From NCBI RefSeq assembly GCF_014764445.1, contig NZ_CP061721.1:2604001-2668000 (forward strand): a DNA stretch of 64,000 nt. Reading direction: 5' to 3'. A program made the translations under genes and the position numbers. Shown piece after piece: positions 1 to 64,000 of this stretch (the stretch's first letter is position 1; each line of letters opens with the position of its first letter). The DNA is from Pseudarthrobacter sp. BIM B-2242. GTDB taxonomy: Bacteria > Actinomycetota > Actinomycetes > Actinomycetales > Micrococcaceae. Under the pieces are notes generated by a model. The model was not told the origin of the DNA, made no database searches, and saw only the letters and a list, made by a program, of their open reading frames with translations.

Positions 1-1982
1 ACGGCCTCGTCCTCGGGCGTGTCACCGCCCTGGCCGGCCAGGACAGCCACCAACTGGCCGGCCTCGCCAAGCTCGGCGGTGATTGCTGCCAGTTTCGCCT
101 CGGCTTCCTCATAAGCATGTTGGGCAATCTCTTCAGCCTGGCTGAGCCCAAGCGCGGACGCCGCCGCCTCCGCGGGGGCCGGATGGTCTTCGCTGCCACA
201 GACCGGGCAGGCGTCCCCCTCAGCCAGGTGGGCCGCGAGCTCGGCGGCAGCGTTGGCAAGCCTCTCCTCACGCGCGTCCAGCCAGCGGGCCTTCGCCTCG
301 AGCTGGATCTCCCGGGATGCCGAGTGCCGCTGTATGGCCTGCTTCTGCGCCGTAACTGCCGTCCCGTAGCGGCGGACAACGTCCAGGAGTTCCTCCGCGG
401 CTGCGGCTTCCTTCGCGTGCAGGACGGCCGCCGAGGCCACCACTTCCAGGGGCTTCAGTTCGGCCGTCAGGTCCGCCTGCCGGGCCCGAAGGTCCGCTAG
501 CCGCTCGACGAGTTCCCTGCCGGATTGGGTCAGTTCCTGCTGCCGGGCCGCGAGCGAAGTGCGCCTCGCGGCCAGTGCCTGGAGGCGCTCCTCGTCCGGC
601 AGCCTGGCTTCAACGACCGCCAGCAGTGACCGGATACGGCTGAGTTCATCTGTGACGTCTAGGGCGACGACGGCGTCTGCATTCCCGTCGGCGGCCACGC
701 CGGTGCCTGTTCCGGGCATGCCATTGCCGCCGTCCGTGTCCGGAAACCCGTCCGTGCCCAAGAGCCCAAGCGAGTCCGCACCCGGTCCCGCGGCTGTCCC
801 CTGTGCCGCATCCAAAGCGGAAAGATCCAGATGTTCGAGTTCGGGGTCTTCGCCCGCGGCCATCCGCAGGAGCGTGATGGCCGATTCCATCTCGCCTGCC
901 GCGTTCCGGACCTGCCTTTCGCTCGACTGCACAGCCTGCAGTTGGCCGGTGAGCACCTCGGCGCGACGGTGCTGGTCCAGCCGCGAAGTCAGCACCTCAA
1001 GGGCCGGAAGCGACGCCTCAGCGGCTTCCTTCCGGGCCTGCGCGGCGGCCAGCCTCCGCTGCCGTTCCCGCCTCGACGTTTCGCTCTCCAGCGTGGCTGA
1101 TGCGTGTTTGCTCACCGACACCGCGGTCTCCGCTGCTGCTGCGAGTTCGGCCGCACGCCGGGCTACGGCCGCCTGGAGCCAGCCAAGCCGGGCGCCGGGT
1201 TCGTCCCAGGCGTTGCCTGCCCCTCCGGCAGCGTCCGCGTCATGACCCGCGCCAGTGCCTAAGCCGCCGCTAGAGCCAGGGCCGGCCGCGGCAGCATCAT
1301 CGATCGCCAGTGCCGAGGCCTCGGCTTCCGCCCGTGCGGCCAGCAGTTCAAGCTCCGCGTTGAGCTTGGCAACATCGTTCCGGGCGGCCAGGGCCCGGGC
1401 GGACAGTTCCTGTTCCAGCGCCTCGAACCGCTGCGTGCCGAAAAGTTTCTGCAGCAGTTCCAGGCGGTCGGAGGCCTTTGACCTTAGGAAGGCCGCGAAG
1501 TCCCCCTGGGGCAACATGACCACCCGGGTGAACTGTTCGCGGTCCATGCCCAGCAGGGCAGTAATTTCAGCGCCGGCCTCGTCGTTTCGGCCGGACCTGT
1601 CCGTCCACGCCCCGCCAACGCGTTCCCGCAGGAGGGTCTTCGCCTGCTGGGTGGTGAAGCCGTACTTGCCGCGGGCGCTGGGCTTGTCCCAGGCCGGAGA
1701 CCGGGTGACCTCGAAGTGGCGTCCCTGGGCGGAAAACTCGCAGGTCACAGACGGTTCAAGCGCAGGCTCAGCATGGTCGCTGCGGAGGCGCTTGCCTTCC
1801 TGGCGCGCACCTGGCACCGATCCGTACAGCGCGAAGCAGACGGCATCCAGCACGCTGGTTTTGCCGGCTCCTGTGGGTCCGTTCAGGAGGAAAAGGCCGT
1901 GGGCGCTCAGCCTGTCGAAGTCCACCTCTTCAGTGCCGGCGAACGGTCCGAACGCTGACATGGTCAGGCGGTGGATTCTCAT
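1..1982 (-). CDS. sbcC: Nuclease SbcCD subunit C (C-terminus beyond window edge)
   Basis: This is the SMC-like ATPase subunit of the SbcCD (Mre11-Rad50) complex, which opens hairpins and processes DNA ends. About 660 residues are visible. Near the N-terminus is the Walker A motif GPTGAGKTS, followed by alanine/glutamate-rich coiled coil. A zinc-hook CPVCG motif lies near residue 590 (around 200-215), as expected at the tip of the Rad50 coil. The second ATPase half lies off the left edge, so the gene is cut by the window and not necessarily broken. The ATG overlaps the sbcD stop codon (ATGA), implying translational coupling. Two Gly/Asp/Ala-rich low-complexity linkers (about 1243-1305 and 667-815) interrupt the coiled coil, which is unusual. 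Confidence 0.93.
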   Translation of the reverse strand, partial: MRIHRLTMSAFGPFAGTEEVDFDRLSAHGLFLLNGPTGAGKTSVLDAVCFALYGSVPGARQEGKRLRSDHAEPALEPSVTCEFSAQGRHFEVTRSPAWDKPSARGKYGFTTQQAKTLLRERVGGAWTDRSGRNDEAGAEITALLGMDREQFTRVVMLPQGDFAAFLRSKASDRLELLQKLFGTQRFEALEQELSARALAARNDVAKLNAELELLAARAEAEASALAIDDAAAAGPGSSGGLGTGAGHDADAAGGAGNAWDEPGARLGWLQAAVARRAAELAAAAETAVSVSKHASATLESETSRRERQRRLAAAQARKEAAEASLPALEVLTSRLDQHRRAEVLTGQLQAVQSSERQVRNAAGEMESAITLLRMAAGEDPELEHLDLSALDAAQGTAAGPGADSLGLLGTDGFPDTDGGNGMPGTGTGVAADGNADAVVALDVTDELSRIRSLLAVVEARLPDEERLQALAARRTSLAARQQELTQSGRELVERLADLRARQADLTAELKPLEVVASAAVLHAKEAAAAEELLDVVRRYGTAVTAQKQAIQRHSASREIQLEAKARWLDAREERLANAAAELAAHLAEGDACPVCGSEDHPAPAEAAASALGLSQAEEIAQHAYEEAEAKLAAITAELGEAGQLVAVLAGQGGDTPEDEA

Positions 1983-3184
1983 AGTGATGCCTCCCGGAGG
2001 CGCACGTTGTCCAGCGCACCGGCGATGGCCAGCCGCTCGGCGTCATCCGCATCCCGTCCCCGGACATGCTCCAGGAAACCGCAGCAGACCGAAAGGTCGT
2101 CCTGGGCTTCGGCAAGCCGCGTGCTGTAGCTGGTGGTTGCCTTGGCGGAGCCGCCCTGCGGATCAAACCCGAGGACCAGCGTGTCCGGGAAGCGCGCCCG
2201 CAGCCGCTCCATGGCCTGCTGCGGCCGTTGCGCGTCGGTCAGCGTGATCTGGCAAAAGGCGTCCTCGGCCCAGGCGTGGTCGCCGGACTCCAGGAGTTCG
2301 GTGATTTCGCCGCGGAGCACCGCCAGCTTCCGGGGAGCGTCCCACGACAGTTCCGAGACGTTGGTGACTCCCTCCGGGCCGACGTCAATCAGCCAGCTTC
2401 CTTTGGTGTGCCTGGCCTCGGAGAACGAGTAGGCCAGGGGCGAGCCTGAATACCTGACCTGCGGTGACAGGGTCTGCCGGCCGTGCAGGTGGCCCAGTGC
2501 GGTGTAGCTGAAGCCATCAAACAGGTCCAGCGGAACGGCGCCGACTCCCCCGATTCTGAGGTCCCGTTCGCTGTCGGAGCTGATCCCGCCGCTGGCGAAT
2601 GTATGGGCGAGCACAACGGAATGCACGGTTCCCCCCGCGCTGCGCTGTGCGAGATCCGCCCGGATGCGGTCTGTTGCGGCCCGGGTGACGGCGAAGTGGC
2701 TCGCAGGCTCTGCGCCCAGCTGTTCCGCGACGAGGCGTGGCTCCAGCCACGGGATTCCGTAGATGGCCAGGACGGCGGCGTTGTCCTTGCTCCCGCCGGC
2801 CCCCGGGCCAGCGGCCGCGCCGGGCTCCAGGGGCAGGACCAGGGGCTGGTCCAGGTCCGCCAGCCTGGTCCGCAGGTGCACTCCGCCACGCTCCAGCAGG
2901 CGGGAGGCGAAACCCAGCCGGATGGCGGAGTCGTGGTTGCCGCTGGTCAGCACAACCCGGGCGCCCGCCGCTGTCAGCCGGACCAGCGCGTCATCCAGCA
3001 GGCGCACGACGTCCACACCCGGCAGGGCGCGATCGTACACATCACCGGCGATCAGGACAACGTCAATCGCCTCCGAAGAGACGGTACTGACAAGCTGATC
3101 AACAAATGACCGTTGGGCGTCCAGCATTCCGACGCCGTGGAACGACCGGCCCAAGTGCCAGTCCGAGGTGTGCAATAACCGCAT
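1979..3184 (-). CDS. sbcD: Nuclease SbcCD subunit D
   Basis: This is the Mre11-type metallophosphoesterase nuclease subunit of SbcCD. The N-terminus MRLLHTSDWHLG carries the first metal motif. GDVYDR, GNHD and ALGHLHG follow in the family order, and the 401-residue length is normal for actinobacterial SbcD. It lies upstream of sbcC with a 4-nt overlap. The start is fixed by a leaderless-type promoter: TAGCGT sits 6 nt before the ATG and there is no Shine-Dalgarno sequence. Confidence 0.96.
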   Translation of the reverse strand: MRLLHTSDWHLGRSFHGVGMLDAQRSFVDQLVSTVSSEAIDVVLIAGDVYDRALPGVDVVRLLDDALVRLTAAGARVVLTSGNHDSAIRLGFASRLLERGGVHLRTRLADLDQPLVLPLEPGAAAGPGAGGSKDNAAVLAIYGIPWLEPRLVAEQLGAEPASHFAVTRAATDRIRADLAQRSAGGTVHSVVLAHTFASGGISSDSERDLRIGGVGAVPLDLFDGFSYTALGHLHGRQTLSPQVRYSGSPLAYSFSEARHTKGSWLIDVGPEGVTNVSELSWDAPRKLAVLRGEITELLESGDHAWAEDAFCQITLTDAQRPQQAMERLRARFPDTLVLGFDPQGGSAKATTSYSTRLAEAQDDLSVCCGFLEHVRGRDADDAERLAIAGALDNVRLREASL

Positions 3185-3190
3185 ATTCCT

Positions 3191-3196
3191 ACGCTA
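3191..3196 (-). promoter_or_regulatory. -10 box of sbcD, leaderless type
   Basis: On the minus strand TAGCGT is followed by 6 nt and then the sbcD ATG. Transcription starting 6-7 nt after the box would begin at the start codon itself. Confidence 0.6.
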
Positions 3197-3276
3197 TCGG
3201 CTGCCACTGACAACGCAGGAAACCGCCGCGGCAGGCTGCCTCTTCCTGTTCCGCCAGTGCGTCCGCGCCGGTGCTC

Positions 3277-4239
3277 CTAGCCACGCTTGCCGTCGAAGAA
3301 TTCCCGGGCCTCGTCGCGGCGGGCCTGCTCCCGCACGGCGGCCGCTGAAGGGGCCCCGGTGTCGGAAAATTCGGCGTCGCGCGCCGCGTCGCCGCTACCT
3401 TCGATGTCGTCAAGATCGTCAAAATCAGCAGCATCATCAGCTTCGGTGTCCGCTACAGAACCTGCGGCGGGGGCGTCACCGGCGGCGAAGCCGCGGAAGA
3501 CGAGCCCGGCAATGGCTGCACCCACGATCGGGGCAACCCAGAACAGCCACAGCTGCTCAAGGGACCAGCTGGAGCTGAACACGGCGGAGGCGGTTGCGCG
3601 GGCCGGGTTGAACGGGGCGTTGCCCACGGACAGGCCAAGCTGGAGCAGGACGGCGGCGGCGAGACCCACTGACAGGGCGGCGGCGGCCTTGTTCACGTTG
3701 TCGCGGGCGGTGGTGCCCAGGAAGACGGCTACCAGGATGGCCGCGCCGAGCACCTCGAGCAGGAGCACGCCGGCCAGGGGCGCCTGGATGATGGAATGCT
3801 CACCGAAGCCGGCGGTCACCGTGTCGAAAGCCGTTCGGCTGTCCTGGATGCCCGGCAGGGTGCGGAGGATGCCGAAGAGTGCCAGGGCACCCAGCAAGCC
3901 GCCCACCAGCTGCGCGGCGATGTAGGCCGCCGCGTCCCCCAGGCGGATGCGGCCGGCAACCGCGTGGCCCACGGTGACGGCGGGGTTGAAGTGACCGCCG
4001 GAAACGTAACCGAAAGCCAGCATCGCCGCCGTTATGGCCAGGCCTGCGGCGAGTGCGGCCGGCAGGGGGCTTGACTGGGGAATGGAGAACAGCGGAACGC
4101 CCAGGCCCGCCACCACAATGAAGAGGCTGCCGAACGCTTCTGCGGACAGCCTGGACACCAGCCCGTGCCGGATGCCGGCGCTGTTGCCTGCTGCCGGCCC
4201 GGAGGCGGAATCATGGTGGACGGGAACAGGCGTGGTCAT
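3277..4239 (-). CDS. Aquaporin-family (MIP) channel
   Basis: A major intrinsic protein channel of about 320 residues with six hydrophobic segments and both half-helix signatures: FNPAV at residues 84-88 and FNPAR at 210-214. The tail is acidic and Asp-rich (about residues 260-290). I chose the internal ATG at 4239 because AAAGGA lies upstream at good spacing; the reading frame runs 19 codons further upstream without such support. An ungapped comparison by eye with E. coli AqpZ puts Ala65, Leu199, Ala208 and Arg214 at the selectivity filter, where AqpZ has Phe, His, Thr and Arg. The substrate is therefore uncertain and I do not assign aqpZ or glpF. Confidence 0.88.
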   Translation of the reverse strand: MTTPVPVHHDSASGPAAGNSAGIRHGLVSRLSAEAFGSLFIVVAGLGVPLFSIPQSSPLPAALAAGLAITAAMLAFGYVSGGHFNPAVTVGHAVAGRIRLGDAAAYIAAQLVGGLLGALALFGILRTLPGIQDSRTAFDTVTAGFGEHSIIQAPLAGVLLLEVLGAAILVAVFLGTTARDNVNKAAAALSVGLAAAVLLQLGLSVGNAPFNPARATASAVFSSSWSLEQLWLFWVAPIVGAAIAGLVFRGFAAGDAPAAGSVADTEADDAADFDDLDDIEGSGDAARDAEFSDTGAPSAAAVREQARRDEAREFFDGKRG

Positions 4240-4427
4240 GGTGGGCAGTCCTTTTCGTTGGAGTCGCTGCGCGTTCGTTGGAGCGTCGCTGCGCAAAGAG
4301 TTGAGGGGCCGGCGGGATGTATCCGCCGCGGCCTCTGCATTCTGCCAAGGAATTCTGGGCGTTGGCTGAGTCCGAGCTTAGTGGATGGCCGGGCGGGCAC
4401 CCGGCGCGGGCCGCCTCCGAGCCACGG

Positions 4428-4433
4428 TAAATT
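4428..4433 (+). promoter_or_regulatory. -10 box of ADP-ribosylglycohydrolase gene, leaderless type
   Basis: TAAATT is followed by 7 nt and then the ATG at 4441. No Shine-Dalgarno sequence is seen. The rest of the 200-bp region shared with the divergent aquaporin gene shows nothing else recognisable. Confidence 0.6.
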
Positions 4434-4440
4434 GGCTGGT

Positions 4441-5520
4441 ATGAGCATTGATCCGGGCGCCGTCGCGCCCTCGCTGACGTCCCGCATCCACGGCTGCCTG
4501 CTGGGCGGCGCCCTGGGTGACTCGCTGGGCTACGCGGTGGAGTTCGACACCATTGAGGCAATCCGCAGCCGTTTCGGCCCCGCCGGCGTGACCGATCCCG
4601 CAATGCTCGGCGCCGGCAGCCACTTTTCGGACGACACCCAGATGACGCTGTACACGGTGGACGGCCTGGTGGAGGCGCTGGAGTGGGCCAATGACGGGGT
4701 GGGTGCCGATGTGAACGCCTGCATCTGGCTGGCCTACCTCCGCTGGCTGGCCACGCAGGGCGAGCCTGTGCCGTCGTCGTCCCCTGTGCAGCCGAAGCGC
4801 TGGATCGACACCAATGACGTCCTGCGGCACCGCCGTGCACCGGGAAACGCGTGCATCACCGGACTGGCCACCGGCGAAATGGGGACGGTTTTCCGGCCGG
4901 TGAACCCGGAGTCGAAGGGCTGCGGAACCGTGATGCGCTCCGCCCCGTTCGGGCTGATTCCCCATATAGCGTCCGACGCCGTCTATAAGTTGAGTGCCGA
5001 TGCCGCCGCCCTGACCCACGGCCATCCGTCCGCCCGGCAGAGTGCCGGCGGCTTCAGCCTGCTGATCCACCGCCTGGTGGCCGGCGACAGCCTGCAGGAC
5101 GCGGCGGCGGCGGTCCTGGATGAGGTGCGCGGCCTGAAGGATGTGGCGGCGGAGCTCCCGGAGCGGCTCGAAGCAGCAATCCGCGGCGCAGCCGCAGGCG
5201 TCTTTTCGCCGGAGGAACTGGTGCGGCACCTCGGCGAAGGCTGGGTCGCCGAGGAAGCGTTCGCCGTCGGGCTTTATGCCGTTCTGGCCACGGCGCCGGG
5301 CGAGGATTCCGCGCCGTCTCCCGAAGGTCACTTCCGGGCAGCCATCGCCCTGGCCGTGAACCACAGCGGTGACAGCGACTCCACGGGTTCCATCGCGGGA
5401 AACATCCTGGGCGCGTACTACGGGGAGGCGTGCCTGCCCAAAGCATGGCTCGAAGCCCTCGAAGCCCCGGAGGTCATCCGCGGCATGGCCGATCTGCTGG
5501 CGGGTGTTACGACCGCCTGA
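4441..5520 (+). CDS. ADP-ribosylglycohydrolase family protein
   Basis: A 359-residue protein of the DraG/ARH family, which removes ADP-ribose from modified proteins or small molecules using two magnesium ions. The family motifs are clear: GCLLGGALGDSLG at the N-terminus, FSDDTQMTL for the first metal cluster and HSGDSDSTGSIAGN near the C-terminus. The frame stays open upstream to 4165, but that part overlaps the divergent aquaporin gene. ATG 4441 starts the conserved domain and carries a leaderless promoter. The 3' end overlaps the convergent DUF4395 gene by 14 bp. The natural substrate cannot be read from sequence. Confidence 0.92.
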   Translation: MSIDPGAVAPSLTSRIHGCLLGGALGDSLGYAVEFDTIEAIRSRFGPAGVTDPAMLGAGSHFSDDTQMTLYTVDGLVEALEWANDGVGADVNACIWLAYLRWLATQGEPVPSSSPVQPKRWIDTNDVLRHRRAPGNACITGLATGEMGTVFRPVNPESKGCGTVMRSAPFGLIPHIASDAVYKLSADAAALTHGHPSARQSAGGFSLLIHRLVAGDSLQDAAAAVLDEVRGLKDVAAELPERLEAAIRGAAAGVFSPEELVRHLGEGWVAEEAFAVGLYAVLATAPGEDSAPSPEGHFRAAIALAVNHSGDSDSTGSIAGNILGAYYGEACLPKAWLEALEAPEVIRGMADLLAGVTTA

Positions 5521-6025
5521 GCGCCACGTTGTTGCAGGCCTCACAGACGTCCTCCGGGATCAGGCCCCTGCGCTGCAGGACGCCGAAGATCACGCAGCCC
5601 AGGCAGAATCCCGCGAAGGCTTCGAGCGAGGCCGCCGCGATGAGGACCGCGAGGACAATCCAGGCGGCCGGCGCGGCGCCCGCGGCGAACAGGATCAGTG
5701 CCGTGGTGGAGACCAGCGTGCCCATGCCCTGCGCAAAACGCTTCGGCGGCCCGGGCACGAGGCGGGCGCGGCCCAGCCGGGGCGCGAGGACCTTCACCGA
5801 CAGGAGGGCCAGCGGCGAAATTCGAGGCCCGAACAGTACCCGCAGCCAGAATCCGCCGGCGATCAGGACCAGTCCCCACCCGGATCCGGCCAGCAGAGTC
5901 AGGCCTGCCAAAAGCACCACCAGGCCGGCGGTGATGCGGGCAGCGTATTCATTGACGGGGTTGGGGAAGGCAAACACGGCGGACCAGTTGATGCCGCTGC
6001 CGGAGCCGTGCGTGGGTTTGCTCAT
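5507..6025 (-). CDS. DUF4395 membrane protein
   Basis: A 172-residue integral membrane protein with about four hydrophobic helices, beginning with an FPNPVNEYAARIT region typical of DUF4395. Near the C-terminus are FCLGC and CEACNN, giving three cysteines at the membrane edge. Family members often sit near thioredoxin- or rhodanese-like genes, so a thiol or sulfur role has been suspected, but no such partner lies next to it here. Its promoter is leaderless type. It is convergent with the ADP-ribosylglycohydrolase gene. Confidence 0.85.
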   Translation of the reverse strand: MSKPTHGSGSGINWSAVFAFPNPVNEYAARITAGLVVLLAGLTLLAGSGWGLVLIAGGFWLRVLFGPRISPLALLSVKVLAPRLGRARLVPGPPKRFAQGMGTLVSTTALILFAAGAAPAAWIVLAVLIAAASLEAFAGFCLGCVIFGVLQRRGLIPEDVCEACNNVALRRS

Positions 6026-6031
6026 CCTGCA

Positions 6032-6037
6032 AGGCTA
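6032..6037 (-). promoter_or_regulatory. -10 box of DUF4395 gene, leaderless type
   Basis: TAGCCT on the minus strand is followed by 6 nt and the ATG at 6025. Confidence 0.5.
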
Positions 6038-6093
6038 GGAGCCGCCCGGACGGCTGGGAAGATTTGTTGCGCCGGATGAACCAGGCAGCGTGC

Positions 6094-7107
6094 CTAGACG
6101 GCAGCAGCACCTGCGTAGCCGCCCACCATCTGCAGGAACTCTCCCTCGGAGAGGACCTCAATGGGCTGGCCGCGGTCATGGAGCTCCAGGACGCGCCGTG
6201 CCTTGCCGGTCAACCGTCCGGACCGCAGGTCCGAGGCCACAAACCCGTCGCCCACCACAAGCACGGTGGTGCGGGCTGTCACGCGGCTCTCCGGCCGGGC
6301 ACCCAGCTCGGCCGAGCGCACCTTTGCCTCCGGACGGCCCATGGCCAGTTCGCCGGTGAAGACCACAGTCTGGCCGTACAGCGGATGGGACGGCTCGGCG
6401 TCGGCGTTGGGCAAGGGGTTGGCGCCTTCCTCCGGCCAGCCGGAGAGGAATGGCCGGACCGGCGCGCCGCTGCGGCCGGCAGCGGCGCCGGAGAGTGCGG
6501 CGATGCTGGGTTTCGAGAGGTCGTCATAGGCCGGGTCAAAGGATTCCTGCCGGGGAAGTTCGAGGCCCAGGGAGAGGTACAGCTCGGCGATGCTGTTGGC
6601 ATTGTTGCGCGCCGCGATGTCGATCAGGATGCCGGCGCAGGCACGGGCGTCCTCCGCGGCATCGTGGTGGTTGACCAGCGGCACACCGGCTTCCTCGGCG
6701 GCGAACGGCAAGGAATTAGACACCAGCGAGTAGCACCGCCGGGACAGCATCACGGTGCAGACGTACTCATAGGCAGGACCGGCGAGCCCTGAGACCTCAA
6801 GGCCGGACCGGATCACGCCGAGGTCAAAGGCGGCGTTGTGGGCTGCCAGGATGTCCCCGCCAATGAAGGCCCCGATCTCCGGAAACAGCTCCCCGAACCG
6901 CGGACGGCCTGCGACGTCCTCGGACCTGATGCCGTGGATCCTGGTGTTGTGGTACTCAAAATGGTCGTGGTTTGCCGGGGGCCGCATCAGCCAGGAGGCT
7001 TCCTCCACCACGCGTCCGCCGCGGACCTTTGTCAGGCCCACCGCGCACGGCGATCCCCGGAAGCCGTTTGCCGTCTCGAAGTCGATCGCCGTAAAGTCCA
7101 GTCCCAC
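6094..7107 (-). CDS. DnaQ-like 3'-5' exonuclease fused to a BRCT domain
   Basis: A 337-residue protein with an N-terminal DEDDh exonuclease: AIDFETANG carries the first Asp and Glu, HNAAFDLG the next Asp, and HHDAAEDARA the His and last Asp. The C-terminal ~90 residues begin at GQTVVFTGEL and look like a BRCT domain, as in the C-terminus of DNA ligase. The layout resembles proofreading or repair exonucleases such as the DNA polymerase III epsilon subunit, but this is a stand-alone protein. The start is GTG, placed 7 nt after TAAAGT. Its exact DNA substrate is unknown. Confidence 0.88.
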   Translation of the reverse strand: MGLDFTAIDFETANGFRGSPCAVGLTKVRGGRVVEEASWLMRPPANHDHFEYHNTRIHGIRSEDVAGRPRFGELFPEIGAFIGGDILAAHNAAFDLGVIRSGLEVSGLAGPAYEYVCTVMLSRRCYSLVSNSLPFAAEEAGVPLVNHHDAAEDARACAGILIDIAARNNANSIAELYLSLGLELPRQESFDPAYDDLSKPSIAALSGAAAGRSGAPVRPFLSGWPEEGANPLPNADAEPSHPLYGQTVVFTGELAMGRPEAKVRSAELGARPESRVTARTTVLVVGDGFVASDLRSGRLTGKARRVLELHDRGQPIEVLSEGEFLQMVGGYAGAAAV

Positions 7108-7114
7108 GGCCCAT

Positions 7115-7120
7115 ACTTTA
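7115..7120 (-). promoter_or_regulatory. -10 box of exonuclease-BRCT gene, leaderless type
   Basis: TAAAGT on the minus strand, then 7 nt, then GTG at 7107. Confidence 0.6.
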
Positions 7121-7230
7121 CCGCCGGACAGGGCCGTTCCCGTGTCACCGGGGCGGCCCTGTCGTGGATATCACCTGCCCGCCGGCGGCCGGCAGGTACG
7201 GGACAGCCCCGGGGGCAGGGGACGGTCAAG

Positions 7231-7236
7231 TACCCT
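7231..7236 (+). promoter_or_regulatory. -10 box of dedA-family gene, leaderless type
   Basis: TACCCT, then 6 nt, then GTG at 7243. No Shine-Dalgarno sequence precedes the GTG. Confidence 0.55.
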
Positions 7237-7242
7237 GAGTAG

Positions 7243-8028
7243 GTGAACTTTCATGCGATCAGCGACTTTGCCGTGCCCATGCTGGGAGGTGCGGGACCCA
7301 TCCAGCCACAGCTGGCCTCGTTCCTGCCCGATTGGCTGAACCCCGATGTCTTCCTCCGTGACTCCCCGCTCGGACCATGGGTGGTCCTGCTGGTCTGCGC
7401 CATCGTCTTCGCGGAAACCGGACTCCTGGTGGGCTTTTTCCTGCCCGGCGATTCGATGCTGTTCACCGCCGGCCTGCTGGTGTCCACCGGCGCCATTGAC
7501 TTCAATCTGTGGGGCATGTGCGGGCTGATCATTGTGGCCGCCATCCTGGGCAACCAGACAGGGTATCTGATCGGTTCCAAAGCCGGGCCGGCCATCTTCA
7601 ACAAACCTGAATCCCGGCTGTTCAAGCGTGAGAACGTGGAAAGTGCCCATGCGTTCTTCGAGAAGCACGGCGGCAAGGCGCTGATCCTTGCCCGTTTCGT
7701 CCCCATCATCAGGACGTTCGTGCCTGTCATCGTGGGCGTTGCCCAGATGGACAAGCGCAAATTCTTCCTCTACAACGTCATCGGCGCGCTCCTGTGGGGC
7801 GGCGGCGTCACTCTCCTGGGTGCCTGGCTGGGCCAGTTCAGCTGGGTGGGCGAGAACATCGACATCATCTTCATCACCATTGTGCTGATCTCCGTGATTC
7901 CGATCGGCGTCGAGGTCCTCAAGGGCCTGTCGGCGAAACGCCAGGCAGCCCGCTTCGGCACGGATCCGGTGGATGAGTTCATCGAAGAGCACGCTCCCCA
8001 CGAGGAACGCAAAACCAACCTGGACTAG
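7243..8028 (+). CDS. DedA family membrane protein
   Basis: A 261-residue DedA/VTT-domain integral membrane protein. The family signatures are visible: an ETGLLVGFFLPGDS segment, the cytoplasmic FEKHGGKAL region, and RFVPIIRTFVPVIVG. DedA proteins are known as lipid flippases or scramblases, including undecaprenyl-phosphate recycling, and help maintain envelope charge and proton motive force. Whether this one carries C55-P cannot be told from sequence. It is monocistronic, with a leaderless promoter and a strong terminator just after it. Confidence 0.93.
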   Translation: MNFHAISDFAVPMLGGAGPIQPQLASFLPDWLNPDVFLRDSPLGPWVVLLVCAIVFAETGLLVGFFLPGDSMLFTAGLLVSTGAIDFNLWGMCGLIIVAAILGNQTGYLIGSKAGPAIFNKPESRLFKRENVESAHAFFEKHGGKALILARFVPIIRTFVPVIVGVAQMDKRKFFLYNVIGALLWGGGVTLLGAWLGQFSWVGENIDIIFITIVLISVIPIGVEVLKGLSAKRQAARFGTDPVDEFIEEHAPHEERKTNLD

Positions 8029-8061
8029 CGCAGCGCTGTCGGGCACAGTTCCCGGAACCAG

Positions 8062-8096
8062 CTGAGGGAGCCACACATAGTGTGTGGCTCCCTCAG
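8062..8096. terminator. Bidirectional terminator between dedA and rdgB
   Basis: A perfect 16-bp inverted repeat (8062-8077 with 8081-8096) has a 3-nt loop. It is placed between two convergent genes and can serve both. Confidence 0.85.
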
Positions 8097-8119
8097 TCGT
8101 TTACGAACGGCGTGAGGCT

Positions 8120-8824
8120 CTAGTGCCGCGCCAGGGCCTCGACGATGGCCGGCAGGAGTGCCCGGAACGCCTTGCCGCGGTGGCTGATGGCGTTCTTCTC
8201 CTCCGCTGTGAGCTCGGCACAGCTGCGGTCCTCGCCCGCGGGCTGCAGGACGGGGTCGTAGCCGAAACCGCCCTCACCCCGCGGTTCACGCAGGAGGATG
8301 CCTTCAAGCTGGCCATACTCCACGGTCTCGTGTCCGGTCCCGTCCGCAGCGGGAACGGCCAGCGCCGCGGCGCAGACAAATGCCGCACCGCGGTGCCCGT
8401 CCGGCACATCGGCGAGCTGGTCCAGCAGGAGCCTGAGGTTGGCGGCGTCGTCGCCGTGCCGCCCGGCCCAGCGGGCCGAGAAAATCCCCGGCGCACCGCC
8501 AAGGACGTCCACGGCCAGTCCCGAGTCGTCCGCGATGGCCACCAGGCCCGTGGCCGCAGCCACCGCCCGTGCCTTCAGGAGCGAATTTTCTGCGAAGGTC
8601 ACACCCGTTTCGACGACGTCCGGGGCTCCCGCCGCCGCGGCATCCACCACCTGGGTGTCGACGTCGAGCCCGGGAACCTGGCCGCGCAGGAGCTCGCGGA
8701 GCTCCCGGAGCTTGCCTTTGTTATGTGTCGCGAGGACGAGCCGCGGCACTGCTCCGGTCTCCTGACCCGCGCCGTCCTGCACCGTCCTCTCCGGAAGAGA
8801 GCTGCCCGGGCCCGCAGCACTCAC
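8120..8824 (-). CDS. rdgB: RdgB/HAM1 non-canonical purine NTP pyrophosphatase
   Basis: It hydrolyses dITP, ITP and XTP to the monophosphates, cleaning the nucleotide pool. The hallmark [14 protein letters not shown] is near the N-terminus, followed by [24 protein letters not shown], which carries the metal and base-binding residues, and then EGGFGYDPV and SHRGKA. Two starts are possible. GTG 8824 overlaps the rph stop (GTGA) and adds 25 residues. GTG 8749 has AGGAG at good spacing and starts right at the conserved domain. I list the longer one, but the shorter may be the true product. Confidence 0.93.
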
Positions 8825-9579
8825 AGGGCGTCCGCGAGGGTTTCGCGCTGGATCGCCGCCAGCTGGGTGGTGCCCAGCAGGGCGAGGTCGAGCAGCTGGT
8901 TGAGCTCGTCGCGGTCGAAGGGAGCGCCTTCGGCGGTGCCCTGGACTTCGACGAACTTGCCGGATCCGGTGACCACAACGTTCATGTCGGTCTCGGCGCG
9001 GACGTCCTCGACGTAGGGCAGGTCCAGCATGGGCACGCCGTCGATGATGCCCACCGAGACCGCGGCGATGGTGTCCACGAGGGGCTGGGCGTTCTTGGCG
9101 ATCAGCTTGTTGTCGCGGGCGAAGCGGATGGCGTCGGCCAGGGCCACGTAGGCGCCGGTGATGGCGGCTGTACGGGTTCCGCCGTCGGCCTGGAGCACGT
9201 CGCAGTCCAGCACGATGGTGTTCTCGCCGAGGGCCTTGGTGTCAATGATGGACCGCAGCGAACGGCCGATCAGGCGGGAGATCTCGTGGGTACGGCCGCC
9301 GATTTTTCCCTTGACCGATTCGCGGTCGGAGCGGGTGTTGGTGGCGCGCGGAAGCATGGCATACTCGGCCGTCACCCAGCCGCGGCCTTCGCCCTTGAGC
9401 CAGCGCGGCACACCGGCGGTCAGGGAAGCCGTGCACAGGACCCGCGTGTTGCCGAACTCGATGAGGGCCGATCCCTCTGCCTGCTTGGACCATCCGCGGG
9501 TAATGCTGATGGGGCGGAGCTGGTCGGGGGCGCGGCCATCGGCACGCACTACAGGGACAGTTGTGGCTTCAGAAGTCAT
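8821..9579 (-). CDS. rph: Ribonuclease PH
   Basis: This is a phosphorolytic 3'-5' exoribonuclease that trims tRNA 3' ends. The 252-residue product shows the family segments [46 protein letters not shown] and [17 protein letters not shown]. Catalytic-type Arg and Asp residues are intact. The downstream rdgB gene overlaps it, an order common in actinobacteria. ATG 9579 follows TAAGCT by 6 nt, so the message is probably leaderless. Confidence 0.96.
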
Positions 9580-9585
9580 ACTGCA

Positions 9586-9591
9586 AGCTTA
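9586..9591 (-). promoter_or_regulatory. -10 box of rph, leaderless type
   Basis: TAAGCT on the minus strand, 6 nt, then ATG at 9579. This suggests rph-rdgB has its own promoter in addition to read-through from murI and the MBL gene. Confidence 0.55.
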
Positions 9592-9642
9592 TCGACTCAC
9601 AGCTCATCGGCCCGACGCGCCCGGCCCCGCCACCGGCCCGCC

Positions 9643-10440
9643 CTAAACCGTGTAATGCACTCCGGCGACGGCAACGGCGACGTCGCCGGGAAAGACCGGC
9701 CGGGCCTCCGCCATCACAGTGCTCGGTGAGGTCCACACCGGAATGTGCGTGAGCAGGAGCCTTCGCGCCCCGGCAGCGGCGGCGGCCTCCCCCGCGCGCT
9801 TTCCGGTCAGGTGCACATCCTTGATGCCGTCGTCGCGGCCTTCCTCGAAAGCCGCCTCACAGAGGAACAGGTCCGCGTCCTGGGCCGCTTCCTCCAGCCC
9901 GGCACAGGAATCGGTGTCGCCCGAATACGTCAGGACGCGGCTGACCGGATTGCCTTCCTTGTCCCGCTCGGTGACGTCCACCCGGAGGGCGTACGCCTCT
10001 TCGACAGGATGATTGACGGCATAGGGCGTCACGGTGAAGGGACCCACGCTGACCGGCTTGCGTTCGGCCCAGTTGGTGAAGTCGAATTCTTCATGCATGC
10101 CGGGGTCAAGGTCCAGCCCGTAGGCCGTGGCCATCCGGTCGGCGGTGGCGGCGGGACCCCATACCGGGATCCGGCCGCGTCCCCAGCCGCCCGGCTTCCA
10201 GCGGACCGCCACATGCAGGCCGCAGAGGTCCATGCAGTGGTCAGGGTGCAGGTGGGTCAGGAAGATCGCGTCGATGTCCTCGAGGTCGGTGTACCGCTGG
10301 ATGGCGCCGAGGGCTCCGGAGCCGAGATCCATCACGATCTTCCACGTCCGCTCGCCGTCGTTGGCGGTCAGAAGGTAGCACGACGCCGGGGAGCCGGGGC
10401 CCGGAAAGGAACCGGTACAGCCTACGATGGTCAGTTTCAC
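9643..10440 (-). CDS. MBL-fold metallo-hydrolase
   Basis: A 265-residue metallo-beta-lactamase fold protein with zinc motifs [17 protein letters not shown] and LLTHIP. The pattern is closest to RNase Z / cyclic-nucleotide phosphodiesterase-like members, but the flexible arm of true RNase Z is not evident, so the substrate is left open. The GTG start overlaps the murI stop (GTGA), with GGAGG upstream. It sits in the clpS-DUF2017-murI-MBL-rph-rdgB run conserved in actinobacteria. Confidence 0.9.
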
Positions 10441-11465
10441 AGGGCAGGACCTCCGGCCCGGCGGGCATCCACGAAGTTGGAAATCCGCTGCCCGGACGTG
10501 CCGGAACGGGCACTGGCGCGCTGCGCTGCTTCGATCATCTCCGGTGTGATGCGGGCCAGGCTTCCGGTGGGGTACTGGGCGGCCACATGGTCCACGTGTT
10601 CGACGGACAGGACTTCAGGGCCCAGGAACCTGCGGGCCAGCGTCTCAAACTGGGCGGCGTCTCCGGTGGCAATGAAATGATGCTCCGGCGATGCTTCGCT
10701 GGTGCGCTGCAGGTCGTGGGTGACCAATGCCCGGTACACGTCCTTGGCTGTTTCCTCGGCACTGGATACCAGCGTCACGCTGTCCCCCATCACAAAGGAG
10801 ATCACACCGGTCAGCAACGGGTAGTGCGTGCAGCCGAGGACCACCGTGTCCACGCCCGCCGCCTTCAGCGGGGCCAGGTATTCCTCTGCGACGGCGAGCA
10901 GTTCCGGACCGGTGGTAATGCCGGCCTCCACGAAACTGACGAACCGGGGGCAGGCCACCGAGGTGATCGCCAGGTCGGGTGCGGCTGCGAACGTGTCCTC
11001 GTAGGCGCGGGAGCCCACGGTCGCTGAGGTTCCGATGACACCGATCCGGCCGCTGCGGGTCGCCGCGACCGCCCGGCGGACCGCCGGCTGGATCACTTCG
11101 ATAACGGGAATGCCGTACTTGGCTGTGTACCGCTCGCGGGCGTCCCGGAGCACAGCGGCCGACGCCGAGTTGCAGGCGATGGTGAGCAGCTTCACGCCGG
11201 AGTCCACCAGTTCGTCCATTACTCCGAGGGCATTCGCCCTGACTTCGGCGATGGGCAACGGCCCGTACGGCCCGTTGGCGGTATCGCCGACGTAAAGGAT
11301 GGACTCGTTGGGAAGCTGGTCGATGATGGACCGCGCCACCGTCAGTCCGCCGACGCCCGAATCAAAGACGCCAATAGGGCGGGATCCCACCAGGCCGGCG
11401 CTGTTGCCGGATGGGGGCTCCCCCGCTGCTGTCGCTGCCGGGTCCATGCTCGAGGCTGTTGTCAT
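10437..11465 (-). CDS. murI: Glutamate racemase
   Basis: It converts L-glutamate to D-glutamate for peptidoglycan. The sequence shows [12 protein letters not shown], the first catalytic cysteine in TIACNSASA and the second in [11 protein letters not shown] start at the ATG at 11465 (about 342 residues with a short poorly conserved lead). The frame continues 19 codons upstream without support. TATCCT lies 9 nt before this ATG, slightly further than in the clear leaderless genes here. It is coupled to the downstream MBL gene by overlap. Confidence 0.95.
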
Positions 11466-11584
11466 GATTATTCGAGGATAGGTCTTCCCTGCGGCCTCAG
11501 CCATCACATTGTGGCGCTGCACTCATGTCGAATTTGTCACACTGCGGACCTGGCCGGTGGTTCAGCGGGCGGCAGGACCGCAGT

Positions 11585-12151
11585 TCAGGGGCGCGAATCC
11601 AAGGACTGGAGCATGGCCTGGACCAGGGACTCCTGCAGCCACGTGGTGAAGTTGTACACGAGGGCCAGGTAGCTTTCCACGTCCTCGGCCTGGGACCAGT
11701 CCTGCATGAGGTGCACGTGCTCCGCATCTGCCTCATCCCGGATGTCCAGCCGCTCCGCCAGTACCAGGCGGACATCGTTCAGGGCCATTGACCAATGCCT
11801 GGCACCCTCGGCGGTCAGGACAATCTCATCCTTGTCCAGATCCAGCGCAGCGGCGCGGAGAGCCCCGATCTTGGTTTCCCGCAGCGAACGCTCGGTGAGT
11901 TGGCGGAATTCAAGGGACGCGCCGTCGTCGTTCTTCATGACATCCGGCAGGAGCCGCCTGACCGCACGGTCCGTGGGGACCTGGACGTCCATGTCCAGCC
12001 CGATCAGGGCAACCAGGGGATCCTCACTGGGGTTTTCGGCCGGCTCAAGCATGGAGATCACATCGTCGATCAGGCTGCGGAGCAGTTCACGCTCGGCGGG
12101 TTCGAGAAACCCGGTGATGCCCTTGAGCCCGTATTTGAATGCCTTAGCCAC
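11585..12151 (-). CDS. DUF2017 protein
   Basis: A 188-residue soluble, acidic, helix-rich protein of unknown function. Actinobacterial genomes keep it directly after clpS, so a link with ClpS/Clp proteolysis or cell-wall supply (murI downstream) is plausible but unproven. The start is GTG 12151, with AAGGGG upstream, and it overlaps the clpS stop by 8 bp. The longer upstream frame lies inside clpS and is a shadow. A 119-bp gap to murI contains no further feature I can name. Confidence 0.85.
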   Translation of the reverse strand: MAKAFKYGLKGITGFLEPAERELLRSLIDDVISMLEPAENPSEDPLVALIGLDMDVQVPTDRAVRRLLPDVMKNDDGASLEFRQLTERSLRETKIGALRAAALDLDKDEIVLTAEGARHWSMALNDVRLVLAERLDIRDEADAEHVHLMQDWSQAEDVESYLALVYNFTTWLQESLVQAMLQSLDSRP

Positions 12152-12536
12152 GTTTCCCCTTGCCCTGCCCGGACCCGCCGGATTTTCCTGAGTTCCTGGA
12201 GTTGCCGCCCGGACCTCCGGTCGCCTTCTCCACAGTGGCCCACAGCCCGAAGCCGTGCATGGCCACCGCATGGCGTTCAACCTGTTCCTTGCTGCCGTGG
12301 GCAACGATGGACCGGCCCTTTTTATGGACCTCCATCATGAGCTTGTTGGCCTTGGTCTCGGAATAGCCGAAGTAGCTCTGGAATACGTAGCTGACATAGC
12401 TCATCAGGTTGACGGGATCGTTCCAGATCACCAGGTTCCAGGGGATGTCCGGGGCGGTCAGGGAGTCTGTGGACGCCTCTGTCCCGGTCCGGGTGCCCTC
12501 CTGGGTATCAGGGCCGAGCGCAACGCTTAAGGTCAT
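12144..12536 (-). CDS. clpS: ATP-dependent Clp protease adaptor ClpS
   Basis: This is the N-end-rule adaptor that delivers substrates to ClpAP/ClpCP. After a disordered lead of about 30 residues come the core motifs WNLVIWNDPVNLMSYV, VHKKGRS and E-rich helix regions ending in HGFGLWATVEK. The 130-residue length includes a Gly/Lys-rich tail. The start follows a leaderless promoter (TAGAAT, 6 nt, ATG). A 59-bp tandem repeat array begins 22 bp upstream of that -10 box. Confidence 0.95.
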   Translation of the reverse strand: MTLSVALGPDTQEGTRTGTEASTDSLTAPDIPWNLVIWNDPVNLMSYVSYVFQSYFGYSETKANKLMMEVHKKGRSIVAHGSKEQVERHAVAMHGFGLWATVEKATGGPGGNSRNSGKSGGSGQGKGKRG

Positions 12537-12542
12537 CTGTCC

Positions 12543-12548
12543 ATTCTA
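12543..12548 (-). promoter_or_regulatory. -10 box of clpS, leaderless type
   Basis: TAGAAT on the minus strand, then 6 nt and the clpS ATG at 12536. The -35 position would touch the first unit of the neighbouring repeat array. Confidence 0.65.
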
Positions 12549-12570
12549 TGGGGAGGACGGGCCCACGCTG

Positions 12571-12882
12571 ACGTGGGAGCCGGCGGGTGGGCCCACGGCG
12601 GCGAGGGCCCCGCGGCGAAGCGGAGCGAGACGTGGGAGCCGGCGGGTGGGCCCACGGCGGCGAGGGCCCCGCGGCGAAGCGGAGCGAGACGTGGGAGCCG
12701 GCGGGTGGGCCCACGGCGGCGAGGGCCCCGCGGCGAAGCGGAGCGAGACGTGGGAGCCGGCGGGTGGGCCCACGGCGGCGAGGGCCCCGCGGCGAAGCGG
12801 AGCGAGACGTGGGAGCCGGCGGGTGGGCCCACGGCGGCGAGGGCCCCGCGGCGAAGCGGAGCGAGACGTGGGAGCCGGCGGG
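12571..12882. repeat. 59-bp perfect tandem repeat, 5.3 copies
   Basis: Five identical 59-bp units start at 12571, 12630, 12689, 12748 and 12807, then a 17-nt partial unit ends at 12882. Each unit begins ACGTGGGAGCC and contains the palindrome GTGGGCCCAC. The unit has no stop codon in any frame on either strand. Since 59 is not a multiple of 3, long repetitive reading frames appear in all six frames; these are artefacts, not genes. The array exactly fills the space between the divergent clpS and pncB promoters. Confidence 0.97.
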
Positions 12883-12885
12883 GAC

Positions 12886-12891
12886 TAGAGT
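12886..12891 (+). promoter_or_regulatory. -10 box of pncB, leaderless type
   Basis: TAGAGT, 7 nt, then GTG at 12899. The repeat array ends 3 bp before it, so the -35 region lies wholly inside repeat sequence. Confidence 0.65.
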
Positions 12892-12898
12892 GAATTTC

Positions 12899-14227
12899 GT
12901 GAGTAATCCTGCCGGCTGGGACCATCCCCGCGCGTCCTTGTACACAGACCACTACGAGCTGACCATGCTTCAGGCGTCGCTGCACTCCGGCGCTGCGCAC
13001 CGGCGGTCCGTGTTCGAGGCTTTCGCCCGGCGGCTTCCGGACGGCCGCCGGTACGGGATTGTGGCCGGCACGGGCCGGCTGCTGGAAGGCCTCGCCGATT
13101 TCCGCTTCGGTGCAGAGGAGCTCGATTTCCTGGGCCGCACCGGCGTGGTGAACCAGGACACCCTCGATTACCTGGCGAATTACCGCTTCACCGGTGACAT
13201 CTGGGGCTACCCGGAGGGTGAGGCGTATTTCCCCAACTCCCCCATCCTCATTGTGGAGTCCACCTTCGCCGAAGCCTGCATGCTGGAGACCTACCTCCTC
13301 TCCGTCCTGAACCATGACAGCGCCATCGCGTCTGCGGCGTCCCGCATGATCACGGCGGCCGGCAACCGGCCGTGCATCGAGATGGGCTCCCGGCGTACGC
13401 ATGAAGAGTCAGCCGTTGCGGCCGCCCGCGCCGCCGTAATTGCCGGGTTCCACAGCACCTCCAATCTCGAGGCAGGCATCCGCTACGGCATCAAGACCGT
13501 TGGCACCGCCGCGCATTCGTTCACCCTCCTGCACGACACCGAACGGGAAGCCTTCGAGGCGCAGATCGCCTCACTGGGGGTGGGCACCTCGCTGCTGGTG
13601 GATACGTACGACGTCGAAGCTGCAGTCCGTGCCGCCGTCGAGTTGGCAGGGCCCAAGCTGGGCGGGGTGCGCCTGGACTCCGGCGACCTGGTGGCCCAGG
13701 CCTCGTGGGTGCGCCAACTGCTGGATGAGCTGGGCAACGAGCAAACACGGATTATGGTCACCTCGGACCTGGATGAGTTCGCCATCGCGGCGCTGCAGTC
13801 CGCCCCGGTGGACTCCTACGGGGTCGGCACCTCCCTGGTCACCGGCTCCGGCGCCCCCACGGCGAGCATGGTCTACAAGCTGGTGAGCCGCACGGACGAC
13901 GCCGGCAACTTCGTCTCCGTGGCCAAGGCAGCGAAGAACAAAACCAGTATGGGCGGGCGCAAGTATGCGCTGCGCAAGCTCAACGAGCGCGGCATCGCCA
14001 CCCAGGAGATCGTGGGCATCGGCCACCGTCCCGAGGACGACGGCAATGACCGGCCCCTGCTCCAGCAGTTTGTGAAGAACGGCGAGTTGCTTCCGGGCTG
14101 GACGGGCCACGAGGGCGTCGTCCGTGCCCGCCAGCGGCACGCGGACACCATGGCCGAACTGCCGTCCGTGGTCAACCGCCTGCAACGTGGAGAAGCAGCC
14201 ATTCCCACTGTCTACGAGGAGAACTGA
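12899..14227 (+). CDS. pncB: Nicotinate phosphoribosyltransferase
   Basis: It makes nicotinate mononucleotide from nicotinate and PRPP, the key step of NAD salvage. The 442-residue product begins with LYTDHYELTMLQ, the family N-terminal signature. It has EMGSRRTHEESA, HSTSNLEAG, a GTAAHSF segment with the His expected to be phosphorylated, and LDSGDL. The frame is open far upstream only because the tandem repeat lacks stops. GTG 12899 is supported by the leaderless -10 box. Its stop overlaps the pncA start. Confidence 0.95.
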   Translation: MSNPAGWDHPRASLYTDHYELTMLQASLHSGAAHRRSVFEAFARRLPDGRRYGIVAGTGRLLEGLADFRFGAEELDFLGRTGVVNQDTLDYLANYRFTGDIWGYPEGEAYFPNSPILIVESTFAEACMLETYLLSVLNHDSAIASAASRMITAAGNRPCIEMGSRRTHEESAVAAARAAVIAGFHSTSNLEAGIRYGIKTVGTAAHSFTLLHDTEREAFEAQIASLGVGTSLLVDTYDVEAAVRAAVELAGPKLGGVRLDSGDLVAQASWVRQLLDELGNEQTRIMVTSDLDEFAIAALQSAPVDSYGVGTSLVTGSGAPTASMVYKLVSRTDDAGNFVSVAKAAKNKTSMGGRKYALRKLNERGIATQEIVGIGHRPEDDGNDRPLLQQFVKNGELLPGWTGHEGVVRARQRHADTMAELPSVVNRLQRGEAAIPTVYEEN

Positions 14228-14859
14228 TGTCCCGCGCCCTGATCATTGTCGATGTGCAGAACGACTTCTGCGAGGGCGGTTCGCTCGCAGTAGCCGGTGG
14301 TGCTGACGTCGCCGGAGCGATCAGCGAGTACGTCGAGGCCCACCATGCAGAATTCGACCACATCGTGGCCACCCAGGACTGGCACATCGATCCCGGTCCG
14401 CATTTCTCCGAAACCCCCGATTTCAAGGACAGCTGGCCCCCGCACTGTGTCGCCGGCACCCGTGGCGCGGAACTCCACCCCGATCTGGACACCGAATACA
14501 TCCAGGCCTATTTCCAGAAGGGCCAGTTTGCCGCGGCATACTCGGGGTTCGAGGGCCTGCTGGCTCCAGAGGACGCCGTGCCCACCGGCGAACGGCAGCC
14601 CGGCGCCCTGCCCTCGGACGCAGATGCCTACGCGCCGGCCGATGATGCCATCGGCCTGGATGATTGGCTGCAGAGCCACGACGTGGAAGACGTTGTGGTG
14701 GTGGGAATCGCCACTGACTACTGCGTTATGGCGACTGCGCTGGACGCGGTCCAGGCAGGCTACTCCGTGACTGTCCTGCGGCACCTGACCGCCGGCATCG
14801 CCGAGGACCTTGATGACGCTGTTGCCGAGATGGAGCTCGGCGGCGTGGACGTCGCCTGA
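14227..14859 (+). CDS. pncA: Nicotinamidase
   Basis: It deamidates nicotinamide to nicotinate, the substrate of the preceding PncB, so the pair forms a complete salvage branch. The 210-residue product starts ALIIVDVQNDFCEGGSL (catalytic Asp) and has the active-site Lys region YFQKGQF and the nucleophile in TDYCVMATALDA. TGATG joins it to pncB. A homologous enzyme activates pyrazinamide in mycobacteria; nothing here bears on that. Confidence 0.95.
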   Translation: MSRALIIVDVQNDFCEGGSLAVAGGADVAGAISEYVEAHHAEFDHIVATQDWHIDPGPHFSETPDFKDSWPPHCVAGTRGAELHPDLDTEYIQAYFQKGQFAAAYSGFEGLLAPEDAVPTGERQPGALPSDADAYAPADDAIGLDDWLQSHDVEDVVVVGIATDYCVMATALDAVQAGYSVTVLRHLTAGIAEDLDDAVAEMELGGVDVA

Positions 14860-14872
14860 AACTGACAGACGC

Positions 14873-14908
14873 AAAAGAGGGTGATCCTGTTACGGGTCAC
14901 CCTCTTTT
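14873..14908 (+). terminator. Terminator after pncBA
   Basis: A 12-bp stem, AAAAGAGGGTGA paired with TCACCCTCTTTT, is separated by 12 nt that can extend pairing. T-runs flank both sides, so it can also serve the convergent helicase gene. Confidence 0.85.
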
Positions 14909-14933
14909 CGTGCACTGGTGGATCAGGCCACCG

Positions 14934-16718
14934 CTATTTCCGCCCGATAAACCAGTCCTGCAGCTTCCGCAGCCTCGACTGCAGCTGCTCCTCGTTCGCC
15001 TGGGCCACAGGCGGTCCGCCGCAGACCGTCCGCAGCTTGGTGTGCACCACGCCGTGCGGGGTTCCGGTCCGCGCGGACCAGGCTGCCACATTCTTCGCGA
15101 GTTCGTTGCGAAGATCCATCAGCATCCGGTGGTCAGGAATGGCAGGCGCCGCCGGGGCCTGTTCAGCCGCCGGTGCGCGCCGGTTCTTCCGGTTGAGCTG
15201 ATCGTGCTGGCGCTGCCGCAGCAGCGTGCCCACCTGCTCAGCGTCCAAAAGCCCCGGGATTCCCAGGAAGTCCAGCTCGTCTTCGGAGCCGACTTCACCC
15301 CCGGTACCGAACTCGCCGCCGTCGAACAGCACCCGGTCGAAGGACGCCTGCGAATCGAGGGCTTCGAACTTGCCCTTGGTCAGGCTGTCCGAGGCCTTGT
15401 CCTCCCGGTTGGCCTCGGCCATCAGGGAGTCCTCGGGATTAAAGAGGCCGTCGCTGTCTTCTTTTTCGGGACGGTCCAGCGCGTGGTCCCGTTCCAATTC
15501 CATGGAGTTCGCCAGTGCCATCAGCTGCGGCACGGACGGCAGGAAGACCGATGCCGTTTCACCGCGTTTCCGGGCACGCACAAAGCGGCCCACAGCCTGG
15601 GCGAAGAACAGCGGCGTGGAGGTGGACGTCGCATACACACCCACCGACAGGCGGGGAACGTCCACACCTTCAGACACCATCCGGACTGCCACCATCCACC
15701 GCTTCTCGCTCGCGGTGAATTCCTCGATCTTGCTGGAGGCCTTCGCATCATCGGAGAGGATGACGGTGGGTGATTCGCCGGTGATCCGCTTCAGCTGCCC
15801 GGCGTAGGCCCTGGCATCCTCGTGATCCGTGGCAATGACCAGCCCGCCGGCGTCCGGCACGGTCCGCCGTACCTCGCTGAGGCGTTTGTCCGCCCCGGCG
15901 AGGACGGCCGGAATCCATTCCCCGGCCGGGTTGAGCGCCGTCCGCCAGGCATGCGAGGTGATGTCCTTGGTAACCGCGGCTTCGCCGAGGGACGCTGCCA
16001 TCTCCTCGCCGGCGCTGGTGCGCCAGCGCATCTGCCCCGAGTAGGCCATAAACATGACAGGGCGCACCACATGGTCGCGCAGTGCGTTCCCGTAGCCGTA
16101 CGTGTAGTCCGCCTTGGACCGGCGGATACCGTCCCGGTCCTCCGCGTATTCCACAAACGGGATGGGCGAGGTGTCGGACCGGAACGGCGTACCGGTCAGG
16201 GACAGCCGCCGCGCCGCGGGGTCAAAGGCTTCACGCAGGCCGTCGCCCCAGGACAGGGCTTCGCCGCCGTGGTGGATTTCGTCCAGGATCACCAGCGTGC
16301 GGGCGGCTTCGGTCTTGGCACGGTGCAGCATGGGTTTGCTGGCAACCTGCGCGTACGTAACGGCCACGCCCACAAAACCACGGCCGTGCTGGCCGTCCGC
16401 GTTCTTGAAGTTGGGGTCGATGGCGATGCCCACCTTGGCGGCAGCATCAGCCCACTGCCGCTTCAGGTGGTCCGTGGGCGCCACGATGGTGACGCGGTTG
16501 ACCGCCCCGGACTCAATGAGCATGGAGGCCACGCGCAGGGCGAAAGTGGTTTTACCGGCACCGGGCGTTGCTACGGCAAGAAAGTCCCGCGGGCCGGTCC
16601 TGAAGTAGAGGTCGAGGGCTTCCTGCTGCCAGGCACGGAGTTTTTGGGCGGTTCCCCAGGCTGCGCGTTCCGGGTAGGCCGGTGGCAGGGTGGGGCCGCC
16701 AAAGAGCGTCTCCGTCAC
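14934..16718 (-). CDS. Superfamily 2 DEAD/DEAH-box helicase
   Basis: A 594-residue SF2 ATPase with Walker A ATPGAGKTT, motif II DEIH, motif III-like LTGTPFRSD, and motif VI QAVGRFVRARKR. The type recalls the Rad3/XPB-like or restriction-helicase group often annotated only as 'DEAD/DEAH box helicase' in Arthrobacter. The C-terminal ~150 residues are charged and show no domain I recognise. The GTG start overlaps the DUF3039 stop by one base (TAGTG), so the two are probably co-translated. No methylase or nuclease partner is adjacent, so a restriction role is not supported. Confidence 0.88.
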   Translation of the reverse strand: MTETLFGGPTLPPAYPERAAWGTAQKLRAWQQEALDLYFRTGPRDFLAVATPGAGKTTFALRVASMLIESGAVNRVTIVAPTDHLKRQWADAAAKVGIAIDPNFKNADGQHGRGFVGVAVTYAQVASKPMLHRAKTEAARTLVILDEIHHGGEALSWGDGLREAFDPAARRLSLTGTPFRSDTSPIPFVEYAEDRDGIRRSKADYTYGYGNALRDHVVRPVMFMAYSGQMRWRTSAGEEMAASLGEAAVTKDITSHAWRTALNPAGEWIPAVLAGADKRLSEVRRTVPDAGGLVIATDHEDARAYAGQLKRITGESPTVILSDDAKASSKIEEFTASEKRWMVAVRMVSEGVDVPRLSVGVYATSTSTPLFFAQAVGRFVRARKRGETASVFLPSVPQLMALANSMELERDHALDRPEKEDSDGLFNPEDSLMAEANREDKASDSLTKGKFEALDSQASFDRVLFDGGEFGTGGEVGSEDELDFLGIPGLLDAEQVGTLLRQRQHDQLNRKNRRAPAAEQAPAAPAIPDHRMLMDLRNELAKNVAAWSARTGTPHGVVHTKLRTVCGGPPVAQANEEQLQSRLRKLQDWFIGRK

Positions 16719-17050
16719 TATTTGTTGTTGCCTGAGTCCCCTCCGGGACCCTTGCCGCCGTCGTTGCTTGGGCGGAGGCCGTCATAAACCTCTTTGCACA
16801 TGGGGCAGACCGGGAACTTCTGCGGATCCCGGCCCGGCGTCCACACTTTGCCGCACAGGGCGATGACGGGATCGCCCGTCAATGCGGACTCCATGATTTT
16901 TTCCTTGCGCACATAGTGCGAGAAGCGTTCCCGGTCACCGGGCTCCACTTCCTGGCGCAGCTCTTCGCGCTCAATGGTGGCCGTGGACGTTCCAGCCCCG
17001 GAAAGCTCGCGCATCGGGTCGTTTTCGAGAGGGTCCGTCATGCTAGTCAT
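16718..17050 (-). CDS. DUF3039 small zinc-site protein
   Basis: A protein of about 110 residues with the DUF3039 core ALTGDPVIALCGKVW followed by CPMCKE. The three cysteines plausibly bind zinc. The C-terminal tail is Gly/Asn-rich. The start is ATG 17050, 7 nt after TAAGAT; the upstream open frame is not needed. It is coupled to the helicase downstream by one-base overlap, the usual neighbour pairing in this lineage. Its function is unknown. Confidence 0.85.
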   Translation of the reverse strand: MTSMTDPLENDPMRELSGAGTSTATIEREELRQEVEPGDRERFSHYVRKEKIMESALTGDPVIALCGKVWTPGRDPQKFPVCPMCKEVYDGLRPSNDGGKGPGGDSGNNK

Positions 17051-17057
17051 GGCATCC

Positions 17058-17063
17058 ATCTTA
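17058..17063 (-). promoter_or_regulatory. -10 box of DUF3039-helicase pair, leaderless type
   Basis: TAAGAT on the minus strand, 7 nt, then ATG at 17050. Confidence 0.55.
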
Positions 17064-17181
17064 GCGTCCCGGGGCGGGGGACGTTCGACGCCGGCGGGGC
17101 CGTTTTGCTCCCACGGTACCCGCCGCCGTCGGCCGTTCCCTGTAAATCCGGCAGTTGGCGGCCGCACCACTGTGGCACGTG

Positions 17182-17961
17182 TTACAGCCCCTGCCAGGAT
17201 GGTTTGTGGTCATGGGTGTGCCGGTAGAAGTCAGCGAGCTTCAGCGACGAGGCCGCAGCCTCATCCACCAGGATGGTGGCGTGCGGGTGGAACTGCAGGA
17301 CCGAGGCCGGACAAATCGCCGCGACCGGGCCTTCCACGAAGTCGCGGACTGCCGGTGCCTTTTGTGCGCCCGTGGCTATGAGCAGCACATGCCGGGCCTC
17401 GAGGATGGTGCCCAGCCCCTGGGTCACCACGTGGTGGGGCACCTCGGCAAGACTGGCGAAAAACCTTGCGTTGTCGCGGCGGGTCTGTTCAATGAGAGTT
17501 TTGATGCGGGTCCTGGAGGCCAGCGACGAGCCCGGCTCGTTGAAGCCGATATGGCCGTCCGTTCCCACGCCCAGGATCTGAAGGTCAACGCCGCCAACCG
17601 TCCGCATCCTGTCCTCGTAAGCCCGGCATTCTGCCTGGATATCCGCTGCGGACCCGTCAGGGGTGTGGACGTTTTCAGGGCGGATGTTCACCCGGCTGCT
17701 GAACTCGCGCCTGATGACCTCCCGGTACGACTGCGGGTGGCCGGGCGCCAGGCCAACATATTCATCCAGGGCAAAGGCATGGGCGGCACTGAAGTCCAGC
17801 CCGCGCTCGTGCCGTGCTGCCAGTTCGTCATAGACAGGCAGCGGCGAGGATCCCGTTGCCAGCCCCAGGACAGCGTCGGGCTTGCGCAGGATCAGGGCTT
17901 CGACGGCGTCGGCCGCCAGCTTGCCGATCTGCCTGCTGCCCGGGAGGATAACAACTTCCAC
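17182..17961 (-). CDS. nagB: Glucosamine-6-phosphate deaminase
   Basis: It converts glucosamine 6-phosphate to fructose 6-phosphate and ammonia, feeding amino-sugar catabolism into glycolysis. The 259-residue product has LGLATGSSPLPVY (phosphate loop), FALDEYVGL (catalytic Asp) and GTDGHIGFNEPGSS. The GTG start has AGAAAGG upstream, so this gene has a normal leader, unlike many neighbours. No nagA or transporter is adjacent. Confidence 0.95.
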   Translation of the reverse strand: MEVVILPGSRQIGKLAADAVEALILRKPDAVLGLATGSSPLPVYDELAARHERGLDFSAAHAFALDEYVGLAPGHPQSYREVIRREFSSRVNIRPENVHTPDGSAADIQAECRAYEDRMRTVGGVDLQILGVGTDGHIGFNEPGSSLASRTRIKTLIEQTRRDNARFFASLAEVPHHVVTQGLGTILEARHVLLIATGAQKAPAVRDFVEGPVAAICPASVLQFHPHATILVDEAAASSLKLADFYRHTHDHKPSWQGL

Positions 17962-18007
17962 TGGTCCGCTGCCTTTCTGGAGTGCTGGTTTCTATTGTCC
18001 TGCCGGG

Positions 18008-19579
18008 TCAGCGGTTGACGGTCAGCTGGGCAAGCAGCTCGGGTCCGCGGGCGTCAAGCCACTTTCCGCCCAGGCGGATGCCGGCACCGAACAGGGCCAG
18101 CCCCAGTACCAGGCCAACTGCCAGGTTTGCCCATCCGAAGACGGGATTCCCGGTGACCGTCTGCGCAATGAACAGTGCCACTTCGGGCAGGACCAGCAGG
18201 GTCAGGATGCCCATACCGGCAAACTGGACCGCAAGGGTCTGCCCTACATTCCCCGGGGGTTTCTTGAACGGGCTGTCGCCGGGCAACGGAACGGCCACCG
18301 TGTAGCGGGCGGACACCACAGAGGACAGGCCCAGCCCGGTGAACAGGATGCCCAGGCTCAGTCCCAGCTGGCCGGGCAGGGCCTCCCAACCGCCGGTGAA
18401 GAAGTACTGGCCCACGGCGAAGATCAGGACCACGGGCAGTCCGAGGGCCAGGCATGCCAGCGCCCGACCCAGCCGGTCGTCAACGCCGCGGACTCCCGAG
18501 GCCACGTGCAGCGCGAATGCCGTGTTGTCATAGGAGACGTCCGCGGAGATGGACCATGCCAGCAGGAAGGCAGCCAGCGGTGCCGCGACAGCCAGCATGC
18601 CGAAATCACCGGACTGGCTGCCCTGGAAGACCAAGAGGAAAGGCAGCAGCGGCACCACAACGAGCGACCCGGAATAGCGCGGATCGCGGAGCCAGTAGGT
18701 CAGCGACCGCGCCGTGACAGCACCGGCGGGGGTGGCCGGCAGGACGCCGAACAAGCCCAGCTTGCCGCCCTTGCGGCTGCCGCTGCCTGAGTAAGGCGGG
18801 TTGACCAGGGCCCGTTCAAGGAGCAGTTTCCAGCACCATGCCAGGACTGCGAGTGTTGCGGCGGCGACCAGAAGTTTCAGTGCTGCCGCTCCGGGACGCC
18901 CGGCAGCCAGGTCACCGCCGAGGGACCAGGTGGCACCCAGGGGCGTCCAGGACACGGTTGCCGCCAGCTTCGGCAGGAAACCGGCCGAGGCAGAAATGCC
19001 TTGCCACACGCCGGCCACTATCGGTCCCATCAGGACCAGCGGGATCATAAATGCGATGGCGCTGACGTCCTTGAACCGCCGTGACGATGCCAGGCTGGCG
19101 GTGGCTGTGGTGACCACCTTGGACAGGACAATGCATGTCAGGACGCCGACGGCGGCACCCACCAGGGCGCCGGCCGCGGGAAGGGGTCCCCGGGCCCAGG
19201 TCCACACGGTGGCAAGCGCCGCGAGCGCGGTGGCCAGGCCGGGGATGCCGATCAGCCCGCCGAGGGCAAGCCCTGTGAGGAGTTGGCGCATGGGTATGGC
19301 GAAGGTTGTAAAACGGGCGGGGTCCAGAGTCAGGTCCGTGGCGGACGCGACCACCGGAATGAGGCCCCAGCCCAGGAGGGCCGCAGAACCTCCCAGCACC
19401 ACCGCAGTGTGGGCCAGCTCCGGATCCGCGGTGCGCAGCAGGACCAGGGCAACCACCAGCGCGCCGACGATGCCCAGGGCATACAGCCCGCCCAAAGCCA
19501 GGCCCACCAGCTGCCACGGGCTCCGGCGCAGGCCGTTGCGAAGAAGGACCAGCTTCAGCCTTAGAAGGTGCGCAACCAT
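18008..19579 (-). CDS. ABC transporter permease, ABC-2 like
   Basis: A 523-residue polytopic membrane protein with roughly twelve hydrophobic segments, Gly/Ala/Leu-rich, and no soluble domain. It overlaps the upstream ATPase gene by 19 bp, so the two form an exporter-type ABC system. The cargo cannot be predicted. The internal order of hydrophobic segments suggests two related halves in one chain, which would let one permease pair with an ATPase dimer; that is inference. Confidence 0.85.
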   Translation of the reverse strand: MVAHLLRLKLVLLRNGLRRSPWQLVGLALGGLYALGIVGALVVALVLLRTADPELAHTAVVLGGSAALLGWGLIPVVASATDLTLDPARFTTFAIPMRQLLTGLALGGLIGIPGLATALAALATVWTWARGPLPAAGALVGAAVGVLTCIVLSKVVTTATASLASSRRFKDVSAIAFMIPLVLMGPIVAGVWQGISASAGFLPKLAATVSWTPLGATWSLGGDLAAGRPGAAALKLLVAAATLAVLAWCWKLLLERALVNPPYSGSGSRKGGKLGLFGVLPATPAGAVTARSLTYWLRDPRYSGSLVVVPLLPFLLVFQGSQSGDFGMLAVAAPLAAFLLAWSISADVSYDNTAFALHVASGVRGVDDRLGRALACLALGLPVVLIFAVGQYFFTGGWEALPGQLGLSLGILFTGLGLSSVVSARYTVAVPLPGDSPFKKPPGNVGQTLAVQFAGMGILTLLVLPEVALFIAQTVTGNPVFGWANLAVGLVLGLALFGAGIRLGGKWLDARGPELLAQLTVNR

Positions 19580-20355
19580 TCCAGGCCTTCCGTGTGATTC
19601 CGTCCGCCTACGAGCTGGACGAACTTTTCCTCCAGGGAAGCACCGGCGCGGACTTCATCCACGGTCCCGGCAGCAAGCAGCCTGCCGCCCGCCACCACGG
19701 CCACGTGGTCGCACATCCGCTGGACCAGGTCCATCACGTGACTGGAAACGATCACGGTGCCGCCGGAGGACACATAGCTGTCCAGAATGGACCGGATGTT
19801 GGCCGCGGAGATGGGGTCAACGGCTTCGAAGGGTTCATCGAGGACCAGCAGCCGCGGAGCATGGATCAGCGCCGAGGCCAGGGCGATCTTTTTGGTCATG
19901 CCGGCCGAATAGTCGACCACCAGCTTTCCGGCGTCCTGCGACAGGTCAAGGGCTGAGAGCAACTCCGCTACGCGGGATGCCACCACGTCCTTGTCCATGC
20001 CGCGCAGCAGGCCGGCGTAGGTAACCAGTTGCTCGCCCGTGAGCCGGTCAAAGAGCCTGACTCCGTCCGGGAGGATGCCCATCAGCTTCTTCGCCTCCAG
20101 CGGCCTGGCCCAGACGTCCACACCGTGCACAACGGCTGTGCCGAAGTCCGGCCGCAGCAGGCCGGTGGCCATCGACAGGGTGGTGGTCTTGCCGGCGCCA
20201 TTGGGCCCAACGATGCCGTAGAACGAACCTGCCGGGACATCCAGGCTGAGTCCGTCGACCGCGATTTTTTCGCCAAACCGCTTTGCGAGGCCGCGGATGG
20301 ACAGGGCTGGGACGGGGGCGGCGGGTGGCACCGGCCCGGGTTGCGGAGCAGTCAT
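19561..20355 (-). CDS. ABC transporter ATP-binding protein
   Basis: A 264-residue ABC ATPase of the ABC-2/DrrA type with Walker A GPNGAGKTT, Walker B LLVLDEPF and the H-loop SSHVMD. The signature sequence reads YSAGMTKK where LSGGQ is usual, a variant seen in some ABC-2 exporters. A Pro/Ala-rich N-terminal lead of ~17 residues precedes the domain. ATG 20355 follows TAGGCT by 6 nt. Paired with the overlapping permease gene downstream. Confidence 0.93.
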   Translation of the reverse strand: MTAPQPGPVPPAAPVPALSIRGLAKRFGEKIAVDGLSLDVPAGSFYGIVGPNGAGKTTTLSMATGLLRPDFGTAVVHGVDVWARPLEAKKLMGILPDGVRLFDRLTGEQLVTYAGLLRGMDKDVVASRVAELLSALDLSQDAGKLVVDYSAGMTKKIALASALIHAPRLLVLDEPFEAVDPISAANIRSILDSYVSSGGTVIVSSHVMDLVQRMCDHVAVVAGGRLLAAGTVDEVRAGASLEEKFVQLVGGRNHTEGLEWLRTF

Positions 20356-20361
20356 AACGCC

Positions 20362-20367
20362 AGCCTA
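20362..20367 (-). promoter_or_regulatory. -10 box of ABC transporter operon, leaderless type
   Basis: TAGGCT on the minus strand, 6 nt, then ATG at 20355. Confidence 0.55.
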
Positions 20368-20452
20368 GTCCTGCCCCTCCGCCGGCGGGGTCCTCCCGCA
20401 GGAGTAGGGCCAAAGGCTTACCCGCCCTGTCAGCGCGCCGGGCCGAATGTTC

Positions 20453-20764
20453 CTACTGCACCTTACGGATGCGGATGGGCCCCTTGGCCGTGGAGGGGTC
20501 AATCACCGAACCACCCTGGGTGATCTGGACCTCGCCCGCATCAACGAGCCGCCTCGCGGCCCTCCGGGCGGGCTCCATCAGATCACGCCATGTCTCCCCG
20601 CCGACAGCACGAGCGGCATCCGAAGGGCAGATGGTGGACGTTGCGGCCCTGGCTGCCAGGAGTTCCAGGATGGTCGTTCCCAACTGCTTGTCGATCTTGC
20701 CGGGAGCCTTTCCGCCGTGATTGTCACCAGGGGTCTGCGCCACGTCGTGCCGTCGGTGGACCAT
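20453..20764 (-). CDS. DUF3253 small protein
   Basis: A protein of about 100 residues, with the DUF3253-like core ILELLAARAATSTICPSDAARAVGG followed by ARRLVDAGEVQITQGG split across one winged-helix-sized domain. The shape (helices then a basic beta hairpin) suggests a small winged-helix fold, possibly nucleic-acid binding. The exact start is unsure: ATG 20764 has no clear ribosome site, but it lies just after the stop of the upstream flavin oxidoreductase gene and may be coupled to it. Confidence 0.75.
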   Translation of the reverse strand: MVHRRHDVAQTPGDNHGGKAPGKIDKQLGTTILELLAARAATSTICPSDAARAVGGETWRDLMEPARRAARRLVDAGEVQITQGGSVIDPSTAKGPIRIRKVQ

Positions 20765-20769
20765 GGCCG

Positions 20770-21867
20770 TCAGAACGAATGCCGCGGTACGGCACGTTCA
20801 TACTGGGGCGCCCACGTGATGTCGTGGCCCAGTTCGAACGCCGCCCGCAGCCACCAGTGCGGATCCCGGAGCGCGGCACGGGCAATAAACACGCCGTCGG
20901 CCTGGGCAGTGGCAACGGCGTGTTCCGCCTGTCCTGCAGAGGTCAGCAGGCCCACGGTTCCCGTCGGCACACCGGTTTCGCGGCGGATCCGCGCAGAGAA
21001 GCCGGTCTGGTAGCCGGGACCGGGCTTGATGTCCTGATGGGCCACGGCGCCCCCGCTGGAGACGTCAATGAGGTCCACGCCGTGTTCCCGGGCCTCCCTG
21101 GCAAGACGAACCGAAGCCGCAATGTCGATCCCGTTCTCCGCCCAGTCGGTGGCTGAAATCCGTAGGAGCAGCGGCATACCCTCAGGGATGGCGTTGCGGA
21201 CGGCATCAACCACGGCCAGCATAAGCCGGTTCCGCCCCGCCTCATCCCCGCCCCAGGAGTCGGCGCGGGTGTTGATCAACGGGCTCTGGAACTGGTGCAG
21301 CAGGTATCCGTGCGCACCGTGGATTTCCACGGTGTCGAATCCTGCGTCGACTGCCCGCACCGCGGCGGCGGCAAAGTCGGCGATGACGTCCTGGATCTGT
21401 TCCCCCGACATTGCGGCCGGTTCGGCGTAGCCATCGAACGCCGACGCGGAAGGGCCCACGGTGGTCCAGCCGCCGTCGGAGCCGGGCACGGTCCCGCGCT
21501 GCCCGGAGAACGGCCAGTACGTGGACGCTTTGCGGCCCGCGTGTGCCAGCTGGACGCCGATCTTCGCGTTCGCGGCACCGTGCCGGTGCACAAAGGACGT
21601 GATGCGTGCCCAGGCCTCGGCCTGGTCGTCGTTGTAGAGCCCGGCGTCCCGCGGACTGATCCGGCCGGCCGCATTCACGGCAGCGGCCTCGGTGAGGATC
21701 AGGGCTGCGCCCCCGGCGGCGAAGGAACCCAGGTGCATCAGGTGCCAGTCGTTCGGGACCCCCGGGGCGGCGTCGGGATCGCAGCTGTACTGACACATCG
21801 GCGATACCCAGCCGCGGTGCGTCAGCTCAAGCGAACGGAGCGTCAGCGGCTGGAACAGCGCCGACAT
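20770..21867 (-). CDS. Old yellow enzyme family NADH:flavin oxidoreductase (YqjM-like)
   Basis: A 365-residue FMN-dependent ene-reductase with a TIM-barrel pattern. The thermophilic-like/YqjM subgroup is indicated by SPMCQYS (a Cys near the FMN), QLAHAGRKAS, EIHGAHGYLLHQF, and LINTRADSWGGD. These enzymes reduce activated C=C bonds and detoxify electrophiles. The physiological substrate is unknown. The start overlaps the upstream thioredoxin-TPR gene stop as TAATG. Confidence 0.93.
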   Translation of the reverse strand: MSALFQPLTLRSLELTHRGWVSPMCQYSCDPDAAPGVPNDWHLMHLGSFAAGGAALILTEAAAVNAAGRISPRDAGLYNDDQAEAWARITSFVHRHGAANAKIGVQLAHAGRKASTYWPFSGQRGTVPGSDGGWTTVGPSASAFDGYAEPAAMSGEQIQDVIADFAAAAVRAVDAGFDTVEIHGAHGYLLHQFQSPLINTRADSWGGDEAGRNRLMLAVVDAVRNAIPEGMPLLLRISATDWAENGIDIAASVRLAREAREHGVDLIDVSSGGAVAHQDIKPGPGYQTGFSARIRRETGVPTGTVGLLTSAGQAEHAVATAQADGVFIARAALRDPHWWLRAAFELGHDITWAPQYERAVPRHSF

Positions 21868-22889
21868 TAAAACAGGACCCTGGCCAAAGCCTGCCGGGCC
21901 TTCGCCACGCGGTCGTCGTGCGTGCCCACAACGTCAAAGAGTTCCAGGAGCCGTACCCGGGCCGTCTCCCGCTCCGGACCGAAGTTCCGTCCGATGAAGC
22001 TGACCACACGGTTCAGGGCGTCCTCCACATGTCCGCCCGCCACGTCCAGGTCTGCCACACCCAACTGGGCGTCAAGGTTATCGGGTTCGTTGGCGGCGAG
22101 CGTGCGCAGCGCTTCGGATTCCTGCGCAGACAGCGGCTGGAGCCGGGCCATGAGCTCCACCTGCGCCAGGCCGGCCTTAGCCTCGGTATCCGCGGGCATT
22201 TCCAGCAGCGCCTGGCGGTAAGCCACAGCAGCTGCCTCGTAATCCCCCGCTTCGATGGCGTCGAAGGCCGCCTGGTGCAGGGGCGGAAGGGGCGCAGGTT
22301 CCGTGTCCTGCGGGGCGGCGCCGCCGAGGCTGCCCGTAACGCCGTTCGCAGCGGCTACTTTCAGCAGTTCATCCAGCAGGGGGCGGATCTGGGCTTCATC
22401 TGCGCCGCCTTGGAAGAGCGGGACCGGCTGGCCCTTGACCACGGCCACCGCCGTAGGTACGGCCTGCACCTGGAAGGCCTGGGCCAGCTGCGGGAAGGCA
22501 TCGATGTCCGCGGCGCCCAGCACCAGGCGGCCGCCGAAGCTGTTGATCACCCGTTCCAGTGAGTCCACCATCGCGGCGGATTCCGGCGAATAGGCGGCCC
22601 ATAGCGCGAATACCACCGGGACCTGGGCCGAAAGCTCCACAAGCTCCTGGAAGTTTCCTTCGGTGACGTTGACCCGCAGCGGTGCGGTGCCGGCGTCGGC
22701 CTCTCCGGCGGCGGCTGTTCCGTTGGGAGCAGCCCCGTTGGCGGCACCGGGGCCGGCAGGAGCCGGCGGGTTGCCGGCGGCCCCCGGGGGCGCCTGGCGC
22801 TGTTTGAGGGATGAAAGGTCGACGGCGCCACGCAGGTTAAGCAGGCTGGCAGCGGCTGGAGGGACTGGGCGGGAAGCTGGCGAACTCAT
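21867..22889 (-). CDS. Thioredoxin-fold/TPR co-chaperone (CnoX/YbbN-like)
   Basis: A 340-residue protein with an Ala/Pro-rich lead (to ~80), a thioredoxin fold, then TPR-like helices with AxxL repeats after ~200. The usual CxxC site is replaced by YSPES, so it should be redox-inactive. This resembles YbbN/CnoX, which acts as a holdase feeding GroEL/DnaK under oxidative chlorine stress. ATG 22889 follows TAGAGT by 7 nt; six upstream codons in frame are discarded. It is coupled to the OYE gene, which hints at a shared electrophile or oxidant-stress role. Confidence 0.85.
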   Translation of the reverse strand: MSSPASRPVPPAAASLLNLRGAVDLSSLKQRQAPPGAAGNPPAPAGPGAANGAAPNGTAAAGEADAGTAPLRVNVTEGNFQELVELSAQVPVVFALWAAYSPESAAMVDSLERVINSFGGRLVLGAADIDAFPQLAQAFQVQAVPTAVAVVKGQPVPLFQGGADEAQIRPLLDELLKVAAANGVTGSLGGAAPQDTEPAPLPPLHQAAFDAIEAGDYEAAAVAYRQALLEMPADTEAKAGLAQVELMARLQPLSAQESEALRTLAANEPDNLDAQLGVADLDVAGGHVEDALNRVVSFIGRNFGPERETARVRLLELFDVVGTHDDRVAKARQALARVLF

Positions 22890-22896
22890 GCTTTCC

Positions 22897-22902
22897 ACTC
22901 TA
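22897..22902 (-). promoter_or_regulatory. -10 box of thioredoxin-TPR gene, leaderless type
   Basis: TAGAGT on the minus strand, 7 nt, then ATG at 22889. Confidence 0.6.
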
Positions 22903-22946
22903 GCCACTCCGGCCGCTGCCAGGAGTACTGAATAACGCTTCCGGGG

Positions 22947-24653
22947 CTACTTGAAGCTTGCCCCCACCAGGCCGCGGGTTGCCGCGACCAGCTTTATGGG
23001 GTCCGTGGATCCGGTCGGCGGCACGTAAACGGCCATCGATTCGGCAAAGTTCAGCACCATGCCTGTGGTGGATTCCTTACCGCCGGCGAGCGCTGCGGCG
23101 TCGTCTCCGATGGTGAGCTTGTCGCCGGAAGCCTTGGGCGTGCCGTCAAACCCGAAGTTGATCCGGCCCATCACCAGCGCTCCGCCGTCGGCCGTGCGGA
23201 ATACCACGGTGCTTTCCGGCACCACGTTGTGGGTGAAGGAGAAGTTGCCGTTGGCACCGGAGGCCACCACCTCAGCCTGGTAGGACAGGGTGTCAGAGAT
23301 GTACGGCGAGGATGCGCCTTCGACGATTTTGTCCTTGAAACTGGACTCTGGGTTGGTCAGGCGGTCGGCCAGGCCGGCGAGGGCTTCTTCGCCGCTGTAC
23401 AGCAGGCCCTCTTTGTTGCTGGCGGCCAGTGTCTGGGTTCCGTCCCGGTCGATGGCGGGGAAGGTGGTTCCGGGCTGCAGCGGGGTGGTTTCGGTCAGCT
23501 TGTAGTTCTCCCGCGCGGAAGGCTGGACCAGGGTGAGCAGCTGCGGCACCACGTTGCCGTCACCCTGCGTCACGGCCAGGACCGAGCGGGGCCAGCTGCG
23601 GTCGCTGGTGACCACTGTGGTGAGGAGCTTCGTGGAACGGACGGGCATCCGGGCTTCGTACGTCCCCACCTGGGAACGGATCTTGTAGTTCTGCGTGCGG
23701 ACCTCAAGTTCGGTCCCGCCCACGCGGTCGGCGAGTTTGGCAGCATCCTTGGCGGCGTCGCCGGCGTCCGTTGCGCTGGAGACCTGCTCAAGGACCCGGC
23801 GGAACTGGGCGTCCAGGAGGACCGGCGATGACGCCTCGGCCGGGGCGGCGGCCGATTCCGTGGGCGGAGCCGGCGCGGGGGTCGTGGCAGCGTTCGCCGG
23901 GGCGCCGGACACCGCCACCACGGCGGCGGTCACAGCGGCCGTGACAATGCCGCCCGAGGCCATGCCAAGACGGGAGGATGACTTGGCGTCAGCCTTCAGC
24001 CTGGCACGCTTTGCGAAGAGGCTCCCCTCGCCATCGCCTTCACCGTTGCGTTTGCGTGCGGAGAGCAGCGCCAGGGCAATGCCTGCGAGGATCAGCAGCC
24101 CGCCGATGACCATCAGGGGAACGGCCCACGGCGTGGAGGTGTCGTTCGGGAACGTCATGGAGACTGACGACGGTGCCGGCGCGGTGCCGTCGGCTGCCAG
24201 CAGCAGCGACCATTCGCCGTCGGCGGGAGGCGTCCACGCGTACTCCAGCTCACCGCTGGCAGTTTCGGTGGAAACCCAGAGGTCCGATCCGGAAGGATTC
24301 GGTGCGGTGGCCTCGCCATCGGCGCGCTCCACCACAAGGGCTTCCTTGTCCTCCGAAACGCCGGTGACGGTGTTATGGGCGGTCTGGCCTACCCAGGCCT
24401 CCACGTCATCGGGACGGCCTACGGCAAGCAGGAAATTCCCGTCGCCCTCAACATTGATCTTCACCGTTCCGCCTTGCGCTGTACGCAGGGACTGGTCGAT
24501 GACGGTCAGTGGCGCCGCGGCAGCATCTGTAGGAGCCGAGGCCGTGAAGGTGGCGGACGGAGCCCAGATGGTCTTCTGGCCGATACCGGCAAAAAGTGTC
24601 AGGAGGCCGAGCAGCACGAGTGCGACTGCAGTCTTGAAACGCAAAGGAAACAC
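22947..24653 (-). CDS. Unassigned membrane/secreted protein with an internal signal-like segment
   Basis: A 568-residue protein that I cannot place in a named family with confidence. There are three hydrophobic stretches: an N-terminal signal/anchor (~8-28), a middle helix (~180-203) followed by a very basic stretch, and a third (~238-258) ending in APANAAT, like a signal-peptidase site. Between the first two is a ~150-residue beta-rich exported domain. After the third is a Pro/Ala linker and a ~270-residue C-terminal domain. This looks like two exported domains joined through a cytoplasmic basic loop. The GTG start has no clear ribosome site. It is divergent from the AI-2E-family transporter gene. 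Confidence 0.8.
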   Translation of the reverse strand: MFPLRFKTAVALVLLGLLTLFAGIGQKTIWAPSATFTASAPTDAAAAPLTVIDQSLRTAQGGTVKINVEGDGNFLLAVGRPDDVEAWVGQTAHNTVTGVSEDKEALVVERADGEATAPNPSGSDLWVSTETASGELEYAWTPPADGEWSLLLAADGTAPAPSSVSMTFPNDTSTPWAVPLMVIGGLLILAGIALALLSARKRNGEGDGEGSLFAKRARLKADAKSSSRLGMASGGIVTAAVTAAVVAVSGAPANAATTPAPAPPTESAAAPAEASSPVLLDAQFRRVLEQVSSATDAGDAAKDAAKLADRVGGTELEVRTQNYKIRSQVGTYEARMPVRSTKLLTTVVTSDRSWPRSVLAVTQGDGNVVPQLLTLVQPSARENYKLTETTPLQPGTTFPAIDRDGTQTLAASNKEGLLYSGEEALAGLADRLTNPESSFKDKIVEGASSPYISDTLSYQAEVVASGANGNFSFTHNVVPESTVVFRTADGGALVMGRINFGFDGTPKASGDKLTIGDDAAALAGGKESTTGMVLNFAESMAVYVPPTGSTDPIKLVAATRGLVGASFK

Positions 24654-24791
24654 CTATCATCAGCGGGGGTTTGCTTTCAATGGTAACGGTTTTGTTACTA
24701 AAACCCCCGTTGGCGGGTTGCAGGACAGCACCGGAGGCAACACTTCGAGGCCTCTGCCGGCCGCCCTCGCTGCTGATGACAAGGCTGCTGA

Positions 24792-24797
24792 TAGTGT
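24792..24797 (+). promoter_or_regulatory. Possible -10 box for the AI-2E transporter transcript
   Basis: TAGTGT is followed by 5 nt and ATG at 24803, the start of a short leader frame. The spacing is one base shorter than in the clear leaderless genes of this window. Confidence 0.35.
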
Positions 24798-24802
24798 TTG
24801 CG

Positions 24803-24865
24803 ATGATCATCACACCCGCCCGCAAATGCGGCGCCACGCACGGAACAGGCTCCAGAATCCAGTGA
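24803..24865 (+). CDS. Possible 20-codon leader peptide upstream of AI-2E transporter
   Basis: An ATG placed 5 nt after TAGTGT opens a 20-codon frame. Its TGA overlaps the GTG of the transporter (GTGA). Such an overlap would couple translation, and the transporter GTG otherwise has no convincing Shine-Dalgarno sequence. Supported only by position; it could be chance. Confidence 0.3.
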   Translation: MIITPARKCGATHGTGSRIQ

Positions 24866-26169
24866 CTGACAAGACGGAAGAATCCTCCGCAGGACACGAA
24901 AATCACTCGGCCCCTGGCATTGCCCCATCCCTGTCCGCCGAGCCCGCGCCGGCCAAGCGCCGGGGCGCCGCCGCAACGGTTCTGGCCAAGGTTGTTAAGC
25001 GCCTGCGCCAGCCGCTGCCGGGTGCCCAGCCCCGGCTGCGTTTTGAATTTCCGCCGGAGTACAACCACGTAGAAGAGACGCCGGCCGACGACGGCGAGAC
25101 GGATGCACAGTTCGGCCGTCCCGGCCCGCAGATGTCCAGGCAGCACCCCCTTTATATGGGGTTCATGGGAACCGTGGGTGTGGGGCTGGCCTTGCTGGTC
25201 TACTGGATCGGCTCCAACACCACGCAACTGCTGCTGTGGATTGTTGCCGCCCTCTTTATTGCCCTGGGCCTGGAACCCGTAGTGGGCTGGCTGGAGAACC
25301 GGAAAATCCCCCGCCCGGTAGGCATCCTGGTCTCCGTGACGGTCCTGATCAGTGCTGTGGCCGGGTTCTTTGCCACACTCATCCCCACCATCGTCGGACA
25401 GGTCACCGAGATCGTGGAGCAGGCGCCCACCTGGGTGCGGGACTTCATCGACTCGGAGTTCTTCCGGACCGTTGATGACCAGTTCGGCGTGCGGGACCGG
25501 ATCAACGAGGAACTCGATAAATTCGTCAACAACCCCGAGGCCATGGGCGGGATTTTCGGCGGCGTGGTGGGTTTTGGTTCCACCCTGGCCAACGGACTCT
25601 TTGGCGCCCTGATTGTCCTGGTGCTGAGCCTGTACTTCCTGGCGGCCCTGCCGGCCATGAAAAAGTGGGGTTACCGGCTGGCGCCCCGCTCACGCCGCCG
25701 CCGCGTGGAAGCGCTGTCCGAGGAGATCACCCGGTCCGTGGGCAACTACGTCATCGGTCAGGCGTGCGTTGCCCTGTTGAATGCCACCTTCGCGTTTATT
25801 TTGATGTCCATTGTGGGCGTCCCCTTCGCCCTCCTGCTTGCCTTCGTGGTGGCCCTGCTGGCGTTCATTCCGCTGGTGGGCGGCATGATTGCGGGCATCG
25901 TGGTGCTCCTTGTCTCACTGACGGAGGGCTGGCAGACCGCGGCCATCTACGGGATCTGCTACTTCGCCTACCTGCAGTTCGAGGCGTACTTCGTCTCGCC
26001 CCGCATCATGCAGAAAGCCGTGGCCGTGCCCGGCGCCGTCGCGGTCATCTCCGTCATTGCCGGCGGCAGCCTGCTTGGTGTGCTGGGCGCCCTGATTGCC
26101 ATCCCCACCGCGGCCGCCATCCTGCTGCTGGTCAAAGAGATCTACATCGTGCGGCAGGACAAGCACTAA
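24862..26169 (+). CDS. AI-2E (TqsA/PerM) family transporter
   Basis: A protein of about 435 residues with a disordered, charged N-terminal ~95 residues, then eight or so membrane helices. The last ~180 residues carry the family pattern, including ALLAFIPLVGGMIAGIVV and LQFEAYFVSPRIMQKAV. Relatives export AI-2 or act as sodium/proton antiporters, so the substrate is open. GTG 24862 is chosen because the first non-shadow codons follow it. The longer upstream frame (to 23695) is antisense to the divergent gene. It ends 7 bp before the convergent hydrolase gene. Confidence 0.85.
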   Translation: MTDKTEESSAGHENHSAPGIAPSLSAEPAPAKRRGAAATVLAKVVKRLRQPLPGAQPRLRFEFPPEYNHVEETPADDGETDAQFGRPGPQMSRQHPLYMGFMGTVGVGLALLVYWIGSNTTQLLLWIVAALFIALGLEPVVGWLENRKIPRPVGILVSVTVLISAVAGFFATLIPTIVGQVTEIVEQAPTWVRDFIDSEFFRTVDDQFGVRDRINEELDKFVNNPEAMGGIFGGVVGFGSTLANGLFGALIVLVLSLYFLAALPAMKKWGYRLAPRSRRRRVEALSEEITRSVGNYVIGQACVALLNATFAFILMSIVGVPFALLLAFVVALLAFIPLVGGMIAGIVVLLVSLTEGWQTAAIYGICYFAYLQFEAYFVSPRIMQKAVAVPGAVAVISVIAGGSLLGVLGALIAIPTAAAILLLVKEIYIVRQDKH

Positions 26170-26176
26170 CCAACCA

Positions 26177-26974
26177 TCAGGCCGCTGACGCCACGGGGCC
26201 GTTCCATTCCGTCGGCAGGCCGTTGGGACCCGAACCTGCCTCGGTCACCTCATCCACGATCTCGTTGAGCGCCCGCGAAGCGTACTTCTCGCCCACCCAA
26301 AGGTGCTTGGCGCCGTCGACCCCCACTACCCGCGCCTGCGGCACCAGGCTGAAGCGTTCGGCCGCAGCGGCGGGCTGGAGGTAGTCATCGTGCTCCGGCA
26401 CCAGGACCGTCAGCGGCTTTCCCGCCTCCGCCCAAATCCGCAGGTGCGCATCGGTGGCCCGGTGAAGCGGGGGTGAGAGCAGCACTGCACCCTCAATCTG
26501 GCCCGCCACCGGCTCCGCCGCCCCGTACATCAGCGCAAGCTCGGTGCCGAAGGACCATCCCACCAGCCAGCGGTTGGGCAGTTGGCGTTCGACGGCGAAA
26601 CGCACGGCCGCCTCGACGTCCAGGCGTTCACCGATTCCCTCTTCAAACGCGCCCGCGCTGGTTCCCCGCGGCGATGCGGTTCCCCGGGTGTTGAAGCGGA
26701 GCACGGCCACCCCTGCCAGGGCGGGGAGCCGGTAGGACGCCTTCCGGTAGACATGGGAGTCCATAAACCCGCCGTGGGTCGGGAGGGGATGCAAGGTGAT
26801 CAGCGTCGCGGTAACGGGACCGGATTCCGGCACGGCCAGCTCACCGACCAGCCTGTGGCCGTCCTCCGTGTGGAGCTCGATATTTTCCCGCTTCGCCGGC
26901 AGGACCGTGGACGCGCGGATGGGTGACGGGCCCGAGGGCTGGCTGAATTTGTACGACGCCGGATCAAAAGTCAT
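26177..26974 (-). CDS. Alpha/beta hydrolase
   Basis: A 265-residue alpha/beta hydrolase with an oxyanion segment TLHPLPTHGG, a nucleophile elbow GWSFGTEL (GxSxG), an Asp region VLVPEHDDYLQP, and a His in DGAKHLWVGE. This arrangement matches dienelactone-hydrolase/peptidase S9-like small hydrolases. The substrate is unknown. I use the ATG at 26974, which follows TAAGCT by 7 nt. The long upstream frame overlaps the zinc protein gene and is a shadow. Confidence 0.9.
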   Translation of the reverse strand: MTFDPASYKFSQPSGPSPIRASTVLPAKRENIELHTEDGHRLVGELAVPESGPVTATLITLHPLPTHGGFMDSHVYRKASYRLPALAGVAVLRFNTRGTASPRGTSAGAFEEGIGERLDVEAAVRFAVERQLPNRWLVGWSFGTELALMYGAAEPVAGQIEGAVLLSPPLHRATDAHLRIWAEAGKPLTVLVPEHDDYLQPAAAAERFSLVPQARVVGVDGAKHLWVGEKYASRALNEIVDEVTEAGSGPNGLPTEWNGPVASAA

Positions 26975-26981
26975 GCCTGCC

Positions 26982-26987
26982 AGCTTA
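26982..26987 (-). promoter_or_regulatory. -10 box of alpha/beta hydrolase gene, leaderless type
   Basis: TAAGCT on the minus strand, 7 nt, then ATG at 26974. Confidence 0.55.
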
Positions 26988-27048
26988 GCGACTCCGCGCC
27001 GCCCCTGCCCTGCCCCGCAGCAGGTCGCTGCCCGGGTGGCGCGTGCCC

Positions 27049-27417
27049 TCAGCGGTAGCGGTATGTCCGGGACAGCCAGCAGTTGGTGTGCCAGTGACGG
27101 CGCTCGGCGAGACCGGCGGCGGCACCAAAGAGGTGGTCGTCCTTCCACACCACCAAATGGGCCACCCCGGGAACAACTGCCGTGGAGCAGCCTGGGCAGA
27201 TGTAGGTCTTTTCCGCGTTCCTGGCGGTCATCGTCCTGACCATCCACTCGCCGTCGGGAGCGCTTTCGCGCCGCGCAATTCCTGCCCGGGCACGCTCCAG
27301 ATCCAGCTCCGGAACCTCGCCGTTCCCCTTCTTGCCCGATACTTTGCCGGCCAGGCTCCCCTTGGCAGCGGGACCCTTCCCGGAGGCAGGGCGGCGGGGA
27401 CGGTTGGAACGCGGCAT
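27049..27417 (-). CDS. Small basic zinc-site protein divergent from nucS
   Basis: A 122-residue protein: first ~50 residues basic and Gly/Lys/Pro-rich, then [10 protein letters not shown], a GVAHLVVW strand, and RRHWHTNCW. The C-x2-C and H-x-H-x2-C pattern looks like a zinc site as in HNH-like or treble-clef folds, without a clear catalytic set. Its function is unknown. It lies head-to-head with nucS across 37 bp, so the two are likely expressed together. ATG 27417 has CAGAAT 6 nt upstream and also GGAGG very close to the codon. Confidence 0.78.
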
Positions 27418-27423
27418 GCCTCC

Positions 27424-27429
27424 ATTCTG
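27424..27429 (-). promoter_or_regulatory. Possible -10 box of the small zinc protein gene
   Basis: CAGAAT on the minus strand, 6 nt, then ATG at 27417. It has C in place of the first T, so it is weaker than the others. Confidence 0.35.
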
Positions 27430-27441
27430 CCCTAGCCCCGG

Positions 27442-27447
27442 TAGTGT
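27442..27447 (+). promoter_or_regulatory. -10 box of nucS, leaderless type
   Basis: TAGTGT, 7 nt, then GTG at 27455. The probable -35 lies inside the start of the divergent zinc protein gene. Confidence 0.6.
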
Positions 27448-27454
27448 GTACGGC

Positions 27455-28150
27455 GTGCGACTTGTCATAGCCCGATGTTCAGTTGATTATGTTGGCCGGC
27501 TCAAAGCCCATCTCCCCCTTGCTACCAGGCTCCTGCTGGTCAAGGCCGATGGCTCCGTGCTGGTCCATTCAGACGGCGGTTCGTACAAGCCGCTGAACTG
27601 GATGAGCCCGCCGGCAACCCTGCGTGTCTCGTCGCCGGAGGATGTTGACCTTGAGCTGGGCGTCACCGAACAGTGGACCGTCCAGTCCGCCAAAACCGAT
27701 GACCGCCTCATCATCAATATCCATGAGCACATCCATGAGTCGTCCCACGACCTGGGAGTTGACCCCGGCCTGATCAAGGACGGCGTGGAAGCGGATCTGC
27801 AGCGTCTGCTTGCTGACCAGATTGAAACCCTCGGCAGCGGCTTTTCGCTGATCCGCCGTGAGTACTTCACCGCCATCGGGCCCGTGGACATCCTTGCCCG
27901 GGACGCCAACGGCGCAACCGTGGCCATCGAACTGAAGCGGCGCGGCGATATCGACGGCGTGGAGCAGCTGACCCGCTACCTGGAGCTGCTGAACCGCGAC
28001 CCGCTGCTGGCTCCGGTCCGCGGAATCTTCGCCGCCCAGCAAATCAAACCCCAGGCCAAGGTGCTGGCCAACGACCGCGGCATCGACTGCGTCACACTGG
28101 ACTACGACGCCATGCGGGGCGTCGACGACACCGAATCGCGGCTGTTCTGA
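27455..28150 (+). CDS. nucS: Endonuclease NucS (EndoMS), mismatch-specific
   Basis: This is the nuclease of the non-canonical mismatch-repair pathway that replaces MutS/MutL in actinobacteria and some archaea; it cuts both strands at mismatches. The 231-residue product starts [16 protein letters not shown] and has a RecB-like catalytic core: DILARD, IELKRRG and GVEQLTRY. It ends in SRLF; a C-terminal Leu-Phe tail is the type of sequence reported to bind the sliding clamp in this family. GTG 27455 starts the conserved N-terminus and follows a leaderless -10 box. Confidence 0.95.
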
Positions 28151-28447
28151 GCCACTGGCTCTCCCCTGGCCTGCGCCGGCTGCGGTGAATAGTGCCCTGA
28201 CAAGGGGATTCATGCCGTTTTGCCCAAAATTTCCCGGCCTGACCGTTGACCTGACGCGGACGGCATGAAATTCTTAGAACAGTCTTTGTGTAGGTGTTTT
28301 TTCATGCTCGCAAGACAAGTTGCGAGCGCGAAGCTCCTGCACCGCCGGTCCCCTTTGGGACCGCAGTTTAGGATTCTTCTCGCGGAGTGACCGAGTCCGG
28401 CACGAGGTGTGCCGGGCTTAGACAAGTTCCATAATGAGGAGAAATAA
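28151..28447 (+). promoter_or_regulatory. Intergenic region with structured leader of the cold-shock gene
   Basis: About 300 bp without a gene. It holds an 8-bp inverted repeat CATGCCGT/ACGGCATG (28211-28218 and 28260-28267) and a possible TTGACC -35 (28246-28251). A 7-bp hairpin CTCGCAA/TTGCGAG lies at 28307-28326, and the ribosome site GAGGAGA sits just before the csp ATG. The long leader is as expected for csp mRNAs that fold differently at low temperature. The exact transcription start is not defined. Confidence 0.55.
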
Positions 28448-28651
28448 ATGGCACAGGGAACCGTCAAGTGGTTCAACGCTGAAAAGGGCTTCGGCTTCAT
28501 CACCCCGGATGACTCCGATGGCGATGTCTTCGTTCACTACTCCGAGATCCAGACCGGTGGTTTCAAGACCCTCGACGAGAACCAGCGCGTTCAGTTCGAA
28601 ATCGGTCAGGGCGCCAAGGGCCCCCAGGCTACCGGCGTAACGCTGGTCTAG
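28448..28651 (+). CDS. Cold-shock protein
   Basis: A 67-residue CSD protein: [14 protein letters not shown] (RNP1) and DVFVHYSEI (RNP2). It binds single-stranded RNA/DNA and acts as an RNA chaperone. It has a strong SD (GAGGAGA), a structured leader and its own terminator, so it is monocistronic and probably highly expressed. CspA-type, but the paralogue cannot be named. Confidence 0.95.
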
Positions 28652-28694
28652 TAACCCGCCCGGAGGCCGCCTCGTCGCGGCTTCCGGCAAGAAG

Positions 28695-28725
28695 ATCCCC
28701 GGCACCCGTGCCGGGGATTTTTTTG
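28695..28725 (+). terminator. Terminator after the cold-shock gene
   Basis: An 11-bp stem ATCCCCGGCAC/GTGCCGGGGAT (28695-28718) with a tiny loop is followed by seven Ts, a textbook intrinsic terminator. Confidence 0.93.
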
Positions 28726-28763
28726 TTTGTGTCGACTCGCTTTCCAGGTCATCCCTGTCCAGC

Positions 28764-31301
28764 TCAGCCCACCAGGCTGCGCACCAGCCGGGCACCTTGC
28801 CGGAGCGAGAGGCCTGGCAAGTAGGCCAGGGTGAGCGCCCGTCCTATGGCAGGCAACTGCAGGGGGTCCTGGTAGTAGAGGTACAGCGTCCGGTATTCAG
28901 GCTGAAACCGTGATTTGAAGGCTGCCAGCGACCGGAACCCGTAAACAGGTTCCAGTGCATGGCCCACAACGTCCAGGATGCGGACCAGGTTCTCGGCCGG
29001 CAGCTGGCCGTCATCAGGCCGGGACGCCAACGGTGACCCGGACAGCGAGATGACCTCCACCGATTCCCGCAGCTCCACCACGGCGGCCGCAATCAGGAAC
29101 TCCATGACCCCGGGGAATCCCTCGGCTCCCCGGCGCATCACGTCCAGTGTGCGGCTGACCAGCTTCCCGCCGTCGTAAACGGGCAACCAGCTCGTTATGC
29201 CATGGACGTTGGCGTCGGCGTCCACGGCGAGGCAGCAGAGCACCTCGTCGTCCATCAGTTCATCGATGCCGCCCAGGGTGAACCCCATCTCGGGCACGGT
29301 TTTGGCGGCGGCCCATTCCTCCGACACCTCGCTGAGCCGGGCCCGCAGTGCCGGCGGAAGTCCGTTGTACGTCCCCCACACGGCGGTGACGCCCATCTTG
29401 GCGGCCCGGTTGCGCGCCGTGCGTACGTTCTGCCATTCTTTGCCCTTGAAATCCAGTTCCCGGACTGACAGCCGGGTCTCCTGCGCAACGGGCACCCGCT
29501 GAAATCCCCGGCCGCTCAGCAGCGGCCACAGTGCGCCATCGCACGAGTAGAAGGCCGGGATCAGCGCCCGCGCGCTGCAGTACTCGATGAACCCCTCAGC
29601 AGTCCGTTCGCGGGCGTGAGCCGGGCCGAAGGGACCCGCGAGAGTCAGGGCCACGCTTCCGTGCAGCTGGTACGCCACGGCAGCATGGCCATCCGGCGTG
29701 AACCAGTAGCGGTTGGGCTCCCAGAGCGCCATCCAGGACAGCGAGTCGCCGCCCTCATGGAGCAGTTTCCGGGCAGCAGTCCTGTCATCGTGCCCTGAGT
29801 CGCTGCCGTGGTGGCGGCCCACCAGGACCGACCAGACGCCTGCCAGCGCCACCAGCCAGAACACCGGGCCCGAATAGCCGAAAATCAGTGCCTCGAGGCT
29901 GTTACGTTCGGCGAAAACGCGGTGATAGAGGTTGGGAAGCGGCACAGGCAGGTATTGCCTGGACAACTCGGCCAGCAAACCCAGCGGGCCGCCGTCGCGC
30001 ATCAGTCCTCCGGCGGCCAGCCACGCGGCTGTATAGCCGCCGGCAAGGACCAGCCAGACGCCGACCACCACTGCCGCCAGTTTGCGCCGGGCAGCCGGGA
30101 CGGTCTCCACCCGGAACTGCCGCCGGTTGGCCCACAGCAGCACGGCCAGCAGGAGGGGCACCGTCACGAGGGGCAGGATGTGGGCGAATCCCGAACCCAT
30201 CGCGGCCGGCTGCGGGCGGGAAGGATAGTGCGGGATGAGGGCAAACAGGGCAAGGTACACGGCGGCCAGGGCCGTGATCACCAGCTGGATGACCAACGTG
30301 ATCCGAAGGGCCATCCGCCGTCCCCGGCGCATGCCGTCGGCACAGATCAGCAGCAGCACCACCGGGACAACTGCCAGGGCCAGCCCAAAAGGGCCGGCAA
30401 AGCCTGTCCTCCCCACCTCCAGGCATGAGGCCTCTACCGTGGATCCGCAATTCGCCTCCAGCTGGCCCAGTGTTGGCACCGGATTCAGCAGGATGTCCCG
30501 CAGCAGCGCCAGCGGACCGGTGGGTGTCCGGGTGATTGTGGTGAGGATGGGTCCAACGGCGAAAACCGCCACTGTCAGTGCGAGCAGGTTCCTCGTCTCG
30601 CGGCCGGTGGAACGTGGCGCATGGAGGTGGCCGAAGTCATTCTCGTCCCACCAGCTGACCCCCAGCCCGACCAGGGCACCAACCAACCCGATGACCGTTT
30701 CTGCATGCCCCACGTACAGGACCAACAACAGTGAAACGGACAGCACCGCCGTCCGCAGCCGGCGCCGCCACAGAACAGGCAGCCGGCCGCTCGCCGCCAT
30801 TGAAACGGCCAGGACGGCTGCATAGGGCCCGATCAGGATGTTGTCCGCCATCAGGCCCAGCCAGCCGTCCCCGGCGTACCGTGCCAGCTGGGTGAGGAGC
30901 AGGAACACGGTGACGGCGGCAAACTGGCCTCCCAGCAGGAGGGCTGCAGCATGAAGCGTGCCTAGTTTCTTCTCCGCCAGTCCCACCAGCACAAGGATCA
31001 TCACGGAAGCCACCAGATAGGCCGGCGGATTTGTGGCAAAAAACAGGGACGTCACCAGGGACCACCAGTGGCCCGCCCGCAAGCCGGGGCCGCTGACGCC
31101 GGCAACCGGCAGGAGCTCCACCGGCGGGCCGTCCAGGAAACTGTCAGTCAGCGCCCCCGCCGCCAGGAAAAGCCCCAGGAAGCAAAGCGTCATGGGCACG
31201 GACCGGAGATGCCCGGCGAGCCGCTGAACAGCCGGGTACCCCACGGTGGACCAGAACAGCGCCGGCGGACGTGCATCGGGGGCCGGCTTCAACGTTCCCA
31301 C
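28764..31301 (-). CDS. MprF-like membrane protein: rhomboid-like half fused to DUF2156 synthetase domain
   Basis: An 845-residue protein. Residues ~35-220 look rhomboid-like: GHWWSLVTSLFF, AEKKLGTLHAAALLLGG, and a final helix with GHAETVIGLVGALVGL. The expected GxSG serine is replaced by IGPYAAV, so it should not be a protease. More helices follow to ~500. The C-terminal ~300 residues are the DUF2156 domain of MprF (aminoacyl-phosphatidylglycerol synthase): SWMALWEPNRYW, AYQLHGSVALTL, and FSGGxxK-like FRSLAAFKSRFQP. The likely role is lipid aminoacylation or flipping for defence against cationic peptides. The GTG start overlaps the esterase gene by 13 bp, with GGGGG upstream. Confidence 0.85.
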   Translation of the reverse strand: MGTLKPAPDARPPALFWSTVGYPAVQRLAGHLRSVPMTLCFLGLFLAAGALTDSFLDGPPVELLPVAGVSGPGLRAGHWWSLVTSLFFATNPPAYLVASVMILVLVGLAEKKLGTLHAAALLLGGQFAAVTVFLLLTQLARYAGDGWLGLMADNILIGPYAAVLAVSMAASGRLPVLWRRRLRTAVLSVSLLLVLYVGHAETVIGLVGALVGLGVSWWDENDFGHLHAPRSTGRETRNLLALTVAVFAVGPILTTITRTPTGPLALLRDILLNPVPTLGQLEANCGSTVEASCLEVGRTGFAGPFGLALAVVPVVLLLICADGMRRGRRMALRITLVIQLVITALAAVYLALFALIPHYPSRPQPAAMGSGFAHILPLVTVPLLLAVLLWANRRQFRVETVPAARRKLAAVVVGVWLVLAGGYTAAWLAAGGLMRDGGPLGLLAELSRQYLPVPLPNLYHRVFAERNSLEALIFGYSGPVFWLVALAGVWSVLVGRHHGSDSGHDDRTAARKLLHEGGDSLSWMALWEPNRYWFTPDGHAAVAYQLHGSVALTLAGPFGPAHARERTAEGFIEYCSARALIPAFYSCDGALWPLLSGRGFQRVPVAQETRLSVRELDFKGKEWQNVRTARNRAAKMGVTAVWGTYNGLPPALRARLSEVSEEWAAAKTVPEMGFTLGGIDELMDDEVLCCLAVDADANVHGITSWLPVYDGGKLVSRTLDVMRRGAEGFPGVMEFLIAAAVVELRESVEVISLSGSPLASRPDDGQLPAENLVRILDVVGHALEPVYGFRSLAAFKSRFQPEYRTLYLYYQDPLQLPAIGRALTLAYLPGLSLRQGARLVRSLVG

Positions 31302-32596
31302 CCCCAGTGGGTGGCCAGGAGCTCCAGCCCGTTGTCCATACCGGGGGTCAGCATGTCCCAGGAATGGCCGGTGTGTTCTACGACGTCCGCTTGAACCGTG
31401 AACCCGGCGCCGCGGGCTGCGGCTTCCAGGGCCTTGAGGTTGGCAACAAATTCGGGGTCGGTGGCCCCCGCCGCAAAGTAGGCCACCTTGCCGGGGTATT
31501 GGCGTTCCTTCATCAGCGTCAGGGGCACCTGGGCATCAAAGGCGCCGGTGTCGCCATGGAACGCCGCATCGATGGTCTTCTGCCGTTCCTTGGCGAGGGC
31601 CGGCTCGCTCTCGCTGGCAAAGGCAAGGAAGCCGGTAAACCGCTCAGGATGCCGGGTCACCTGTTGGACGGCGCACGTTGCTCCAAAGCTGAAGCCCCCC
31701 ACCGCCCACTGCCGGGGGTCCGCATCCACGTCGAGGGTGTTCATGATCCAGGCGGGAACGTCCTGGGAGAGGTACGTGTCCGCTTTGGCCAGGTCACTGT
31801 CCATGCAGAGGGTGTTGGCAGACTGGCTGCCGTTGGGATCCACCACCACCACAACGGGCGCCACTCCCCCGTGCCGGTCGGCGAAACTCTCCATCCGTGG
31901 CACCAGCGATCCGCCGGTCAGCCAGTCAGCGGGGCCCCCCGGCTGGCCGGGCACCAACACCAGGACCGGCAGTGCGGGTCGGTCCGGCGCAAAGTATGCC
32001 GGCGGAAGGTAAACGTAGGAGGCGCGGGTATGCAGGCCGGACACGGTGCCCGGTATCGAGGCGGTACGCAGCACACCATCGTCGGGAAGTTCTGTGCCGG
32101 GTGACCAGCCTGCGAGCGGCCGGGCGTCACTGCCGGGCTGGCGCATCAGCTCCTGCTCAAGGGCAGGGATGCGGTTCAGGGCGGTTCCCGTCAGGTCTGC
32201 CACCGTGCGGTTGAGGCCAAAGTAGGCGTTCACCTGAACGCTGCACAGCAAGACGACACCCAGAAGCGCCCCGGTGTCCAGGGCGCGGCGCGGCCATGAA
32301 CCCGTTGGGATCCGGAGCAGCATCAGCATGAGTGCGGCCACTGCGGCGAAGACCCACGCCAGGACAGTGAACGGGAGGTCATCGGGGAAGACCGGAGTGA
32401 TATAGATCAGGATCCAGTGCACCAGAAGAACCAGGCCGGCAGCGGCAACGAGTGCGGCGGCCGCGCTGAGGAGCCAGCGGCGGAGGCCAAGCGGACGCGG
32501 GCGCCAGATCAGGTACGCCGTAGCGGCCGCGCCGAGAACCCAGGCGGTCCAGTACAGCGGGCCGTCCGTCAACCGGATATCTGCAATCCAGTCCAC
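31289..32596 (-). CDS. Membrane-anchored esterase (antigen-85/esterase D-like)
   Basis: A 435-residue protein with four N-terminal membrane helices (to ~135) and an exported alpha/beta-hydrolase domain related to antigen 85/esterase D. It has VLVPGQPGGPADW, the nucleophile elbow GGFSFGATCA, a DPEF Asp region, and a final HTGHSWDMLTPGM histidine. It is probably an acyl or cell-wall ester hydrolase/transferase. I chose GTG 32596, 5 nt after the DUF2550 stop; the frame begins earlier inside DUF2550. Between DUF2550 and the MprF-like gene it forms an envelope operon. Confidence 0.85.
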   Translation of the reverse strand: MDWIADIRLTDGPLYWTAWVLGAAATAYLIWRPRPLGLRRWLLSAAAALVAAAGLVLLVHWILIYITPVFPDDLPFTVLAWVFAAVAALMLMLLRIPTGSWPRRALDTGALLGVVLLCSVQVNAYFGLNRTVADLTGTALNRIPALEQELMRQPGSDARPLAGWSPGTELPDDGVLRTASIPGTVSGLHTRASYVYLPPAYFAPDRPALPVLVLVPGQPGGPADWLTGGSLVPRMESFADRHGGVAPVVVVVDPNGSQSANTLCMDSDLAKADTYLSQDVPAWIMNTLDVDADPRQWAVGGFSFGATCAVQQVTRHPERFTGFLAFASESEPALAKERQKTIDAAFHGDTGAFDAQVPLTLMKERQYPGKVAYFAAGATDPEFVANLKALEAAARGAGFTVQADVVEHTGHSWDMLTPGMDNGLELLATHWGWER

Positions 32597-32600
32597 GAGG

Positions 32601-33032
32601 CTAGCGCCAGGTGCCCACGCCGATGACCGGCCCGGCTTCCAGCCAGGAGGACAACCCTGTGTAGGCATCGAACTTCATGGCCAGCCGAAGATCACGTCCT
32701 TCGTACCGCAGCTCCACGATCACAACGTCGGGCTGGACCTTGACTGCCTCGGCTTCAGTGGGCTTGCGCCGGCCAAGGAGCTCCAGCGAGCTGCGCTTGA
32801 ACTTATGCTTGGGACGCAGGCTCAGGGACGCCAGGCGGAACCATTCGAGGTCGTTGTCCTGATAACGACAAACCCCCATCTGCCAGCTGTTTCCAGCCAT
32901 GCAAATGGAGGCGTCCACCGTGCCGAGGGCGCGCCGCAGATTGAAGCGGCGCACCCCCACAAGGCACAGTGCAAAGATGAGCAATCCAAAACTGATTGCC
33001 AGGGCGATGAACGGGAGTGTCTGGACGTCCAT
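32601..33032 (-). CDS. DUF2550 membrane protein
   Basis: A 143-residue protein with one N-terminal membrane helix (~7-29) and a cytoplasmic or periplasmic domain with DASICMAGNSWQMGVCRY and WFRLASLSLRPKHKFKR. DUF2550 is conserved right after atpC in actinobacteria. The function is unknown. ATG 33032 is preceded by TAGCAT with 7 nt between them. TAGCAT also contains the atpC stop codon, so DUF2550 may be made from its own leaderless transcript as well as by read-through. Confidence 0.87.
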   Translation of the reverse strand: MDVQTLPFIALAISFGLLIFALCLVGVRRFNLRRALGTVDASICMAGNSWQMGVCRYQDNDLEWFRLASLSLRPKHKFKRSSLELLGRRKPTEAEAVKVQPDVVIVELRYEGRDLRLAMKFDAYTGLSSWLEAGPVIGVGTWR

Positions 33033-33039
33033 CAGGGTG

Positions 33040-33045
33040 ATGCTA
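33040..33045 (-). promoter_or_regulatory. Possible leaderless -10 box of DUF2550 over the atpC stop
   Basis: TAGCAT on the minus strand, 7 nt before ATG 33032. Its first three bases are the atpC stop codon. Confidence 0.45.
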
Positions 33046-33327
33046 GCGGATCCCAGCAGTAGCCGCGTCGCCCAGTTGGGCGTTGTCAGCAACAATCACC
33101 ACGCGGTTGTTGTCGACGGAGAAGAACCCGCCGTCAACAACCACGGCAATACGGTCACCGGAAACCGGCTGGATAGCCAGTTCACCTTCGGCCAGGATCG
33201 CCAGCAGGGGCGCGTGGCCGGGCAGGATTCCGATTTCACCATCGCTGGTGCGGGCCTTGACCATCTTGGCCGCTCCGGACCAGATAAACCGGTCCGCTGC
33301 GACAATCTCAACCTCAAGCTCAGCCAT
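33043..33327 (-). CDS. atpC: ATP synthase epsilon subunit
   Basis: The F1 epsilon subunit is the central-stalk regulator. The 94-residue product starts MAELEVEIVAADRFIW and has GEIGILPGHAPLLA. It is short, apparently lacking the C-terminal helical pair, as in other actinobacteria. ATG 33327 is one base after the atpD stop (TAATATG). Confidence 0.95.
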   Translation of the reverse strand: MAELEVEIVAADRFIWSGAAKMVKARTSDGEIGILPGHAPLLAILAEGELAIQPVSGDRIAVVVDGGFFSVDNNRVVIVADNAQLGDAATAGIR

Positions 33328-33328
33328 A

Positions 33329-34816
<1,488 letters not shown>

Positions 34817-34863
34817 TTAAGTTTGTTCTTTGGTGCAGGTACTGCTGGACCGGATCGTGCAGG

Positions 34864-35757
34864 CTAGGACGCGTTCAACGCGTCGGCACCGGCAACAATT
34901 TCGGAAAGCTCCTGCGTAATTTCAGCCTGGCGGGCAGTGTTGCGCAGACGCGTGTACTTCTTGATGAGGTCCGTGGCGTTGTCGCCGGCGGACTTCATCG
35001 CCCGCTGACGGGCTGCGAGCTCGGAAGCTGCTGCCTGCAACATGGCGGCGAAAATGCGTGACTCGATGTAGCGCGGCAGCAGAGCGTCGAGAACCTGCTC
35101 GGCTTCCGGCTCGAATTCGTAGAGCGGCAGGAGGTCTGACTCAGACGTAGCCTGCTCTTCGACAACCTCGAGCGGGAGCAGACGAATGACCGTCGGCTCC
35201 TGGGTCACCATGGACTTGAAGCGGGTGTAAACGACATGGATTTCGTCCACGCCGCCCTCTTCGTAGGCGGTCGCGAAGTCTTCGAGCAATGCCGTTCCAA
35301 CCTCGCGGGCAACGTCAAACACCGGAGCATCCGTGTTGCCCGTCCAGGCGCGCTCGAAAGGACGGTTCCGGAAGTCGAAGTACGCCTGCGCCTTGCGGCC
35401 CATCACGTAGACCTTAACTTCCTTGCCCTCCTCGTGCAGCAGTTCAATCAGGCCTTCCGCCTGCTTGAGCACTGTTGCCGAGTAGGATCCTGCGAGGCCG
35501 CGGTCGGAGGTGATGACCAGCACGGCTGCCCGGCGGATCTGCTCCGGTTCGGTGACCAGGGGGTGGTCAATTTCGCTCTGGCTTGCGACAGCAGAAACGG
35601 CACGCGTGATCGCGTTTGCGTAAGGCAGTGAAGCCGCTACGCGTGCGCGGGCCTTGCCAATGCGCGAGGTAGCGATCAGTTCCATCGCCTTGAAGATCTT
35701 GCGCATCGACGTGGTCGAGCTGATCTTCTGGCGGTAGACCCGAATCTGGGCTCCCAT
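34864..35757 (-). CDS. atpG: ATP synthase gamma subunit
   Basis: The rotating central shaft. The 297-residue product has the conserved N-terminus [20 protein letters not shown] and the C-terminal [13 protein letters not shown] with [21 protein letters not shown] 35757 has AAAGGAT upstream. Confidence 0.97.
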
Positions 35758-35833
35758 ACTTATCCTTTCCTAAGATCCCGGTGGCCGGGACTGCCGGAAC
35801 CGGTGAAGGTCCCGGCAGTCCCTGCCAGCGAAA

Positions 35834-37471
<1,638 letters not shown>

Positions 37472-37554
37472 CTGCAGTCCCTGCTCTCCTGTTTTCGTGA
37501 TCATCGTTGCTCACGATGACCGGGGTTTCGTTTCGTTAAGTTGTGCTTGTCCGG

Positions 37555-38382
37555 CTAACCGGCCAGTTGGCGGTGGAGCTGGCCCAGCCGGGTGACAACA
37601 GAAGCGTCTAGCACTTCGTCACCCACCTGGACGCGGATTCCGCCGATCAGTTCAGGGTCAACAGTGAGGTTGACCTTGAGCTCGCGACCGTACAGGGCGT
37701 TCAGCCCGGCCTGGAGGCGTGCAAACTGCGTCGCCGTCAAGGGACGCGTCACGCTGACCGTTGCAATCCAGCGCTGCTGCCGTTTGGCTGCCAGCTCGGC
37801 GAACCGGGCTACCAGGTTGGTCGGCTTGATGCCGCGGGGTGCGGTCACTGCCTGAGCAATGAGGACTTTGGCTTCCTCGCTTGCGCCAGGAACCAACTTC
37901 TCAGCCAAGCTGATCTTTGCAGCAGCACTGGCCTGCGGCTCCGACAGAGCACGTTGTACCTCGTGGTTGGAGGCAACGGCCTGGTTGAAGGAGAACAGAT
38001 CGTTCTCCAGTTCTTCCAGCCCAGAGACACCGGAGGCAGAAACGGCCGACTTGTTTTCAGCGACGGCGATTACCACCGTCGCGGCAAGCGTCTCGAGTGC
38101 ATCGCCGATATCTCGGGCCGATGCCCAGCGTGAACTGGCCAGACCGCCCGCGATGTCCGCAGCATCGGCGGAAACTTTTCCGCCAACGAGCTGCTTGACC
38201 AGCGCCGCCTTTTCGTCACCGCTGCGGGAGGGGTCAGTCAAAGCCCGGCGCAAGCCGGCCGAGCTGTCCACCGTTCCCAGGATTCCGAAGAGTTCCTTAG
38301 CCAACTGCAGCGAGGCCAGCGGAAGCTTGGCTTCCAGCGAGGTCAGGGCCGTGGTCAGCGATTCGCTCGATACACCTGACAT
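37555..38382 (-). CDS. atpH: ATP synthase delta subunit
   Basis: The peripheral stalk subunit joining F1 to Fo. At 275 residues it is the long actinobacterial form. The C-terminal half shows GRELKVNLTVDPELIGGIRVQVGDEVLD, the typical delta signature. It overlaps atpF as TAATG. Confidence 0.95.
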   Translation of the reverse strand: MSGVSSESLTTALTSLEAKLPLASLQLAKELFGILGTVDSSAGLRRALTDPSRSGDEKAALVKQLVGGKVSADAADIAGGLASSRWASARDIGDALETLAATVVIAVAENKSAVSASGVSGLEELENDLFSFNQAVASNHEVQRALSEPQASAAAKISLAEKLVPGASEEAKVLIAQAVTAPRGIKPTNLVARFAELAAKRQQRWIATVSVTRPLTATQFARLQAGLNALYGRELKVNLTVDPELIGGIRVQVGDEVLDASVVTRLGQLHRQLAG

Positions 38383-38933
38383 TACTTAGCTGCACCTGCG
38401 TTCTGGGTCTCCAGATCTGCCAGGAAACGGTCAACCACACGGGCGGAACGCTCGTCATTGTCGAGCGCTTCGCCAACAATGCGACCGGCCAGCGTGGTAG
38501 CCAGCGTGCCGACCTCGGAACGCAGCGACACAACGGCCGCCTGGCGCTCGGATTCGATCTGCACGTGGGCCTGAGCCGTGATGCGGGCCGATTCAGCAGC
38601 TGCCTTTTCCTTCAGATCAGCAAGGATCTGCGCGCCTTCGGCACGTGCTTCCTCGCGGATGCGGTTGGCTTCAGCGCGTGCATCAGTGAGCTGCTGCTTG
38701 TATTCCTCGAGGGCAGCAGAAGCTTCCGCCTGGGCCTTTTCAGCCTTGGCGATGCCGCCTTCGATTGCCTCAGCGCGCTCTGCAAAGGTCTTCTCGAACA
38801 TCGGGACAACGAACTTGACCACGATGAACATGAGGACAGCAAAGCCGACGAGGACAACGCCCATTTCCCAGACGTTGGGCACCAGTGGGTTAGTCTCGCC
38901 CTCTGTGGCGGCTGAGATGATCACCTGGTTCAT
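38382..38933 (-). CDS. atpF: ATP synthase b subunit
   Basis: The Fo stator subunit, 183 residues: one N-terminal membrane helix (~24-48) followed by a long charged coiled coil rich in Ala/Glu/Lys/Arg. ATG 38933 is followed by NQVIISAATEG. Confidence 0.96.
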   Translation of the reverse strand: MNQVIISAATEGETNPLVPNVWEMGVVLVGFAVLMFIVVKFVVPMFEKTFAERAEAIEGGIAKAEKAQAEASAALEEYKQQLTDARAEANRIREEARAEGAQILADLKEKAAAESARITAQAHVQIESERQAAVVSLRSEVGTLATTLAGRIVGEALDNDERSARVVDRFLADLETQNAGAAK

Positions 38934-38986
38934 AATTCACCCGTCCTTTTCTACTCGGTTTCTGGATGTTCGCTAAGTTCTAACGC

Positions 38987-39205
38987 TTAGGAGAGAACGA
39001 AAGCGAAGACCAGGCCGAGGATGGCGAGAGCTTCAGTCAGCGCCAGGCCGAGGAATGCGATCGGCTGCAGGACGCGCTGGGCTTCCGGCTGACGTGCTAC
39101 GCCGTTGATGTAAGCAGCGAACACGAGACCCACACCGATACCACCGCCGATAGCGGAGAGGCCGTAGCCGATGAGGTTGAGGGAGCCGTTGATGGAGCCT
39201 TCCAT
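38987..39205 (-). CDS. atpE: ATP synthase c subunit
   Basis: The proteolipid that builds the rotor ring, 72 residues, two helices with [22 protein letters not shown] between. The ion-binding Glu lies in [14 protein letters not shown] 39205 has AAAGGAAG upstream. Consistent with a proton ring. Confidence 0.97.
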
Positions 39206-39285
39206 TTTTCTTCCTTTCAAGATGCCATCTTTGTGGCAGGTTGTTTGGGTTGCTTCATCCCCGCGAGGGGAAGTTTGTGGGGTGC

Positions 39286-40086
39286 CTAGTGGCTGTCCGC
39301 GTGCAGTGCGCCTTCAATGTAGATGGCAGTCAGCAGCGTGAAGACGTAGGCCTGGAGCGCCATGATCAGCGCTTCCAGCATGTACATGGCGATTGCGCCG
39401 GCGAGCACCAGGACCGAGGCTCCCTTGAGCAGGACGCTCTCCTGCATGATCAGGTACTCGATGCCCGAGCCTGCGATCATCACGATCAGGTGACCGGCCA
39501 GCATGGTGGCAAACAGACGGAGGCTGTGAGTGACCGGGCGGACCAGGAAGTTGGAGATGATCTCGATCGGGATGATCAGCGGAAGGATGTAGACCGGTAC
39601 GCCGGAGGGTACGGTGGCCAGCTTGAAGTACTTCAGGCCGTTCTTCTTGATGCCGATGGCAATCCAGGTCACGTAGACAATGCCGGCAAGGACGTAGGCG
39701 CCACCGACATGCGAGAAGCTCGGGAGCTGCAGCACGGGAATTGCGCCGTAAATGTTGTTTACGAGGATGAAGAAGAAGAGGCTGAACAACAGCGGCACAT
39801 ACTTCATAAAGTCTTTGCCGCCGATAATGTCCTTGGCGATGCTGTTACGCACAAAGCCGTAGGCCATTTCACCAGCGAACTGGAGCTTGCCGGGGACAAG
39901 CTGCTGCTTCCTGGCAGCTAGCAGAAAGAATGTAGCGATAATGACGACCGACATGATCACCAGGAGCATCTGCTTGGAGAATCCGTCTGCCACCCCCCAC
40001 GGCAGGATTGCCGGCAGGTGCATTTCTTCAATTCCAGGAGGAGTGAACTCTCCTGAATCTTGGGCCGGGAGCGCAAGCGCGATCAA
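39286..40086 (-). CDS. atpB: ATP synthase a subunit
   Basis: The Fo channel subunit, 266 residues, with [14 protein letters not shown] containing the essential Arg. TTG 40086 is used as start, with AGAGGA well spaced. The C-terminus is GALHADSH. Confidence 0.95.
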
Positions 40087-40167
40087 CGCGTTTCCTCTCT
40101 GCAGTGTCCATCATTGGGCGTTGGGCAGGGATCGGCGGATTTTCGCTCCGCAGTTCCCCCTGTGAAA

Positions 40168-40506
40168 TTATTTGGCATTAGTGTTTCCATCCGCGGACGG
40201 GCCGCTGTCTGCGCCGCGCTTACCCGTTGAGTTTCTGGAACTGGTAAGGCCGTGCATGTGAGAAAGATAGAAACCTCCGGCAGCTCCAAGCAGAGCGCCT
40301 GCGAGCACGATCCAGCGGGTTCCCCACAGATTATCCAGACCCCACCCTATCAAACTCCAGACGATGATTCCGCCAATTATGTAGCTGAAGACGGCCATGC
40401 CGGCGTTGTATCCGCCGTTGCTGTTTTCGTCCGACACTCCCGGTGTGGAGGGTGTGTTCCTGGACGTGGAAGAGCCGTTGTCCGCGGCTGGTTCCCGATC
40501 AGACAT
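40168..40506 (-). CDS. AtpZ/AtpI-type ATP synthase assembly protein
   Basis: A protein of 112 residues: ~30 disordered, then two membrane helices (~37-56, 63-82) with GWGLDNLWGTRW between. This matches the AtpZ/AtpI family that sits before atpB and helps assembly or ion supply to Fo. ATG 40506 overlaps the upstream gene by 8 bp. Confidence 0.82.
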   Translation of the reverse strand: MSDREPAADNGSSTSRNTPSTPGVSDENSNGGYNAGMAVFSYIIGGIIVWSLIGWGLDNLWGTRWIVLAGALLGAAGGFYLSHMHGLTSSRNSTGKRGADSGPSADGNTNAK

Positions 40507-40981
40507 CGTTCGGCTCCTTAGGCTCGGGGTCGTTGTAAATCTGCAGGCGTGCCTTGCTGAAGCCGTAGATTTCGGCGGCCTGCCAGAAGACAACGGTGGC
40601 AACGGCACCAATCAGGAACCATCGTCCGTGAAGCCAGGCAGGTGCCCCGATCACGAAAAGGACCACCCCGAAACCGACAACTTTGACGAAATAGGTCGCC
40701 ACAAACATTCCGATTGCACCGGAGGGGTTATTGCGCCCCATGAAGTGGCCAACCAGAAGGCTGATGGCAAAGAAGGCCATCACCAGGAGGCCACCCAGGG
40801 AACTGGACAGGACGCCGTCGGTCCCGTTCAGGATGGCAGCCGGAATGCCCGCCAGGATGATTGCGCCCGCACCGGCAGCTGAACTGATGGCGAGGAGGCG
40901 AAGCCACAGGGACCGGGCGGGTCTTGGGTCCCCAACGGATCCGTTCCCGGACGCATGTCCGGAGTCGGCGTTGGAGGTCAT
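40499..40981 (-). CDS. AtpI-like four-helix membrane protein
   Basis: A 160-residue protein with four hydrophobic helices (~26-50, 58-80, 92-112, 118-138) at the head of the atp operon. It is similar in layout to ATP synthase subunit I, which helps c-ring assembly. No catalytic motif. Together with the next gene it may do the AtpI/AtpZ job. Confidence 0.75.
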   Translation of the reverse strand: MTSNADSGHASGNGSVGDPRPARSLWLRLLAISSAAGAGAIILAGIPAAILNGTDGVLSSSLGGLLVMAFFAISLLVGHFMGRNNPSGAIGMFVATYFVKVVGFGVVLFVIGAPAWLHGRWFLIGAVATVVFWQAAEIYGFSKARLQIYNDPEPKEPNDV

Positions 40982-41016
40982 AAGATCCCAATCGTCGGCG
41001 CCCTGGGGCTGGGTGG

Positions 41017-41038
41017 AGGGGCAGCTGTGGCTGCCCCT
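41017..41038 (-). terminator. Hairpin between wecA and the atp operon
   Basis: AGGGGCAGC/GCTGCCCCT with a 4-nt loop, a perfect 9-bp stem between wecA and the atp genes. There is no T-run on the minus strand, so it may be a weak terminator or a processing site. Confidence 0.5.
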
Positions 41039-41074
41039 AAATTCTACACGAGATAGAAATGAATCCGGACACGG

Positions 41075-42187
41075 TTACGCAGCCGTGTTCTCGCTGTCCC
41101 GGCGCAAGTAGGGCCAGGCGGTTACCAGGCCCATCACCAGGGTGGCGAAGAGGTCCACCGCCAGCACGTACTGCCACGGGAACACCGCGAAAGCAAGGCC
41201 GCCGAAGGAGAGTACGGCCGTCCACAGGTACATGAGGATCACGGCAGTCCGGTGCGAATAGCCGATGTCCAGCAGCTTGTGGTGGAGATGGCCCCTGTCG
41301 GCGGACCACGGGGAACGTCCCCGTGCCGTCCTGCGGACAACGGCGAGCCCGAGGTCCAGCAAGGGCAGGAAGAGGACAGCGAACGGCAGCAGGATGGGAA
41401 TGACGGTGGAAATACCGTTGGCGCGGTCGTACAGTCCCGAGGTGATTTGGCCCGTGGAGACGATACCGGCTGCGGCGAACAGCAGTCCGATGAGCATGGC
41501 GCCGGAATCGCCCATAAAGATCTTTGACGGGAACCAATTGTGCGGCAGGAACCCGATGCAACTGCCCACCACCACGGCTGTGAGGAGGGTGGCAAGGTCC
41601 GAATAGTCCAGCAGGACGGCGTTCCGGTGCACCCAGTAGGCGGTAAAGAAGAACGCGGTTCCGCCGATGATCGCCACGCCGGCGGCCAGTCCGTCCAGGC
41701 CGTCAATGAAGTTGAAGGCGTTCATGGTGGTGACAATCAGTCCGGCTGTCAGCACAATCCGGACCATTTCGTTCTCAAGGACAATCGGTTCCGGAACCCA
41801 CGGGACGATTGTCATCCGAACGCCCCAGACGGCAACCACCAGTGCTGCAGCGCTCTGGCCAATCAGTTTCACCCACCAGCGGATGTCCAGGAGGTCATCC
41901 ATGACGCCCACCAGCACAATCACCGAGGCGCCGGCCAGAACACCCCAGGGCGAGAAGTTGTTCCGGTAGATGTCTTTGACGAAGAAGGACTGGCTGGCCA
42001 CGATCAATGCCACCAGCACGCCAAGGAAGATCGCCACACCGCCCAGCCGCGAGACGGGTATCGAATGCATGTCACGGCTGCGGATGGGCATATGGAGTTC
42101 CAGCCGGTTGCCCACAACGCGGGCACCCCAGGTGGCCCCATAGGACACGACGGCGGCCGTCAGCCCCATGAGCAGGTACATGATCAT
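41075..42187 (-). CDS. wecA: Undecaprenyl-phosphate GlcNAc-1-phosphate transferase (WecA/TagO family)
   Basis: Transfers GlcNAc-1-P to undecaprenyl phosphate, the first step of wall teichoic acid or wall glycan synthesis. The 370-residue, ~10-helix protein has VGVMDDLLDIRW, NAFNFIDGLDGLAAG and DRGHLHHKLLDIG. It overlaps the preceding glycosyltransferase as ATGA and is followed by the atp operon, an order conserved in actinobacteria. Confidence 0.95.
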   Translation of the reverse strand: MIMYLLMGLTAAVVSYGATWGARVVGNRLELHMPIRSRDMHSIPVSRLGGVAIFLGVLVALIVASQSFFVKDIYRNNFSPWGVLAGASVIVLVGVMDDLLDIRWWVKLIGQSAAALVVAVWGVRMTIVPWVPEPIVLENEMVRIVLTAGLIVTTMNAFNFIDGLDGLAAGVAIIGGTAFFFTAYWVHRNAVLLDYSDLATLLTAVVVGSCIGFLPHNWFPSKIFMGDSGAMLIGLLFAAAGIVSTGQITSGLYDRANGISTVIPILLPFAVLFLPLLDLGLAVVRRTARGRSPWSADRGHLHHKLLDIGYSHRTAVILMYLWTAVLSFGGLAFAVFPWQYVLAVDLFATLVMGLVTAWPYLRRDSENTAA

Positions 42188-43143
42188 GTGACGGGTCCTC
42201 CGGTCAGCCGCACGTCCCGAAGGGGGTAGATCCCGTTGAGGACCTGCTCATTGCTGCGTGGTGCCCTGATGCCGTGGAGGATCCCCCGGAGGAGTCCCTT
42301 GAGGAGGAGTCGCTTGTTCGGCGAGCCGGCGATGGTCCTGCTCCAGTTACGGACGGAGGCGCCTGAGTACAGCACTTTCTCCCAGGGAGTAAGCGCCGAC
42401 GAACGCGTGTAGACCCATAGCTTGTTCCGCACTTCATAGTAGAAACGCGCGCCAGGATCAGCGCCGGCGTCTCCGAATGACTTGGTGTGATGGTTGGCGA
42501 TGGACTTTTCGACCGAGATGGCATTCCGGTGCCGGGAGATCCGGGCCGTGTACTCCAGATCGTCGTTCCAGATGAAATAGTCCGCGATGGGAAGCCCGTG
42601 GCGGCGGATTTGCCCGGCGGCAATCAGGATGCAGACGAACGAGGCCGTCCTGATCTGCACTCCCCCGGCCCGGACTGCGGTCGCACGGTCATCCTCGCTG
42701 GCGCCCAGCCGAGGACGCATCCGGTTCATCGGATGGTCGCGTCCATCGGTCCAGACCACCCTGCTTGCCACAAAGCTTGGTTCGTCCCCGGCTGCTGCGG
42801 CGTAGGCCTGCGACGCAGCGAGAGCCTCCGCGAGTGCTTCGTGCTGCGGTTCCGTGTCGTCATCCATGATCCAGACATAGTCTGCAGCGTGGTCGAGGAC
42901 CGCGCGTTCCATCCCGACGACGAAGCCCCCGGCGCCGCCCAGGTTCTGAGTCAGCCGGATGACGTCCGTGGCGACCGGGCCGTTGTACGCGGCCAGGTAG
43001 TCTGCGGTTCCGTCCGTGGACGCGTTGTCCACAATCACCACTGTGGAGGGCAGGACCGATCCGGAGGTGATCCCGCGGAGGGTGGTCTCGAGTAGCTCCC
43101 GCCGGTTGTATGTGACAACCACGGCGACAACATTCCTGGTCAT
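42184..43143 (-). CDS. Glycosyltransferase family 2
   Basis: A 319-residue GT2 enzyme: VAVVVTYNRRELLE at the N-terminus, DNASTDGTADYL and the DXD-like MDDDTEP. The pattern resembles rhamnosyl/galactofuranosyl transferases of wall glycan synthesis (GlfT/WbbL-like). It lies between WecG-like and WecA, linked by two ATGA overlaps, so it likely extends the same lipid-linked glycan. The sugar cannot be assigned. Confidence 0.9.
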   Translation of the reverse strand: MTRNVVAVVVTYNRRELLETTLRGITSGSVLPSTVVIVDNASTDGTADYLAAYNGPVATDVIRLTQNLGGAGGFVVGMERAVLDHAADYVWIMDDDTEPQHEALAEALAASQAYAAAAGDEPSFVASRVVWTDGRDHPMNRMRPRLGASEDDRATAVRAGGVQIRTASFVCILIAAGQIRRHGLPIADYFIWNDDLEYTARISRHRNAISVEKSIANHHTKSFGDAGADPGARFYYEVRNKLWVYTRSSALTPWEKVLYSGASVRNWSRTIAGSPNKRLLLKGLLRGILHGIRAPRSNEQVLNGIYPLRDVRLTGGPVT

Positions 43144-43913
43144 TTGCTGGCCCCTGTTTCCGTGGGTCGAAATTTCCGGCCGGCCAGGACAGCGGCCAGC
43201 TTCCAGGGCTCAATGAACACGCGTCCAAAAACCCTCTGCGGTGAGAGGATGAGGCGCCATAGCCATTCGAAGCCGAGCCGGCCGAGCCACCGGGGGGCGA
43301 GCCGCTGGTGCCCGGAAATCTGGTCAAGCGCACCGCCCACCGCACCGTAGACGGCGTCGGGAAGCTCATCACGGCGCTGCCACAGGAACGACTCCTGCAG
43401 CGGCATCCCCAGGCCCACCAGCACCAGGTTCGGCCCAAAGGACTGCAGTTCGCCGATCACCGTCCGCTCCCTTGCCGGGCCCCAGTTCTCACCGGCCCAC
43501 CCGCGCACCTCGGCTCCGGGCAGGAGCGCTTCAAGTTTGCGGCACGCCTCGGCGTTACTGTCTGTGTTGGTTCCGACAATGGCCACGCGGTCCAGGCCTG
43601 TCACTGCACCCAGGTGCTTGATCCAGTCGGTCGATCCCACCCGGTAGCTGGAATCGGGGGCGGCTGCATGCAGTTGCCGCTTCCATAGTGCGTAGACGGG
43701 CGCGCCGTCCAGGAGCACGACGTCGGCAGAATCGTAGAGTGCCTTGAACTCGGGAACCGTGTGGTACAGGTAGCAGCTGTGCAGATTGTGGCCGACGATG
43801 GTGCGCCGGCCCCCTGCTGCGATCAGGTGGCTCAGGACCTCGGCCATGCCGTGCTCATGCACGGCAGTGACATCGACGTCCAGGACCCTTAGTCGGTCGC
43901 GGCCAACGATCAT
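43140..43913 (-). CDS. WecG/TagA/CpsF family glycosyltransferase (GT26)
   Basis: A 257-residue GT26 enzyme. The family motifs are LLDGAPVYALWKRQ, GLGMPLQESFLW and GHQRLAPRWLGRLGFEWLWRL. These enzymes add ManNAc(A) to the lipid-linked GlcNAc made by WecA/TagO, consistent with the neighbouring wecA. ATGA overlap with the upstream sua5-like gene and GGAGG before the ATG. Confidence 0.9.
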   Translation of the reverse strand: MIVGRDRLRVLDVDVTAVHEHGMAEVLSHLIAAGGRRTIVGHNLHSCYLYHTVPEFKALYDSADVVLLDGAPVYALWKRQLHAAAPDSSYRVGSTDWIKHLGAVTGLDRVAIVGTNTDSNAEACRKLEALLPGAEVRGWAGENWGPARERTVIGELQSFGPNLVLVGLGMPLQESFLWQRRDELPDAVYGAVGGALDQISGHQRLAPRWLGRLGFEWLWRLILSPQRVFGRVFIEPWKLAAVLAGRKFRPTETGASK

Positions 43914-44716
43914 GCCTCCGGATCCTTTTCGGCGGGCGCTGCGGTTGTCCGCACGTCCGGTGTGCCGTGGTCAGCCGCCGCAGGTTCAGCCTCCGAGGGC
44001 GCCGCTGGCGCGGCGGGAGCAGCTGGCACAGCCTCGTCCGGTTCAGCCATGGGAATTTCGCCCAGGCCCAGGACGCCGGGAACATGCTCACGGAGCCGGT
44101 CAAGGGACACTGCGCCGTTGCGCACCACCCGGAGGACGGGTCCGGTGGCGTCCACGATGGTGGAAGCCACCGCCTCGGTTCCTTCGAGCGGCCTGAAGCC
44201 TCCCTCAAGATAGACCTCCACCGACTCAGCGAGCTGGGCGCGTGCTTCAGCTGCGGTCTGCGCGGGTGCCTGGCCTGTCCGGTTGGCGGAGGATACCGCC
44301 AGCGGGCCTGTCAGGGTCAGGAGTTCCTGCGCCACCTCGTCGGCGGGCATACGCAGGGCTACCGTGCCCTGGGTGTCGCCGAGGTCCCAGTCAAGGGAGG
44401 GCTGCGCGTGCAGAATCAGGGTCAGGCCGCCTGGCCAGAACGCTTCGGCCAGCTTGCGGGCGTCAGCGGAAACATCCGTGGCCAGTCCGTCCAGGGCGTT
44501 GATCCGGGGAATGAGCACGGGCGGCGGCATGGCGCGGCTGCGCCCTTTGGAAACCAGGAGCATGGTGACTGCCTGCGGAGAGAAGGCGTCGGCTGCGATC
44601 CCGTACACAGTGTCGGTGGGGAAGACCACACACTTTTTTTCGCTGATGGCACGCTGGGCATGTTCCAGACCCAGGGCGCGCTGATCCTCTGACGTGCAGT
44701 TGTAGGTTGTGGTCAC
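43910..44716 (-). CDS. L-threonylcarbamoyladenylate synthase (Sua5/YciO/YrdC)
   Basis: Makes threonylcarbamoyl-AMP for the t6A modification of tRNAs. The 268-residue product has FPTDTVYGIAADAF, a KGRSRAMPPPVL loop and SSANRTGQAPAQTA, followed by a Pro/Ala/Glu-rich disordered tail of ~50 residues that is not part of the domain. A GTG start at 44716, 16 bp after prmC. Confidence 0.92.
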   Translation of the reverse strand: MTTTYNCTSEDQRALGLEHAQRAISEKKCVVFPTDTVYGIAADAFSPQAVTMLLVSKGRSRAMPPPVLIPRINALDGLATDVSADARKLAEAFWPGGLTLILHAQPSLDWDLGDTQGTVALRMPADEVAQELLTLTGPLAVSSANRTGQAPAQTAAEARAQLAESVEVYLEGGFRPLEGTEAVASTIVDATGPVLRVVRNGAVSLDRLREHVPGVLGLGEIPMAEPDEAVPAAPAAPAAPSEAEPAAADHGTPDVRTTAAPAEKDPEA

Positions 44717-44731
44717 TGGCCTATTCTTTCA

Positions 44732-45601
44732 TCAGTCGTGGCGCGGACCGGCAAACACGGCGCTGGTGGCGCGTTCCTTGCCGTTGAGGTCCAGGTGCGT
44801 GGTGATCCCGGTCCAGGCACCGCTGCGCTTCATCATTGCGGCGATCCAGGCCGCCTGGACTTCGGCGTGTTCCATCACGAAGTAGCCGCCGGGAACCAGA
44901 AGCCGCGCTGCCGAGGCGGCCGCCGCCGTCGGAAGTTCCATGCCGTCCGCTCCCCCGCCGTACAGGGCTTCGGGAGGATCGTGGAGGGCCACTTCAGGTT
45001 CGTTTGGAATGGCTTCGGCGGGAATGTAGGGCGGGTTGGACACTACGACGTCGAAGGTTCCGTTGAGCTCCGGCAGCGCGTTGCGGAGGTCCCCCAGGGT
45101 GAGCCTGACGCCAAGCGGGGCCAGGTTTTTCTCCGCCCATGCGTGCGCGAAGGTGCTGTACTCCACGGCATGGACCTCGGCGCCGGGCACCTCATGGGCG
45201 ATCGAGCCGGCAATCGCGCCCGAACCGGTCCCCAGGTCAACAATCCGCGGATGCGCCATGCCCTTCACGTGGTCAATGACCAGCTGGACCACCGATTCCG
45301 TTTCAGGACGCGGGATAAAAACCCCGGGGCCCACTGCGAGCTCAAGATACCTGAAGTGGGCCACGCCGGTGATGTGCTGCAGCGGGATCCGCCGTGCCCG
45401 TTCGGCCACAAGTTCGGCGTAGCCCTCCGGTGCAGGGGAATCCCCCAGCATCATGGCGCGGAGCCGGCCGAGCCCCACCCCCAGCAGATGCTCGGCCAGC
45501 AGCTCGGCATCGACGCGGGGACTGGGCACGCCGGCGTCCCGAAGGATCACTGTGGCTTCGCTGATGGCAGCCGCGAGCGACTGTTCCGACCCAGGTGTCA
45601 T
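44732..45601 (-). CDS. prmC: Peptide chain release factor N5-glutamine methyltransferase
   Basis: Methylates the GGQ glutamine of release factors. The 289-residue SAM enzyme has VDLGTGSGAIA, and the substrate-binding VVSNPPYIP. It directly follows prfA, whose product is its substrate. ATG 45601 has TATAAT only 1 nt upstream, too close for a leaderless start, and a weak GGAAG. Confidence 0.95.
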   Translation of the reverse strand: MTPGSEQSLAAAISEATVILRDAGVPSPRVDAELLAEHLLGVGLGRLRAMMLGDSPAPEGYAELVAERARRIPLQHITGVAHFRYLELAVGPGVFIPRPETESVVQLVIDHVKGMAHPRIVDLGTGSGAIAGSIAHEVPGAEVHAVEYSTFAHAWAEKNLAPLGVRLTLGDLRNALPELNGTFDVVVSNPPYIPAEAIPNEPEVALHDPPEALYGGGADGMELPTAAAASAARLLVPGGYFVMEHAEVQAAWIAAMMKRSGAWTGITTHLDLNGKERATSAVFAGPRHD

Positions 45602-45625
45602 GATTATAAGGCTTCCGGCAGCTTG

Positions 45626-46699
45626 CTATTCGCCGATGGCGTCCAGGCGGGCCTGTTCGTCCATCTCGATGGCGGACTGGATGACCGGCTCGAGGTCGCC
45701 GTTCATGACCTGATCCAGGTTGTACGCCTTGTAGCCGGTGCGGTGGTCTGCGATCCGGTTTTCCGGGTAGTTGTAGGTGCGGATGCGCTCTGAACGGTCC
45801 ATGGTGCGGATCTGCGACTTGCGCTGGGCCGAGTTCTCGGCGTCGATCTGCTCCTGCTGGTGCGCCAGAATACGGGCCCGAAGCACACGCATGCCGGCCT
45901 CGCGGTTCTGGAGCTGCGACTTTTCGTTCTGCATCGCCACCACAATCCCGGTAGGCAGGTGGGTGATGCGGACGGCGGAGTCAGTGGTGTTCACGGACTG
46001 TCCGCCGGGGCCGGAGGACCTGTAGACGTCGATCTTGAGGTCGTTCTGGTTGATTTCAAGCTCTTCAGGCTCGTCCACTTCGGGCAGCACCAGCACGCCG
46101 GCCGCAGAAGTGTGGATGCGTCCCTGCGATTCGGTCACGGGGACACGCTGGACGCGGTGCACTCCGCCCTCGAACTTCAGGCGCGCATAAACGCCCTCGG
46201 CAGGATCGTTGGAGCTCCCCTTGACGGCCATCTGGACGTCCTTGTAGCCGCCCAGGTCAGACTCGGTGGCGGAGATCAGTTCGGTCTTCCAACCGCGTGA
46301 TTCGGCGTAGCGGGTGTACATCCGCAGGAGGTCGCCGGCGAACAGCGCAGCTTCGTCGCCGCCTTCGCCGCCCTTGACCTCAAGGATCACGTTGCGGGCG
46401 TCGTCAGGGTCGCGCGGAATCAGCAGGCGGCGCAGTTTGGCCGAAGCAGCCTCCATGGCCTCTTCCAGCTCAGGCACCTCGGCAGCAAACTCAGGGTCCT
46501 CGGCAGCCATCTCTTTGGCCGCGGCAAGGTCATCCCGGAGGGCCTCCCACTTGTGATAAGCCTCCACAATGCCGTTCAGCTGCGCAGACCGCCGCCCCAG
46601 CTTCCGGGCCAGCCGCTGATCAGCGTAAACAGCAGGATCCCCCAGCTGCGCCTGGATAGCATCATGCTCATCAAGCAGGCCCTGTACGGACTCAAACAT
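45626..46699 (-). CDS. prfA: Peptide chain release factor 1
   Basis: Recognises UAA/UAG and releases the peptide. The 357-residue product has the codon-recognition PVT region ([13 protein letters not shown]) and the catalytic GGQ in [20 protein letters not shown] 46699 has AGAGG at 8 nt; a TTG two codons upstream is too close to that site. Its partner prmC follows. Confidence 0.96.
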
Positions 46700-46754
46700 T
46701 TTCAAAACCTCTTTCGACTCTTACAAGTCTAGTTTCGTGGGACTTAACGACGAA

Positions 46755-46798
46755 CCGCCCAAAGCATGCCGACCACAGGGTCGGCATGCTTTGAGCGG
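46755..46798 (-). terminator. Hairpin between rho and prfA
   Basis: A near-perfect 20-bp stem with AAAGCATGCCGACC/GGTCGGCATGCTTT as its core (46761-46792) and a 4-nt loop, but only a short T tail. It probably ends or attenuates rho mRNA. Confidence 0.75.
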
Positions 46799-46807
46799 TG
46801 AGCACAG

Positions 46808-48997
<2,190 letters not shown>

Positions 48998-49297
48998 GAA
49001 GGATCCTTCCCCCTCGACGGCGTCCAGACTGGGAGCTGGACGCGATGATTTGATCTGGGCTGCAGTTCAGATCTGCAGCCGGGAGTTTCGGCCTTGCCGG
49101 TTGGATTTCGGCCAGCAGGGCCGGATACTGATTCACCTCACGCACCGAAATAATGGCGGAACGCTGGACTGACGGTTCAGGGGCAGACACTTCATGCTGC
49201 AGATTCCTGCGACAGACCAAGCAGGTGACACCGGAAAATATTGCGCAGTAGGAGATCAGGTAACAACTGAATGCAGCTGCTGATCAGATAGGCGGAA
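48998..49297 (-). promoter_or_regulatory. Rho leader and promoter region
   Basis: A 300-bp gene-free stretch between thrB and rho. A possible promoter is -35 TTGTTA (49261-49266) and -10 CAATAT (49238-49243), with exactly 17 bp between them. That would give a leader of about 230 nt before the rho GTG, matching the long leaders through which Rho often controls its own synthesis. No riboswitch was recognised. Confidence 0.4.
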
Positions 49298-50272
49298 TTA
49301 CCGCCGGTGCAAGTCCACCTTAGCACCTTCGACGTCCACTGCCAGCTTCAGCACGCGCCAACCGATATCCGGAGTGCTGGCTGCCGTGAACGAGTCGATC
49401 AGGGCGAGGATTTCCGTCGCCTCGGCTTCGCCGTTGGCCAGTGCCAGCACGGTGGGGCCGGCGCCCGAAACCACGGCCGCGTGGCCGGCGCTGCGCAATT
49501 CCCGGATGAGGGCCGCGCTGGGGCGCATGGCCTCGGCACGGTAGCTCTGGTGGAGGTAGTCCTCGGTGCCGGCAAGCAGGAATTCCGGCTTCTGCGTCAG
49601 CGCGTGGATCAGCAGTGCCGCACGCCCGGAGTTCATCGCTGCAGCATGGTGGCCCACAGATGCCGGCAGCAGGGCCCGCGCCGCTTCCGTGGACAATTCA
49701 TAGTCCGGAACCGCCACGATGGGGATGACGGAATCAACCACCGTGGCGCACGTGCTCCTGTACTGGTCACTGTCCTGCCATGACAGCGCCAGTCCGCCGA
49801 AAATCGCGGGCGCGACGTTGTCCGGGTGGCCTTCCATCTCGCTGGTCAGCTGCAGGATCCAGTCCCGCCCGCGCTGGCCGTCGGCAGGGACCATCGCGTT
49901 GGCGGCAGACACCGCCGCTACGACGGCCGATGCCGAGGAGCCCAGGCCGCGGCCGTGGGGGTTGACGTTCGTAGCAGTGATTTTCAGCCCGCCGTGCCGG
50001 TAACCCAGCCGCGCGAAAGCCGCGTCCATGGCCCGTACCACGAGGTGGCTGGCGTCGCGGGGCAGGCTGTCCGCGCCCTCGCCGCTGAGCTCGAACAGGA
50101 GCTCGTCGGTTTCGAGGCTTTCCACCGTCAGGGTGTCATGCAGTGCAAGGGCGAGGCCCAGGCTGTCATATCCCGGACCGAGATTGGCGCTCGTGGCGGG
50201 GACCCTGACGGTGACCCGTTGTCCTGCCTCGATGAGGGGCAGGACAACGGTGTCAGGCGCGGTGGTTTTCAA
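49298..50272 (-). CDS. thrB: Homoserine kinase
   Basis: Phosphorylates homoserine for threonine synthesis. A GHMP kinase with VRVPATSANLGPGYDSLG and the ATP loop PHGRGLGSSASAV. I use TTG 50272 (324 residues) because it lies 2 nt after the thrC stop with GGAAG upstream; the upstream frame is inside thrC. Last gene of the argS-lysA-hom-thrC-thrB run. Confidence 0.94.
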   Translation of the reverse strand: MKTTAPDTVVLPLIEAGQRVTVRVPATSANLGPGYDSLGLALALHDTLTVESLETDELLFELSGEGADSLPRDASHLVVRAMDAAFARLGYRHGGLKITATNVNPHGRGLGSSASAVVAAVSAANAMVPADGQRGRDWILQLTSEMEGHPDNVAPAIFGGLALSWQDSDQYRSTCATVVDSVIPIVAVPDYELSTEAARALLPASVGHHAAAMNSGRAALLIHALTQKPEFLLAGTEDYLHQSYRAEAMRPSAALIRELRSAGHAAVVSGAGPTVLALANGEAEATEILALIDSFTAASTPDIGWRVLKLAVDVEGAKVDLHRR

Positions 50273-50274
50273 GG

Positions 50275-51381
50275 CTACTTTTCTTCCAGTCCCAGCTCGG
50301 CTGCAACGGTGACAACGTCGTTGGAGACCTTGACGGGCTGCACTTCGCTGCCGTCTTCGGTGCGCAGGGCCCACTGGGGGTCCTTCAGGCCGTGGCCCGT
50401 GACGGTGATGACGATGGTCTTACCGGACGGCACTTCCCCTGCGGCATGCTTCTTCAGGAGGCCGGCCACACCGGCGGCGGAGCCCGGCTCCACAAAAACA
50501 CCCTCGCGGGCGGACAGCCAGCGGTGCGCGTCCAGGATCTGCTCGTCCGTCACGGCGTCGATAAATCCGCCTGACTCATCGCGGGCGGCAATGGCGCCGT
50601 CCCAGGATGCGGGGTTGCCGATCCGGATGGCGGTGGCGATGGTGTCAGGTTCCGTAATCGGGTGCCCGGCAACGAACGGCGCTGCACCGGCGGCCTGGAA
50701 GCCCCACATCTGCGGGGTTTTGGTTGACACGGCAGGAAGGGTTCCGGCCGTTGCCGACTCGAACGGCGCCGAGTACTCCTTGTAGCCCTTCCAGTACGCC
50801 GTGATGTTTCCCGCGTTGCCTACGGGCAGGACGTGGATGTCGGGAGCGTCGCCGAGCGAGTCCACGATCTCGAAGGCGCCGGTCTTCTGGCCCTGGATAC
50901 GGGCAGGGTTGACGGAGTTGACCAGGAACACCGGGTAGGACTCCCCCAGCTTCCGTGCGATGTCCAGGCAATTGTCGAAGTTGCCGTCCACCTGAAGCAG
51001 CGTGGCGCCGTGCGCGATCGCCTGGCTCAGCTTGCCCATGGAGATCTTGCCTTCGGGAACCAGCACGGCGCATTTCAGGCCGGCAGCGGTGGCGTAGGCA
51101 GCCGCAGAAGCAGAGGTGTTGCCGGTGGAGGCGCAGACAACCGCCTTGGCACCGGACTCAACGGCGGCGGTCATGGCCATGGTCATGCCGCGGTCCTTGA
51201 ACGAACCGGTGGGGTTCATCCCTTCGACCTTCAGGTACACGGTGGAACCGGTCAGTTCGGAGAGCTTCTGTGCGTGCACCAGCGGTGTGCCGCCCTCGCC
51301 CAGGGTGATCACCCGGGTGGATTCCGTCACGGGCAGACGGTCAGCGTATTCGCGGATAACGCCGCGCCATTGGTGAGCCAC
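50275..51381 (-). CDS. thrC: Threonine synthase
   Basis: Converts phosphohomoserine to threonine. A PLP fold type II enzyme, 368 residues, with the PLP lysine in TGSFKDRGM and the phosphate cup [14 protein letters not shown]. The ATG start is directly after the hom stop. Confidence 0.96.
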
Positions 51382-52710
51382 TTAGACTCCTTCTACCCGC
51401 AGAACGGATGTAACTGAATTGATGACGTCCAGGCCCTTCACGGCCTCGACGGTGGCCGCAAGGGCAGCCTCTGATGCGCGGTGCGTGACAATCCGCAGTT
51501 CGGCTGATTCCACATTGGACCCGGAGTCCTTGTGGATGGTCTGCCGCATGATTTCGATGGACACGCCATGCTCCGCAAAGAGCTGGGCGATGCGGGCCAG
51601 CACGCCGGGCTGATCGGCGACGTCCAGGCCGATGTAGTAGCTGGTGGTGGCCGCTTCGATGGGCAGCGCGGGAACGTGGCCGGTGGTGGTTTCGGTCCGC
51701 TGGGGCCCGCCCAGCACCAGGCGGCGGGCGGCGGAGACAAGGTCACCCAGGACGGCAGACGCCGTCGGGGTGCCTCCTGCACCCTGGCCGTAGAACATCA
51801 GCTCACCGGCGTTTTCCGCTTCGATGAACACCGCGTTGAAGGCGCCGCGGACGGCGGCGAGCGGGTGTTCACGCGGGAGCAGCGTGGGGTGCACGCGCAC
51901 CGAAATACCTTCGGCGCCATCTGTTCCTGTGTCTGCGACCGTGAGCTTTTCAGCGATGGCCAGCAGTTTGATGACAAAACCGGCGTCCTTCGCCGCAGCA
52001 ATGTCTGCCGCGCTGACGTTGGTGATGCCCTCGCAGTAGACGTTTTCCAGGGCAAACCGCGTGTGGAAGGACAACGTGGCCAGGATAGCGGCCTTGGCGG
52101 CGGCGTCGTGGCCTTCGACGTCGGCAGTGGGGTCCGCTTCCGCGTAGCCGAGGCGCTGGGCCTCGGCGAGGGCGTCGGCGAACTGGGCGCCGGTGGAATC
52201 CATCTGGTCAAGGATGAAGTTGGTGGTGCCGTTGACGATGCCCAGCACGCGGGTGATCCGGTCGCCGGAAAGGCTGTCGCGGATGGGGCGCAGGATGGGG
52301 ATGGCGCCGGCAACTGCTGCTTCAAAGGACAGCTGCACACCGGCCTTGTCAGCCTCTTCGTAGAGGGTGGGACCGTCCTGGGCGAGCAGGGCCTTGTTGC
52401 CGGTGACCACGCAGGCGCCGTTCTGCAGCGCGGAAAGGATCAGCGTGCGGGCCGGCTCAATGCCGCCCATCAGCTCGATCACCAGGTCCGCATCCTTGAC
52501 GAGCGTCCCGGCGTCGGTGGTGAACAGTTCCTGCGGAAGCTCCACGTCGCGCTTGGCGTTCACGTTGCGCACGGCGATGCCGCTGAGCTGCAGGCGTGCA
52601 CCGGTGCGGGCGGCCAGGGCGTCGGCGTCCTCAATGAGAATCCGCGCAACCTGGGCCCCAACGTTGCCACAGCCCAGGAGGGCTACTTTCAGGGTTCGCA
52701 ATTCAGTCAT
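51382..52710 (-). CDS. hom: Homoserine dehydrogenase
   Basis: Reduces aspartate semialdehyde to homoserine, the branch point for Thr/Met. The 442-residue product has VALLGCGNVGAQVA (NAD(P) fold), GIVNGTTNFIL, and a C-terminal ACT domain from ~350 for feedback control by threonine. ATG directly follows the lysA stop (TGAATG). Confidence 0.96.
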   Translation of the reverse strand: MTELRTLKVALLGCGNVGAQVARILIEDADALAARTGARLQLSGIAVRNVNAKRDVELPQELFTTDAGTLVKDADLVIELMGGIEPARTLILSALQNGACVVTGNKALLAQDGPTLYEEADKAGVQLSFEAAVAGAIPILRPIRDSLSGDRITRVLGIVNGTTNFILDQMDSTGAQFADALAEAQRLGYAEADPTADVEGHDAAAKAAILATLSFHTRFALENVYCEGITNVSAADIAAAKDAGFVIKLLAIAEKLTVADTGTDGAEGISVRVHPTLLPREHPLAAVRGAFNAVFIEAENAGELMFYGQGAGGTPTASAVLGDLVSAARRLVLGGPQRTETTTGHVPALPIEAATTSYYIGLDVADQPGVLARIAQLFAEHGVSIEIMRQTIHKDSGSNVESAELRIVTHRASEAALAATVEAVKGLDVINSVTSVLRVEGV

Positions 52711-54204
52711 TCAGACTCCCATGTCGCGGTTGAGCAGATCTTCTTCGGTTTCCCCGCGGACAATCAGCCGGGCAGATCCGTCGCGCACCGCGACAACGCC
52801 CGGCCGGGCCAGATAGTTGTAGTTGCTTGAGAGGGCCCAGCAGTAGGCGCCGGTCCCCGGTACAGCAAGCAGATCACCGGCTGCCACGTCCTCGGGCAGA
52901 TATACATCTCTAACAACTATGTCGCCGCTCTCGCAATGTTTGCCCACCACGCGGGACAGCTGGGGCGCAGCATCCGACGTCCTGGAGGCAAGAATCGCGG
53001 AATAATCCGCGTCATAGAGCACCGGGCGGGCGTTATCGCTCATGCCGCCGTCAACTGACACATAGCGGCGCGGATGCGTAACGTTTTCCGGCTGCGTCCC
53101 GGCTGTTTCACCGGTTCCGGCGGCGGGCGCGTCGACACGGACGGTCTTCAGGGTGCCCACCTCGTACAGCGTGAAAGTGGTGCTGCCGACGATGGCGCGG
53201 CCCGGTTCGATGGAAATGCGGGGGGCGGTGATCCCCAGGTCCGCGCAGGTGGAACGCACGACGGCGGCCATCGCCTGCGCGATTTCCGCTGCCGGGCGGG
53301 GTGTGTCCACCGGGGTGTAGGCGATGCCGTAGCCGCCGCCCAGGTCCAGTTCGGGCATCACGATGGAGTACTTTTCCTGCATGGCGGCCAGGAAGCGGAG
53401 GAGCTTCTCGGCGGCCAGCGCGAAGCCGTCAGGCTCAAAGATCTGGGACCCGATGTGGCAGTGCAGTCCAAGCAGGTCAATGCCGGCGTAGCTGGTCGCC
53501 GCCGCAACGGCCTCTTCCGCCGCTGACAGGCCGGCCTGCTCGGTGGTGTCCTCCGCCATGGACAGACCGAACTTCTGGTCCTCGTGCGCGGTGGCAATGA
53601 ATTCGTGCGTGTGGGCGTGCACGCCGGGGGTCAGCCGCAGCATGACCTTGGCCTGCTCGCCGCGGCCAGAGGCAATTTTCGCCACGCGCTCCAGCTCGTC
53701 CAGGCTGTCCACCACGATGCGGCCGAGCCCCATGTCAAGGGCCCGGTTGATTTCCGCATCCGACTTGTTGTTGCCGTGCAGCGCCACGCGGGCGCCGTCG
53801 ATGCCTGCCCGTGCGGCCACGGCCAGTTCGCCGCCGGATGCAGTATCCAGGCGCAGGCCTTCCTCCTCCACCCACTTCACAACCGCGGTGCACAGGAACG
53901 ACTTGCCTGCATAGTAGACGTCCACTCCCCCGCAGATGTCAGCGAAGGCGGCATCAAAGGAATCCTTGAAGGACCGCGCCCGGGCACGGAAGTCGGCCTC
54001 GTCCATCACGAACAATGGTGTGCCGAACTGTGCCTTGAGCTCGCTGGCGGGGATGCCGTTGACGGCGAGCTCACCGGCGTCGTTCCTTTGCACACCCTGT
54101 GCCCACATCGGTTCCTGAACTGCATTCAGGTCCGCGGGAACGGCGAGCCATTCAGGGGCCAGCGGGGATGCATTGTTCAAGGGATTTCCGGTCATGGTGG
54201 TCAC
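52711..54204 (-). CDS. lysA: Diaminopimelate decarboxylase
   Basis: Last step of lysine synthesis from meso-DAP. The 497-residue alanine-racemase-fold enzyme has the PLP lysine in VYYAGKSFLC, the GGGYGI loop, EPGRAIVG, and HCESGDIV. The GTG start at 54204 overlaps the argS stop as GTGA; a start 3 codons inside (ATG) is equally likely. Confidence 0.95.
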   Translation of the reverse strand: MTTMTGNPLNNASPLAPEWLAVPADLNAVQEPMWAQGVQRNDAGELAVNGIPASELKAQFGTPLFVMDEADFRARARSFKDSFDAAFADICGGVDVYYAGKSFLCTAVVKWVEEEGLRLDTASGGELAVAARAGIDGARVALHGNNKSDAEINRALDMGLGRIVVDSLDELERVAKIASGRGEQAKVMLRLTPGVHAHTHEFIATAHEDQKFGLSMAEDTTEQAGLSAAEEAVAAATSYAGIDLLGLHCHIGSQIFEPDGFALAAEKLLRFLAAMQEKYSIVMPELDLGGGYGIAYTPVDTPRPAAEIAQAMAAVVRSTCADLGITAPRISIEPGRAIVGSTTFTLYEVGTLKTVRVDAPAAGTGETAGTQPENVTHPRRYVSVDGGMSDNARPVLYDADYSAILASRTSDAAPQLSRVVGKHCESGDIVVRDVYLPEDVAAGDLLAVPGTGAYCWALSSNYNYLARPGVVAVRDGSARLIVRGETEEDLLNRDMGV

Positions 54205-55850
54205 ATCCGTTCCGGCGCGGAAACGCCAAGGAGGTGCAGGCCGTTGGCCAGCACCTGGCTGGTGGCGTCGTTGAGCCAGAGACGGGTGCGGTTGACGTCC
54301 GTGACAGGCTCGTCGCCCATCGGAGCGATGCGGCAGGCGTCATACCAGCGGTGGTAGGCGCCTGCGATGACCTCAAGGTGGCGGGCCACGCGGTGCGGCT
54401 CGCGCAGCTCCGCGGCCTTGGCCACGATGGAGGGGTAGCTGCCCAGGTAGGAAAGCAGCTCATTTTCGGTGGCATGATCCAGCAGGGAAGCCTCGAAAAC
54501 GCTGCGGTCCACACCGGCGGCAACGGCGTTGCGGGCCGCACCGCGGGTGCGGGCGTGGGCGTACTGCACGTAGAAGACAGGGTTCTCGTTGCTGTGCTTC
54601 TTGAGCAGGTCCGGGTCCAGCGTCAGCGGAGAGTCCGCCGGGAAGCGGGCCAGCGAATAGCGGACGGCGTCCTTCCCGAGCCAGTCGATAAGGTCCTTGA
54701 GCTCGATGATGTTGCCTGCGCGCTTGGACAGCTTGGCACCGTTGACGGAGACCAACTGGCCGATCAGCACCTCGATGTTGACCTCGGGGTCGTCTCCGGC
54801 TGCCGCCGCGATTGCCTTGAGGCGGTGGATGTACCCGTGGTGGTCCGCGCCGAGCAGGTAGATCTTCTCGGTGAAGCCGCGGTCCTTCTTGGAGAGGTAG
54901 TACGCGGCATCGGCGGCGAAGTAGGTGGGCTCGCCGTTCGCCCGGATCATCACGCGGTCCTTGTCGTCGCCAAAGTCCGTGGTTCGGAGCCAGACCGCAC
55001 CGCCGTCGTCGAACACGTGGCCCTGCTCGCGAAGGCGGGCAACGGCACTTTCGATCGCGCCGGCGTCGTGCAGTTCCTGCTCGGAGAAGAACACGTCGAA
55101 CTCGACGCCGAAGTCTGCGAGCGTGGCCTGGATGTCCTTCATCTGGGCCTCGTAAGCCGCAGCGCGAATGACGGGAATCGCGGCCACTTCAGTCAGTTCG
55201 CGAATGTCCGGGTGTGCGGTGAGTACGTCGTGGCCGAGATCGGCGATGTACTGGCCGGGGTAGCCGCCGTCGGGTACGGGCAGGCCGTGAAGCCGGTTGT
55301 AGACCGACTGGGCGAAGGTGTTCATCTGCGTGCCGGCGTCGTTGATGTAATACTCGGCGGTGACCTCGGCGCCGGATGCACGCAGGACGCGTGCAATGGC
55401 GTCGCCCAGGGCCGCCCAGCGGGTGTGGCCGATGTGCAGGGGGCCGGTGGGGTTCGCCGAAACGAACTCCATGTTGACCACGTGGCCGGCGAGCGCGGAG
55501 TTCCTGCCGTATTCCGGACCGGCTTCGACGATGGCCTTGGCGAGGGCACCTGCGGCGCCGGCGTCAACGGTGATGTTCAGGAAGCCTGGACCGGCGATGT
55601 CCACGGCCGAGACGCCGTCGATGGTCTTCAGCCGGGTGCTGAGGACCGTGGCGAATTCGCGCGGGTTGGTGCCGGCCTGCTTGGACAGCTGCAGGGCGAT
55701 GTTGGTGGCCCAGTCGCCGTGCTCCCGGTTCTTCGGTCGCTCCACGCGCACCTCATCAGGGACAGCTGATGCGGAAAGCCCGATTTCGCCGGCGGCGACG
55801 GCGTCTTTCAGGCAGGCGGATATGGCGAGGGAAAGTTCTTCGGGAGTCAC
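54201..55850 (-). CDS. argS: Arginyl-tRNA synthetase
   Basis: A class I synthetase of 549 residues with HIGH-type PTGPLHIGHTRWAALGD and the KLSKRAGN (KMSKS-like) loop. The C-terminal DALR domain is present. GTG 55850 follows TAGGCT by 6 nt, so the message is probably leaderless. Heads the lysA-hom-thrC-thrB operon. Confidence 0.96.
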   Translation of the reverse strand: MTPEELSLAISACLKDAVAAGEIGLSASAVPDEVRVERPKNREHGDWATNIALQLSKQAGTNPREFATVLSTRLKTIDGVSAVDIAGPGFLNITVDAGAAGALAKAIVEAGPEYGRNSALAGHVVNMEFVSANPTGPLHIGHTRWAALGDAIARVLRASGAEVTAEYYINDAGTQMNTFAQSVYNRLHGLPVPDGGYPGQYIADLGHDVLTAHPDIRELTEVAAIPVIRAAAYEAQMKDIQATLADFGVEFDVFFSEQELHDAGAIESAVARLREQGHVFDDGGAVWLRTTDFGDDKDRVMIRANGEPTYFAADAAYYLSKKDRGFTEKIYLLGADHHGYIHRLKAIAAAAGDDPEVNIEVLIGQLVSVNGAKLSKRAGNIIELKDLIDWLGKDAVRYSLARFPADSPLTLDPDLLKKHSNENPVFYVQYAHARTRGAARNAVAAGVDRSVFEASLLDHATENELLSYLGSYPSIVAKAAELREPHRVARHLEVIAGAYHRWYDACRIAPMGDEPVTDVNRTRLWLNDATSQVLANGLHLLGVSAPERM

Positions 55851-55856
55851 CCCTCT

Positions 55857-55862
55857 AGCCTA
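55857..55862 (-). promoter_or_regulatory. -10 box of argS operon, leaderless type
   Basis: TAGGCT on the minus strand, 6 nt, then GTG at 55850. Confidence 0.55.
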
Positions 55863-56020
55863 CCGGGGGCCGCCACATGCACGAATTCGGGCACCGCAGG
55901 TGACCACGCGGGGCGCTCGATGGCGCACAGCGGACGCACTGCTGGTTCACAGGGTGAACCATTACGCTGAATCCGACGTTGAGTACACCGTAAGCACCCA
56001 GCCCACGAAACGAGCCCCCT

Positions 56021-56488
56021 ATGAGACCGTCAGTCCGCAAGAGTGTTTTCGCCGGAATCGCCGGCCTGTCCCTCGCCGGAACCGTGGCCGGCTGTGCGCC
56101 GTCCGCAGCCCCTGCTGTCCCCTCGTCCGAAAACAACTCCACCGGCGCTTCCACGCCGTCGGACACCTCATCAACCCTGGCTGGCAGCGGTTCCGTGTAC
56201 CAGGACGGCACCTACAGTGCCGATGGCACCTATGTTTCGCCGAACGGCACCGAAACCGTCGGCGTTGAACTGACACTGGCCTCGGGCACTGTCACGGCCG
56301 TCAACATCACTCAGCACCCGTCCAACCCGAACACGCGCAAGTTCCAGGGTGAATTCGCCGGCGGGATTGCGGCGCAGGTAGTAGGCAAGAGCATCGACGA
56401 ACTCAACGTGTCCAAGGTCGCAGGCTCCTCCCTCACCAGCGGCGGTTTCAACCAGGCCGTAGAAACGATCAAGTCCGAGGCCCAGTAG
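56021..56488 (+). CDS. FMN-binding domain lipoprotein
   Basis: A 155-residue exported lipoprotein. The signal peptide ends in the lipobox TVAGC (Cys at about 25), followed by a Ser/Thr/Pro linker and one FMN_bind domain beginning GVELTLASGTVTAVNI. The C-terminal SSLTSGGFNQAVETIK is where the flavinylated Thr of this family lies (usually S-G-A-T; here SLTSGG). ApbE, the transferase that attaches FMN to such threonines, is encoded right after it (3 bp). It would carry electrons at the outer face of the membrane. Confidence 0.9.
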   Translation: MRPSVRKSVFAGIAGLSLAGTVAGCAPSAAPAVPSSENNSTGASTPSDTSSTLAGSGSVYQDGTYSADGTYVSPNGTETVGVELTLASGTVTAVNITQHPSNPNTRKFQGEFAGGIAAQVVGKSIDELNVSKVAGSSLTSGGFNQAVETIKSEAQ

Positions 56489-56491
56489 GCC

Positions 56492-57364
56492 GTGCCGAAG
56501 CCTGCCTGGGAGGACTTCCGCTTCGACGGGATCGGTACCCGTTGGGAAATCTCCACGCCCTTGCCGCTTTCGGGCACCATCCGCGCGCGGCTGCTGTCCC
56601 TGGTGGAAAAGTACGACGGCGAGTGGTCCCGTTTCAGGCCCGATTCCACCGTCAGTGCCATGGCCCGTGAGCCCGGGCGGTACGAGCTGCCGGCGGAGGC
56701 TGCGGTGCTGGGGCAGCTGTACCGTTCGCTGTACGGCATAACGGCGGGAGCCATGACTCCGCTCATTGGCAGCAGCCTGGAACGGTTGGGATACGACGCG
56801 GCATACTCCCTCCAATCTGCAGGTTCGCCCGTGGCGCCGCCGCGGTGGGATGAAGCCCTTGACTGGGATGGTGCGGTGCTCACCACCAGCGCGCCCGTCG
56901 TCCTGGATATCGGCGCCGCCGGAAAGGGCCAGCTGGTGGACCTCCTGGCGGCTGAGCTCCGCTCCTGTGGCGAAGACAGTTTCATTGTTGACGCCAGCGG
57001 AGACATGCTTTACTGCGGTTCTGATCCGGTATCCGTTGCGTTGGAACATCCATATGATCCCGCCAAGGCAATCGGTACAGTTCAGGTCTCCGCGGGCGCC
57101 TTGTGCGCTTCCGCCGCAAACCGCCGGGTGTGGGGCGACGGCCTGCATCATGTGCTGGACGGCACCACAGGCCGGCCCGTCACCACGGCTGTCGCCACCT
57201 GGACCATGGCGGAGAGCACCATGGTTGCTGATGCGCTGGCGACGGCATTGTTCTTCGTCCCCGGCGCGGTGCTGGAACAGACCTTCGATTTCTCCTGGCT
57301 GACCGTGTTTTCAGATGGCAGTGCCGCGTATTCGGGCGGATTTGAAGGGACACTGTTCACATGA
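56492..57364 (+). CDS. FAD:protein FMN transferase (ApbE family)
   Basis: Transfers FMN from FAD to a Thr on exported proteins. The 290-residue product has the ApbE pattern: GIGTRWEI, DIGAAGKGQLVD, VDASGDML, and HHVLDGTTGRP, with AESTMVADALATALF. There is no signal peptide; many ApbE proteins are exported, but this one seems cytoplasmic, which is unusual if the target is a lipoprotein. GTG start. Its stop overlaps the next gene ATG by 4 bp (ATGA). Confidence 0.9.
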   Translation: MPKPAWEDFRFDGIGTRWEISTPLPLSGTIRARLLSLVEKYDGEWSRFRPDSTVSAMAREPGRYELPAEAAVLGQLYRSLYGITAGAMTPLIGSSLERLGYDAAYSLQSAGSPVAPPRWDEALDWDGAVLTTSAPVVLDIGAAGKGQLVDLLAAELRSCGEDSFIVDASGDMLYCGSDPVSVALEHPYDPAKAIGTVQVSAGALCASAANRRVWGDGLHHVLDGTTGRPVTTAVATWTMAESTMVADALATALFFVPGAVLEQTFDFSWLTVFSDGSAAYSGGFEGTLFT

Positions 57365-59067
57365 GCCCCGTTGTTACCCCCACCGCTTTTTCACCGGCCG
57401 GCCGGCTGGATACCATGCTGGGCAAGTACACGATGTACCGGCTGATCCTGCTGGTCCTGGCTGCCCTTGCCGTGTACAGCCTCTTACTGAACGCTCTCGG
57501 CTGGCTGACGTTCGGCCTACCCCAGATGCTGCTGCATTTGGCCCTCTGCCTTGGGCTGACGTACGCCTCCAACCGGGGCCTGGCTGCACTGTTCCATGTG
57601 CGGCCACATTCAGAATCGTCACTGATCACGGGCCTGCTGCTGTACTTCCTGTTCTGGCCTTCATTTGTGCCCATGGACGTGGCCGGCGTCGCGCTGGCCT
57701 GTGTGCTGGCATCCGCCTCCAAATACGCCCTTGCCTGGCGTGGCCGGCACGTTTTCAACCCTGCTGCGGCCGGTGCCTTCGTGACCGGTCTGACCGGGCT
57801 GAATGTCGCCACGTGGTGGGCCGCGACCCCTGCGATGTTGTGGCTGCTGGTTCCTGGCGTCCTGCTGGTGGTTTATCGCACCAGGAAGTTCCTCATGGCC
57901 ACCGTCTTCCTCGTGGTGGCTACCTCGATTGTGACCGCGGAACTGCTGCAGGCCGGGATGTCTCTCGGCAGCTCGCTCTGGCAGGCCCTGGCGCAGCGGC
58001 CCCTGCTCTTTTTTGTCGGCTTTATGCTGACCGAGCCTCTGACTCTTCCGCCACGACGCTGGCAGCAGCTCGCGCTTGCGGCCGTTGTTGGTGTGGTCTT
58101 CGCGGTGCCGTACAACTTTGGCTTCATCGCCAACTCCCCCGAACTGGCCCTTCTTGTGGGCAACCTCCTGGCTTTCGTCGCAGGCCAGCGGGGCGGCGTG
58201 AAGCTGACGTTCGCCGGCTCCCGTGCTCTGACGCCCAGCACCACGGAATTCGCCTTCGAACCGTCCCGCCCCGTCCGTTTTGTGCCGGGACAGTACATGG
58301 AGCTGGACCTGCCGCAGGCTGAATCGGACGGAAAAGGCCGACGCCGGGTTTTCAGCCTGACCAGCGCCCCCGGTTCCGGCACGGTGAAGTTTGGCGTTCG
58401 GACGTCCGAGCCACTGTCCGCCGCCAAGAAAGCCCTCCTGGGCCTGAAGCCTGGCGACCACGTGACAGCCACCTCCGTGGGGGGCGACTTCGTGCTTCCC
58501 CGGGATCCCCGGACTCCCGTGCTGCTCATCGCCGCCGGCATCGGCATCACCCCGTACCTTGCTCATCTGGCTTCCGGGGCGGGCCGGGAACGGGATGTGG
58601 TGCTGCTGATCCTGGCACGGAACTCCCACGAGATTGCTTACGCGAGCGAACTGGAGGCGTCCGGGGCGCGGATCATTGCGCGCATCGCTGACGGGTCGGC
58701 CCCTCCGCCGTTCATTGCCGACGCCCGCGCTGGGGTCTCGAGTGGCATCGGTGTCTCAAGTGGCGCCGGCGCGACTACGGGCAGCGACGCAACGGCTGGC
58801 AACGGTTCAAGAAGTGACGGTGCGATGAGTGATGGCGCAATGAGTGACGCCGCGATAAGTGACAGCGCGATTGCTGTCACCCCGGCTGCGGACGGCCTCA
58901 ACCCAGGCGCCAGGCTCGACGGGGCCATGCTGAAAGCCTTGGTTCCCGACATTGCCAACCGCAGCGTCTACGTCTCCGGGTCGCCCGCCAGCGTCGCTTC
59001 GCTGCGTCGTGCGGCCAAACAGGCCGGGGCGCACCGCGTGCACGTGGACTCGTTTTCCGGCTACTGA
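57361..59067 (+). CDS. RnfD/NqrB-like membrane protein fused to NAD(P)H:flavin reductase domain
   Basis: A 568-residue protein. The N-terminal half (to ~280) has ~9 membrane helices resembling RnfD/NqrB, with GRHVFNPAAAGAF and TEPLTLPPRRW; no SGAT-like FMN-attachment Thr is visible. From ~285 is a ferredoxin-reductase domain: RRVFSLTSAP for FAD and LLIAAGIGITPYL for NAD(P)H. At ~450-511 a Gly/Ser/Ala-rich insert holds four 5-residue repeats, S-D-x-A-(M/I). It probably takes electrons from NAD(P)H and passes them across the membrane to the FMN lipoprotein. Confidence 0.87.
   Translation: MSPVVTPTAFSPAGRLDTMLGKYTMYRLILLVLAALAVYSLLLNALGWLTFGLPQMLLHLALCLGLTYASNRGLAALFHVRPHSESSLITGLLLYFLFWPSFVPMDVAGVALACVLASASKYALAWRGRHVFNPAAAGAFVTGLTGLNVATWWAATPAMLWLLVPGVLLVVYRTRKFLMATVFLVVATSIVTAELLQAGMSLGSSLWQALAQRPLLFFVGFMLTEPLTLPPRRWQQLALAAVVGVVFAVPYNFGFIANSPELALLVGNLLAFVAGQRGGVKLTFAGSRALTPSTTEFAFEPSRPVRFVPGQYMELDLPQAESDGKGRRRVFSLTSAPGSGTVKFGVRTSEPLSAAKKALLGLKPGDHVTATSVGGDFVLPRDPRTPVLLIAAGIGITPYLAHLASGAGRERDVVLLILARNSHEIAYASELEASGARIIARIADGSAPPPFIADARAGVSSGIGVSSGAGATTGSDATAGNGSRSDGAMSDGAMSDAAISDSAIAVTPAADGLNPGARLDGAMLKALVPDIANRSVYVSGSPASVASLRRAAKQAGAHRVHVDSFSGY
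58813..58872 (+). repeat. Four 15-bp in-frame repeats inside the reductase domain
   Basis: Units at 58813, 58828, 58843 and 58858, consensus AGTGAYGGYGCRATG, encode SDGAM, SDGAM, SDAAI and SDSAI. They form part of a longer low-complexity insert. Confidence 0.9.
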
Positions 59068-59226
59068 GTTGCTATCCGATATGGGTGACATGTGTGGGCT
59101 TGTCGCAGGGATCATTTAGTGGAATTTTGGGCAGTGAGGCGGCTTGGGGGACCACGTTTTCCATTGCGGGCCAACATCCTGCTAAGCTCTAGGACGTCCC
59201 GCCAGCAACGGCAGGATCCCTGAATT

Positions 59227-59299
59227 GCCCTCGTAGCTCAGGGGATAGAGCGTCTGCCTCCGGAGCAGAAGGTCGTAGGTTCGAATCCTATCGAGGGCA
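59227..59299 (+). tRNA. tRNA-Arg (CCG)
   Basis: A 73-nt cloverleaf with acceptor stem GCCCTCG/CGAGGGC, discriminator A, D-arm GCTCAGGGGATAGAGC, anticodon loop CTCCGGA with anticodon CCG, and T-loop GGTTCGAATCC. The CCA end is not encoded. It decodes CGG, which is common in high-GC genomes. Confidence 0.97.
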
Positions 59300-59304
59300 C
59301 AGAT

Positions 59305-59337
59305 AAAACCCCACCGCTGAACGAGCGGTGGGGTTTT
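59305..59337 (+). terminator. Terminator after tRNA-Arg
   Basis: A 14-bp stem AAAACCCCACCGCT/AGCGGTGGGGTTTT with loop GAACG. Confidence 0.93.
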
Positions 59338-59432
59338 CTGCGCTCCGGCTGAGAACTCAGTCATCCGCCGCAGAGCCAAGGTCCGGAATGCTGGCCGTCT
59401 GCAAGTCGAACCTCACGAGGGGGAACCTCACG

Positions 59433-59575
59433 AATGCGGTTTCAGGCACTCAAACTCAGCAATGCGACTTCGGGCACTCGTAACCCAGGAGTGCGGCTTC
59501 AGGGAGCAAACTCAGCAACGCCGCTTCAGGCACTCGAAACCTCAGGAGTGCGATTTAGGCAGCAAAACGTCAGGG
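59433..59575. repeat. Degenerate tandem repeat, about five 27-30 bp units
   Basis: Units start at 59433, 59461, 59490, 59517 and 59547. Shared core: (A/G)TGCGGYTTCAGGCACTCR followed by AACTCAG. They are imperfect, with alternate 'GGCACTC' and 'GGGAGC/GGCAGC' forms. A short GAACCTCACGA direct repeat (59408-59434) precedes. With the surrounding sequence this fills the 309-bp gap between the tRNA terminator and the HNH gene; no ORF or promoter is recognisable there. Confidence 0.8.
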
Positions 59576-59608
59576 AGTCCAACGATCAGGCTCTCGGTCC
59601 GCTCATTC

Positions 59609-61183
59609 CTAGGTGACTGGGGCTCGTGGTGATCGGTCGTTCGAGAGCGCCCACGGATCCCCCGGGAATCCTTGAACGTCATGGAATCGTTGAACAGCAT
59701 CAATAGCCGCACCGGGCCAGTGGGGTGGTTCCTGGTCGGGTTGTTCGCTTTGGTAGTGGCGGCCGGTGGGTGAGATCCAGCCGGGCGGCTCGTTTTTGGT
59801 GGCTTCGGTGGGTTGCCAGGGTGTGGTGTGTTTGAGCTTGTGATGTTTTGGGCAGAGTTGGGTCAGGTTTGTGATCCCGGTACTCCCGCCGTTGGCCCAG
59901 GCGTTCAGGTGGTCCGCTTCGTTGTCCAGGGATGGGTTGGAGCAGCCGGGGAACTGGCATTTTCCGTCCCGGAGCCGGAGCCATTGACGCAGCGCTTTGG
60001 GGATCCGGTAGCTTTCCCGGCCGATCTCCAACGATGCCCCGTCCCGGGGATCAGTCAGGACCCGGCGGAACGACTCGGCACCGTCGGCGACAAGCTGCCG
60101 GGCCATGGAGGGCGGGATCGGTCCGTACCCGTCGAGGATGGCGGGTTCATCGGTCAGACCCATCAAAGCGAACACCGGAACCGTCACGAGGACCTGGGCC
60201 GTCGGTGACGGGATCCTCCCGGCAGCCCCGTTCTGAGTGCTGTCCAGAGTGCCGTCCAGGGTGCCGCCCTGAGTGGCGTCCTGGGTGCTGTGCAGGGTGC
60301 CGCCGAGCAGCCACGCCGCGACGTTATCCGCACGGAGCTGGGTGAGGGTCCTGCCCTCGGCGGGGCCCTGCAGGGCGCGGGCTGCTGTGGTGGCCCGGTT
60401 CCAGATCCCGGAAGCCTGATCGGCGGGCAGGTAGGCCGAGAGCCAGGCCATCCCGTCCCGGTCCGGACAGAATTCGACCCGCCGGTCCAAGGCGCTCCGG
60501 GTGTGGCGTGTTTCGATACTGACCGGGTGATGCCGCTCCCGCCACGTCCGGGCTTTCGCCCGGAACCGGCCCGGGACCATCCCACCGGCCGCACCGCGGG
60601 CCGGGTTCGGCGCCTCCGGGTCCAGGAAATGCGCCTCCAGCGCGTGGGCGGCGGCGGGCTCCAGATTGGTTGTTTCGTCGACCATAATCCGGGCATGCTG
60701 CCACGACAACGTCCCGGCCTGAAGGGCCGCCAACGTCAGCGGCAGAGCACTACGTAAACGGTGGGCCTCACCCAGCAGCCCGCCGGCCGTACGTTCACTG
60801 ACCGTCAGGGCACACGCAACCTCAGCCACGATACCCATCTCCTGCGCGGTCTGCTCCTGCGGGGACATGATGGGCCCCGCGATCACTTGGGCGGCCTCGT
60901 CATACCCGCCGGCCGCATGGACCTTCACCGCAGCAACCATCGCCTCCAACCCCGCCGCGCCGGACAGGACCGTCAGACACGCCTCAGCCTGCCAACGCAA
61001 CGGGTCAGAGTCAGCCGCCGAAGGGCCGGCTGCGAAAGGGCCAGGCACCGGGCCGTCCGCCGGCCCGCGCGCCGTGCTTACTGGCGGGCTGTCGGCCGGA
61101 TCCGTCCCCCGGATCAAACCGGCCAGCCGCAAGGCAGAAGCCGCGATGGCCTCCAGAACCTCTGCACCTGCGGCGTTATCCAT
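59609..61183 (-). CDS. DUF222 / HNH endonuclease domain protein
   Basis: A 524-residue protein of the actinobacterial '13E12' type: DUF222 in the middle and a C-terminal HNH nuclease with CQFPGCSNPSLDNEADHLNAW and NLTQLCPKHHKLKHT. These are repeated, mobile-like genes in Arthrobacter and mycobacteria. An in-frame low-complexity insert (about 60236-60310, Gly/Thr/Gln/Asp-rich, ~15 bp units) splits the DUF222 region. ATG 61183 has GGAGG very close; function in DNA rearrangement is not shown. Confidence 0.88.
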   Translation of the reverse strand: MDNAAGAEVLEAIAASALRLAGLIRGTDPADSPPVSTARGPADGPVPGPFAAGPSAADSDPLRWQAEACLTVLSGAAGLEAMVAAVKVHAAGGYDEAAQVIAGPIMSPQEQTAQEMGIVAEVACALTVSERTAGGLLGEAHRLRSALPLTLAALQAGTLSWQHARIMVDETTNLEPAAAHALEAHFLDPEAPNPARGAAGGMVPGRFRAKARTWRERHHPVSIETRHTRSALDRRVEFCPDRDGMAWLSAYLPADQASGIWNRATTAARALQGPAEGRTLTQLRADNVAAWLLGGTLHSTQDATQGGTLDGTLDSTQNGAAGRIPSPTAQVLVTVPVFALMGLTDEPAILDGYGPIPPSMARQLVADGAESFRRVLTDPRDGASLEIGRESYRIPKALRQWLRLRDGKCQFPGCSNPSLDNEADHLNAWANGGSTGITNLTQLCPKHHKLKHTTPWQPTEATKNEPPGWISPTGRHYQSEQPDQEPPHWPGAAIDAVQRFHDVQGFPGDPWALSNDRSPRAPVT

Positions 61184-61290
61184 ACCTCCAGCATCACAGC
61201 ACGCACCCACAGCACGCGCTAAGCAAACCGCCTATGTGGATAAGTGGACCCTAGTGACACTTGGACGGCGAAAATAGATTCATCGCCACA

Positions 61291-61470
61291 CCCGCATCAG
61301 GCACGAGGACTGGTACCCGCCGTCGAATCACCTGCGGAACCGCGTCAGGCGTACCGCCGGCCGCAGCACCCATGACCGCATCACGCGCAGCCAGAACCGC
61401 GTCACGCGCACCGCCGGCCCACAGTAACCGGCTCCCAGAACCGCATCACGCGCACGCCCGGCCCCCGGCA
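61291..61470. repeat. Degenerate short repeats upstream of the HNH gene
   Basis: Four imperfect copies of GAACCGCRTCACGCGCA followed by CGCCGGCC begin near 61337, 61374, 61394 and 61438, with a related piece at 61291. The 399-bp gap 61184-61582 otherwise holds only the protease start region (TAGTCT near 61549, AGGGGG at 61571). Confidence 0.6.
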
Positions 61471-61570
61471 CCGTCAGTCAAAGCCGCACTCCCGGCAGTC
61501 GTCTTTCGGGCACCCGCGTGCGCCTCCCTTGGATTGTCAGTGCCCCCTCGTAGTCTGAACTCACCGATCG

Positions 61571-61576
61571 AGGGGG
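61571..61576 (+). promoter_or_regulatory. Ribosome binding site that decides an ATT start
   Basis: AGGGGG is followed by 6 nt and then ATT at 61583. The first conventional start in frame, TTG at 61604, has no ribosome site. Confidence 0.5.
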
Positions 61577-61582
61577 TCCGTC

Positions 61583-62686
61583 ATTCAGTCACCAGACCAG
61601 CATTTGCCCGCCCGGCGCCCGGCAACCCGGCATCAGCCGACGGGCACCTGTTTCATCATCCCGCCCTACCTGCTGCGGAGGTTGGCCCGCCAGGACGCGC
61701 CGCAGTACTCTGCCGCCGCCAAGGCAGCCAAAGAAGCCCTGAGCCACGTGCGCTCGGTCCAATCGGCCCGCACAACACCGGCGCCCGCAGCTCCGCCCGG
61801 ATTGCGGGACGTCCAGCCGGGCCTGCCCCACCGGAGCATCTACGACGCCGACGGCTCCGAGAACCTCCCGGGGAAAATAGTGCGCAAGGAGGGCGAACCT
61901 GCGTCCGGGGATGCGTCCGCCGATGAGGCCTACGACGGCCTGGGGCACACCCATCGCCTGTTTGCAGACGTTTTTGGCCGCAACTCCATCGACGGCGGGG
62001 GGTTCCCCCTCGATGCGACCGTGCACTTCGGCAAGCTCTACGACAACGCCTTCTGGGACGGCAAGCAGATGGTCTTCGGCGACGGCGACGGCGAAATCTT
62101 CGGACGATTTACCCGCTCGCTGAGCGTCATAGGCCACGAACTCACACACGGAGTCACGCAGTACTCCGCCGGCCTGGCGTACCGGAACCAGGCCGGCGCC
62201 ATCAACGAATCCATGTCAGACGTCTTCGGCGCGCTCGTTGAGCAGTATCTAAAGAAGCAGTCCGTTACCGAAGCGAGCTGGCTGATCGGCGAGGGTCTGT
62301 TCACTGCGCAGGTGGAAGGTTCAGCCCTACGGTCCATCAAGGCGCCGGGCACGGCGTACGACGACGACGTGCTGGGTAAGGATCCACAGCCCGATTCGAT
62401 GGACTCGTACGTGCGGACCAGCGCAGACAACGGCGGCGTCCACATCAACTCCGGCATCCCCAACCGCGCTTTTTACCTGGCCGCGGAGGCCCTGGGCGGC
62501 AACGCCTGGGAAGCGCCGGGCCAGATCTGGTACGACACCCTCACGGGCGGCTCATTGCCCGTCACGGCAACTTTTAGTGTCTTTGCGCGGGCGACGGCGG
62601 CATCCGCCGTCGAACTGTTTGGTTCCGGTTCCGCGGAACATGACGCCGTCCGTAAGGCGTGGGAAACTGTGAAGGTCAAGCTTTAA
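61583..62686 (+). CDS. M4-family metalloprotease (protealysin-like)
   Basis: A neutral metalloprotease of about 367 residues. The N-terminal propeptide carries PPYLLRRLARQD, the protealysin-type motif, and there is no signal peptide. The catalytic domain has HELTHGV (zinc, HExxH), a downstream GAINESMSDVFG (third zinc Glu), and HINSGIPNRAFY near the C-terminus. Protealysin-type enzymes act inside cells or are released by lysis. The likely start is ATT 61583 with AGGGGG upstream; if not, TTG 61604. The emfourin-like inhibitor gene follows 50 bp later. Confidence 0.92.
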   Translation: MQSPDQHLPARRPATRHQPTGTCFIIPPYLLRRLARQDAPQYSAAAKAAKEALSHVRSVQSARTTPAPAAPPGLRDVQPGLPHRSIYDADGSENLPGKIVRKEGEPASGDASADEAYDGLGHTHRLFADVFGRNSIDGGGFPLDATVHFGKLYDNAFWDGKQMVFGDGDGEIFGRFTRSLSVIGHELTHGVTQYSAGLAYRNQAGAINESMSDVFGALVEQYLKKQSVTEASWLIGEGLFTAQVEGSALRSIKAPGTAYDDDVLGKDPQPDSMDSYVRTSADNGGVHINSGIPNRAFYLAAEALGGNAWEAPGQIWYDTLTGGSLPVTATFSVFARATAASAVELFGSGSAEHDAVRKAWETVKVKL

Positions 62687-62736
62687 GCTAACGCCCGACT
62701 GCCGGCCGGGCCGTAGGGAAGCCCAGGAACCAGGCC

Positions 62737-63036
62737 ATGAAAATAAGTGTGGAGCGCACCGGTGGCATCGCTGCGCTGACACGGGTGTGGACCGTGACAG
62801 CCGAGACCGAGCGCGCCAAGAGCGAATGGCAGCCCATCGTGGAGGCATGCCCGTGGGATGCGGTGCCCAAGACGGTCCGGGCGGCAGCCGCTGAAGCCGA
62901 AGGAAGCCAGCCGGACCGTTTTATCTACTCCATCCGGGCAGGGCAAAGGCGCGCCGCGCTCCCTGAGCAGAGGGTCACCGGACCGTGGCGCGTGCTGGTG
63001 GACAGTACGCGCGCAGCTGCTGAAGACTCCGGCTAA
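62737..63036 (+). CDS. Emfourin-like protease inhibitor
   Basis: A 99-residue protein that starts MKISVERTGGIAALTRVWTV and has FIYSIRAGQRR and a C-terminal PWRVLVD. This matches the emfourin family, tight inhibitors of M4 proteases first found next to protealysin in Serratia. Position right after the M4 gene supports it. The stop overlaps the convergent GlxA gene stop by 2-3 bp. Assignment is by memory of the family and position, not by search. Confidence 0.82.
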   Translation: MKISVERTGGIAALTRVWTVTAETERAKSEWQPIVEACPWDAVPKTVRAAAAEAEGSQPDRFIYSIRAGQRRAALPEQRVTGPWRVLVDSTRAAAEDSG

Positions 63037-63998
63037 ACAACAGCCTCCAACTGGCCACGGAAAGCCCGGCGGTAAGACTGGGGACTGGTGTCCAGCACCT
63101 TGGCAAAGTGGTGCCGCAACAGAACCGGATGCCCGAAGCCGGATTCCCGGGCCACTTCTTCGATGTTCAGGTCCGTGGATTCCAGGAGGTCCTGCGCCCG
63201 TAGGACCCGCTGGGAGTTCAGCCAGGCCGCAGGCGTTGCTCCGGTCTCGGACCGGAACCGGCGCGCAAAGGTCCTGGCGGACATATGGACCCGGTTGGCG
63301 AGGTCGCCCACCGTGTGCTCCTGGTCGAGGTGATCCACCATCCAGCGGAGCAGCTCTTCCATTGGCGCCGAGCCGCAGGCCGGCATGGGCCGGTCGATGA
63401 ACTGCGCCTGACCGCCGTCGCGGTGCGGCGGCACCACCATGTCGCGGGCAATCGCAGCGGCAACGTGGGCACCCAGCTCAACCCGTACGAGGTGCAGGCA
63501 GGCATCAATGCCCGCCGCAGTACCGGCACTGGTGATCAGGTTGCGGTCCTGCACGTAGAGCACATTCTCATCCACCTGCACCTCGGGGTACCGGCCGGCG
63601 AGTTCATGCGAATAGTGCCAGTGCGTGGTGCAGCGCCGGCCGTTCAAAAGACCCGCACGGGCCAACGCAAAGGCACCGGAGCAGATGGACATTACCCACG
63701 CTCCGCGGGCATCGGCGGCGCGCAGCGCTTCCAGAACGGAATCCGGTACGTCCTCGTCCCGTCCGTACGGGGTCATGATCACCAGGTCCGCATCGGCGGC
63801 GGCCTCCAGGCCCAGGCTCACGTTCATGGACAGGCCTGACTTCATCCGGACAGTCCCGGGCTCGGGTGTGCAGACCCGGAAGTCGAAGGACGGAACACCA
63901 CTGCCGCGCCCGGACCTGTCGATGCCAAAGACCTCACATGCCGTGCCGAACTCAAAGACCGCAAAGTTGGGGACAACGATCACTGCCACTGATTTCAA
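63033..63998 (-). CDS. GlxA-family AraC-type transcriptional regulator (5' end at window edge)
   Basis: A 321-residue regulator with an N-terminal DJ-1/PfpI-like (GATase1) domain, ICSGAFALARAGLL at the elbow, and a C-terminal AraC-type double helix-turn-helix (HMSARTFARRFRSETG and ESGFGHPVLLRHHFAK). The TTG at 63998 is the last possible start inside the window, so the true start may lie beyond the right edge. It is convergent with the emfourin gene. The effector is unknown. Confidence 0.88.
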   Translation of the reverse strand: MKSVAVIVVPNFAVFEFGTACEVFGIDRSGRGSGVPSFDFRVCTPEPGTVRMKSGLSMNVSLGLEAAADADLVIMTPYGRDEDVPDSVLEALRAADARGAWVMSICSGAFALARAGLLNGRRCTTHWHYSHELAGRYPEVQVDENVLYVQDRNLITSAGTAAGIDACLHLVRVELGAHVAAAIARDMVVPPHRDGGQAQFIDRPMPACGSAPMEELLRWMVDHLDQEHTVGDLANRVHMSARTFARRFRSETGATPAAWLNSQRVLRAQDLLESTDLNIEEVARESGFGHPVLLRHHFAKVLDTSPQSYRRAFRGQLEAVV

Positions 63999-64000
63999 CA

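Follow-up and report, generated by a model that had tools for sequence, protein, structure and literature searches.

The 59-bp tandem repeat between clpS and pncB of Pseudarthrobacter sp. BIM B-2242 is, with a probability of roughly three in four, a locus-specific and locally amplified lineage within a dispersed family of REP-like hairpin elements of about 60 bp, and would act as a spacer uncoupling clpS from pncB. We analysed a window of 64,000 nucleotides of this genome, and positions refer to the window. The element recurs elsewhere in the genome and in other species, its hairpin covaries, its copy number at this locus varies between species, and its copies here belong to a lineage of their own. 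An effect of the array on clpS and pncB is plausible. Most likely, a REP-like repeat became the spacer that separates two otherwise overlapping promoters.

The tandem repeat identified by TRF at 12570-12882 (period 59, 5.3 copies, 100% matches, score 626) is not due to chance. An earlier note on this DNA had described five identical 59-bp units between the -10 boxes of clpS and pncB, and these are confirmed at 12588-12882 (Table 1). The 17-nt partial copy that it listed belongs to a sixth, degenerate unit, of which it forms the right-hand portion. The fifth unit, with its GGGGA end, is the array's top match to the hairpin model presented below (71.2 bits); the unit is followed by the bases G, A and C and then by the pncB -10 box TAGAGT. 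The identities given to ClpS and PncB were correct, as both NCBIfam models matched above their cut-offs. Directly after pncB lies a nicotinamidase-like gene (125 bits with an NCBIfam model, under the cut-off of 174), and the gene after clpS (11585-12148, reverse strand) matched the model of the AosR oxidative-stress regulator with 70.5 bits, below the cut-off of 260. Although the pncB frame stays open across the array, we rejected a coding role for it: 59 is not divisible by three, and a PncB query starting at 12899 aligns from residue 1 in most Arthrobacter-type relatives.

Table 1. Features of the clpS-pncB region, in window coordinates.
Feature	Position	Strand	Remark
clpS, ATP-dependent Clp protease adapter	12144-12536	-	start codon at 12536; NF000668 124 bits, cut-off 86
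Presumed clpS -10 box TAGAAT	12543-12548	-	6 nt ahead of ATG; from position
Degenerate sixth unit, clpS side	12558-12587	+	about 29 bp missing internally; leftmost of six unit tails; read from sequence
Unit 1 of five identical 59-bp units	12588-12646	+	read from TGGG
Unit 2	12647-12705	+	
Unit 3	12706-12764	+	
Unit 4	12765-12823	+	
Unit 5 (12824-12882) with terminal G and A (GGGGA)	12824-12884	+	abuts CTAGAGT
ACTAG, common anchor of the element family	12884-12888	+	overlaps the pncB -10 box here
Presumed pncB -10 box TAGAGT	12886-12891	+	7 nt ahead of GTG; from position
pncB, nicotinate phosphoribosyltransferase	12899-14227	+	NF006698 655.3 bits, cut-off 531

The palindrome GTGGGCCCAC, which the earlier note assigned to each unit, is present, but it is not a free-standing motif: it straddles the boundary between two units, where the family's hairpin has its foot. 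As a free-standing operator it was rejected as the main reading. Along the lines of that note, the array could be a copy-number rheostat, with every unit bound by a protein, either at GTGGGCCCAC or at the hairpin foot, and both genes tuned together by the number of units. We regard this as unlikely. The palindrome does recur at every unit junction, but an allele with a single unit has no junction, and hence no palindrome.

The units belong to a family that extends well beyond the array. The best of the other copies in the same genome are 75-80% identical. We built a covariance model from 27 aligned units of many sites (58-61 bp, with GGGGA ends). Their hairpin is paired in 95.5% of the cells of the alignment, against 39-51% in slid controls, and nine of its 18 pairs have changed on both sides, for a covariation score of 0.269 against 0.017-0.051 in the slid controls. 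The model has 14 matches in its own genome at E ≤ 0.01 (17 at E ≤ 1). It matched all 25 same-genus genomes, own included, with 2 to 37 matches in the 24 relatives, when only 139 candidates per genome were scored. Family-wide, matches were found in 28 of 100 genomes and 11 of 32 genera, and the 14 genomes of other families gave one marginal match (E 0.005). The Micrococcaceae carry a structured repeat family of patchy distribution, mostly without the usual REP transposase.

Relatives also carry arrays of at least two family units at other gene ends (L143-L160 and L162), among which L147 has 10 units and several lie at the apparent 3' end of ddl, a putative gene name given by reading. A second palindromic repeat, with arms like AATCGACTGCTCCGTA and TACGGAGCAGTCGATT, lies at 1582-1643 of L002 and recurs in the same genome. 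It was also found around elements of L119, L120 and L123, and its right arm encloses several of the hairpin elements. No Rfam covariance model matched in 12500-12950 up to E = 1. Elsewhere in the window, the Rfam cspA thermoregulator matched at 28377-28723 (score 80.1, gathering score 78), which is unexpected in an actinobacterium. Imperfect tandem repeats occur at 59424-59566 (period 29/56), about 125 bp after the tRNA gene 59227-59299, and at 60233-60304 (12/24/36 bp).

The hairpin may not matter at the clpS-pncB locus, because the window unit folds as RNA no better than shuffled sequences (z -0.49) and covariation among the pncB units alone is weak (three of 18 pairs with change on both sides). 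Conservation of the unit need not stem from the hairpin. One of the model's base pairs fails to form in any of the 36 distinct pncB unit rows. Among seven other units folded as RNA, those of L118 and L014 were no better than shuffles and the other five had z of -2.1 to -4.1. Folding four stretches as single-stranded DNA gave none with a clear advantage over shuffled sequences (z 0.61 to -1.42).

The family is extragenic and sits mostly at gene 3' ends. According to a crude gene finder, convergent genes flank 46 of the 97 listed elements (out of 119 model matches), and a gene 3' end stands only to the right of 26 and only to the left of nine. Another 14 lie between divergent genes, of which 12 are pncB copies, and two were unclassified; nine of the 97, four of them pncB copies, fall inside a gene predicted by the same crude finder. 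A stop codon that ends a frame open for at least 150 codons stands at offset 0 in 28 of the 97, and in four at most at any other offset tested. This placement behind genes, rather than in promoters, counts against the rheostat. Together with the ability of the family to form a hairpin, it fits a transcription terminator or an mRNA 3'-end structure located here by chance. Yet the array lies upstream of both genes, no T-run intrinsic terminator occurs in 12400-13050, and the 3' end of a ugpC-like gene has, by eye, another long inverted repeat both with and without the element. We rejected the terminator reading on the missing T run, and any role of this kind appears very unlikely.

In the dispersed elements, the GGGGA end often stands a single base away from a stop codon, and ACTAG is a frequent context. 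The four bases that follow the element are CTAG in 31 of the 97, although CTAG is rare in the window (27 observed, 204 expected from base composition). We compared two further sites in 30 genomes each, at the 3' ends of the ugpC-like and groEL-like genes (putative names, from reading; matched in 40 and 41 of 41 genomes, respectively). At the ugpC-like site CTAG is present in eight of 10 sites with a full element, three of five with a tail and one of 15 without the element (full against none, Fisher p = 3e-4, uncorrected for kinship). Judged by eye, this classification put one full element (L287) under tail and one remnant (L283) under full. Visual inspection of the groEL-like site gave ACTAG or ATTAG at most of the filled sites, with extra bases in L304 and L314. 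Several empty sites there read GCTAG or CCTAG, so the A of ACTAG may be the element's own. One element in L155 and one in L232 seem to lie directly against -10-like boxes of other genes. Of 71 terminal units compared, every one ends in GGGGA, and 56 are GGGGACTAG (46 of 47 pncB-like units and 10 of 24 others).

Such a constant end, the association of CTAG with the element at the ugpC-like site and the polarity of decay along the arrays (see below) would suit a truly mobile REP, with units inserted beside ACTAG, at the anchor end, by a tyrosine transposase of the IS200/IS605 or RAYT type. However, the RAYT-type transposase domain PF01797 was found in one of 61 same-genus genomes and nowhere in the genome studied here, and we rejected RAYT-driven insertion on these grounds. 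Resemblances among the elements argue in the same direction. Across 13 genomes the pncB units are 0.929 alike, but the likeness drops to 0.770 when they are set against further elements fetched from the genome they sit in (50 comparisons, covering 11 of the 13). Hence, they look like one locus-specific lineage and not like repeated insertions from the genome pool, which disfavours recurrent new insertion by copies already present in the genome. The best-scoring elements outside pncB are as alike within genomes (0.868) as between them (0.866), and thus give no sign of a recent burst. A mobile REP of this type is decidedly improbable.

The clpS-pncB gap holds from 0 to 10 units across 74 related genomes, the window included: 0 units in 25 genomes, 1 in nine, 2 in five, 3 in 22, 4 in eight, 5 in two, 6 in two and 10 in one, with possible under-counts in draft assemblies. 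The window is counted among the 6-unit gaps, its short sixth unit included, and one of the 25 zero-unit gaps is a remnant (L071), which leaves 24 truly array-free. The earlier note expected copy number to vary between strains and proposed counting units in related genomes; among these genomes, one per species, the number is indeed not fixed. That note missed both the unit-free version with its 13-bp gap, present in 24 of the 74 genomes, and the dispersed family. The loci were the pncB loci of named genomes plus the best array matches in same-genus genomes. The 74 gaps correspond to 83 loci (L004-L086) and the window, minus three failed extractions (L022, L059 and L081) and seven duplicates of named loci (L007, L013, L016, L020, L021, L029 and L031). 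As 29 of these loci (L004-L032, 21 kept) were picked for likeness to the array, the 50 filled gaps among 74 do not measure prevalence; the window and the 52 named loci include 29 filled gaps. An array match occurs somewhere in 124 of 150 same-genus genomes, own included.

An assembly artefact had been named as something that would overturn the description of the array. Perfect short repeats do assemble poorly, but this genome is in two contigs with 100% completeness, and other genomes in a single contig carry three to six units (e.g., five in G073 and six in G106). Arrays also carry variants common to their own units. An artefact is therefore scarcely credible.

Close relatives differ in unit number. 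Hiyo4 has four units and MDT3-9 none, with flanks 98.8% (left) and 97.4% (right) identical. The pncB frame of Hiyo4 (L085, 2501-3823) stops after 280 codons. On a tree of the flanks (53 rows) the filled and empty states alternate, with nine changes, eight of them forced by well-supported branches, against a mean of about 17.6 when states are shuffled. In sister pairs such as L061 and L063, a 60-nt stretch of the filled allele stands in place of two bases (RC) that precede ACTAG in the empty one. This replacement of 2 nt by 60 nt counts against both simple insertion and slippage.

Both promoters are presumed, from their position and from the -10 boxes kept in the extracted gaps. The boxes occur in 74 of 74 gaps, a biased count since the extraction itself required near-matches to them: it tolerated only one mismatch around the clpS box, and the pncB box is similarly biased. 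A strict sigma-70 scan of 12400-13050 found no promoter. With 6-7 nt from each -10 box to the start codon, both promoters would be leaderless. In the unit-free gaps the -10 boxes are exactly 13 bp apart (24/24), whereas in the 50 gaps with an array or a remnant they are 64 to 602 bp apart. The earlier note had suggested that copy number would change the face of the helix. This idea finds no support: the spacing of the -10 boxes shows no preferred helical phase among the 49 gaps with units (resultant 0.083 at 10.5 bp), and phase control was rejected. This lack of phase, and the 24 gaps without any unit, also weigh against the rheostat.

These observations would also suit a neutral passenger, a repeat that grows and shrinks without effect while the -10 box by itself suffices for each promoter. 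Neither -10 box is lost at any unit number, spacing follows no helical phase, and close relatives differ in the number of units. We consider this reading quite possible, though not the one to be preferred. The evolution of the units tells against it. The pncB-side unit is 0.905 identical across 27 species in which fourfold sites are 0.511 identical, a codon-aligned comparison that leaves out L085, with its short pncB frame, and in which the unit is the more conserved in 351 of 351 (non-independent) pairs. Such strong conservation suggests either selection or lateral spread. Furthermore, the clpS-side unit decays and the pncB-side unit mostly does not: the more diverged end unit is the leftmost, on the clpS side, in 26 of 35 arrays with at least three units and the rightmost in three, with six ties. 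A conserved unit that is better kept on the pncB side would also be expected under the rheostat.

Units within an array evolve in concert, since in 40 arrays they are 0.983 identical within arrays (leftmost unit omitted) and 0.846 between arrays. The five units of the window show no mismatch over 295 sites, which by the rule of three limits the change since their expansion to less than about 1% per site, a bound that would be looser if the unit is under selection. By comparison, the end branch of the window in the flank tree is 0.10. A recent local expansion, as the earlier note proposed, fits the perfect identity of the copies.

The spacer reading can be put together as follows. The ACTAG at the pncB -10 box would stand in for the family's usual anchor at gene 3' ends. 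Full-length units would recombine unequally or slip against each other and so change the unit number, and whole arrays would be gained or lost between close relatives by allele exchange or precise loss, not by fresh insertion from the genome's own pool. In the unit-free state the two promoters should exclude each other because their -10 boxes are 13 bp apart, so that one polymerase would block the other. By setting the boxes 64 bp or more apart, the array would uncouple clpS from pncB and leave the promoters independent. The first unit probably gives most of the uncoupling, and extra units would add little. A bolder version, to which we give a low probability, is that a transposase-less, ACTAG-anchored hairpin element was recruited into this promoter pair. 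Purifying selection would then act on its pncB-side unit, which would be renewed at the anchored end, and close relatives would transcribe clpS and pncB either independently or in mutual exclusion, depending on whether they have the array. The alleles form a natural series of one promoter pair (0, 1, 2, 3 ... 10 units), in which the effect of separation is directly measurable.

We found no description of this element in the open-licence literature, a scope that mostly excludes subscription papers. In actinobacteria, the MIRU and VNTR loci of mycobacteria are dispersed units of similar size, in variable tandem copies and near stop codons. The present family differs from them in being a covarying hairpin, and the likeness is one of description, not of sequence. 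It resembles REP, BIME and REPIN sequences in that all are short, extragenic, imperfect palindromes with compensatory changes and are also clustered (PMC2817692, PMC3733652). REP elements are described as having a length of 20-40 bp and a terminal GTAG (or CGTC) tag (PMC3733652), and usually number more than 100 copies per genome. In contrast, the present units are 58-61 bp long, their foot is GGGGA, often beside CTAG, instead of a GTAG tag, their copy numbers are the far lower ones given above, and the genome has no gene for a RAYT or Y1 tyrosine transposase. Whereas BIMEs alternate in orientation, the present arrays are direct head-to-tail copies.

Closer to Arthrobacter, the VNTR loci of its relative Renibacterium salmoninarum (PMC4029610) are likewise tandem repeats of variable number; the main text of that paper contains neither "clpS" nor "nicotinate", and the likeness comes from its description and not from a comparison of loci. 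Numbers for Arthrobacter livingstonensis are given in a table of PMC12306157. A parallel in arrangement is described in Haemophilus influenzae, where a variable TA repeat between the divergent genes hifA and hifB affects both (PMC3899988, PMC2651432). Given this precedent, the earlier note's statement that it knew of no described case was too strong for the general idea. In both systems a pair of divergent genes is separated by tandem repeats whose number varies. The 2-bp repeat of hifA-hifB is reported to alter the spacing between -35 and -10 (PMC3899988, PMC2651432), whereas the present repeat has a 59-bp unit and lies upstream of two -10 boxes.
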